Below are positions 1-33,861 of a stretch of DNA of 33,861 nt, piece by piece. The translations under genes were made by a program, and so were the position numbers. The notes beneath the pieces are model-generated. The model was not told where the DNA came from. It saw only the letters and a list, made by a program, of their open reading frames with translations, and did not search any database. Position 1 is the first letter of the stretch; the number at the start of each line of letters is the position of its first letter. Origin of the DNA: Aeromicrobium sp. (GTDB lineage: Bacteria > Actinomycetota > Actinomycetes > Propionibacteriales > Nocardioidaceae); assembly GCA_023257515.1 (NCBI GenBank), contig JALRCA010000037.1:1-33861 (forward strand), written 5' to 3'.

Positions 1-28
1 CGCGCCGCCGTCTCGCGACGTGGAGGGT

Positions 29-104
29 TGGTGGAGCCTATCGGGATCGAACCGATGACCTCCTGAATGCAAATCAGGCGCTCTCCCAGCTGAGCTAAGG
101 CCCC
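29..104 (-). tRNA. tRNA-Ala (anticodon TGC), 16S-23S spacer type
   Basis: The minus strand folds into a complete cloverleaf. The seven-base-pair acceptor stem starts GGGGCCT and is closed by AGGCTCC, followed by discriminator A and an encoded CCA at 31-29. The anticodon loop TTTGCAT gives TGC, which reads Ala GCN codons. The mature tRNA without CCA is 32-104. It lies about 140 nt downstream of a 16S rRNA 3' end on the same strand, the usual place for tRNA-Ala in an rRNA operon spacer, so a 23S gene probably follows beyond the left edge. Confidence 0.95.
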
Positions 105-245
105 GCAAGGAACGCTTGACGCATTCCGCTCTGTTTCGAAGGGATATGAGGACGGCCTGGCCGCGTTGATGAAGCTCTGACTGAGCTTCTGCTAAGTGTT
201 CTCTGTAGTGGATTTGCAAGCAAATCCTCTGGTGAGAACATCCTT
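105..245 (-). other. 16S-23S internal transcribed spacer, upstream half
   Basis: This stretch lies between the 16S 3' terminus and tRNA-Ala, both read on the minus strand. It has no start-to-stop frame worth calling and is less GC-rich than its surroundings, as rRNA spacers usually are. It is called a spacer from its position only. Confidence 0.7.
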
Positions 246-267
246 AGAAAGGAGGTGATCCAGCCGC
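246..267 (-). rRNA. 16S rRNA 3' end (last ~22 nt only)
   Basis: The minus strand reads as the universal 16S terminus, with the anti-Shine-Dalgarno core GGATCACCTCCTTTCT preceded by GCGGCT. Sequence beyond 267 does not continue as 16S: the next bases should be complementary to the conserved AAGGTGC stretch but instead encode the end of MsrA. Only about 22 nt of the roughly 1,500-nt gene is present, so this is a truncated gene or an assembly chimera. Confidence 0.85.
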
Positions 268-368
268 TCTCGGAGTACTACTACGCCGAGGACTACCACC
301 AGCAGTACCTGGTCAAGAACCCCTTCGGCTACTGCCCCCTCCACGCCACCGGCGTGACGTACGCCTGA
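258..368 (+). pseudogene. msrA: msrA 3' fragment (peptide methionine sulfoxide reductase A)
   Basis: The frame ending at TGA 366-368 encodes 36 residues that include [12 protein letters not shown] and GYC, the C-terminal signature of MsrA, which reduces methionine-S-sulfoxide in proteins. In-frame similarity starts at codon 258 (I-Q-P-L), inside the 16S 3' end. The word GATCCAGCCGC is compatible with both genes and marks the junction. The N-terminal domain with the catalytic GCFW cysteine is missing, so this piece cannot work. The usual distal cysteine (GTGVSC in most family members) is replaced by GVTYA. Either an rRNA-msrA rearrangement or an assembly error fits. Confidence 0.8.
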
Positions 369-369
369 C

Positions 370-386
370 CCGGGGCGAACCGCCCC
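370..386 (+). terminator. GC-rich hairpin after msrA fragment
   Basis: CGGGGCG and CGCCCCG flank a short AAC loop directly after the msrA stop. It has no T-tract, which is common for actinobacterial terminators. It would end transcription of the intact msrA gene. Confidence 0.45.
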
Positions 387-399
387 GACCCACCCGATG

Positions 400-447
400 T
401 GTCGAGTTCGATCGCCATACGGCCCGCGGAAGCGATCGAACTCGACA
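400..447. repeat. Perfect 16-bp inverted repeat (REP-like)
   Basis: TGTCGAGTTCGATCGC at 400-415 is matched exactly by its reverse complement at 432-447 around a 16-nt GC-rich spacer. It sits between the msrA fragment and the convergent ArsR gene. It could be a bidirectional terminator, but perfect AT-containing arms with a long loop are more typical of a dispersed palindromic repeat. Confidence 0.75.
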
Positions 448-483
448 GATCGCGCTGGAGTGGCTCCTGATCCCCGGCCTGGG

Positions 484-807
484 TCAGAGCGCGCCGAGCA
501 CCGAGGGGACGACGCCGGGGAGGGCGTCCTCGAGGGCCTCGAGGCGCAGCTTCTGGTGCATGACGCCGTCGATGTAGATGCGCTCGGTGATGCCGGCCTC
601 GCGCAGGACCTTGAAGTGGTGGCTCGCGGTCGACTTGCTGATGTCCTCGTAGAGAGCCGAGCAGCGCACCGTGTGGTCCTGACCGGCGTCGAGGCGACGC
701 ACCATCTCCAGGCGCACCGGGTCCGACAACGCCTGCAGCACGTCGTGGACCGTCCCGACCGGCAATACGGCAGGCAGGTTGGACACGTGCGACGTTGCGT
801 GACCCAC
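484..807 (-). CDS. ArsR-family winged-helix transcriptional regulator
   Basis: A 107-residue protein of ArsR/SmtB type. It has an LSDPVRLEMVRRL helix near residue 27 and a recognition helix around residues 58-73 (KSTASHHFKVLREAGI). The metal-binding ELCVCDL motif of arsenic sensors is absent, and C49 is isolated, so it is probably a member that does not sense arsenic. The GTG start at 807 is chosen because GAGGAG lies six bases upstream; an ATG at 812 is out of frame. It is transcribed away from an MFS exporter, and the shared intergenic region holds a paired inverted repeat. The simplest reading is a local repressor of the exporter and itself. The ligand is unknown. Confidence 0.9.
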   Translation of the reverse strand: MGHATSHVSNLPAVLPVGTVHDVLQALSDPVRLEMVRRLDAGQDHTVRCSALYEDISKSTASHHFKVLREAGITERIYIDGVMHQKLRLEALEDALPGVVPSVLGAL

Positions 808-823
808 GTCATGCTCCTCACGA

Positions 824-878
824 GTTTGATGATCATCGAACCTGCCCTAGGCTGAGGCATGTTCGATCGTCATCAAAC
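824..878. promoter_or_regulatory. Paired operator between arsR-type gene and MFS gene
   Basis: The 18-mer GTTTGATGATCATCGAAC at 824-841 recurs inverted at 861-878 with 16 of 18 positions matching. Each arm is itself a near-palindrome (TTTGATGA/TCATCGAA), so two dimer sites are likely. The sites cover the divergent promoters of the ArsR regulator and the exporter, which suggests autoregulation and exporter repression. Confidence 0.75.
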
Positions 879-902
879 CTAGCACGGACGGAGATGGTCA
901 CC

Positions 903-2090
903 ATGGCCTCCAGCTCGCAGCAGAGGTGGGCCTACCCGGTGCTCATGGCGCTCGTCGTCGTGGCCCTCGGCACGTCCGGCGCGCCCGCACCCCTCTACGG
1001 GATCTACGCCCACGAGTGGGGCTTCGCCCCGCTGACCACGACGATCGTCTTCGCCGCCTACGCGGCCGCCGCCCTCGTCGCCGTGCTCGTGACGGGCGCC
1101 ATCTCCGACCGCTTCGGCCGCAAGCCGGTGCTGCTCAGCGCGCTCGCCCTGATCCTCGTCGGCCTGGTCGTGTTCATGACCGCCACGAACGTCGCGTCGC
1201 TGGTCGTCGCCCGCGTGCTCCACGGACTCGGCGTCGGCGCGGCCGTGGTCGCGACGACCGCCGCGCTGCTCGACCTGCGGCCCGACGACGGGCAGCGGAC
1301 CGGCAAGCGCACCGGGATCGCCTTCAACGTCGGCATCGCCACCGCGATCCTCGGCACGGCCGTCATCGCCGACGCCGGACCGGACCCGCTCGTGACCCCC
1401 TACGCCGTGCTGGCCGCGCTTGCCGCGGCGCTGTTCCTGGCTGTCCTCGCGATGCGTGAGACGCATCGCGACAACCGCACCACGACCCTGCACATCGCTA
1501 GGCCGCGTGTCCCGGCCTCGATCGCAGGTCACTTCCGGTTCTCGGCACTCGGCGTCATGGCCTCGTGGTCGGTGCTCGGCGTGTTCCTGTCGCTCTTCCC
1601 GTCCATCGCCGCGCGCGCCGTCCATGCGGAGCACGTGCTGTTCGGCGGAGCCGTCGTGGCCGCGTCGGCCGGCGCTGCGGCCCTGAGCCAGGCCGTCGGG
1701 GGCGGCTGGCCGGCCAAGCCGACCGCCGTGGCCGGCGACCTCGGCACCGGACTGTTCCTCGTCCTCGCGATCCCCGCGATCGACTCCGGCAACGGCTGGG
1801 CGATCGGTGCCGTCTCGGCGCTCCTGGGCTTCTTCTTCGGACTCGCGTTCGGCGGCTCCCTGCGCCACCTGACGCAGCACATCCCGGCCGCCCACCGCGG
1901 TGAGGTGATGTCGGCGTTCTACGTGCTGGCCTACACCGCGATGGCCGTGCCGACGCTGGTCGCCGGCTGGGCCGCGACCGTCTGGGCACCCGAGTCGATC
2001 TTCGCGCCGTTCATGATCGTGGTCGCAGCGGCGTGCGTCGCCGCCGGAGCCCTCGGCATGCGACGCGAGCGGGTGGCCGTCCCGGCCTGA
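903..2090 (+). CDS. MFS transporter (12-TM exporter)
   Basis: This encodes a 395-residue major facilitator. It has the loop 2-3 signature GAISDRFGRKPVL near residues 60-72 and about 12 hydrophobic segments along its length, so it is an inner-membrane antiporter, probably proton-driven. The ATG at 903 is preferred over ATG 894 because the GGAG at 890-893 has correct spacing to it. Frames extending upstream would run through the operator region. The gene is divergent from the ArsR-type regulator and is followed after 15 nt by a mug-like gene, perhaps in one transcript. It resembles drug and sugar efflux permeases. The substrate cannot be read from the sequence. Confidence 0.9.
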   Translation: MASSSQQRWAYPVLMALVVVALGTSGAPAPLYGIYAHEWGFAPLTTTIVFAAYAAAALVAVLVTGAISDRFGRKPVLLSALALILVGLVVFMTATNVASLVVARVLHGLGVGAAVVATTAALLDLRPDDGQRTGKRTGIAFNVGIATAILGTAVIADAGPDPLVTPYAVLAALAAALFLAVLAMRETHRDNRTTTLHIARPRVPASIAGHFRFSALGVMASWSVLGVFLSLFPSIAARAVHAEHVLFGGAVVAASAGAAALSQAVGGGWPAKPTAVAGDLGTGLFLVLAIPAIDSGNGWAIGAVSALLGFFFGLAFGGSLRHLTQHIPAAHRGEVMSAFYVLAYTAMAVPTLVAGWAATVWAPESIFAPFMIVVAAACVAAGALGMRRERVAVPA

Positions 2091-2105
2091 GGACATGATG
2101 GGGCG

Positions 2106-2648
2106 ATGAGCGAGCTCGCACCCGTCCCCGACCTCGTCGGCGACGACGTGCGCCTGCTCCTCGTCGGCATCAACCCGAGCATCCTGAGCAGTCGCACCGG
2201 CCTGCACTTCGCGCACCCCGGCAACCGGTTCTACCCGGCGCTCGCCCGTGCCGGGATCATCGCTCCCGACGACGTCGAGCCGGCACGCGCCGCCGACGCC
2301 CTGCGTGCCGCCGGCGTGGCGATCTCCAACCTCGCGCTGCGGCCCACGGCCAAGGCCAGCGAGCTCGGTCCCGCGGAGCTGCGCGGCGCCCCCGGCCGAC
2401 TACGGACCCTCGTCGACGACCTGGGGCCACGGGTGGTGGCCGTCGCCGGCATCACCGCGTACCGCACGGCCTTCGCCGACCGCACCGCCGCGTCCGGTCG
2501 GCAGCCGCACGACCTCGGCGCAGCGGAGCTCTGGGTCGTGCCGAACCCGAGCGGTCTCAACGCCCACGAGACGATCGACTCGCTCGCGGCGGCCTACGCC
2601 GAGGTCGCCAACCGAGCTGGCGTGCCGCGTTCGCCGAGGGCGAACTGA
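2106..2648 (+). CDS. mug: G/U mismatch-specific uracil-DNA glycosylase (Mug/TDG family)
   Basis: A 180-residue protein with both hallmark motifs of the Mug/TDG branch of uracil-DNA glycosylases. Motif A is GINPS at residues 21-25, followed by HFAHPGNRFYPAL. Motif B is NPSGLNAH at residues 147-154, which inserts into the minor groove. The family removes uracil, or ethenocytosine and thymine in some members, from mismatches with guanine and starts base excision repair. The Asn in GINPS is the catalytic residue of Mug. The length is close to that of E. coli Mug. It starts 15 nt after the MFS stop and may be cotranscribed. A repair role for the pair is not implied. Confidence 0.93.
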   Translation: MSELAPVPDLVGDDVRLLLVGINPSILSSRTGLHFAHPGNRFYPALARAGIIAPDDVEPARAADALRAAGVAISNLALRPTAKASELGPAELRGAPGRLRTLVDDLGPRVVAVAGITAYRTAFADRTAASGRQPHDLGAAELWVVPNPSGLNAHETIDSLAAAYAEVANRAGVPRSPRAN

Positions 2649-2666
2649 ATCAGCTCCCTCAAGGGA

Positions 2667-2687
2667 ATTGAGTCGACTACTATCAAG
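2667..2687 (+). promoter_or_regulatory. HAIR-like element (HspR box) upstream of hsp20
   Basis: ATTGAGT at 2667-2673, a 7-nt spacer, then TATCAAG at 2681-2687 match the HspR consensus CTTGAGT-N7-ACTCAAG at 11 of 14 positions. An additional CTCAA/TTGAG inverted pair lies at 2658-2672. It is 55 nt upstream of the small heat-shock gene, so heat-inducible derepression by HspR is a reasonable inference. Confidence 0.6.
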
Positions 2688-2741
2688 GTTGACCATGATG
2701 AGCCGGGAACACCGGCACCACGTGCAACAAAGGAGTCCATC

Positions 2742-3215
2742 ATGAGCAACAACCTCTCCCTCTTCACCCGCCGCGACCCGTTCGCCGAGTTCGACTCTCT
2801 CGTGCGCACCGCGTTCGGACCGGCCGGCTCGTCGACCGCGACGCCCGTCAGCCGTCGACTCGACTTCACCCCCGCCGTCGAGACCGTCCGCGACGGTGAC
2901 GACGTGGTGGTCCGCGTCGAGCTCCCCGGCGTCGACGTCAGCAACGACGTCGGCGTCGAGGTCGTCGAGAACCGGCTCGTCATCAAGGGCGAGCGCCGCG
3001 ACACCCGCCAGGACGAGGCGGCCGAGGACGGTCGGACGCGTCGGATCAGCGAGATCCGCTACGGCTCGTTCGAGCGCACGTTCGGCCTGCCGGGTCACGT
3101 CGCCGCCGACGCCGTCAGCGCGTCGTACGACGCCGGCATCCTGACGGTCCGCGTCGCGGGCGTCCACGCCGGCTCGGAGCCGACGCGCATCGCGATCAGC
3201 ACCGACCCATCGTGA
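2742..3215 (+). CDS. Hsp20/alpha-crystallin small heat-shock protein
   Basis: A 157-residue ATP-independent holdase. A short N-terminal arm (RRDPFAEFDSLV) precedes the alpha-crystallin domain at about residues 45-150. The domain contains VRVELPGVDV, ENRLVIKGERR, the FERTFGLP segment and YDAGILTVRV, which corresponds to the A-x-x-x-n-G-v-L consensus. The family forms oligomers that bind unfolding proteins under stress. The start has AAAGGAG eight bases upstream. A HAIR-like HspR site precedes the gene and a strong hairpin follows it, so it appears monocistronic and heat regulated. Confidence 0.95.
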   Translation: MSNNLSLFTRRDPFAEFDSLVRTAFGPAGSSTATPVSRRLDFTPAVETVRDGDDVVVRVELPGVDVSNDVGVEVVENRLVIKGERRDTRQDEAAEDGRTRRISEIRYGSFERTFGLPGHVAADAVSASYDAGILTVRVAGVHAGSEPTRIAISTDPS

Positions 3216-3242
3216 TAGGCCCAGCCTGACGCAGCAACGACC

Positions 3243-3273
3243 GAGGGCCCCGGGACTCGTCCCGGGGCCCCTC
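3243..3273. terminator. Bidirectional terminator between hsp20 and SDR gene
   Basis: GCCCCGGGAC at 3247-3256 pairs perfectly with GTCCCGGGGC at 3259-3268 and extends outward through GAGG/CCTC with one bulge. It lies between two convergent genes and can serve both. Confidence 0.8.
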
Positions 3274-3282
3274 GTCGCGTGC

Positions 3283-4101
3283 TCAGAGACCGGTGCGACC
3301 CGCGAAGCGTGCGACGAGAGGCTGGTAGGCACTGCCCGCGACCCGCACGATCTTGTCGAGGACCCATGCGTCGGAGCCGATGAGCACCTTGGCCTTGCCC
3401 TTCTCGACGCCGTCGAGGATCACGTCGGCCGCCCTGGCCGGCGAGGTCCGCGCCATCTTGTCGAAGGACGAGGCCAGCCGGTCGTGGTCGCGGCCGGCGG
3501 CCTGGTCGGCGTTGCGCGCGATGTTGGTCTTGATGCCGCCGGGGTGGACGCACGTGACCTTGACCGGGTCGCCGCTCACCCGCATCTCCATCGCGAGGGC
3601 CTCGGTGAAACCACGGACGGCGAACTTCGCCGCGTTGTAGGCACCCTGCGTCGGCACCGAGAAGAGGCCGAAGACGCTCGAGATGTTGACGACGTGCCCG
3701 TCACCGGACGCGACGAGGTGCGGCAGGAACTCCTTGGTGCCGTGGACGACGCCCCAGAAGTCGACGTCCATGACGCGCTCGAGATCCTTGTAGCCCTCCT
3801 CGAGCGTGGTGCCCGTGAACGCGATCCCGGCGTTGTTGAAGACGAGGTTGACCTTGCCGAAGTGCTCGACGACGTCGGAGGCGTACTGGGCGACGAGCTC
3901 ACGCTGGGCTACGTCGAGGACGTCGACCTTGACGGTGCCGCCGAGGGAGCGGAGGCGATCAGCCGTCTGCTCCAGGCCGGTTGCGTCGACGTCGCTGATC
4001 GCGACGCTCGCGCCGCGGTGGACGAGCTCGAGGGCCAGGGCCCGCCCGATGCCCGAGGCGGCGCCCGTGACGACCGCGACCTTGCCGCTGTAGTGACCCA
4101 T
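3283..4101 (-). CDS. Short-chain dehydrogenase/reductase
   Basis: A 272-residue classical SDR. It has a Rossmann nucleotide site TGAASGIG at residues 12-19, NNAG at 89-92, and catalytic Ser142, Tyr155 and Lys159 in a YNAAK context. Asp37-Val38 after strand beta-2 suggests NAD(H) preference, which is an inference. The C-terminal segment (VLIGSDAWVLDKIVRVAG) resembles actinobacterial SDRs acting on lipid or steroid-like substrates. The ATG at 4101 has GAGAGG upstream. A perfect 7-bp-arm palindrome lies 18 nt upstream, typical of a TetR operator, but no TetR gene is adjacent. The physiological substrate is unknown. Confidence 0.9.
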   Translation of the reverse strand: MGHYSGKVAVVTGAASGIGRALALELVHRGASVAISDVDATGLEQTADRLRSLGGTVKVDVLDVAQRELVAQYASDVVEHFGKVNLVFNNAGIAFTGTTLEEGYKDLERVMDVDFWGVVHGTKEFLPHLVASGDGHVVNISSVFGLFSVPTQGAYNAAKFAVRGFTEALAMEMRVSGDPVKVTCVHPGGIKTNIARNADQAAGRDHDRLASSFDKMARTSPARAADVILDGVEKGKAKVLIGSDAWVLDKIVRVAGSAYQPLVARFAGRTGL

Positions 4102-4119
4102 GCTGCTGCCTCTCGTTCG

Positions 4120-4134
4120 GATACCGTCGGTATC
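4120..4134. promoter_or_regulatory. TetR-type operator palindrome upstream of SDR
   Basis: GATACCG-T-CGGTATC is a perfect palindrome with 7-bp arms. On the minus strand it sits just downstream of a -10-like TACTGT (4144-4149) and upstream of the Shine-Dalgarno of the SDR gene, a classic repressor position. The cognate regulator is not next to it. Confidence 0.6.
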
Positions 4135-4184
4135 TCGTTGGAGACAGTAGCGTATCGACCCAGGTCAGGGAAGGACCGAGGACG

Positions 4185-5081
4185 TCATACGCGGCGACGA
4201 CGAGGCTTCAGCGGCGTCTGCGGCAGCGGCGGCGCGGGGATGACCTGATCGCCGTGCCCCTCGACGTGACCGAACCGCTCCGCGGCGGCCTCCCACTCGC
4301 GGCGCGCGTCCTCGATGTCCTCGTGCGAGCGTCCGATGAAGTTCCACCACATGACGAGCTCCTCGTCGAAGGGCTCGCCGCCGATCAGCAGCACGGTCGT
4401 CGGACGCTCGACCAGCACCTCGACGACGTCGCGCCCGGGCTGCAGGTACTGCAGCTGACGGTGCTCGACGCGGGTTCCCTCGGACTCGAACGGCCCGTCG
4501 ACCGCCAGCAGCCCGTGCTCGAAGTCCGCGCGGACGGGCACCTGCGAGCGCCCCGGCTCGAGCCGCAGCTGCGCGCCGACGAGCGGCGAGTAGGTGCGTG
4601 CGGGTGATGTGGCCCCCGCCAGCTCGCCGACGAGCACGATCGCCTCCCAAAGATCTCCCGAGACACGCGGCAGATCGGGCAGGTGCTCGAAGTCGGCTGG
4701 GACGAACCGCGACTCCTGGGGCAGCGCGACCCACAGCTGGATGCCGTGCATCGGGGCGTCGGGATCGCCGACCGAGAACTCCGAGTGCGAGACGCCGTCG
4801 CCCGAGGTCATGAGGTTCAGCTCGGCGGGGCGCAGCACCACGTCGCTGCCGAGGCTGTCGCGATGGCGGATGTCGCCCTCGATCGGCCAGGTGACCGTCT
4901 GCAGACCCGTGTGCGGGTGTGGCAGGACGTTCATCGACTCGGTCGTCGGACCGAAGTGGTCGACGAAGCACCAGGCGCCGATCGTCGGCAGGTCGCGATG
5001 CGGCAGGGTCCGGTGGACGGTCAGGGCGCGGAGGCCGCCGAGCGGCACCTCGCGGGCGTCGAGGACGCGGTCGTCGGCCAT
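4185..5081 (-). CDS. Pirin family protein
   Basis: A 298-residue bicupin. The N-terminal cupin carries the metal ligands His55 and His57 (in PHPHTGLQTVTW), and His99 and Glu101 (in GDGVSHSE), matching the iron-binding residues of human pirin. A second cupin with the C-terminal pirin motif (GGEPFDEELVMWWNFIG) follows. Bacterial pirins include quercetinases and regulators of central metabolism, so the reaction is not assignable. The ATG at 5081 is chosen because a -10-like TACCCT lies six bases upstream and there is no Shine-Dalgarno, which suggests a leaderless mRNA. An upstream extension would overlap the divergent GNAT gene. The C-terminus is rich in Pro and Arg. Confidence 0.92.
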   Translation of the reverse strand: MADDRVLDAREVPLGGLRALTVHRTLPHRDLPTIGAWCFVDHFGPTTESMNVLPHPHTGLQTVTWPIEGDIRHRDSLGSDVVLRPAELNLMTSGDGVSHSEFSVGDPDAPMHGIQLWVALPQESRFVPADFEHLPDLPRVSGDLWEAIVLVGELAGATSPARTYSPLVGAQLRLEPGRSQVPVRADFEHGLLAVDGPFESEGTRVEHRQLQYLQPGRDVVEVLVERPTTVLLIGGEPFDEELVMWWNFIGRSHEDIEDARREWEAAAERFGHVEGHGDQVIPAPPLPQTPLKPRRRRV

Positions 5082-5087
5082 GACGCC

Positions 5088-5111
5088 AGGGTACGGCGCG
5101 CGTCGTAGGGT
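5088..5111. promoter_or_regulatory. Divergent leaderless promoters (pirin / GNAT)
   Basis: TACCCT on the minus strand (5093-5088) is six bases from the pirin ATG. TAGGGT on the plus strand (5106-5111) is six bases from the GNAT GTG. Only 36 nt separate the two start codons and neither has a Shine-Dalgarno sequence, so both transcripts probably start at the first base of the start codon. Confidence 0.55.
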
Positions 5112-5117
5112 CGGGAC

Positions 5118-5615
5118 GTGAAGATCCCCGACCTCGCGCCCGGCGTCCGCCCGGCCCGACCGGACGACGTCCCGGCCGTCGCCGAGCTGATCCGGGCGTT
5201 GGCGGTGCACGAGCGTCAGCCGACCGCGGCGCGAGCCAGCGACGCACAGCTGACCGACGAGCTGTTCGGCGACGATCCGTCGGCGCACTGCCTCGTGGCG
5301 GAGCGGGCCGACAGCGTGGTCGGCATCGCCGTCTGGCACCGCACGTTCTCGACATGGACCGGCACCGCGGGCATCCACCTCGTCGACCTGTTCCTGCACC
5401 AGGACGCCCGCGGGTCGGGCCTGGGCCGGGGACTCATGGTCTCGCTCGCACGCATCGCGACGGCGAACGGCTGGGCGCGGCTCGAGTGGGACGTCTCCGA
5501 CTGGAACATGCCGTCGATCGCGTTCTACGACGCACTGGGTGGCCAGCCCGTCCCCGGCCTGATCGGCTATCGCCTGAGTGATGACTCGCTGCGAGCCGTC
5601 GCCGCCCTCGACTGA
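5118..5615 (+). CDS. GNAT family N-acetyltransferase, diamine-acetyltransferase-like
   Basis: A 165-residue GCN5-type acetyltransferase. The acetyl-CoA pyrophosphate-binding loop is RGSGLG at residues 98-103, preceded by beta-4 IHLVDLFL. The block EWDVSDWN at 123-130 followed by AFYDALGG resembles the C-terminal half of spermidine/spermine acetyltransferases (SSAT type). Polyamine or diamine acetylation is therefore the best guess from similarity, though small-amine substrates in general are possible. The GTG start sits six bases after a TAGGGT hexamer. It is divergent from the pirin gene with very short spacing, and no shared pathway is evident. Confidence 0.88.
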   Translation: MKIPDLAPGVRPARPDDVPAVAELIRALAVHERQPTAARASDAQLTDELFGDDPSAHCLVAERADSVVGIAVWHRTFSTWTGTAGIHLVDLFLHQDARGSGLGRGLMVSLARIATANGWARLEWDVSDWNMPSIAFYDALGGQPVPGLIGYRLSDDSLRAVAALD

Positions 5616-5620
5616 CCGGC

Positions 5621-5709
5621 CCCTTCGACGAGCTCAGGGGCCTTGAGCTCGACCCACCCATCGGACCCCGATCTCGACCCACCCCTCGGACCCTGAGCTT
5701 GTCGAAGGG
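5621..5709. repeat. REP-like inverted repeat pair enclosing a tandem duplication
   Basis: CCCTTCGACGAGCTCAGGG at 5621-5639 is the inverse of 5691-5709 with 18 of 19 matches. The motif CCCTTCGACAAGCTCAGGG is a well-known dispersed palindrome of many high-GC bacterial genomes. Between the arms, a 21-nt unit (CTCGACCCACCC...) occurs at 5648-5668 and 5673-5693 with one mismatch and a 25-nt period. The element separates the convergent GNAT and phosphatase genes and may also terminate them. Confidence 0.8.
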
Positions 5710-5730
5710 TCAAGGACGCGAGGTCAAGGG

Positions 5731-6411
5731 TCACGCGAGCATCGAGTCGTGCAGGCGCTGCAGCGTGGCCTCGGAACCGCCGGAGTCGAGGAACCATCGC
5801 TGCGCGCCGCCGTCGACGGCGTCCCAGCGGTCGAGGACGAGCTCGATCGCCTCGGTGGGCGTATCGAAGAAGGAGGGCGGCACCGGACCGTGACGATCGT
5901 CGCGCCGCAGGCGCAGGTCGATCGCCTCGCGGGCGCGCTCCGTGAGCAGGTAGTCGTGGACGACGTCGTCGCGGTCGACCCCCAGGAGGCGCAGGACGAG
6001 CGCGACCGAGACGCCCGTGCGGTCCTTGCCCGCGGCACAGTGCACGAGCGCCGGACCGTCGACGGCAGCGATCTCGTCGACGACGCGGACGAGCAGGTGG
6101 GACGCGTCGTCGAGCACCAGTCCGTACAGCGCCGGCAGCGACTCGGCCCAGCCTCTCTCAGGGCGCAGCGCCGAGAGCAGCGGCAGGTTGACGTGCCGGT
6201 CCACGCGCGCGTGCAGCGGATGTCGACCGCCCTCGATCTCGGGCGCCGATCGCAGGTCGATGACCACCGACGGGGGCCACGCGATCTCGTCCGGCACCAG
6301 GTCGTCGGCGAACGGCAGCGCGCTGCGCAGGAGACGCCCCTGGCTCACGCGTCGGCCACCCGCGCCCAGCACGCCGCCGACGTCCCGCAGGTTCGGCAGC
6401 TCGGTGGGCAT
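5731..6411 (-). CDS. Tyrosine-protein phosphatase (PtpB-like)
   Basis: A 226-residue phosphatase of the Y_phosphatase3/PtpB type. The N-terminus (NLRDVGG) is the usual family opening. The P-loop is HCAAGKDRTG, with nucleophile Cys125 and phosphate-binding Arg131. The Lys-Asp inside the loop is typical of the lipid- and tyrosine-phosphatase branch that includes Mycobacterium tuberculosis PtpB. Asp52 in VIDLRS may act as general acid. No signal peptide is seen, so it is cytoplasmic or secreted by a non-classical route. The ATG at 6411 has TAGGCT six bases upstream and no Shine-Dalgarno, so it looks leaderless. It converges on the GNAT gene across a REP-like element. Confidence 0.9.
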   Translation of the reverse strand: MPTELPNLRDVGGVLGAGGRRVSQGRLLRSALPFADDLVPDEIAWPPSVVIDLRSAPEIEGGRHPLHARVDRHVNLPLLSALRPERGWAESLPALYGLVLDDASHLLVRVVDEIAAVDGPALVHCAAGKDRTGVSVALVLRLLGVDRDDVVHDYLLTERAREAIDLRLRRDDRHGPVPPSFFDTPTEAIELVLDRWDAVDGGAQRWFLDSGGSEATLQRLHDSMLA

Positions 6412-6417
6412 GCGGTG

Positions 6418-6423
6418 AGCCTA
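6418..6423 (-). promoter_or_regulatory. -10 hexamer TAGGCT of leaderless phosphatase mRNA
   Basis: On the minus strand TAGGCT is followed by six bases and then the phosphatase ATG. No ribosome-binding sequence lies between. The same hexamer at the same spacing precedes the ppx-like gene at 32602. Confidence 0.5.
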
Positions 6424-6508
6424 GTCGTCGCCTCGGACACGGCCGAGACGCACGTCCACACGCCGCGCGCGCAGCGGGGCCAGAGCAGGTGTGAGGTGGG
6501 CCGCACCC

Positions 6509-6514
6509 TAAAAT
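6509..6514 (+). promoter_or_regulatory. -10 hexamer TAAAAT of leaderless SGNH gene
   Basis: TAAAAT, close to the consensus TATAAT, lies six bases before ATG 6521. There is no Shine-Dalgarno sequence, so the mRNA probably begins at the start codon. Confidence 0.6.
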
Positions 6515-6520
6515 GGACGT

Positions 6521-7441
6521 ATGCCTCGTCTCCTCAAGTCGGCCCGTCTCGCGGCCATCGGAGGAGGAGCAGCCACCGTCGGCTACTGGACGGTCCTGTT
6601 GAGCGAGGTCATGGTCGCTCGGCGCGTCATCGGCACGACCGACGAACGCCCGCCGCGCGCCGACGGCGTCTACGGTGTCGACCTCGGCGGCACGCCGGTG
6701 CGGCTGCTCGTGCTCGGCGACTCCGCGGCCGTCGGCTACGGCATGCAGCGTGCCGACCTGACGCCGCCCGCCCTGCTCGGCATCGGCCTCTCGCACGTGC
6801 TCGGCCAGCCGGTCGACGTGCGCAGCCAGGCCGTCGTGGGTGCCCAGACGCACGACCTGCGCGAGCAGGTCAACATCGGCATCGAGCACCGTCCGGACCT
6901 GGTGCTCATCATCATCGGTGCCAACGACGTCACCCACCGGGTGCCGTCCTACGTCTCGTCCCGTCTGCTGTCGGCCACGGTCAAGCGGCTCCGCGACAGC
7001 GGCGCCGAGGTCGTCGTCGGCACGTGCCCCGACCTGGGCACCGTGCGGCCCATCCCGCAGCCCCTGCGCTGGGTCGCCCGCCGCAAGAGTCGTTCGCTCG
7101 CGCGTCGCCAGACCATCGCGACCGTGCGCGAGGGCGGCCGCGCGGTCTCGCTCGGCGGTCTCCTCGGCCCGGTCTTCGCCGAGATGGCCGACATCATGTT
7201 CGGCGAGGACCGCTTCCACCCGTCGGCGACGGGCTACGCCAACATGGTCTCGGTCCTCGTGCCGTCCCTGGCCGCGAGCTGGCGCGAGCGGCACCGCGAC
7301 TACGCCGTCCCGCACTCGCTGGGCCACCAGGACACGATGTCGCTGGTCGAGGCCGCCGAGCGCGCAGGCCGCCGCGACGGTACCGAGGTCACGCCCGAGG
7401 GCCGGTGGGCGACCACCATCCTCCGACGCCGCCGCGCCTGA
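6521..7441 (+). CDS. SGNH/GDSL-type hydrolase with N-terminal membrane anchor
   Basis: A 306-residue esterase/lipase-fold enzyme. A hydrophobic N-terminal segment (residues 8-30) looks like an uncleaved signal anchor, placing the domain outside the membrane. Block I is GDSAAVGYG with nucleophile Ser68. Block III is GAND at 133-136, giving the oxyanion Asn135. Block V is DRFHPS, giving catalytic Asp230 and His233. The family hydrolyses esters of lipids, polysaccharides or peptidoglycan, and the substrate is not deducible. The C-terminal 60 residues are charged and outside the fold. The gene is leaderless by appearance and converges on the Bax-inhibitor-like gene across a long palindrome and a terminator. 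Confidence 0.9.
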   Translation: MPRLLKSARLAAIGGGAATVGYWTVLLSEVMVARRVIGTTDERPPRADGVYGVDLGGTPVRLLVLGDSAAVGYGMQRADLTPPALLGIGLSHVLGQPVDVRSQAVVGAQTHDLREQVNIGIEHRPDLVLIIIGANDVTHRVPSYVSSRLLSATVKRLRDSGAEVVVGTCPDLGTVRPIPQPLRWVARRKSRSLARRQTIATVREGGRAVSLGGLLGPVFAEMADIMFGEDRFHPSATGYANMVSVLVPSLAASWRERHRDYAVPHSLGHQDTMSLVEAAERAGRRDGTEVTPEGRWATTILRRRRA

Positions 7442-7449
7442 CTGACCCC

Positions 7450-7529
7450 CGCCCCCTCCAGATCTGCGCCCTTATACACCGTTGCGGGTGTCGCGAATGG
7501 TGCATGACGGCGCACATCTGGAGGGGGCG
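7450..7529. repeat. Long imperfect palindrome (31-bp arms), REP/BIME-like
   Basis: The arm at 7450-7480 begins CGCCCCCTCCAGAT and is matched inverted at 7499-7529 with 27 of 31 positions. An 18-nt centre separates the arms. The arms carry two or three compensated-looking differences in the middle and an unbroken 14-bp outer stem. This is far larger than a terminator, and a separate terminator follows immediately. It is best explained as a dispersed palindromic repeat. Confidence 0.8.
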
Positions 7530-7539
7530 GGACGCACGA

Positions 7540-7568
7540 AGGCCGGCCCCGCCATGCGGGACCGGCCT
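7540..7568. terminator. Bidirectional terminator
   Basis: AGGCCGGCCCCGC at 7540-7552 pairs with GCGGGACCGGCCT at 7556-7568 (12 of 13, one G-T) around a CAT loop. It lies between the convergent SGNH hydrolase and Bax-inhibitor-like genes. Confidence 0.8.
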
Positions 7569-7586
7569 CCGGCTGAGCTGACGGTG

Positions 7587-8444
7587 TCAGTCGTTGCCTC
7601 GCAGGATCATCAGGATGCGGATCATCTCGATGTAGAGCCAGATCAGCGTGACGGTGAGGCCGAAGGCCGCACGCCACGACTCGCGCTCAGGCAGACCGGC
7701 CTCGACGCCGCGCTCGACGAAGTCGAAGTCGAGGATCAGCATGAACACCGCCAGCACCACGGCGATGGCCGAGACGATCAGGCCGAGGGTGTTGAAGCCG
7801 CGGATGCCGCCGTTGTTGATGACGCCGGTGATGCTGAGGACGAAGTTGATCAGCGTGGCGCCGACGAACGCGAAGATCGAGATCGTGACGACCTTGCGGA
7901 ACTTGTCGGTGACCCGGATGTTGAAGAACTTGTAGGCCGCGAGGGTCGCGAGGAACGCCACCATCGTGCCGACGACCGCCTGGGCGACGATCGAGGTGTC
8001 GCCGACGAACGTCGCAGCCACCTTCGACAGGGCGCCGACGAAGACACCCTCGGCCACCGCGTACGCGAGCACCAGGGCCGGGCTGATGACGCGCTTGAAG
8101 GAGTTGACGAGCGAGAGCACCAGGCCGACGATCGCGCCGGCCGCGGCGAACCCGATGGCCCGCTGCATCGCGCCGGGCTCGGCGAAACCGTCCGCGTCGA
8201 ACATCTGGCCGATGGCGACCCACGTGACGGCCGCGGTCGCGATGACCAGGCCGAGCGTCATCCCGGTCTTCTGCACGACCGAGTCGATGGTCATGCGGTC
8301 GTCGACCCCGATCGTGGGGTAGCCGTTGCCCTGCGGCTGGTTCAGGTCGATGTGCCACTGCGAGGGATCGCTCGACCTGGCGGTCGTCGTGCCGCGGCCG
8401 TTGAACCCCTCGGAACGGTTGAAGACGGGGTTGTTGCTCTGCAT
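7587..8444 (-). CDS. Bax inhibitor-1/YccA family membrane protein
   Basis: A 285-residue protein with a ~60-residue polar N-terminus and about seven transmembrane helices from residue ~60 to the end. It ends in a WRAAFGLTVTLIWLYIEMIRIL helix with the short basic tail typical of actinobacterial BI-1 homologues. Conserved acidic residues in LILDFDFVERGVEAGLPERESW match the family's last loop. BI-1/TMBIM proteins are pH-sensitive calcium leak channels in the best-studied bacterial case. The role in this organism is unknown. The start ATG 8444 (MQSNNPVFNR) has GGAGGAG upstream; a longer in-frame extension exists but lacks support. It appears monocistronic. Confidence 0.92.
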   Translation of the reverse strand: MQSNNPVFNRSEGFNGRGTTTARSSDPSQWHIDLNQPQGNGYPTIGVDDRMTIDSVVQKTGMTLGLVIATAAVTWVAIGQMFDADGFAEPGAMQRAIGFAAAGAIVGLVLSLVNSFKRVISPALVLAYAVAEGVFVGALSKVAATFVGDTSIVAQAVVGTMVAFLATLAAYKFFNIRVTDKFRKVVTISIFAFVGATLINFVLSITGVINNGGIRGFNTLGLIVSAIAVVLAVFMLILDFDFVERGVEAGLPERESWRAAFGLTVTLIWLYIEMIRILMILRGND

Positions 8445-8575
8445 GGCTCCTCCAGGAGATGGCCTCTTTGTCGAGGTCGGTGACCTCACCCTATACAACG
8501 CGCCTGCACCCGTTTTCTATCCCGTTCCAGGCGGTTTCGTGGCGCAACGAGGCACGTCTCCTCGGGCTCGTGCCG

Positions 8576-9094
8576 TCAGGCCCCGACGTCGCGCAGGTGG
8601 TGCTCGACGTCGTGCCAGAAGTACTGCGCGAGGGTGTGGACCGTGAAGACCGATCCGTTCGTGCGTCGCCCGATCCGGTCCCAGCCGTCAGCGGGCACGG
8701 CGTCGAACGTCATCGCGATCCGCCGGGCCGCCAGCTCGAGCTGCGGGACGATCGTGGCGGGTTCCTGCTCGGCGTAGCGACGTTCGAGGGCGGTGGCGTC
8801 CTGGTCCCAGTTGTCGAACAGCGGGTCGTCCTCGTCGAGCATGAGCCTGACGCGCTGGTCGAACATCTCGAACACGTCGCGCACGTGGCACGCGTACTCG
8901 GCCGGCGACCAGGTGCCCGGGCTCGGGCGGACGGTCGCGTCGTCGCGCTCGAGGACCCCCTGCCAGCGCTCGATGGAGTCCCGCACCAGCCCGGCGACGG
9001 CGTGCGGATCGACGCGACCCGCGTCCAGCCCGCACTCGGGGCACCGCTGCTCCAGCACCCATGTCCAGTCCTTGAGGTCGGGCTCGATCGTCAT
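8576..9094 (-). CDS. DinB-fold metal-dependent protein
   Basis: A 172-residue protein of the DinB/YfiT superfamily, four-helix-bundle metalloproteins that include thiol-dependent S-transferases. The putative metal triad is His70 (AEYACHVRDV), His161 and His165 (WHDVEHHL). TWSPAEYACHVRDVFEMF is the usual family block. An N-terminal CPEC motif (Cys18, Cys21) near a Trp-rich opening is often seen in actinobacterial members. In mycothiol-producing bacteria related proteins act as mycothiol-dependent isomerases or transferases, which is inference here. ATG 9094 is preferred; an in-frame GTG three codons upstream is possible. It is divergent from trmB with 36 nt between starts. Confidence 0.85.
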   Translation of the reverse strand: MTIEPDLKDWTWVLEQRCPECGLDAGRVDPHAVAGLVRDSIERWQGVLERDDATVRPSPGTWSPAEYACHVRDVFEMFDQRVRLMLDEDDPLFDNWDQDATALERRYAEQEPATIVPQLELAARRIAMTFDAVPADGWDRIGRRTNGSVFTVHTLAQYFWHDVEHHLRDVGA

Positions 9095-9101
9095 GATGCC
9101 C

Positions 9102-9123
9102 ACCCTGCCCGCGTGGCTAGGCT
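9102..9123. promoter_or_regulatory. Divergent leaderless promoters (DinB-fold gene / trmB)
   Basis: TAGGCT at 9118-9123 lies seven bases before the trmB ATG. CAGGGT on the minus strand (9107-9102) lies seven bases before the DinB-fold ATG. Neither start has a clear Shine-Dalgarno. Confidence 0.45.
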
Positions 9124-9130
9124 GAGGACC

Positions 9131-9880
9131 ATGCCGTCCGCTGCCGAGACCGGTCGAGATCCGGCCACCGCGACGCCCGAGGCGTTCCACCGCAGGACCG
9201 TGTCGTTCACGCGCCGCGGAGGCCGCCTGACCGAGCGTCAGCAGGACGCGTGGGACGACGTCGCCGACAGGTTCGTGCTCGACGTGCCCCGCGGTTGCTC
9301 GAGCACGTCGGTCGCGGCCGATCACCGCTTCGACCCGGTCGCGACATTCGGTCGCACCGCTCCCCTGGTGCTCGAGATCGGCAGCGGACGGGGCGAGGCC
9401 CTCGTGGCCGCGGCCCAGGCCGAGCCGGACGTGGACTTCCTGGCGCTCGAGGTCTACAGGCCGGGCGTGGCCCAGACGCTGGTCGGGCTGCGGCACCACG
9501 GCGTCACGAACGTGCGCCTCGCGATGGTCGACGCCGCCGAGGCCCTCGCGACCATGCTGCCCGAGCGGGCGTTCCGCGAGGTCCGGCTCTGGTTCCCCGA
9601 CCCCTGGCACAAGGCGCGCCACCACAAGCGTCGGTTCGTCACCCTGGACGTGGTCCCGAGCGTGCTGCGGGTGCTCGAGCCCGGCGGCACGTGGCGCATG
9701 GCCACCGACTGGTTGGACTACGCCGAGCAGATGCGTGACGTCATCGCCGCCTCGCCGCTCGTCGTGGGTGGCGACGTGCCGCGCTTCCACGGCAGACCGC
9801 TCACCCGGTTCGAGCAGAAGGGCATCGACGCCGGGCGCGTCATCCACGACCTGGAGGCACGACGCGCCGAGGACGTCTGA
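9131..9880 (+). CDS. trmB: tRNA (guanine-N7-)-methyltransferase TrmB
   Basis: A 249-residue SAM-dependent methyltransferase that makes m7G46 in the variable loop of tRNAs. The SAM-binding motif I is LEIGSGRGE at residues 81-89. The family signature FPDPWHK is at 155-161 and is followed by ARHHKRR, which binds RNA. The C-terminal GRPLTRFEQKG block is also diagnostic. The first ~50 residues are a disordered basic extension common in actinobacterial TrmB. The start is ATG 9131, seven bases after TAGGCT. It ends only six nucleotides from the stop of the convergent uracil permease gene, with no room for a separate terminator. Confidence 0.96.
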   Translation: MPSAAETGRDPATATPEAFHRRTVSFTRRGGRLTERQQDAWDDVADRFVLDVPRGCSSTSVAADHRFDPVATFGRTAPLVLEIGSGRGEALVAAAQAEPDVDFLALEVYRPGVAQTLVGLRHHGVTNVRLAMVDAAEALATMLPERAFREVRLWFPDPWHKARHHKRRFVTLDVVPSVLRVLEPGGTWRMATDWLDYAEQMRDVIAASPLVVGGDVPRFHGRPLTRFEQKGIDAGRVIHDLEARRAEDV

Positions 9881-9886
9881 GCTCGT

Positions 9887-11158
9887 TCAGCCGACGGGCG
9901 CGTCCCCGCGATCGCCGCGCAGCCGCTCGATCGCGGACATGACGTGGAAGACCACGACCGCCGCGATCGTGCCGAGCGCGATGCCGGTGACCGTCAGCTC
10001 GCCGAACGTGAGCGTCAGGTTGCCGATGCCGATCACCAGCGCCACGGCCGCCGTGAACTGGTTGACGGGCCGCGAGAAGTCGACGTGGTTGTCGACCCAG
10101 ATCTTGACGCCGATGATGCCGATCAGGCCGTACAGCGCGACCGTGACACCGCCGAGCACACCGCCCGGGATCGTGTTGATGAGGGCCCCCACCTTGGGCG
10201 AGAGGCTGAGCAGCACCGCGACGACGCCCGCCACCCAGTACGCGGCGGTCGAGTAGACGCGGGTCGCGGCCATGACACCGATGTTCTCGCCGTAGGTCGT
10301 GGTCCCTGAGCCGCCGCCGGCTCCGGCCAGCGTCGTGGCGAGTCCGTCGGCCAGCAGGGCGCGGCCGGTGCGCTCGTTGAGCTCGTCGTCGCCCGTCAGG
10401 TGGGCGACGCTGCGGACGTGACCGACGTTCTCGGCCACGAGGACGAGCACGACGGGCAGGAACGCCGGCAGCACCGACCACGTCGCCTCGGGCGAGTGGA
10501 AGTCGGGCAGGCCGAACCAGTCCGCCTTGGAGACCGCACTGAAGTCGAGGATCCCGGCGATGCCGGCGAACACGTAGCCGACCACGACGCCGAGGACGAT
10601 CGACAACCGGGCGACGAGACCCCGGAACGCCACGGCGATCAGCAGGACCGCGGCGAGCGTGACGAGCGCGGTCCAGGGCGCCTTGGCGAAGTTCTGCGTC
10701 GCCACGCTCGAGAGGTTCAGGCCGATGAGCGCGACGATCGCGCCGGTGACCACCGGCGGCATCAGCGCCTCGATCCACCCCGTGCCGGTGATCATCACGA
10801 CCCCGCCGACGACAGCAAGCAGCAGCCCGGTGGCGAGGATGCCGAACAGCGCCGAGCCCATGGAGTCCGAGGCGGTGGCGGCCGTGATGGGTGCGATGAA
10901 GGCGAACGACGAGCCCAGGTAGCTCGGCAGCCGGTTCCCGGTGACCAGCAGGAACAGCAGCGTGCCGACGCCGGAGAAGAACAGGGTCGTGGAGGGCGGG
11001 AAGCCCGTCAGCAGGGGCACCAGGAACGTCGCGCCGAACATCGCGACGACGTGCTGCGCGCCGATGCCGATGGTCCGCGCCCACGTGAGTCGTTCTCCGG
11101 GGGCGACGATCTCGCCCTCCGCGACCGTCCGTCCGTCACCGTGCAGCTGCCAGCTCAT
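9887..11158 (-). CDS. uraA: Uracil permease (NCS2 family, UraA-type)
   Basis: A 423-residue nucleobase:cation symporter with about 14 transmembrane spans. Key blocks are QHVVAMFGATFLVP in TM1, the QNFAK segment, the substrate-site Glu in LVAENVGH, and the NCS2 signature GGSGTTTYGENIGVMAATRV with its second conserved Glu. This block set matches UraA/PyrP rather than xanthine permeases. It imports uracil with protons for pyrimidine salvage. The ATG at 11158 has GGAGGAG seven bases upstream, so an upstream in-frame extension was rejected. No pyr attenuator or PyrR site is apparent in the short leader. Confidence 0.92.
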   Translation of the reverse strand: MSWQLHGDGRTVAEGEIVAPGERLTWARTIGIGAQHVVAMFGATFLVPLLTGFPPSTTLFFSGVGTLLFLLVTGNRLPSYLGSSFAFIAPITAATASDSMGSALFGILATGLLLAVVGGVVMITGTGWIEALMPPVVTGAIVALIGLNLSSVATQNFAKAPWTALVTLAAVLLIAVAFRGLVARLSIVLGVVVGYVFAGIAGILDFSAVSKADWFGLPDFHSPEATWSVLPAFLPVVLVLVAENVGHVRSVAHLTGDDELNERTGRALLADGLATTLAGAGGGSGTTTYGENIGVMAATRVYSTAAYWVAGVVAVLLSLSPKVGALINTIPGGVLGGVTVALYGLIGIIGVKIWVDNHVDFSRPVNQFTAAVALVIGIGNLTLTFGELTVTGIALGTIAAVVVFHVMSAIERLRGDRGDAPVG

Positions 11159-11232
11159 CGCTCTCCTCCTGGTCGTTCCCCGGGGAAGAGTCTGGACCAC
11201 GGGCGCCGCGCGGTGGAAGCGTGTCCTACGCC

Positions 11233-12156
11233 TCAGACGGTGACGACGATCTTGCCGCGGGTGTGCCCGGACTCCAGCGCGGCGAACGCGTCGACGACGT
11301 GGTCGAGGTCGAAGGTCCGTGAGATCTCGACCCGGAGGTCGCCGGACTCCACGAGTCCGGCGAGCTCGGCGAGGTCGGCGGCGTCGGGGCGGACCCAGAC
11401 GTAGTGACCGCCGAGCTCGTCGCGGGCCCGGGCGTCGGTGATCGAGACGACGGTGCCGCCCTCGCGCAGCAGCTGCGGGGCGGTCTCGATGGCGTCGCCG
11501 CCGACCAGGTCGATGATCACGTCGAAGCCGCCGGGCTCGAGCGCGCGTGCGGCGTCGACCAACCCGTCGCCGTACTCGACGGGCTCGGCCCCGAGCTCGC
11601 GCAGGTACTCGTGGTTGACCTGCGAGGCCGTGCCGACCACGCGGGCCCCCGCCCGCGTCGCCAGCTGCGTCGCGAACGAACCGACGCCACCGGCCGCGGC
11701 GTGCACGAGCACCGTCGACCCGGCGCCCGCCCCGGACCGCCGCAGGGCCTGCAGCGCGGTGAGACCCGCGAGCGGCAGGGCAGCGGCCTGCTCGAACGAG
11801 ATCCCGGCCGGCTTGCGGGCGGCTGTGCGCACGGGCACCGCGACCTTCTCGGCCAGCGTGCCGCCGCGCACCTCGTCCTTGCGCGCGTAGGCGAGCACCT
11901 CGTCGCCGACGGCGAACTCAGGGGTGTCGAGGCCGGCCTGCACGACCACGCCGGCGACGTCCCAGGCCGGGACGGCCGGGAACCGGGTGTCGATGAGTCC
12001 TTCGAGATATCCCTCGCGCACCTTGTAGTCGACGGGGTTCAGCCCGGCGGCCCGCACCTCGACGACGAGCGTGTCAGGTCCGACGTGAGGATCGGGCAGG
12101 TCCCGGACCTGCAGGACTTCTGGACCACCGAATGACTCGTACGTGACTGCCTTCAT
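11233..12156 (-). CDS. NADP-dependent quinone oxidoreductase-like MDR protein
   Basis: A 307-residue zinc-less medium-chain dehydrogenase/reductase. The N-terminal GroES-like domain opens with MKAVTYESFGGPEVL, and AGLNPVDYKVREG is the family substrate-side motif. The Rossmann domain has the NADP site VLVHAAAGGVGSFATQLA. Zinc ligands are absent, as expected for quinone/zeta-crystallin-type enzymes. These reduce quinones or enones with NADPH, and the true substrate is unknown. ATG 12156 gives the canonical family N-terminus. It has no Shine-Dalgarno. It may be cotranscribed with the uracil permease 74 nt downstream, though their functions do not connect. Confidence 0.9.
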   Translation of the reverse strand: MKAVTYESFGGPEVLQVRDLPDPHVGPDTLVVEVRAAGLNPVDYKVREGYLEGLIDTRFPAVPAWDVAGVVVQAGLDTPEFAVGDEVLAYARKDEVRGGTLAEKVAVPVRTAARKPAGISFEQAAALPLAGLTALQALRRSGAGAGSTVLVHAAAGGVGSFATQLATRAGARVVGTASQVNHEYLRELGAEPVEYGDGLVDAARALEPGGFDVIIDLVGGDAIETAPQLLREGGTVVSITDARARDELGGHYVWVRPDAADLAELAGLVESGDLRVEISRTFDLDHVVDAFAALESGHTRGKIVVTV

Positions 12157-12217
12157 ACGGAGGTCAGCAAGCGCGAAAGTCTTGATATTCCAGCGTCCCG
12201 AGCCCGTCCTGAACAAG

Positions 12218-12273
12218 TTTCGGGATGAGTCCCGGAAAACCCGGGACTTATGACCCGGGACGTTTGCTAGAGT
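12218..12273 (+). promoter_or_regulatory. Cluster of CCCGGGAC boxes and promoter upstream of GH16 gene
   Basis: CCCGGGAC occurs at 12240-12247 and 12254-12261. Inverted GTCCCGG lies at 12229-12235 and the related TTTCGGGA at 12218-12225. Together they form inverted and direct half-sites with about one-turn spacing. A -10-like TAGAGT at 12268-12273 follows. This looks like a repressor or activator array over the promoter of the secreted glycanase. The binding protein is unknown. Confidence 0.4.
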
Positions 12274-12370
12274 GCGCGGTGGGAGAAGGAGCGGAGCTCG
12301 TTCGCACGGGAGAGCGGCGAGTCGTGGAGTCCAGCAAGGACTTGCGCTCCGTCATAGAGGGAGACACATC

Positions 12371-13897
12371 ATGAGCGCCATCGCGAGATGGCGGGGCTGG
12401 ACGACCCCTGGTCGCAGCCTCGCCGCACTGGTCGTCACGGCCCTGGTCATCAGCGTCGCCGGGGTGCCGGCCAGCGCAGAGGACGACGGCCTGGTCGAGG
12501 CCACGTACACGTACACCGACACCCAGACCGTGACGGTGGACGAGACCTACACGATCGGCGAGTTCGTCGGACACGGGTCGGCGACCGCCACCGCCTCGGC
12601 GACCGTCACCAAGACGGTCCGCAAGCCCACGGACTGGGAGGCCTACTACTACTCCATCTGGGAGGCGTACCTCGCGGCCGTCCAGGAGGCCCACGACAAG
12701 GCCGTCGCCGAGGCCCAGCCGATCGCGAAGCAGAAGGCCGAGGAGGACGCGCGCGCCAAGGCTGCCGCCGGCGTCACGTTCTCGTACACCGCCACGGAGT
12801 CCGCCACGGTCTCGGCGACCGAGGACTACACGATCGGCGACATCATCGGGCACGGGTCGGCGACCGCCACCGCGTCCGCGACGGTGACCAAGACCGTCAC
12901 CAAGCCGACGAGCTGGGAGGCGTACTACTGGGCCGTCACCGAGGCCAGCGAGGCCGCCAAGGCCGCGGCCAAGGACAAGGCGCGCGAGCAGGCCAAGGCC
13001 GAGGCGCTGGAGAAGGCCAAGGCCGACGCCCAGGAGCAGGTCGCTGCCGAGGCGCCGAAGCCGACCGACCCGGGCACCGATCCCGCCGGCGGATCCGAGT
13101 CCGACGAGCCGGCCGGACCGAGCTGTGGCACCAACCCGTCCAAGCCCGACGGCTCGGCGTGGGAGTGCACGTTCGCCGACGACTTCCGCGGCACGTCGCT
13201 GGACCGCAACAAGTGGACGCCCGTCACGACGGAGAACTCGCGTCTGTCCTACGGCGACTGCTGGGTCGACTCGCCCGACAACATCAAGGTCTCGGACGGC
13301 GCTGCGCAGCTCAGCACGCGCAAGGTCGACACCGAGGTGAGCTGTGGCGACGACGTCAAGAGCAACTACACGTCCGCCTCGATCTCGAGCGTGGGCAAGT
13401 TCTCGCAGGCCTTCGGCCGCTACGAGATCCGTGCCGCGATGCCGAAGACCAACGGGCAGGGCCTCCACTCGGCGCTCTGGCTGTGGCCCGACGCGCCGAA
13501 GTTCTACGGCAACACCTGGCCGGCCTCGGGCGAGATCGACATCGCCGAGTTCTACTCCAAGTACCCGGACCGTCTGATCCCGGCCCTGCACTACAACTCG
13601 AGCCTGCCGTGGTCGACGCGTACCAACAACGAGTGCCTGGTCGAGGACCCGACGAAGTACCACACGTACACGCTGGAGTGGACGCCGCAGAGCCTGAAGG
13701 TCGGGATCGACGGCCAGACCTGTGTCGAGCACACGATCAGCCCGCTCGCTCCGCTCAGCGGTGCCGCGCCGTTCGACAAGCCGTTCTACGTCAACCTGAC
13801 GCAGACGCTGGGCTCGGGCGACAACACCCTGCCGGCCGGTGCCGACATCGGTGACGACGTGACGCTGAAGGTCGACTACGTGCGGGTCTGGAAGTGA
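12371..13897 (+). CDS. Secreted GH16 family glycoside hydrolase with duplicated N-terminal module
   Basis: A 508-residue secreted enzyme. A Sec signal peptide (residues 1-36, ending ASA) leads into two near-identical modules at about 46-103 and 137-196. Both contain GHGSATATASATVTKTV and end in a WEAYY helix. An Ala/Lys/Glu-rich helix (~196-228) and a Pro/Thr/Ser linker follow. The C-terminal GH16 domain spans about 265-508 and has the catalytic motif EIDIAE, with nucleophile Glu388 and acid/base Glu393. GH16 enzymes cut beta-1,3/1,4-glucans or galactans; laminarinase-like activity is the best guess. The ATG has AGGGAG upstream. The repeated module is not one I recognise and may bind cell wall or glycan. 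Confidence 0.88.
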   Translation: MSAIARWRGWTTPGRSLAALVVTALVISVAGVPASAEDDGLVEATYTYTDTQTVTVDETYTIGEFVGHGSATATASATVTKTVRKPTDWEAYYYSIWEAYLAAVQEAHDKAVAEAQPIAKQKAEEDARAKAAAGVTFSYTATESATVSATEDYTIGDIIGHGSATATASATVTKTVTKPTSWEAYYWAVTEASEAAKAAAKDKAREQAKAEALEKAKADAQEQVAAEAPKPTDPGTDPAGGSESDEPAGPSCGTNPSKPDGSAWECTFADDFRGTSLDRNKWTPVTTENSRLSYGDCWVDSPDNIKVSDGAAQLSTRKVDTEVSCGDDVKSNYTSASISSVGKFSQAFGRYEIRAAMPKTNGQGLHSALWLWPDAPKFYGNTWPASGEIDIAEFYSKYPDRLIPALHYNSSLPWSTRTNNECLVEDPTKYHTYTLEWTPQSLKVGIDGQTCVEHTISPLAPLSGAAPFDKPFYVNLTQTLGSGDNTLPAGADIGDDVTLKVDYVRVWK

Positions 13898-13949
13898 GTC
13901 GACCCTAGGCGACGGGCTGGATCCCTCTCCGGCCCGTGGACGGGGCACG

Positions 13950-13996
13950 ACGGCACCGGCGCGGAAGGCTTCTGAAGTCCTCCGCGCCGGTGCTGT
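13950..13996 (+). terminator. Terminator after GH16 gene
   Basis: A 16-bp stem (13950-13965 with 13981-13996, one G-T pair) encloses a 15-nt loop. The stem core is GCACCGGCGCGGA. It lies 52 nt after the GH16 stop and just upstream of the next gene. Confidence 0.8.
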
Positions 13997-14043
13997 CGTT
14001 GCGTCCACGCGGCTCGCGCTCGGGGCGGTGACATGCTGGGTCC

Positions 14044-14394
14044 ATGAGCGACAGCGTGCGTCCCGAGGTCGTCGACAGGATCGTCGCGGCCCTGGTCTCG
14101 TTCGACCCGGCGTCGCTCGAGGACCTCGGGCCCGTCACGCCCGAGGAGCAGGCAGCCGCGGAGGAGCAGGCGGCCGAGCAGCTCGAGTCCCGCCGCTCGC
14201 GCAGCAACGACTACCTGCGCGTGTGGCAGATCGTGCAGGAGTCGGGCGTCGACCTGGGCAAGCGACCCAGGTGGCGCCAGGTCTTCGACGCCCTGACCCC
14301 GGAGCAGGTCGAGCGCATCCGCCCGCTCCACCACTCGCTCGACGACGTCGGCCGCGCCGAGTTCGACAAACGGTTCGGGCGGCCGGGAGCCTGA
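14044..14394 (+). CDS. Conserved-looking actinobacterial protein of unknown function
   Basis: A 116-residue acidic, soluble protein with no signal peptide or membrane segment. The middle is an Ala/Glu-rich helix (EEQAAAEEQAAEQ). The C-terminal half (RVWQIVQESGVDLGKRPRWRQVFDALTPEQVERIRPL) has a regular helical pattern. Codon use is high-GC like the core genes, which argues that it is a real resident gene. A CATGCT hexamer six bases before the ATG fits the leaderless pattern seen nearby. I do not recognise the family. It marks the left edge of the lower-GC island that follows. Confidence 0.7.
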   Translation: MSDSVRPEVVDRIVAALVSFDPASLEDLGPVTPEEQAAAEEQAAEQLESRRSRSNDYLRVWQIVQESGVDLGKRPRWRQVFDALTPEQVERIRPLHHSLDDVGRAEFDKRFGRPGA

Positions 14395-14493
14395 GGGCTG
14401 GGTCTCAGATGCGTCGATCAACTCCGACGCTGCGGGATAGCCGTGCCAGTCACCGCACGACGTCAGGTACGAATAGGACCGTTCTGGTTCGGA

Positions 14494-15774
14494 ATGTCAG
14501 TGATCGCATTTACCTTTGGGGGTAGCCCGTCGGCATTGGTAAGTGAGACCGTGGACCAAAACTCATATGACGATCACGCACTCTGGCCCGTCCTAAACAG
14601 TTTGCAGGAGATGCTTGCGGGGGACCTCGCGGCGGAGGATGCGGAACACCGCAACGAAATTCGCCTTGCGCATTCTGTCGCGCAATACGTGGAATCGCTC
14701 CGCGGCGTCGACCCCGGGCTCGTGGACGAGGCGATCCTCACATCCCTCTCGCAGAACCTAACTGAAGCGAGGGATTACCTGACTTCCTACCTCCAGGACC
14801 GCGTAGCGAATGCGGGCGTGCTCACGTCGAACGCCGTCGCGTCTTTCCACAGCGTGCGAAACAGTGCCATTCAGTCGATGCCGCCCCCGCCAGCGGACGA
14901 ACAAGCACGCGCTGCTCAGGAGGCAACGAACCGCTACAAGCGGTCAGCCGACGCCGAGATCGCTACGTTGCGCGAGCAGGTCGGCGGGTTGAAGCAGCGC
15001 ATCGCCGAGCTCGATGAGCAGCGCACCACTGACGTAGAGAATGCGCAGTCATCCTTGACCGAACTGCAAGAAAAGATTGCGGAGGGCAACCAACACGTCG
15101 CGACGCAGACCACCCAGTTGCAGGAGCAGATAGAAACTCAGCGAACTGCTTTCTCTGAGGAAGCCGAGCAGCGCGAGAGTGTGTTCAGGGAATCGGAACA
15201 GGCCCGGACGGCGGCAGCCGACGAGCAACGTGAGCAGCAGTCTCAGAAGGCGACGGATCTGCTCTCCGAGCTGAAGGGCTACCGGGAACAGGCGCGGGGG
15301 CTCATCGAGGCTACGGGGCGTGACGCCGTCTCCGGCGACTATCAAGTGTGGGCGAAAGATCAGGGCAAGGTCGCGAAGTGGTGGAACGTCGCCGCCGTGG
15401 TGGTGGGTCTAATCACCGTCGGCGCTTTGGTCTGGGTAGTGCTCGGCGCCCGCAACGACACCACGCAGTTCCTGATCGCGAAAAGCAGCGTCGGCATCAT
15501 CGGCTTGATCGTTGCCGGGTACTGCGGACGCCAGGCCGCTGAGCATAGGGCGGAGGAACGAACCGCGAAGCGCCTCGGATTGGACCTGGCCGCATTGGAG
15601 CCGTTCCTCGAGAACGTTGACAACCCACAGGAGCTACGAGTGGAGATTGCACGGCGAGTTTTCGCCCCGGAGCCTCCCGCGTCTGAGGATCGACGCATCT
15701 CGTTAGGTCGACGCGGAATGTCAGTGAGCGAGTTGACCGAGTTCATCAAGATCGTCCAGAACCCACCCGGTTAG
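14494..15774 (+). CDS. Membrane-anchored coiled-coil protein, unknown function (island A)
   Basis: About 426 residues from ATG 14494; an in-frame GTG at 14443 would add 17. A helical N-terminal domain (residues ~1-130) includes LVSETVDQNSYDDHALWP and ends at PPPP. A long coiled coil (~135-265) rich in Gln/Glu/Arg follows, then two transmembrane helices (~296-319 and ~326-345). The tail is a ~80-residue cytoplasmic domain ending in a short helix (SELTEFIKIVQ). G+C is clearly lower than in neighbours, and a TTA codon is present at 15703. It is alone between core genes and abuts the 3' end of a tRNA. The layout resembles membrane effectors or sensors of phage defence, but no known family is recognised. 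Confidence 0.75.
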   Translation: MSVIAFTFGGSPSALVSETVDQNSYDDHALWPVLNSLQEMLAGDLAAEDAEHRNEIRLAHSVAQYVESLRGVDPGLVDEAILTSLSQNLTEARDYLTSYLQDRVANAGVLTSNAVASFHSVRNSAIQSMPPPPADEQARAAQEATNRYKRSADAEIATLREQVGGLKQRIAELDEQRTTDVENAQSSLTELQEKIAEGNQHVATQTTQLQEQIETQRTAFSEEAEQRESVFRESEQARTAAADEQREQQSQKATDLLSELKGYREQARGLIEATGRDAVSGDYQVWAKDQGKVAKWWNVAAVVVGLITVGALVWVVLGARNDTTQFLIAKSSVGIIGLIVAGYCGRQAAEHRAEERTAKRLGLDLAALEPFLENVDNPQELRVEIARRVFAPEPPASEDRRISLGRRGMSVSELTEFIKIVQNPPG

Positions 15775-15855
15775 ACCCGAACCCAAAAGGTTCGCATCAG
15801 TCGAGTTCGGGATTCGGACCCTCGCCACTTTCCATCCGCCACCCTCCTGGAGATG

Positions 15856-15929
15856 TGCTCCCGGTGGGGGTCGAACCCACACTGGGGCGGGTTTAAGCCG
15901 CCTGCCTCTGCCGGTTGGGCTACGGGAGC
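15856..15929 (-). tRNA. Class I tRNA with anticodon TAA (Leu codon UUA; identity uncertain)
   Basis: The minus strand gives a complete cloverleaf. The acceptor is GCTCCCG/CGGGAGC (7 of 7), the D stem GCC/GGC, and the anticodon stem GGCGG/CCGCC with loop CTTAAAC. The variable loop is five bases, and the T arm is GTGGG-TTCGACC-CCCAC. The discriminator is A; CCA is not encoded. The anticodon is TAA (plus-strand 15893-15895). Normal tRNA-Leu is class II with a long variable arm, including actinobacterial bldA-type tRNA-Leu(UAA), so this is not the ordinary Leu tRNA. The amino acid it carries cannot be deduced. A decayed copy is at 23810-23874. Confidence 0.85.
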
Positions 15930-15990
15930 GCGCTCTCAGACTAGGGGCCGCCGCCGGGACTCCTCCACGCTCGTCCGTCAGACTGCCTAC

Positions 15991-18516
15991 GTGCCCGATC
16001 CGCTGCGCAGCCTGCTCGCTGCCCCGCCCGACCTTCCGGTCGTCGCGGGTCTGGCGGCGTTGGGCGAGGCGGTGCGCGAGCGTGGTCTGGCCGTCGTCCA
16101 GGCGCCGCCCGGTACGGGCAAGACGACGCTGGTCCCGCCCGCCGTCGCCGTGGCGGTCGAGGGTCGCGTCGTCGTCACGCAGCCGAGTCGGATCGCCGCG
16201 CGGGCCGCAGCCCGTCGGCTGGCGCACCTCCTTGGTGAACCGGTCGGCGAGACGGTGGGCTATGCCGTGCGTGGCGACCGGAAGTCGAGTCCGCGCACGC
16301 AGGTCGAGGTCGTCACGACCGGACTGCTGCTCCGGCGGATCCAGCACGATCCCGCGCTCGAGGGCGTCGGCGCCGTTGTGCTCGACGAGGTCCACGAGCG
16401 GCACCTCGACGCCGACCTGACGCTGGCACTGCTAGTCGACGTCCGCGCCAACCTGCGCGACGACCTGGTCCTCGTCGCCATGTCCGCGACCGTCGAGGCC
16501 GAGCGGACGGCCGCGCTGCTCGGTGACGACCGCCCCTCCCCCGTGATCGACGTGCCCGGCGCACTCCATCCGGTCGAGGCCGTCTGGTGCCCGCTGCCGC
16601 CGGGCGCCCGGCGCACCGACGATCGCGGGATCACCCCGGCCTTCCACGACCACGTCGCCGCGACCGTCCGCCGCGCGCTCGCCGAGCACGAGGGCGACGT
16701 GCTGGTCTTCGTGCCCGGCGTGGGCGAGGTCGAGGCGACGATCCGCAGGCTCAGCGGCGTCGACGCCGACGTGCACCCCCTGCACGGGCGCCTGTCCGGT
16801 GCCGAGCAGGACCGGGCGTTGACCGAGGGTCCGCGGCGTCGCGTCGTCGTGTCGACCGCGGTCGCCGAGTCGTCGCTGACCGTGCCGGGCGTGCGGGTCG
16901 TCGTCGACGCCGGGTTCTCGCGCGAGCCGCGCACCGACCACCGGCGCGGGCTGTCGTCTCTGGTCACCGTCGCGGTGAGCAAGGCGGCCGCCGAGCAGCG
17001 AGCAGGACGCGCCGGACGTCTGGGCCCCGGCGCTGTGCTGCGCTGCTGGTCGAAGGAGGACCACGCGCACCTGGCGGCCCATCCCGAGCCCGAGATCGCG
17101 ACGGCCGACCTGACCGCGTTCGCGCTCGAGGTCGCGTGCTGGGGCGTCGACGACGTGAGCGGCCTGGCGCTGCTCGACCAGCCGCCGGCCCACGCGATGC
17201 AGACGGCGCGGCAGACCTTGACCGAACTCGGTGCGATCGACGACGACGGTCGAGCGACCGCACGGGGCCGCGTCATGGCGGCCGTGCCGGCCGACCCACG
17301 CCTGGCACGCGCGCTGATCGACGGTGCCGCCCTGGTCGGTCCACGCCGCGCGGCCGAGGTCACGGCGATGCTGGGCGAGGACGTCCGGGCCCCGGGTGGA
17401 GACCTCGTGGCAGCGCTGCGGTCGCTCCGCTCCGGTCAGAGATCGGGGTCGTGGCGCACCCAGGTCAAGCGGCTCGAGACCATCGCGAAGGAGCACGGGG
17501 CGGAGGGAGGTGACGACAGCGGGTCGCTGACCGACGACGTCGCCGTCGGCCTGGTCGTCGCCCTGGCCCACCCGGACCGCATCGCCCGCAAGCGATCCAG
17601 CGGCTCGAGCTACCTGATGACGTCGGGCACCGGGGCGGCGTTCGACCGTCGCGACGCGAGCCCGCTCGCGGGACTCGAGTGGCTGGCGGTGGGCGACGCG
17701 GACCGCCGCTCCGGGGAGCGTGAAGCCCGCATCCGCTCGGCCGCCCCGCTCACCGAGGACCTCGCCCTCGAGGCTGCGGGTACGCAGTGGACGGAGGTCG
17801 ACGACATCCGCTGGGCCGACCGTCGGGTGCTGGCCCGTCGTCGCACGCTGCTCGGCGCGATCGAGCTCAGCTCCGTGCCGATCAATGACCCACCGATCGA
17901 CGCCGTCACCGCCGCGATCGGCGAGGCCTTGGCGAGCGACGGCATCGACCTGCTCACCTGGTCGGAGTCCGCTACGGCGCTCCGCGCCCGACTCGACTTC
18001 CTGCGCCGCGCCCTCGGCGACCCCTGGCCGGACGTCAGCGACGACGCCCTGACGACCGGACTCGAGTCGTGGCTCGGACCTCAGCTCGCCCGTGTCCGCT
18101 CGGCCCAGGACCTGCGCCGCATCGACGTCACGTCCGCCCTGCGCGCGCTGCTCCCCTGGCCCGAGGCGAGCCGCCTCGACGAGCTCGCGCCCGAGCGCAT
18201 CGAGGTGCCGAGCGGCTCCAACGTGCGCATCGACTACTCGCAGGAGCAGCCGGTGCTGGCCGTCAAGCTGCAGGAGGTCTTCGGCTGGAGCTCGACCCCG
18301 ACCCTCGCCGACGGCCGCGTCCCGCTCCTGCTGCACCTGCTCTCCCCCGCCCGCCGACCGGCCGCGGTGACCGCCGACCTCGAGTCCTTCTGGGACAACG
18401 GCTACCCGGGAGTCCGCGCCGACCTGCGCGGCCGGTACCCGAAGCACGCCTGGCCCGACGATCCCCGCACCGCGACCGCCACCCGACGGACGAAGCCGAC
18501 GCGCGACCGGGGCTGA
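15991..18516 (+). CDS. hrpB: ATP-dependent helicase HrpB
   Basis: An 841-residue DEAH/RHA superfamily 2 helicase. Motif I is APPGTGKTT (residues 38-46), motif II DEVH (132-135), motif III SAT, and motif VI QRAGRAGR. The helicase-associated domain and the HrpB-specific C-terminal region (EVFGWSSTPTL...VPLLLHLLSPARRP...FWDNGYPGVRADLRGRYPKHAWPDDP) follow. The length matches the ~820-residue family. HrpB is a putative RNA helicase of unclear role. GTG 15991 is chosen since an upstream in-frame start would overlap the antisense tRNA. A CAGACT hexamer six bases upstream and no Shine-Dalgarno suggest a leaderless mRNA. Confidence 0.94.
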   Translation: MPDPLRSLLAAPPDLPVVAGLAALGEAVRERGLAVVQAPPGTGKTTLVPPAVAVAVEGRVVVTQPSRIAARAAARRLAHLLGEPVGETVGYAVRGDRKSSPRTQVEVVTTGLLLRRIQHDPALEGVGAVVLDEVHERHLDADLTLALLVDVRANLRDDLVLVAMSATVEAERTAALLGDDRPSPVIDVPGALHPVEAVWCPLPPGARRTDDRGITPAFHDHVAATVRRALAEHEGDVLVFVPGVGEVEATIRRLSGVDADVHPLHGRLSGAEQDRALTEGPRRRVVVSTAVAESSLTVPGVRVVVDAGFSREPRTDHRRGLSSLVTVAVSKAAAEQRAGRAGRLGPGAVLRCWSKEDHAHLAAHPEPEIATADLTAFALEVACWGVDDVSGLALLDQPPAHAMQTARQTLTELGAIDDDGRATARGRVMAAVPADPRLARALIDGAALVGPRRAAEVTAMLGEDVRAPGGDLVAALRSLRSGQRSGSWRTQVKRLETIAKEHGAEGGDDSGSLTDDVAVGLVVALAHPDRIARKRSSGSSYLMTSGTGAAFDRRDASPLAGLEWLAVGDADRRSGEREARIRSAAPLTEDLALEAAGTQWTEVDDIRWADRRVLARRRTLLGAIELSSVPINDPPIDAVTAAIGEALASDGIDLLTWSESATALRARLDFLRRALGDPWPDVSDDALTTGLESWLGPQLARVRSAQDLRRIDVTSALRALLPWPEASRLDELAPERIEVPSGSNVRIDYSQEQPVLAVKLQEVFGWSSTPTLADGRVPLLLHLLSPARRPAAVTADLESFWDNGYPGVRADLRGRYPKHAWPDDPRTATATRRTKPTRDRG

Positions 18517-18588
18517 CACCGTCTCGTCACCATCAGTTCTCGTCCTCGGGCTTGCGCTGCGATGAAACATGTCCGTACCATCGGATAG

Positions 18589-18605
18589 AACGATACTGTT
18601 TCGTT
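18589..18605. promoter_or_regulatory. TetR operator upstream of tetR-MFS operon
   Basis: AACGATAC-T-GTTTCGTT is palindromic at 7 of 8 arm positions. It lies 32 nt upstream of the TetR-family start. Flanking GAAACATG (18564-18571) and CATGTTTC (18611-18618) form an outer inverted pair. This fits an autoregulatory operator controlling both the regulator and the downstream exporter. Confidence 0.6.
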
Positions 18606-18637
18606 TCATCCATGTTTCGCCCCGCACCAGGAGCCCC

Positions 18638-19261
18638 ATGACCCCGGCCGAAGCCGCAGCCGCCCGTCCTCGCGTGGAGGGCGAGCGTGAGCACGAGATC
18701 CTCGAGGCCGCGCTCGACGTCCTCGCCGACGTCGGCTACGACCGTCTGACGATGGACGCCGTGGCCTCGGCGGCTCGCGCGTCCAAGGCCACGCTGTACC
18801 GCCGTTGGGACACCAAGGCGAGCCTCGTCCTCGAGGCCGTCCTCGCCCAGAAGGGCCCCCTCGCGGCCACGCCCGACACCGGGAGCCTGCGCGGCGACCT
18901 GATCGCCGCGCACTGCGGCCACGGCGGCCTGACCGACGAACGGCAGATCGCCATCTTCAGCGGCGTCCTGACCGCCCTCGGGCGCGACGCCGAGTTCGCC
19001 GACGGCTTCCGCAGCCGGTTCCTGGGCCCCAAGGTCGAGGCTGCTCACGAGCTGTTCGCCCGCGCCCGTGAGCGCGGCGAGATCCGCGACGACGTCGATC
19101 TTGACATCGTCGGGTCGGCCCTCGCCGGCATCGTGCTGCACCGCGAGTTCGTCATGGGCGAAGTGCCCACCCCCGAGCGGATCACCGCCGTCATCGACCA
19201 GGTGATCCTCCCCGCCGTCCTGCGCCACTCCCCCGACCAGACCCCCAAGGACCCCTCATGA
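18638..19261 (+). CDS. TetR/AcrR family transcriptional regulator
   Basis: A 207-residue repressor. The N-terminal helix-turn-helix spans about residues 20-62 (ILEAALDVLADVGYDRLTMDAVASAA...SKATLYRRW), followed by a TetR_C_16-like ligand domain. The ATG at 18638 has AGGAG upstream; an earlier in-frame ATG at 18569 would span the operator palindrome and is rejected. Its stop overlaps the start of the MFS exporter by four bases (ATGA), so the two are translationally coupled. Repression of the exporter and itself, released by an exported compound, is the standard arrangement. Confidence 0.93.
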   Translation: MTPAEAAAARPRVEGEREHEILEAALDVLADVGYDRLTMDAVASAARASKATLYRRWDTKASLVLEAVLAQKGPLAATPDTGSLRGDLIAAHCGHGGLTDERQIAIFSGVLTALGRDAEFADGFRSRFLGPKVEAAHELFARARERGEIRDDVDLDIVGSALAGIVLHREFVMGEVPTPERITAVIDQVILPAVLRHSPDQTPKDPS

Positions 19262-20886
19262 CCGACACCACCCCCGACACCGGGATCACCGAGCCCGAGG
19301 ACGTCTCCCCCGAGACCAACCGACGGCTCGGCTGGGCCCTGGTCATCATCTGCATCGCGCAGCTGATGGTCGTGCTCGACGCGACGATCGCCAACATCGC
19401 CCTGCCCTACATCGCGACCGACCTGAAGATCGGCGAGGCGAACCTGCAGTGGATCGTCACGGGCTACGCCCTCGCGTTCGGCGGGCTGCTGCTCCTCGGC
19501 GGCCGCCTGGCCGACCTGTACGGCCGACGCCGGATCTTCATGACCGGCCTCGTCGTGTTCGCCGTCGCCTCGGCCCTCGGCGGCCTGGCCCAGAACGAGC
19601 CGATGCTGCTCGCGTCGCGCGGGCTCCAGGGCATCGGCGCAGCGCTGGCCGCCCCGGCCGCCCTGGCCCTGATCACCACCACCTTCCCCGCCGGACCGCT
19701 GCGCAACCGCGCGTTCAGCGTCTACGCCGCCCTGTCGGGCGTCGGCGCGGCGATCGGCCTGATCCTCGGCGGCTGGCTGACCGGGCTGGAGCTGGGCAGC
19801 CTCGAGGGCTGGCGGCTGACGTTCCTCATCAACGTGCCGATCGGCCTGGTGGCGGCGTTCCTCGCCCCTCGCTTCCTGCCCGAGAGCGACCCGCAGCGCC
19901 TGCCCCTCGACATCCCCGGCGCCCTGAGCGGCACGCTCGGCCTGGCCTCGCTGGTCTTCGGCCTGTCCCGCGCCGGTGACGAGCGCTACGGCTGGGACGA
20001 CGTCTCGACCATCGTGCCCCTCGTCGCCTCCGCCGTGCTGCTCGTCGGCTTCATCGTGATCGAGCGCACCGTCAAGAGCCCGTTGCTGCCCCTGAACATC
20101 TTCGCCAGCCGCGCCCGCTCGGTGGCGTTCGCCTCGATGATGATCACCCCGGCGGCGATGTTCGCAATGTTCTTCTTCCTGTCGCTGTTCGTGCAGAACG
20201 TGCTCGGCTACAGCCCGCTGCACACCGGCTTCGCGTTCCTGCCGTTCACGGTCGGCATCATCCTGGGCGCCACCCTGTCCTCAAACCTGATCGCCCGCAT
20301 CGATCCCCGCTTCATCGCCGGGACCGGCACGATCCTGGCCGGCATCGCCCTCTACGGATTCTCGCGGATCAGCGTCGACGACAGCCCCACCCACCTGCTC
20401 CGCCTCGCGGGCGGCAACGGGTCGCTGAGCGACGACGTCAACTACTGGACCGCGATCGCGCCGTTCATCGTCCTGATGGCCTTCGGCATGGGCCTGGTCT
20501 TCGTGACCATGACCCTGGTGGCCGTCCACGGCATCCCCTCGGAGGAGTCCGGCATCGGGTCGGGCGTGCTGAACACGATGCAGCAGGTCGGTGGCGCCAT
20601 CGGCCTCGCCGCCCTGTCGACCGTGGCCCTGCACTTCTCGACCAACCGCGGCGAGGAGATCGGCGGTGCCATCAAGGCAGCAGCCGGCTCGGGCGGCGCA
20701 CCGTCGCCCGACGCTGCCGATCGTCTGAATGACCTGATCGGCCAGGCTGCCTTCACCGAGGGCGCGACCCACGCGTTCCTCGTCGGCGCCTTCATGATCT
20801 GGACCGCCTCGGCCATCATCTGGCTCCTACTCAGCGTCAAGCACGACGAACTTGCTACGGATGGGCCGGAGGGGGTTGCGGTCTGA
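19258..20886 (+). CDS. MFS drug:proton antiporter, DHA2 family (14-TM, EmrB/QacA type)
   Basis: A 542-residue multidrug exporter. A polar N-terminus is followed by about 14 transmembrane segments. TM1 holds QLMVVLDATIANIALPYI, the DHA2 motif D1 region (LDxTIVNVALP). The loop GGRLADLYGRRRIFM is motif A. GLQGIGAALAAPAALALI and the TM5 antiporter motif around LSGVGAAIGLILGG are also present. It likely exports hydrophobic drugs or an endogenous metabolite using proton motive force. It is coupled to the upstream TetR gene by a 4-nt overlap. Its stop is the right end of the high-GC core block; base composition falls immediately after. Confidence 0.94.
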   Translation: MTDTTPDTGITEPEDVSPETNRRLGWALVIICIAQLMVVLDATIANIALPYIATDLKIGEANLQWIVTGYALAFGGLLLLGGRLADLYGRRRIFMTGLVVFAVASALGGLAQNEPMLLASRGLQGIGAALAAPAALALITTTFPAGPLRNRAFSVYAALSGVGAAIGLILGGWLTGLELGSLEGWRLTFLINVPIGLVAAFLAPRFLPESDPQRLPLDIPGALSGTLGLASLVFGLSRAGDERYGWDDVSTIVPLVASAVLLVGFIVIERTVKSPLLPLNIFASRARSVAFASMMITPAAMFAMFFFLSLFVQNVLGYSPLHTGFAFLPFTVGIILGATLSSNLIARIDPRFIAGTGTILAGIALYGFSRISVDDSPTHLLRLAGGNGSLSDDVNYWTAIAPFIVLMAFGMGLVFVTMTLVAVHGIPSEESGIGSGVLNTMQQVGGAIGLAALSTVALHFSTNRGEEIGGAIKAAAGSGGAPSPDAADRLNDLIGQAAFTEGATHAFLVGAFMIWTASAIIWLLLSVKHDELATDGPEGVAV

Positions 20887-21210
20887 TCCATGCCGGGCCG
20901 GAGTGCCAGTTGACGGATGCGCGCCGACCTCCAGGGTCCCGTGGCTCAGAACCCCACCCAGCCGAGGGTGCCTCATAGACAAGCTCTGAGAGAGCGTCAG
21001 TCTGCCGTTCAAGAATCAACAGTTCGGTCTTGGAGCCGAGAGCCTGGCCCGGCGAGGCAGATGTCCCGTGCAGCGCGTCAGAAATGAGACGAACCTGTCG
21101 ATGACGCCGCCCCAGGCTGAGGCTCAGGATCAAACGTCGAACTCACGCGCTACTCCCGATTCTGGAACCTGGAATTGAGAACGCATCAACTTTGATCTCG
21201 CATCTGTCGA
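20887..21210. other. Gene-free left margin of island B
   Basis: No convincing reading frame, hairpin terminator or tRNA is seen here. The minus strand at about 21110-21150 contains an 11-base word shared with the 16S rRNA 5' end followed by an imperfect continuation, but indels make homology doubtful. The stretch lies between the end of the MFS gene and the stop of the last island B gene. It probably marks a recombination boundary. Confidence 0.5.
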
Positions 21211-21981
21211 TCATGCGGCATTAGCAATCTCCTCAGCCTTGGTCACACCGGGCGGCAGGAGGCGGACCATGCGGGTCCCCTTGTCGAACTCGATCAAGCG
21301 CTCCTTGTGCATCTTCGTCAGCACGTCCCTTCGGTAAGCGGCGACGCTGGGGTGCTCCAGCCAGCGCACGAGATCGTTCTCGTGGACCTCGTCAGTCTCT
21401 GAAAGTAAGAGCAGGTAGGTCTGCGCGCGCCACGTGAGGCCAGTCTTCAGCACTCGCTTCTTGTCGCCGTGAACCCACACCAGCGGGACCTCGCGCTCGG
21501 TCAGCGCATCCACAATGACCGTGGCCTGGTCGATGTTCAGCGTGTGGAGCATCCGGACCAACTCGGCGACGAGCCACTTCGCGTTGTGCAAGACGAGCAT
21601 GGCATCCATCGAGTTGGGGTCGACGTCCCCTCCGGTATGTCCAACGTTCCGGTTGTTGCGGATCTCCAGCATGCCTAGCATCAACCTCGGGATTAGCACC
21701 CGAGCCGGCCGCGAGTCTTTGACTGCTGAGTACTTCGCCTCCAGTCCCCAGCACTTTTGCGGGAACTGCGCCGGCTTTTTTGCGCGGTCCGGATACACGC
21801 CACCTTCCAGCCAGCCCACAATGATCGTGTAGACGGCCTCACACAACTTCCCGCCGTTCAACTCTGAGGGTTCCCACCGATGCTCCCGGTAGTTTCTAAC
21901 GATCTCGTTGAAGGCGTTCAGCAGGTCGTCGCGCAGACCAGCGGGCAGGACCGCGAACGCGTCTTTCGGCTCCAGACTCAT
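21211..21981 (-). CDS. Unrecognised protein with HEPN-like Rx6H motif and C-terminal winged helix (island B gene 3)
   Basis: 256 residues, soluble. The central helical part contains LNGGKLCEAVYTIIVGWLEGG and then EIRNNRNVGHTGGDVDPN, giving R108-x6-H115. This fits the Rx4-6H pattern of HEPN ribonucleases and abortive-infection C-terminal domains. The C-terminal ~70 residues (LLLLSETDEV...YRRDVLTKMHKERLIEFD) have a winged-helix pattern. Its ATG overlaps the TGA of the upstream gene by one base, so it is the third gene of an operon read on the minus strand. I recognise it as one of a set of uncharacterised proteins. RNase activity is inferred from the motif alone. Confidence 0.78.
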   Translation of the reverse strand: MSLEPKDAFAVLPAGLRDDLLNAFNEIVRNYREHRWEPSELNGGKLCEAVYTIIVGWLEGGVYPDRAKKPAQFPQKCWGLEAKYSAVKDSRPARVLIPRLMLGMLEIRNNRNVGHTGGDVDPNSMDAMLVLHNAKWLVAELVRMLHTLNIDQATVIVDALTEREVPLVWVHGDKKRVLKTGLTWRAQTYLLLLSETDEVHENDLVRWLEHPSVAAYRRDVLTKMHKERLIEFDKGTRMVRLLPPGVTKAEEIANAA

Positions 21982-22514
21982 CAGGACATCCCGCCTTCAA
22001 TCATCGCCTCAACACGCTTAACGCCCTCGTTAGTCAACTTGTAAGTCTTCCTGGCCTGCGCACTGCTGCCGGATTTCTTCAGTTGAAGCACCAACGAGGG
22101 CTTGTCCTTGATCAGCGCATCAAACTTCTGATTGATGTGCCCGACGCCATGACCGAGTTCCTTCAACTCCTTGTTGAGCGCGTAGGCCTGGAAGGTCACG
22201 GCGCCCTGGATCTTTTGTTGCCAGTAGCCCGCCACGAGGACCTTTTCCTTGTCCGAGGTTGGTCCGGCCGCGTCGTACAACTCGGCGAAGAAGTCGAACT
22301 GCGGCTGCGGACCGTTGCCGGTTTCCGTGCCATCGTCTTCATCGGGCTCGTCGTTACTGGACTCCTGGGCGGACCTGCCCGGGCCGGGGTCCCCGACGGC
22401 GATGTCGAAGCGTTTGACGGCCCAATCGATGACGCGCTCACGGACCTCCGGCTCCAGGTCCTCCAGCGCGTCCTTGACCGAACGCATGGCGTCGAGTTCC
22501 GCGTCGTCGCTCAT
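21981..22514 (-). CDS. Unrecognised protein, acidic linker plus winged-helix-like domain (island B gene 2)
   Basis: 177 residues. A short N-terminal helix pair (residues 1-40) precedes a Gly/Glu/Asp-rich linker (~41-75). The C-terminal domain (~85-175) runs FAELYDAAGPTSDKEKVLVA, AYALNKELKELG and YKLTNEGVKRVEAMI, a winged-helix-like pattern. Its ATG overlaps the upstream stop by four bases (ATGA) and its stop abuts gene 3, so the three are translationally coupled. Its C-terminal domain has the same order of helices and final wing as gene 1, suggesting distant paralogy. No function is known to me. It could be a nucleic-acid-binding or scaffold subunit. Confidence 0.75.
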   Translation of the reverse strand: MSDDAELDAMRSVKDALEDLEPEVRERVIDWAVKRFDIAVGDPGPGRSAQESSNDEPDEDDGTETGNGPQPQFDFFAELYDAAGPTSDKEKVLVAGYWQQKIQGAVTFQAYALNKELKELGHGVGHINQKFDALIKDKPSLVLQLKKSGSSAQARKTYKLTNEGVKRVEAMIEGGMS

Positions 22515-23122
22515 CGCGCCTCCCCCGTGATTCGGTCAACGAGAGCTGGAAAATTCTGAATGCCGCTGGACCGCGCGCGGATACGCCGGTTCTGGCCGGA
22601 CCCCGTGACCACGAAGCCTTCGATCGTCGCGAGGTGCGACGTGAAGTTGGCAGAGTCGTAGCACCTCAGGCGCACGACCTCGTCGCGGATGACCTCAATC
22701 GAGGTGTCGACCTCGCCCAAACCAAAGCCGCGAGCGATAGTGAGCACCTGCGCTACCGCACGGGTTTTCTCGGCATTGTTCTTACCGAGTCGCACACCGG
22801 GGATCGAGATAACCGGCACACCGTCGTCTTCGTGGAACAATTGCTCGATTTTCTCGCGGTCCGCGCCGGTCTGCATCACCACGCGGTCGTACATCACGTC
22901 TTCGGATACGTGCGCAGCGTCCCCGCTGGAGTCAGCGGCCGCGAGAGCTTTTCCCGGCCTGGCGACAGACGGACGTGGGGCGGCCGCGGAAATCACGGGC
23001 TGACCCAGGGGTGCAAGCATCCGCACGGCCTCACGGAACGCGATCTCGTGGAACTGCGGTGGGAGATCGGCGGCGATCACGGCCTCATGGGCCTTCTTGA
23101 GGGTTTCGCGAACCTCGGTCAT
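22511..23122 (-). CDS. Unrecognised protein with C-terminal winged-helix-like domain (island B gene 1)
   Basis: 203 residues. The N-terminal helices (LPPQFHEIAFREAVRML) are followed by an Ala/Pro/Ser-rich linker (~42-70). A domain with VMYDRVVMQTGADREKIEQLFHED resembles a small helical sensor. The C-terminal part (AQVLTIARGFGLGEVDTSIE...NFTSHLATIEGFVVTG) looks like a winged helix. It is the first gene of the operon. The ATG at 23122 has AAGGTAGG upstream and a -10-like TATCCT about 25 bases further up. Codon use is lower-GC than core genes. Function is unknown; association with genes 2 and 3 suggests one complex. Confidence 0.75.
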   Translation of the reverse strand: MTEVRETLKKAHEAVIAADLPPQFHEIAFREAVRMLAPLGQPVISAAAPRPSVARPGKALAAADSSGDAAHVSEDVMYDRVVMQTGADREKIEQLFHEDDGVPVISIPGVRLGKNNAEKTRAVAQVLTIARGFGLGEVDTSIEVIRDEVVRLRCYDSANFTSHLATIEGFVVTGSGQNRRIRARSSGIQNFPALVDRITGEAR

Positions 23123-23809
23123 CTGGACCTACCTTCTCTGGGGAAACCAGGATACGCACAAAATGCTAGACGTCCATGACATTCATTCCTCAGCGTGTCC
23201 CTACATCCACGTGACTCGCCGTCGCTCTCGATCCGGACGCCGCTTGAACTCGATATTTTCAGGGTCAAATGAATCCACGACGCGAAGGCTGTTGATGAGC
23301 AAATGATTGCGAGTGGAGGAGGATGCACATTTGTGGAGGACTACATGCAGGTGACCTCGTGTTCATTTGGCCTTTGACCTGCGCTTTTATACGCCTGTCC
23401 GCGTCGTGCATGCTTTCTTGCCTCACATGCATTTTCTCGAGATCCTTTCAACCGATTCCCTCTCCGTCGACAGGAATGACTGCCCTTGTTCGGCCTGCTC
23501 CCGCCACGGGCTGCCAGTCCCGCCCAACTCTGTTCCCGCGGGATCGACGAGCGGAGTCAATACAATCGGGTCAGCAGAACGCCTCGCCGCGAAGGACGGT
23601 GGCCTGCTCTTAGTCGCGCGCGACCGTGACCTCGCCGCTTCCTCAGCGGCGCGCTAAAGAACGTAGCGACGTCAGACTGCAGCGGGACCTTGTCGAGGAA
23701 CAACACCCAGAGGACGTCTCGCTCGCTTCTCCGAGTGCTTACGCCTGTCTCGTCAACGAAATCGACCCAACCGCCGCCCAGAAGCAACGCAGATGCCACG
23801 CGGTTCGCA
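23123..23809. other. Unassigned 0.69-kb leader region of island B, possibly decayed DNA
   Basis: No frame here has a good start, codon bias and recognisable protein together. The plus-strand frame ending at 23657 contains a CPCSACSRHG segment and could be the remnant of a Cys-rich protein, but it opens only at a TTG and has no Shine-Dalgarno. A GCCGCTTCCTCAGCGGC hairpin occurs near 23633-23649. The 5' end near 23123-23180 holds the likely promoter of the three-gene operon. G+C is mixed, as expected for decayed or composite DNA. Confidence 0.45.
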
Positions 23810-23874
23810 GTGGGGGTTGAACGCACATTAAGAGGAGCTGAGGCCGCCTACCTCTACCGTTTGGCTACGGGAGC
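23810..23874 (-). pseudogene. Decayed copy of the UAA-anticodon tRNA
   Basis: The 5' acceptor strand and junction (GCTCCCGTAGCC) are identical to the tRNA at 15856-15929. The D arm is recognisable (GCC...GGT), and the T-arm region GTGCG-TTCAACC-CCCAC keeps four of five pairs. The anticodon arm is scrambled and the 3' acceptor strand is absent, so it cannot form a tRNA. Orientation matches the intact copy, and the island B genes lie on its 3' side. It is a divergent duplicate or an integration scar. Confidence 0.7.
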
Positions 23875-23899
23875 GCTGGACCAGCACGGCAGGAGCGGG

Positions 23900-26278
23900 T
23901 CAGTCGAGGCCGAGCCAGGCGAAGAATTCGTCGGCCGAGATCACCGGCTTGCCGTACTCGCGAGCCTTGCGGGCCTTGCCGGACTGGGTGCCGACCTCGG
24001 CGACGACGAGGAGGTCGCACTTCGTCTTCGTGACGTTGGCGGCGGGGACGAGGCCGGCGTCGCGGGCGAGGCGCTCCATCTGGTCGCGCCCGTACCCCCG
24101 GCCCGACGGGGAGGTGGCCGTGCCGGTGAAGCAGATGCGGGCGCCGGGCAGCAGCACGTCGGACGCCGACGGGTCGGCCTCCGCGACCGTCGCGACGAGC
24201 TCGTCGACGAACCGCTCGCCCAGCAGCGACTCGACGGTGCGCAGTCGTTCGACGAGGGTGTCGGAGAGGCGCGACGCCTTCGTGGCGACGTTGGTCAGGC
24301 GCGCGACGACAGCCTCGGCTACGACTGCAGGCGGGCTTGACCCCGAGGGCGTGGCGCCATCCAGCAACACCGCGCTAAGGTCGACGCTCGCGGCAACCAG
24401 CGCGGACAGCGTCGGGAGGCGGTCGGTCGACGGAGCGGGGAGGTCCGGGTCCCGGGTGAGCAGGTAGCTCGAGTCGGGCAGGCCCTCGGCCGGCTCGAAC
24501 GGCGTGCCCGAGGCCGTCACCCCACCCGCCTCGTTCAGCCGACTGAACGAGGCGAACGCGGCGCGGGCCCGGTCCGCCGCCCGCCCGGACGACTCCTCCA
24601 CCCGCTCCTGCGACGACAGCGCCCCGTACGGCACCTCGACGCCGAACGGCATCGGCACGACGCGCTGCAGCCGCTTGAGCTCAAAGTCGATCTTCGCGAG
24701 GGCGTCGTCGACGCGCACACCTACCGGCGTCACGCCCTCGAGCAGCGGGGCGAGCACGGCCCAGGCCCCGGGCAGCGTGGGCGCGAGGAGGACGTCGTCG
24801 GCGGTGATGCCGTAGCGGGCGCGGGCGTCGGCGAGGTCGCGCTCGGGGTTCACGAGCGTGCTGAGCACGGTGCCGTCGTCGAACGCGACGGCGATCTCGA
24901 CCGGCCGCGGCCGCGAGAACGTGCCCTCGTCACCGACGAGGCAGACGCCCAGTCCAGCGAACCGCGAGGGCCCGGTGCGCGCGACCTCGCCGGAGAGGAA
25001 CCGCGTGACCCGGCGGTCGGTGCGCAGGTGCCGCGGCTCGATCGGGCGCTTGAGCACGAGACCGTCCATCGACGTCGCCCGGCTCAGCGCCACGTAGACC
25101 TGGCCGGTCGCGAAGACGCCGCCCGTCAGGTCGACGACGAGCCGGTCGAGCGTCTGCCCCTGGCTCTTGTGGATCGTGATCGCCCACGCCAGCCGACACG
25201 GCAGCTGCGTCCACGTGCCCACGACCTCGCGGCTCAGCGTGCCGCCCTCGACGACCGGGCGCGTCACCTCCCACGTGAACTCACCGACCGTCACGACGGA
25301 CCCGTCGGCCAGCTCCACCTCGAGCTCGACGTCGCCCGAGACGTCGTCGACCTCGATGCCGACGATGCGCGCAAGCGACCCGTTGACCCATCGGTCGCTC
25401 GGGTCGTTGGTCAGCATCATGACCTGCGCGCCGACCTTGAGTCGCAGCGTCTCGTCGGTGGGCGGGTCGAAGCCGGACAGGTCGCCGGTCTCGCGCGCGT
25501 GGGCCTCGACGACGTCGCCGGGCAGGCGATCGAGCCGCTCGCGGTTCCGGGCAGTGACGATCGAGTTCGACGGCGCGAGCGTCAGCCACAGCTCGTCCTC
25601 CGGCGGCTCGAAGTCCGGGTCAACGCGGGCGTTCAGCTCGGCCCGCGCCTGCTCCAGCAGCACGCCCTCGCGGACGGCGTTGAGCAGCGCGGTGAGCCGG
25701 TCGTCGCCGAGCTGGCGGAACACGGTCGTGAGCGCCACGGTCGGGAACGCGTCCCGGTCGAAGGCGTGCGCGGAGTAGACGTACTCGGTCTTGTAGTGCG
25801 TGCGGAAGAACTCGGTCTCGCGGTCGCCGACGATCGGCGGCAGCTGCAGCAGGTCGCCGACGAGCACGACCTGCACCCCGCCGAACGGCTCACCCTCCCG
25901 CGGCCCGAACCGGCGCAGCGCCGCCTCGACCATGTCGAACACGTCGGCCCGCACCATCGACGCCTCGTCGATCACGAGCGTCTGCAGCCCACGGATCGCC
26001 CGCGTGAACCGGCCCGGCCGGTAGGTGCCGCTGCGGACGTCGGCGAGCGTCGTGGTCGGACGGAAGCCGAACAGCCGGTGGATCGTGTAGCCGTCGACAT
26101 TGAGCGCCGCGATGCCCGTGGGCGCGGCCACCACCACCCGCCGCTCGGTCGTGGCGAGGAAGTGGCGGATCAGCGTCGACTTGCCGGTGCCCGCCTTACC
26201 GTTGAGGAACAGGTGGCTGCCCGACTCCAGCAGCTCCATCGCCCGCTCGATCTCGGGCGTGATGGTCAGGTCGGGCAC
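23900..26278 (-). CDS. PIF1-like helicase with degenerate exonuclease-like middle and C-terminal BRCT domain
   Basis: A 792-residue superfamily 1B helicase. Walker A is GKAGTGKS (27-34) and Walker B LVIDEAS (101-107). GDLLQLPP, the VFRQ motif and the C-terminal WAITIHKSQGQTLDR...VYVALSRA block are typical of PIF1/RecD-like enzymes. Residues ~440-545 (PVEIAVAFDDGTVLSTLVNP...YGITADDV) resemble a DnaQ-type exonuclease, but the first catalytic Asp appears replaced (GDEGT), so it is probably inactive. Residues ~711-792 (ARICFTGTATSPSGRGYGRDQMERLARDAG) form a BRCT domain like that of NAD-dependent ligases. A GTG start at 26278 is used. Likely role: resolving structured DNA during replication or repair. 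Confidence 0.88.
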   Translation of the reverse strand: MPDLTITPEIERAMELLESGSHLFLNGKAGTGKSTLIRHFLATTERRVVVAAPTGIAALNVDGYTIHRLFGFRPTTTLADVRSGTYRPGRFTRAIRGLQTLVIDEASMVRADVFDMVEAALRRFGPREGEPFGGVQVVLVGDLLQLPPIVGDRETEFFRTHYKTEYVYSAHAFDRDAFPTVALTTVFRQLGDDRLTALLNAVREGVLLEQARAELNARVDPDFEPPEDELWLTLAPSNSIVTARNRERLDRLPGDVVEAHARETGDLSGFDPPTDETLRLKVGAQVMMLTNDPSDRWVNGSLARIVGIEVDDVSGDVELEVELADGSVVTVGEFTWEVTRPVVEGGTLSREVVGTWTQLPCRLAWAITIHKSQGQTLDRLVVDLTGGVFATGQVYVALSRATSMDGLVLKRPIEPRHLRTDRRVTRFLSGEVARTGPSRFAGLGVCLVGDEGTFSRPRPVEIAVAFDDGTVLSTLVNPERDLADARARYGITADDVLLAPTLPGAWAVLAPLLEGVTPVGVRVDDALAKIDFELKRLQRVVPMPFGVEVPYGALSSQERVEESSGRAADRARAAFASFSRLNEAGGVTASGTPFEPAEGLPDSSYLLTRDPDLPAPSTDRLPTLSALVAASVDLSAVLLDGATPSGSSPPAVVAEAVVARLTNVATKASRLSDTLVERLRTVESLLGERFVDELVATVAEADPSASDVLLPGARICFTGTATSPSGRGYGRDQMERLARDAGLVPAANVTKTKCDLLVVAEVGTQSGKARKAREYGKPVISADEFFAWLGLD

Positions 26279-26555
26279 GTGGCCAGGGTGTCATGTGCGA
26301 CGCACCACGGCACCGCTCTTGCAGGAGACCGGGGCCGTCGAATCGACCACCCACCGCTGGCCGGGCGAGTTGGGAGTAGCAAGCCGCCGACGCCTGCTCC
26401 GACGAACCTCAGATTGACGTCCATCTCAAGTTGGTGGCCCGGATATCAGTTTCTCCACACAAGCATCGATTTCGTTCCAGAATGCCTCACTACGAGTACT
26501 TGGCTCAGTCCAACGAGGACCACAACCTCGCAAGCAGCGATGAAAGCGGTGCAGG

Positions 26556-27689
26556 ATGCACGATCTCGATCAGCAGACCGAGTACTTGCGCGGGGCTCTG
26601 CAACAGGATCGTCGACCCCTTGGATTCCTGGTAGGAGCCGGCGCACCAATGGCTGTCAGAGTCGACGGAAGGCCGATCATCCCGGACATCGCTGGCTTGA
26701 CGTCGCACGTCGAGAAGAGCCTAAATGGCCGAGAAGCCCTGACCGTCAGGGCGGCGCTGGACATCCTGGCTCACTCCGGCTCCGGCAGTCCGAACGTCGA
26801 GAACATCCTTGACTACCTTCGCACGTTGGCGGAGTTGCCCGGAGACGTACCCATCCATGACATTGAACCCGCTGCAGTTGAGGCGGCAGACCGCGCTGTC
26901 TGCGGATGCATCAGATCAGTTCTTGACGTGCGCCTTCCCGATGACCGCACGCCCTTCCACGCGCTTGCCGTTTGGACTCGTGCCGTCAGACGCCACGCGC
27001 CCATCGAACTCTTCACGACCAACTACGACCTGCTTATTGAGGAGGCGCTCGAAGCCTCGGGCGTCCCATACTTCGACGGTTTCGTGGGTAGTTATCGACC
27101 CACGTTCGACATTGAGGCCGTGGAAGAAGATCCGCTTCCCAAGCGGTGGGCACGCCTATGGAAGTTGCACGGATCGATCAACTGGCAGTTGACGCGTAGC
27201 AATCAAGTCGTCCGCGCGGCCAGCCCGGTCGACGACGGCGGAACCATGATCTACCCAAGCCACTTGAAGTACATGCAAAGCCGACGCCTCCCCTACCTTG
27301 CGATGCTCGACCGGCTAAGAAGCTTCCTCCGACAACCCGGTGCAATCCTCATATCCATCGGCTTTGGCTATCGCGACGAACACATTAACGAAGTGATTCA
27401 GCAGGCCCTTCGCTCCAACCCGACCGCTGCGGTTCTCGCACTGATGTACTCCAAGGCCAGCGAGTATCCCGAGGCGATACAACTCGCCGGGCAAACGCAG
27501 AACTTGTCATTAGTTGCACGCGATGAAGCAATCATCGGTACCCATCGCGCGACTTGGTCGCCGATCGATGGCAATAAAGCGACTAGCGACCTCGGGGACT
27601 TCGGCCCATTCGGCGACCTGCTGTGGGAACTAGTTGGGCTTTCGGTGAACGAGAACAGTGAGTCGCCTACAACTACCGCGGGGGAGTAA
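26556..27689 (+). CDS. SIR2-like NADase of a SIR2-HerA anti-phage system
   Basis: A 377-residue SIR2-domain protein. The NAD-binding opening is GAGAP (27-31). FTTNYD (153-158) supplies catalytic Asn156, and KLHGSINW supplies His205. ISIGFGYRDEHI (~267-278) is the late Rossmann motif. Such defence SIR2 proteins hydrolyse NAD+ to starve infected cells. Its stop overlaps the ATG of the HerA gene by one base (TAATG), giving strict coupling. This pairing is the known SIR2-HerA (Nezha) system, in which the two proteins form a supramolecular complex. Codon use is lower-GC than neighbours, with a TTA at 27510. The Shine-Dalgarno is weak. Confidence 0.92.
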   Translation: MHDLDQQTEYLRGALQQDRRPLGFLVGAGAPMAVRVDGRPIIPDIAGLTSHVEKSLNGREALTVRAALDILAHSGSGSPNVENILDYLRTLAELPGDVPIHDIEPAAVEAADRAVCGCIRSVLDVRLPDDRTPFHALAVWTRAVRRHAPIELFTTNYDLLIEEALEASGVPYFDGFVGSYRPTFDIEAVEEDPLPKRWARLWKLHGSINWQLTRSNQVVRAASPVDDGGTMIYPSHLKYMQSRRLPYLAMLDRLRSFLRQPGAILISIGFGYRDEHINEVIQQALRSNPTAAVLALMYSKASEYPEAIQLAGQTQNLSLVARDEAIIGTHRATWSPIDGNKATSDLGDFGPFGDLLWELVGLSVNENSESPTTTAGE

Positions 27690-29557
27690 TGATCTCTTCC
27701 GAGCGCATCGGAGAGGTGCACGACGTCCGAGGCGACACCGTGATCGCGCGGCTCAATGCCGCCTCAGTGCCGGGCCTCTCATTCTCGCGGGGACATGGGT
27801 ACCAAGTAGGGCAAGTCGGCGCGTTCGTACGCATTCCTCTAGGTCTGCAGGACCTCTACGCCCTCGTTGTTGAGGTTGGATCGAACCCCGTCAGCGACAC
27901 TCAAGCCGAAACTCAGCTTGCCGTCGAGTGGGCACCTCCTGGCACAGCATGGATGCGTCTCGAACTAATCGCTCAAGGCGATCGAGCCGGCCAGGTTCGT
28001 CGCGGCGTATCTCGCTACCCCGCCGTAGGGGACCCAGTTGTCCTTGTAACCGCAGAAGACCTTGGTCGAATCTACGGGAAGGCCTCGGGTCCCTCGCTCA
28101 TTACTATCGGCCATGTAGCTGGAGCTCCTCAGCTGAGGGCGGTCGTCGACACTGACAGGCTCTTGAACCGGCATACCGCCGTCTTCGGCAGCACCGGAGC
28201 GGGCAAGTCAACCACGGTATCGGGTCTACTGCACCAACTTGCTAACCCAAGTCAGTTTCCCGGATCGCGCATCGTTGTCGTGGATGTGCATGGTGAGTAC
28301 GCGAGCGCCCTGGGCGGGTTTGCCTCTGTTCACGCTGTCGCCGGATTAGAAACAGCCAACGCGCCGGAAGTCTCTGGCCTAGCAATACCGTTCTGGGCGC
28401 TCACGTACGACGAACTCGTAGCCGTGACGTTCAGGGACCTGGACGACGCAAGTAGCGCAGCCGTTCAAACGTGGATCGTCGCAGCTAAACGTGAGTATGT
28501 CCGACGCCATCCCGAAGTCCGCATGGATCCGAATGACGTCACCGTCGACACCCCGTTGCCCTTCAGCCTGCGTCGCCTCTGGTTTGAGCTCTACGAGCGT
28601 GTCACCGCTACCCACTTTGCACAGCAGAATTCGCAGTCAGACGACACGCGCGCGTACGAGACCGACGCGGAAGGGACGGAGATGCGAGGTGACGTGGAAA
28701 GCGTCACGGCACCCGTCTACAAGGGCTTAGTCGCGGGCAAGATCTTCCTCAGCGCGTCGCTCCTCCCGATGCGCCGTCAGCTGGACCGGCTCGCTGCCCT
28801 TCTGCGGGATCCACGCTATGACTTCCTCTTCAAACCCGGACCTTGGGCACCAGATCAGGACGGAGAAACCGAAGAAGACCTCAGCTCGTTTCTCCGACAA
28901 TGGTTGGGCGGGTCCAAACCCCTTGCTGTCGCGGACCTATCGAACGTTCCGAGTGCAGTGCTCCCCGAAGTTGTCGGCGTTCTGCTCCGGGTCTTGTATG
29001 ACGCCGTTTTCTGGGCTCGAGAACTACCCGAGGGAGGTCGCCAAAGACCTCTTCTGGTCGTCCTCGAAGAAGCGCATCGTTACCTCTCATCGAAAAGTGG
29101 CGCCGCTTCGGCCGTTGTCGAGCGGGTGGTGAAGGAAGGCCGGAAGTTTGGAGTGGGTTTGATGCTAGTGAGCCAGCGACCGAGCGAGATTCAGCCGACT
29201 GTGCTCAGCCAGATCGGAACGTTCTTCGTCCTCCGTCTCAGCAACAGCACTGACCGAGGCCTCGTCAAAGCAACGGTTCCGGACAATCTCGGAGGACTGT
29301 TCGACACCGTCCCGGCATTGCGAACCGGTGAGGCGCTTGTCGTTGGCGAGGCCACTCGACTGCCCACCCGAGTGCTTCTCACGATCCCGGCGTCTCAGCG
29401 ACCCGACAGCCGCGATCCCTCTGTGGTTGGCGACGACGAAACGCGTGGTTGGACCAGCAGCCGCGATCCCGAGAACTACGACCACGTGGTCAGCAACTGG
29501 CGCAAGACCAACACAAGAGCGAGTCAGAGCAATGAACCGAACTCCAGTAAGTTCTAG
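27689..29557 (+). CDS. HerA-like hexameric ATPase of a SIR2-HerA system
   Basis: A 622-residue FtsK/HerA-family ATPase. An N-terminal HAS-barrel (~1-110) is followed by the P-loop GSTGAGKST (167-175), VVDVHGEYA (HerA motif), an inserted helical region, and Walker B VVLEEAHRYLS (~457-467). VERVVKEGRKFGVGLMLVSQRPSEI supplies the arginine-finger and sensor regions. Archaeal HerA is a DNA translocase working with NurA; here the neighbour is SIR2, so it acts as the assembly and activation partner in defence. Two TTA codons occur at 28346 and 28727. The gene ends inside the next small gene. Confidence 0.92.
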   Translation: MISSERIGEVHDVRGDTVIARLNAASVPGLSFSRGHGYQVGQVGAFVRIPLGLQDLYALVVEVGSNPVSDTQAETQLAVEWAPPGTAWMRLELIAQGDRAGQVRRGVSRYPAVGDPVVLVTAEDLGRIYGKASGPSLITIGHVAGAPQLRAVVDTDRLLNRHTAVFGSTGAGKSTTVSGLLHQLANPSQFPGSRIVVVDVHGEYASALGGFASVHAVAGLETANAPEVSGLAIPFWALTYDELVAVTFRDLDDASSAAVQTWIVAAKREYVRRHPEVRMDPNDVTVDTPLPFSLRRLWFELYERVTATHFAQQNSQSDDTRAYETDAEGTEMRGDVESVTAPVYKGLVAGKIFLSASLLPMRRQLDRLAALLRDPRYDFLFKPGPWAPDQDGETEEDLSSFLRQWLGGSKPLAVADLSNVPSAVLPEVVGVLLRVLYDAVFWARELPEGGRQRPLLVVLEEAHRYLSSKSGAASAVVERVVKEGRKFGVGLMLVSQRPSEIQPTVLSQIGTFFVLRLSNSTDRGLVKATVPDNLGGLFDTVPALRTGEALVVGEATRLPTRVLLTIPASQRPDSRDPSVVGDDETRGWTSSRDPENYDHVVSNWRKTNTRASQSNEPNSSKF

Positions 29558-29741
29558 CAACATCGCCTCGATTGGTTTCGACGAGGCTACGTCCGTCCTC
29601 GAGGTCGAGTTCCTGGCCGGAAGCATCTACCAATACTTCGACGTTCCACTCGCATACTACGAAGGCCTGTTGACCGCGAGCAGCGTTGGCGGGTACTTCA
29701 ACACGAACATCAAGAACTCTTTCGCATACAGCCGCTTATGA
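29532..29741 (+). CDS. KTSC-domain small protein overlapping herA
   Basis: A 69-residue protein consisting almost entirely of a KTSC domain: SSSNIASIGFDEATSVLEVEF, GSIYQYFDVPLAYYEGLL and SVGGYFNTNIKNSFAYSRL. The domain is named from the C-terminus of some lysyl-tRNA synthetases, and its function is unknown. The ATG lies 26 nt before the HerA stop in another frame, so it belongs to the same transcript and is probably coupled. The penultimate codon is TTA. Its link to SIR2-HerA is not part of the described two-gene system, so it may be an accessory or a passenger. Confidence 0.85.
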   Translation: MNRTPVSSSNIASIGFDEATSVLEVEFLAGSIYQYFDVPLAYYEGLLTASSVGGYFNTNIKNSFAYSRL

Positions 29742-29772
29742 CTTGGACTCTCAGATGAGGGCGTGATGACAA

Positions 29773-29791
29773 AGACGCGAAGCCCGCGTCT
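29773..29791. terminator. Hairpin between island C and aldo/keto reductase
   Basis: AGACGCG at 29773-29779 pairs perfectly with CGCGTCT at 29785-29791 around a five-base loop. It lies between two convergent genes and marks the right edge of island C. Confidence 0.55.
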
Positions 29792-29793
29792 GG

Positions 29794-30663
29794 TCAGGCG
29801 TCGAGGCTCGACTCGATGGTCTGCAGCTCGTCGTCGGTGAGCTCGAGGTCGGCGGCGGCGGCCGAGTCCTTGGCCGACTCCGGGCGCGAGGCGCCGGGGA
29901 TCGGGATGACGACCGGGGCCTGGGCGAGGTGCCAGGCGAGCGCGACCTGGTGGGGGCTCACGCCGCGGGCGTCGGCGACCTGCTGGAAGCCGCTGTGGTC
30001 GGAGCCGAAGTCGCCGGCCTTCTTGATGCCGCCGAACGGGCTCCACGGCAGCCACGCGATGCCCAGGTCGGCGCAGTGCTTCAGCTCGTCACGGCTCGAC
30101 AGGAACGCCGGGCTGAACTGGTTCTGCACCGACACGAGGCGACCGCCGAGGACCTCGTTGGCCTCGTCGATCTGCGCGACCGTGGCGTTGGAGATGCCGG
30201 CCATGCGGATGACGCCCTCGTCGAGCAGCTCGGCCAACGCGCCCACGGACTCGGCGTAGGGGACCTCCGGGTCGGGGCGGTGGAACTGCAGCAGGTCGAT
30301 CTGGTCGACGCCGAGGCGCTGGGCCGACTCCTTCGCCGCGGACTTGAGGTAGTCCGGGTCGCCGTTCAGCTGCCAGGAGCCGTCGCCCGGGCGGGTGTGG
30401 CCGGCCTTCGTCGCGACGAGGACGTCGTCGGTCGAGCCGCCGTAGGACGTGAGCGCCTCGGCGATCAGCAGCTCGTTGTGGCCGGGGTCGTTCGCGTCGC
30501 GGTGGTACGCGTCGGCGGTGTCGATGAAGGTCACGCCCGCGTCGAGCGAGGCGTGGATCGTGGCGATCGAGCGCTCGCGATCGGGCCGTCCCTCGATCGA
30601 CATCGGCATGCCGCCAAGGCCGATCGCGCTGACGGTCACGTCTCCGATGGTGCGCTGCTGCAC
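29794..30663 (-). CDS. Aldo/keto reductase family oxidoreductase
   Basis: A 289-residue TIM-barrel NADPH oxidoreductase. The catalytic tetrad is visible: Asp48 and Tyr53 in FIDTADAY, Lys86 in ATKAGH and His128 in LLQFHRPD. PGASRPESAKDSAAAADLEL near the C-terminus is the NADPH-binding loop of the bacterial AKR class related to Tas and general stress protein 69. It reduces aldehydes or ketones; the specific substrate is unknown. The GTG at 30663 is chosen because GGAGGA lies seven bases upstream. Candidate starts further up lack a ribosome-binding site. Confidence 0.92.
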   Translation of the reverse strand: MQQRTIGDVTVSAIGLGGMPMSIEGRPDRERSIATIHASLDAGVTFIDTADAYHRDANDPGHNELLIAEALTSYGGSTDDVLVATKAGHTRPGDGSWQLNGDPDYLKSAAKESAQRLGVDQIDLLQFHRPDPEVPYAESVGALAELLDEGVIRMAGISNATVAQIDEANEVLGGRLVSVQNQFSPAFLSSRDELKHCADLGIAWLPWSPFGGIKKAGDFGSDHSGFQQVADARGVSPHQVALAWHLAQAPVVIPIPGASRPESAKDSAAAADLELTDDELQTIESSLDA

Positions 30664-30746
30664 AGGGTCCTCCTGGGGTCGGTGGGAAAGTCGTTGAACC
30701 TTCACGCTCGACCGTACGCCTCGCGCCAAGGAGCGCCAGCCGAGCG

Positions 30747-31685
30747 TCAGGCGCCGGAGACGTCGACGACGTTCAGCAGCGGCTCGCCCGCGGCGATCCG
30801 TCGCACCTGCTCGCGCACGAGCGGACCGACGCGCTCCATCCGCGTCGCCACCGCTCCCCCGACGTGCGGCGCGAGCAGCACCCCGGGCGTCGTCCAGAGC
30901 GGGTGGTCGTCGGGCAGCGGCTCGGGGTCGACGACGTCGAGCGCGAGCCGCACGTGACCGGACGCGGCGTGCCGCACGAGCGCGTCGGTGTCGGCGACCT
31001 TGCCGCGAGCGACGTTCACGAGCAGGGCGCCGTCCTGCATGGCCCCGAGGAACGCGTCGTCGACGAGGTGGTGGGTCGACTCGCCGTAGGGCACGGCGAC
31101 GATCACGACGTCGACGTCAGCGAGCAGCCCGTGCACCTCGTCGACGCCGTGGACGTGGCCGCGCTCGTCGTCGCGCGCCGACGACGCGACGCGCACCAGC
31201 TCGACCCCGAACCCGTCGAGCCGGCGCTCGACCTGCGTGCCGATGCCACCGACGCCGAGCAGCATGACCCGCTTGCCGAGCACGCCCGGACGCGCCTCGC
31301 CCTTGTCCCACCGGCCGTGCGAGCGACCGGCGTTGCGGACGAAGTCGTCGAGGCCGCGCGTCGACGCGAGGGTCAGCGCCACGGCGATCTCGGCCGTCGG
31401 CCCCTCGTGCACGCCGACCGCGTTGCACCACGTGACGCCGTCGGGCACGTGGCCGATCGCGTCGTCGTAGCCCAGGGACTGCGCCTGCACGGCCTTGACG
31501 CGGTCGGGATCGAGCACCGACAGGTCGCCGGACAGCTGGTACGGACGCACCGCGAGGTCGAGCACGACGTCGGCCGGCGGAGGCCCGGCGAAGTCCCACA
31601 CGTGCAGCGCGGCCACGCCGTCGGACTCCAGGTCGGCGAACACGTCGCGGGTCTCGTCGTCGGGGAGGCTCAAGTGCACGGTCAT
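30747..31685 (-). CDS. D-isomer-specific 2-hydroxyacid dehydrogenase
   Basis: A 312-residue NAD(P)-dependent enzyme interconverting 2-oxoacids and D-2-hydroxyacids. The dinucleotide site is GVGGIG (144-149) and the catalytic trio is Arg227 (VNVARG), Glu255 (DPEP) and His274 (LAPHVGG). The substrate-binding N-terminus (SLGYDDAIGHVPDGV) is shorter and more divergent than in SerA or LdhA, so it is called generically. Its ATG overlaps the stop of the ppx-like gene by four bases (ATGA), so the two are translationally coupled although no shared pathway is obvious. The longer frame running further upstream is antisense noise within the ppx region. Confidence 0.92.
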   Translation of the reverse strand: MTVHLSLPDDETRDVFADLESDGVAALHVWDFAGPPPADVVLDLAVRPYQLSGDLSVLDPDRVKAVQAQSLGYDDAIGHVPDGVTWCNAVGVHEGPTAEIAVALTLASTRGLDDFVRNAGRSHGRWDKGEARPGVLGKRVMLLGVGGIGTQVERRLDGFGVELVRVASSARDDERGHVHGVDEVHGLLADVDVVIVAVPYGESTHHLVDDAFLGAMQDGALLVNVARGKVADTDALVRHAASGHVRLALDVVDPEPLPDDHPLWTTPGVLLAPHVGGAVATRMERVGPLVREQVRRIAAGEPLLNVVDVSGA

Positions 31686-32602
31686 GCGACCGCGCCCCAC
31701 GCGATGCCGTCGAGGATGTCGTGCTCGCTCACGACGACGGTCTGGTCCTGCAGGTCGACCTTGTCGAGCACGCGGTCGAGGATGAGCGCGCCCGCCCCGA
31801 TGACGTCGGCACGGCCGGGGTGCATGAACGGCAGCGCACGGCGGTCGGCGACGGTCCGGCTGAGCAGGTCGTGGCAGGCCGAGCGCAGATCGTCGACGGT
31901 GAGCGTGGCGCCGTGGATCGCGTCGGAGTCGTAGGACGGCAGCGCCAGCGCGTGCGCGGCGACCGTGGTGACGGTGCCCGCGACACCGATCAGCCGCTCG
32001 ACCCTTCCGGCCTGGGCGACCGGCTCGGCCAGCAGCGCGTCGAGGAACGCCTCGCACTCGGCGACCTCGGGAACGGACGGCGGGTCGGAGGGCAGGAAGC
32101 GCTCCGTGAGCCGCACGGACCCGATGTCGAGCGACGTCGACCAGCCGACCTGGCCGTCGGCACCCGTCACCAGCTCGGTGGAGCCGCCGCCGATGTCGAG
32201 CACGAGGGCGGATCCACTGCCGATGTCGTGCGTCGCGCCGAGGAACGAGGCAGCGGCCTCGTCGTCGCCGGTCAGGATCTCGAGCGGGACGCCGAGCGCG
32301 GTCCGCACCCCCTCGGCGAGCTCGTCGGCGTTGGCCGCGTCGCGCGCTGCTGACGTGGCGCAGAAGCGGACGCGCTGCGCCCCGAGCATGGTGGCGAGCT
32401 CGGCGTACTCGCGCGTCACCTGCAAGGTGCGGGCGAGCGCCTCGGGCGCGAACCGTCCCGTGCGGTCGACGTCCTGGCCCAACCGCACCACCCGCATCTC
32501 GCGCACGACGTCGTTCTTGCGGTCCGGTCCGATGTCGGTGACGAGCAGCCGCAGCGAGTTGGTTCCGCAGTCGATGGCCGCCACACGGGTTCCCGAGGGC
32601 AT
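31682..32602 (-). CDS. ppx: Ppx/GppA family exopolyphosphatase
   Basis: A 306-residue ASKHA-fold phosphatase lacking the C-terminal HD domain of E. coli Ppx, as in the short actinobacterial Ppx2/Ppx1 forms. The N-terminal phosphate loop is AAIDCGTNSLRLLVTD, followed by ATSAARDAAN, the catalytic acid Glu115 in GDDEAA, and the second phosphate loop LDIGGGSTELV (138-143). It releases phosphate from polyphosphate or hydrolyses pppGpp, linking it to the stringent and phosphate response. The ATG at 32602 has TAGGCT six bases upstream and no Shine-Dalgarno. It is the first gene of a pair with the 2-hydroxyacid dehydrogenase. Confidence 0.93.
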   Translation of the reverse strand: MPSGTRVAAIDCGTNSLRLLVTDIGPDRKNDVVREMRVVRLGQDVDRTGRFAPEALARTLQVTREYAELATMLGAQRVRFCATSAARDAANADELAEGVRTALGVPLEILTGDDEAAASFLGATHDIGSGSALVLDIGGGSTELVTGADGQVGWSTSLDIGSVRLTERFLPSDPPSVPEVAECEAFLDALLAEPVAQAGRVERLIGVAGTVTTVAAHALALPSYDSDAIHGATLTVDDLRSACHDLLSRTVADRRALPFMHPGRADVIGAGALILDRVLDKVDLQDQTVVVSEHDILDGIAWGAVA

Positions 32603-32608
32603 GCGTCG

Positions 32609-32614
32609 AGCCTA
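32609..32614 (-). promoter_or_regulatory. -10 hexamer TAGGCT of leaderless ppx mRNA
   Basis: On the minus strand TAGGCT is followed by six bases and the ppx ATG, the same arrangement as the phosphatase at 6411. No ribosome-binding site is present. Confidence 0.5.
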
Positions 32615-32622
32615 GCGAGCGC

Positions 32623-32669
32623 GACACGGGCCCCGCAGGTGGCGTGCGCCACGCTGCGGGGCCCGTGTC
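32623..32669 (-). terminator. Strong terminator of the dctA-like gene
   Basis: A perfect 16-bp stem (GACACGGGCCCCGCAG at 32623-32638 with 32654-32669) is extended by an inner GTGGCG/CGCCAC stem and a two-base loop. It follows the symporter stop by 17 nt and lies upstream of the ppx promoter, insulating the two units. Confidence 0.85.
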
Positions 32670-32685
32670 CGACAGGCCGACCCGG

Positions 32686-33861
32686 TCAGCGGCTCGAGGT
32701 GGCCAGCTCCCGCTCGGCGCTCTCCTCGGCCGGGGCGACGGAGCCGTGGCCGTCGTCGACCATCGTGGTCTCGTCGAACGGGTCACGCCCCGCGAGCACC
32801 TCGCGCAGCTTGGACTTGTCGACCGAACCCGTCCAGGTGCCGATGAGCACCGTGGCCACCGCGTTGCCGGCGAAGTTCGTCAGCGCGCGGGCCTCGGACA
32901 TGAACCGGTCGATGCCGACGATCAGGCCGACCCCGTCGACCAGGTCGGGGCGGTGCGACTGCAGGCCGCCCGCGAGGGTCGCCAGACCGGCGCCGGTCAC
33001 GCCCGCGGCGCCCTTCGAGGCGATCATCATGAAGAGCAGGAGCGAGATCTGCTCGCCGAAGCTCAGCGGGTCACCCATGGCCGAGGCCACGAAGAGGGAC
33101 GCCATCGTCAGGTAGATCGCGGTGCCGTCGAGGTTGAACGAGTAGCCCGTGGGGACGACGACGCCGACCGTCGACTGGTGCACGCCGGCGTGCTCCATCT
33201 TGGCGATGAGGCGCGGCAGGGCCGACTCCGACGACGACGTCGAGACGATGAGCAGGAACTCACGGCCCAGGTACTTGAGCAGGCTGAAGATGTTGATGCC
33301 CGTGACGACCTTGAGCAGCAGGCCCAGGACGCCGAACACGAACAGCGCGCAGGTGACGTAGAAGCCGATCATGATGACCGCGAGGCTGCGCAGGGCGTCC
33401 ATGCCGGTCTCGCCGACCACGGCGGCGATCGCGCCGAAGGCGCCGACCGGGGCCAGCCACATGATCATGGCGAGGACGCGGAACACCAGCTTCTGGAGGT
33501 GGCCGATGCCGACCAGGATCGGCTCGCCGGCACGACCCATGGCCTGGAGCGCGAAGCCGACCAGGAGGGCGACGAACAGCGCCTGCAGCACCGACCCGGA
33601 CGTGAGCGAGGAGACCATCGTGTCGGGGATCACGTGCAGGATGAACTCGGCGGTCGTCTGCTTCTCCGCGCCCGCGGACTCGGCCGCCTTGGCCGCGCCC
33701 TCGGGCGTCAGCTGCAGGCCCTCGCCCGGGTGCAGGATGTTGCCGACCGCGAGGCCGATCGCCAGGGCGAACGTCGACATGAGGATGAAGTAGCCGAGCG
33801 CCAAGCCGCCGACCTTGCCGACCTGCGACGCGCTGCGGACCGAGCCGACGCCGAGCACGAT
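32686..33861 (-). CDS. Dicarboxylate/amino acid:cation symporter (DctA-like), N-terminus beyond window
   Basis: 391 C-terminal residues are visible; the frame runs off the right edge, so the start is missing. It is a DAACS family protein. The first re-entrant hairpin is serine-rich (LLIVSTSSSESALPRL), followed by VVPTGYSFNLDGTAIYLTMASLF in TM7. The second hairpin region is SKGAAGVTGAGLATLAG. TM8 is VGLIVGIDRFMSEARALTNFAGNAVATVLIG, with the conserved Asp and Asn that bind substrate and sodium. These blocks match C4-dicarboxylate (DctA) more closely than glutamate carriers. It imports succinate, fumarate or malate. The C-terminal tail is acidic and cytoplasmic. A strong terminator follows. Confidence 0.93.
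   Translation of the reverse strand: MVLGVGSVRSASQVGKVGGLALGYFILMSTFALAIGLAVGNILHPGEGLQLTPEGAAKAAESAGAEKQTTAEFILHVIPDTMVSSLTSGSVLQALFVALLVGFALQAMGRAGEPILVGIGHLQKLVFRVLAMIMWLAPVGAFGAIAAVVGETGMDALRSLAVIMIGFYVTCALFVFGVLGLLLKVVTGINIFSLLKYLGREFLLIVSTSSSESALPRLIAKMEHAGVHQSTVGVVVPTGYSFNLDGTAIYLTMASLFVASAMGDPLSFGEQISLLLFMMIASKGAAGVTGAGLATLAGGLQSHRPDLVDGVGLIVGIDRFMSEARALTNFAGNAVATVLIGTWTGSVDKSKLREVLAGRDPFDETTMVDDGHGSVAPAEESAERELATSSR

Follow-up and report, generated by a model that had tools for sequence, protein, structure and literature searches.

HEPN ribonucleases (RNases) are common effectors of bacterial immunity, and each is usually accompanied by its own control device. The HEPN superfamily is characterised by four helices folded as two hairpins, helices 2 and 3 being separated by an insert, and by an RNase activity independent of metal. 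In the EcoprrI locus, where PrrC is embedded in a type I restriction-modification (R-M) system, the gene order is hsdM-hsdS-prrC-hsdR according to the accessible part of PMC3014915. The excerpted text of PMC3710099 describes RnlA/RnlB and LsoA as anti-phage cases in which a HEPN RNase is silenced by a small protein from a neighbouring gene, AbiV as usually lacking the HEPN motif H, and MTES_1575-type giants as combining HEPN, helicase, Vsr nuclease and wHTH in one protein, with a proposed function in sensing invader DNA.

The locus compared with these systems here is a group of three genes in the window, which is the whole stretch of 33,861 nucleotides of Aeromicrobium sp. DNA that was analysed. 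The following features were recognised:

22511..23122, minus strand: g1, 203 aa, optional partner of class E; N-terminal module, linker and C-terminal winged-helix-like domain (winged helix indirect)
21981..22514, minus strand: g2, 177 aa, core partner of class A; helical N-terminal segment, acidic linker and winged-helix-like C-terminus
21211..21981, minus strand: g3, 256 aa, predicted ribonuclease with an N-terminal HEPN domain and a C-terminal winged helix
21484..21981, minus strand: predicted HEPN domain of g3 (residues 1-166), from model and residue conservation
21838-21840, 21658-21660 and 21637-21639, minus strand: predicted active-site residues E48, R108 and H115 of g3, respectively
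21214..21450, minus strand: C-terminal winged helix of g3 (residues 178-256), from model and structure match
20889..23898, no strand: variable tRNA-Leu hotspot holding the cassette, bounded by the genes of an MFS transporter and a PIF1-like helicase
23810..23885, no strand: tRNA-Leu remnant beside the cassette, from identity to the relative G214 and to the window's own intact tRNA-Leu

With moderate confidence, we read the trio as one copy of a mobile, modular toxin-type cassette in which a partner-controlled HEPN RNase serves phage defence, following a PrrC-like logic that is built differently. The phage-defence role is a prediction.

From residue conservation and structure models, g3 is predicted to encode a HEPN protein with a C-terminal winged helix and putative endoribonuclease activity. 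R108 and H115, the R-x6-H pair pointed out in the preliminary description, are indeed separated by six residues (R-NNRNVG-H). In the g3 model R108 is located at the end of helix 91-109 and H115 in the loop preceding helix 122-146, and the acidic residue E48 is placed in helix 44-58. All three residues were invariant in 50/50 aligned homologues, and residue 109 after the motif R was N in 47/50 and S in 3/50. The active-site layout given in the excerpts of PMC3710099 consists of motif R/H, a polar residue after R and an acidic residue in helix 2; g3 showed the corresponding R/H placement, polar residue and helix-2 acidic residue, and the Ex3[KR] form of the acidic motif was absent (E48-AVY-T52). 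The invariant residues and their HEPN-like placement thus support the HEPN reading of g3 made earlier. Foldseek searches with both g3 models gave no significant match (best E for the N-domain 1.4) and no significant HEPN match. HepT structures were found among the rows obtained for the N-domain in VIA, where other helical bundles scored close to HEPN. The winged helix of g3 was clear from both the model and a structure match.

The preliminary description had proposed profile searches for each protein. In these, g1, g2 and g3 all stayed below the curated cut-offs of Pfam and NCBIfam, and comparison with PADLOC-DB 2.0.0 (2023), which predates systems named later, gave 0 families at E ≤ 1; in PHROGs, matches were obtained for g2 only, at E 0.2 or worse. 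The 45 g3 homologues compared with the same PADLOC release matched three families with one member each (best E 0.0053). Within PADLOC 2023, the statement that the trio matches no named defence system is therefore upheld. The related statement that no nuclease is present misses the mark, because g3 as a HEPN protein is itself the likely nuclease. Homologues at E ≤ 1e-3 numbered 2689 proteins for g3, 193 for g2 and 162 for g1, which shows the trio to be more than chance ORFs. Among the matches listed (120 each for g1, g2, and g3), they were named hypothetical or uncharacterized protein wherever the name was usable.

The partner proteins appear to share one layout, in which a short module at the N-terminus is joined by a linker that varies to a winged-helix-like domain at the C-terminus; for the C-terminal domain the direct evidence is modest. 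For the g2-type class A, PadR was matched in 4/36 proteins (best E 0.0016), and the g2-type profile matched MepR/MarR at E 0.34. For g1 no match up to E 10 was found in the PDB, and a winged helix is suggested indirectly, via a chain of profile alignments. The g1 and g2 profiles did not align directly (probability 1%) and were joined through the partners of loci L043 and L041, to which the g1 class (E) was linked at 81.7% and 89.9%, respectively. Besides, profile alignments connected classes A and B (96.7%), A and C (86.7%), B and C (87.0%), and class B with the L037 partner (93.4%); class D showed no profile link above 10%, and a 240-aa protein of L013 was also unlinked. Since the profiles connect via the L043 and L041 intermediates, the view that g1 and g2 are unrelated was rejected, and the shared linker-plus-winged-helix plan ascribed earlier to two of the proteins is supported through intermediate links, not by direct alignment. 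Of the winged helices claimed for all three proteins, that of g3 is clear, that of g2 has weak profile matches and that of g1 is indirect.

Compared with the described systems, the cassette is similar to HepT/MntA as a two-gene HEPN toxin pair with HepT structures among the VIA rows, but the g3 partner is not a nucleotidyltransferase (36 partner-type proteins matched 17 Pfam families at E ≤ 0.1, none of them a nucleotidyltransferase), and g3 has an extra winged helix. Like RnlA/RnlB and LsoA, it combines a putative HEPN RNase with a small protein from a neighbouring gene; by description it is set apart from them by its variable winged-helix partners, and neither an RNase H-like nor a TBP-like domain was matched in the cassette. 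AbiV, a two-component antiphage HEPN RNase (9bj6/9bj7), resembles it in the HEPN fold that is predicted for g3 and in having two components, and was found in low-ranking Foldseek rows with both g3 models, but g3 retains motif H, and the descriptions of AbiV in the excerpts contain no winged helix. MTES_1575-type proteins likewise join HEPN with winged helices, whereas the cassette consists of short separate proteins without helicase or DNase. A weak similarity was found to the PADLOC candidate PDC-M16: the winged-helix part of the class B partner in L026 resembled PDC-M16B (E 1.6e-5; L027 E 0.016) and the PIF1-like neighbour in the window matched PDC-M16A (E 1.7e-13). However, this match is at domain level only, g1 and g2 had no match, and the PIF1-like gene is also present in cassette-free relatives; a literature search for PDC-M16 returned nothing. 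In type II toxin-antitoxin systems, where one protein neutralises the toxicity of the other, the putative antitoxin gene adjoins the toxin gene and is co-transcribed with it; in line with this, the genes overlap in the window, which predicts co-transcription, and an upstream partner-type gene was present in 50/50 loci. The HEPN domain, the winged helix and R-M linkage are of known kinds; in the literature searched, we found described neither the g3 family nor a HEPN-winged-helix effector with interchangeable partners.

A total of 45 loci were typed, namely 42 from a scan of genome contigs, the window, genome G022 and the viral contig L065 (L002 and L061 are the same place in G022 and were counted once), and five further loci (G675, G823, G865, G878, and G923) from a whole-genome profile search brought the total to 50. 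L013-type and truncated genes were kept in the counts, and the gene calls of the fetched loci were made by a simple script and contain errors. In 42/45 loci a partner recognised by class HMM (class A or related) ended between -38 and +28 nt from the g3 start, where matches of class HMMs B, C, D, and F are circular, these having been built from the same loci; the input for HMM A consisted of g2 homologues from databases and that for HMM E of g1 homologues, part of them located on the same contigs. In L013, L029, and L037 the classed partner was located further upstream, with another ORF between it and g3. All five later loci contained a small same-strand gene directly upstream of g3; this was matched by class HMMs in 3/5, and the partners in G675 and G923 are assigned by position and similar plan only. 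In total, an upstream partner-type gene was present in 50/50 g3 loci. By comparison, a g1-class gene was found in 7/45 typed and 2/5 later loci (9/50), and the order g1-class, A or B, g3 in 4/45 (L003, L006, L029, and the window). The trio, taken as the unit in the preliminary description, was rejected as an obligate unit on this co-occurrence. What is conserved is g3 together with a small partner gene upstream of it, and this partner is replaced by diverse proteins from one locus to the next.

In a few loci g3 is also followed immediately by an additional gene of partner type (L016, 3054-3752; L018, 10787-11341; L037, 10748-11263; L077, 8526-9032), and a g1-class ORF was found beyond g3 on the opposite strand in L008 (11056-11775, minus strand).

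The cassette is patchy and mobile. With seed genomes included in the frequencies, g3 matches were found in 2/396 genomes of the window's phylum, in 1/58 relatives, 37 of them in the window's genus (1/37), and in 2/299 and 5/200 genomes from the phyla of two matching genomes. A phylum label was available for 39 of the 45 rows in the tree, with ten different labels among them. The phyla were mixed, 12 label changes being needed compared with a possible minimum of 9, and a cyanobacterial row was paired with a Burkholderiales row at 100/96; some of the tree records are bins, so that mis-binning can contribute to this mixing. No g3 homologue was detected by tblastn in phage and plasmid records, and five scans of viral contigs yielded one contig, L065. 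At 5773-7752 this contig has a resolvase, a gene of 158 aa, a partner like that of L043 (two partner-type genes in all) and, at its edge, the start of g3. Phage or plasmid cargo was rejected on these results.

In the window, g1 and g2 overlap by 4 nt (22511-22514) and g2 and g3 by 1 nt (21981) in the ORF list, and the trio has a GC content of 0.60-0.62 compared with about 0.70-0.74 for flanking core genes. The tRNA-Leu remnant showed 79% identity with the tRNA-Leu stretch of G214 and matched the window's intact tRNA-Leu (15855-15929) at 53/68 bases. A SIR2-HerA pair (26556-29557; PADLOC E 1.3e-133 for SIR2 and 1.6e-148 for HerA) starts 3.4 kb from g1, with the PIF1-like helicase gene in between. 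The overlaps, low GC, tRNA remnant and SIR2-HerA at about 3 kb noted in the preliminary description were thus all borne out. The pair was shown to be a separate insert, with 3484 bp past the PIF1-like gene in the window vs 540 bp in G412. In the relatives G214 and G412 the slot between the MFS and PIF1-like genes was filled by genes other than the cassette: G214 has one for a protein similar to OLD/AriA/GajA (E 6e-50), and G412 one for a type II-like methylase (E 2e-40) along with an ATPase-like gene. The PIF1-like helicase was rejected as a cassette component, since its gene is also present in relatives without g3. Promoter and terminator scans gave no signal exceeding shuffles.

Some cassette copies, a minority, are tied to R-M genes. 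A set of hsdM, hsdS, and hsdR was present in 4/44 loci (L007, L008, L041, and L061; L065, with its partial g3, was left out of this search), with the cassette nested in L041 and L061; as the hsd queries were drawn from loci holding hsd, this count is a non-blind minimum and other systems could be missed. The set was present in 0/5 later loci (4/49 overall), and hsd genes were absent from the locus DNA examined in 40/44 loci and in all five later ones. Based on 29 strong N6_Mtase matches (E ≤ 1e-40) in 136 Mb, 0.12 would be expected in the 0.54 Mb of locus DNA, vs at least 3 seen near the cassette in the 30 loci with genome-wide counts (P 2.4e-4). In L061 the order was hsdM, hsdS, cassette (reversed), hsdR, with HsdS and HsdR confirmed by Pfam; compared with the EcoprrI order in the accessible part of PMC3014915, this cassette is thus in the PrrC position. 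In L041 the cassette was located between hsdM (the match contains one TGA) and hsdS, and cassettes were often oriented opposite to the hsd genes. The likeness to PrrC/EcoprrI thus comprises a predicted HEPN RNase, the prrC position in G022 and a latent RNase that would be held by partners. However, g3 lacks the ABC NTPase domain to which HEPN is fused in PrrC/RloC and is made up of just the HEPN part and the winged helix (the window protein matched no Pfam family), and its cassettes use separate winged-helix partners in a transcription unit of their own, reversed relative to hsd in L061. In addition, the window cassette and most copies have no hsd neighbour in the DNA examined.

Two related Gemmatimonadota, G865 and G878, had flanking blocks with 89-93% identity (80% at one far end) around different contents: one of the two has g3 with two class E genes, and the other has three genes, one for a class A partner, one for a g3 that differs, and a third. 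The two cassettes are in opposite orientation within one slot and adjoin the same DNA methyltransferase (2zie, E 1.5e-107) and a 200-aa gene for which the PDB gave nothing useful, and cassette, methyltransferase, and 200-aa gene are bounded by 48-49 nt direct repeats (L076, 4951-9877; L077, 6633-10944). In G067, in whose genome no g3 match was found, hsdS is followed by a related winged-helix partner (E 9.7e-7 to the g2 profile) whose ORF overlaps that of a predicted nuclease, pP_pnuc_1 (L066, 1693-4653). PADLOC matches near cassettes included type I and II R-M, mads, MzaA, dGTPase, and Druantia-type genes; this tally covered 148/202 near neighbours (nearest first, at least 130 aa, near set only with no far control), and no enrichment is claimed from it. 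The link with defence loci proposed in the preliminary description is supported by the nearby SIR2-HerA, the hotspot defence genes in relatives and the hsd loci. Inspection by eye alone pointed to possible R-M genes near L026 and L039.

In the partner-controlled RNase reading that we favour, g2, and optionally g1, would probably bind g3 and keep the RNase silent, as the constant pairing and the overlapping genes suggest. The winged helices may anchor the complex on nucleic acid. The block on g3 would be lifted by infection or when a neighbouring R-M barrier is lost, and freed g3 would cut RNA and stop phage growth, probably host growth too. The variety of partners could couple one conserved effector to different triggers. 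In some cases the cassette would accompany R-M, in the way put forward in the excerpts of PMC3710099 for HEPN proteins linked to R-M. An extended version, which we put forward tentatively, is that of a modular, transferable immune switch: a HEPN-winged-helix RNase with an unvarying active site and interchangeable partners tuned to different triggers, in cassettes exchanged inside R-M units as a fallback that fires when R-M fails, and hence an ATPase-free counterpart of PrrC.

A serious rival, although a rather unlikely one, is a plain toxin-antitoxin (addiction) module with g3 as toxin and g2/g1 as antitoxin and autorepressor, kept for stabilising islands and R-M units; it overlaps the defence reading, and sequence cannot separate the two. 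The upstream overlapping partner gene, the pairing in 50/50 loci and the mobility all agree with it, as do the winged-helix partners, which fit autoregulation, and the location of cassettes inside repeat-bounded mobile units and, in another case, on a viral contig with a resolvase. However, antitoxins are generally smaller than the partners, which have 157-268 aa and two modules; one to two partners occur per cassette, g3 itself bears a winged helix, and the ties to R-M loci and to the defence hotspot also argue against it. We regard as improbable a dedicated R-M accessory, i.e., a guard that would stay inactive until the R-M system next to it is blocked, in the way of PrrC and EcoprrI. The four hsd-associated cassettes, two of them nested, the methyltransferase adjoining the G865 and G878 cassettes and the G067 pair behind hsdS are in its favour, but no R-M gene was recognised beside the window trio, the great majority of loci had no hsd in the DNA examined, and cassettes often run opposite to the hsd genes. 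It is very improbable that the proteins form a regulatory complex on DNA with a non-catalytic HEPN domain that serves RNA binding or dimerisation: winged helices are present in g3 and probably in the partners, and inactive HEPN domains are known (PMC3710099, excerpts), but the unvaried E48, R108, and H115 would be needless in a purely structural domain, and the patchy, mobile distribution also stands against it.

For the favoured reading of a defence cassette, this widespread family, for which Pfam, NCBIfam and PADLOC have no model and in which the effector is kept and the partner changed, represents a natural experiment on re-wiring a toxin to new triggers. The copy in prrC position and the cassette replacement beside one DNA methyltransferase raise the testable question of whether R-M loci are docking sites for exchangeable suicide modules, and in G067 a related partner is paired with another effector.

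Further observations were made around the window locus. The intact tRNA-Leu and the remnant are in the same orientation, about 8 kb apart, on either side of the trio and the MFS segment. The tRNA-Leu of G214 and G412 is positioned between the MFS and PIF1-like genes, and the window segment has therefore been rearranged or re-integrated. A 443-aa ORF with lower GC (14443-15774), which adjoins the intact tRNA-Leu and had no Pfam match above cut-off, is possibly another insert. In the relative G399, a gene for a PDC-S06-like ATPase (L059, 10838-13156, minus strand; PADLOC E 1.4e-61) adjoins the PIF1-like gene, which thus borders defence genes elsewhere too.
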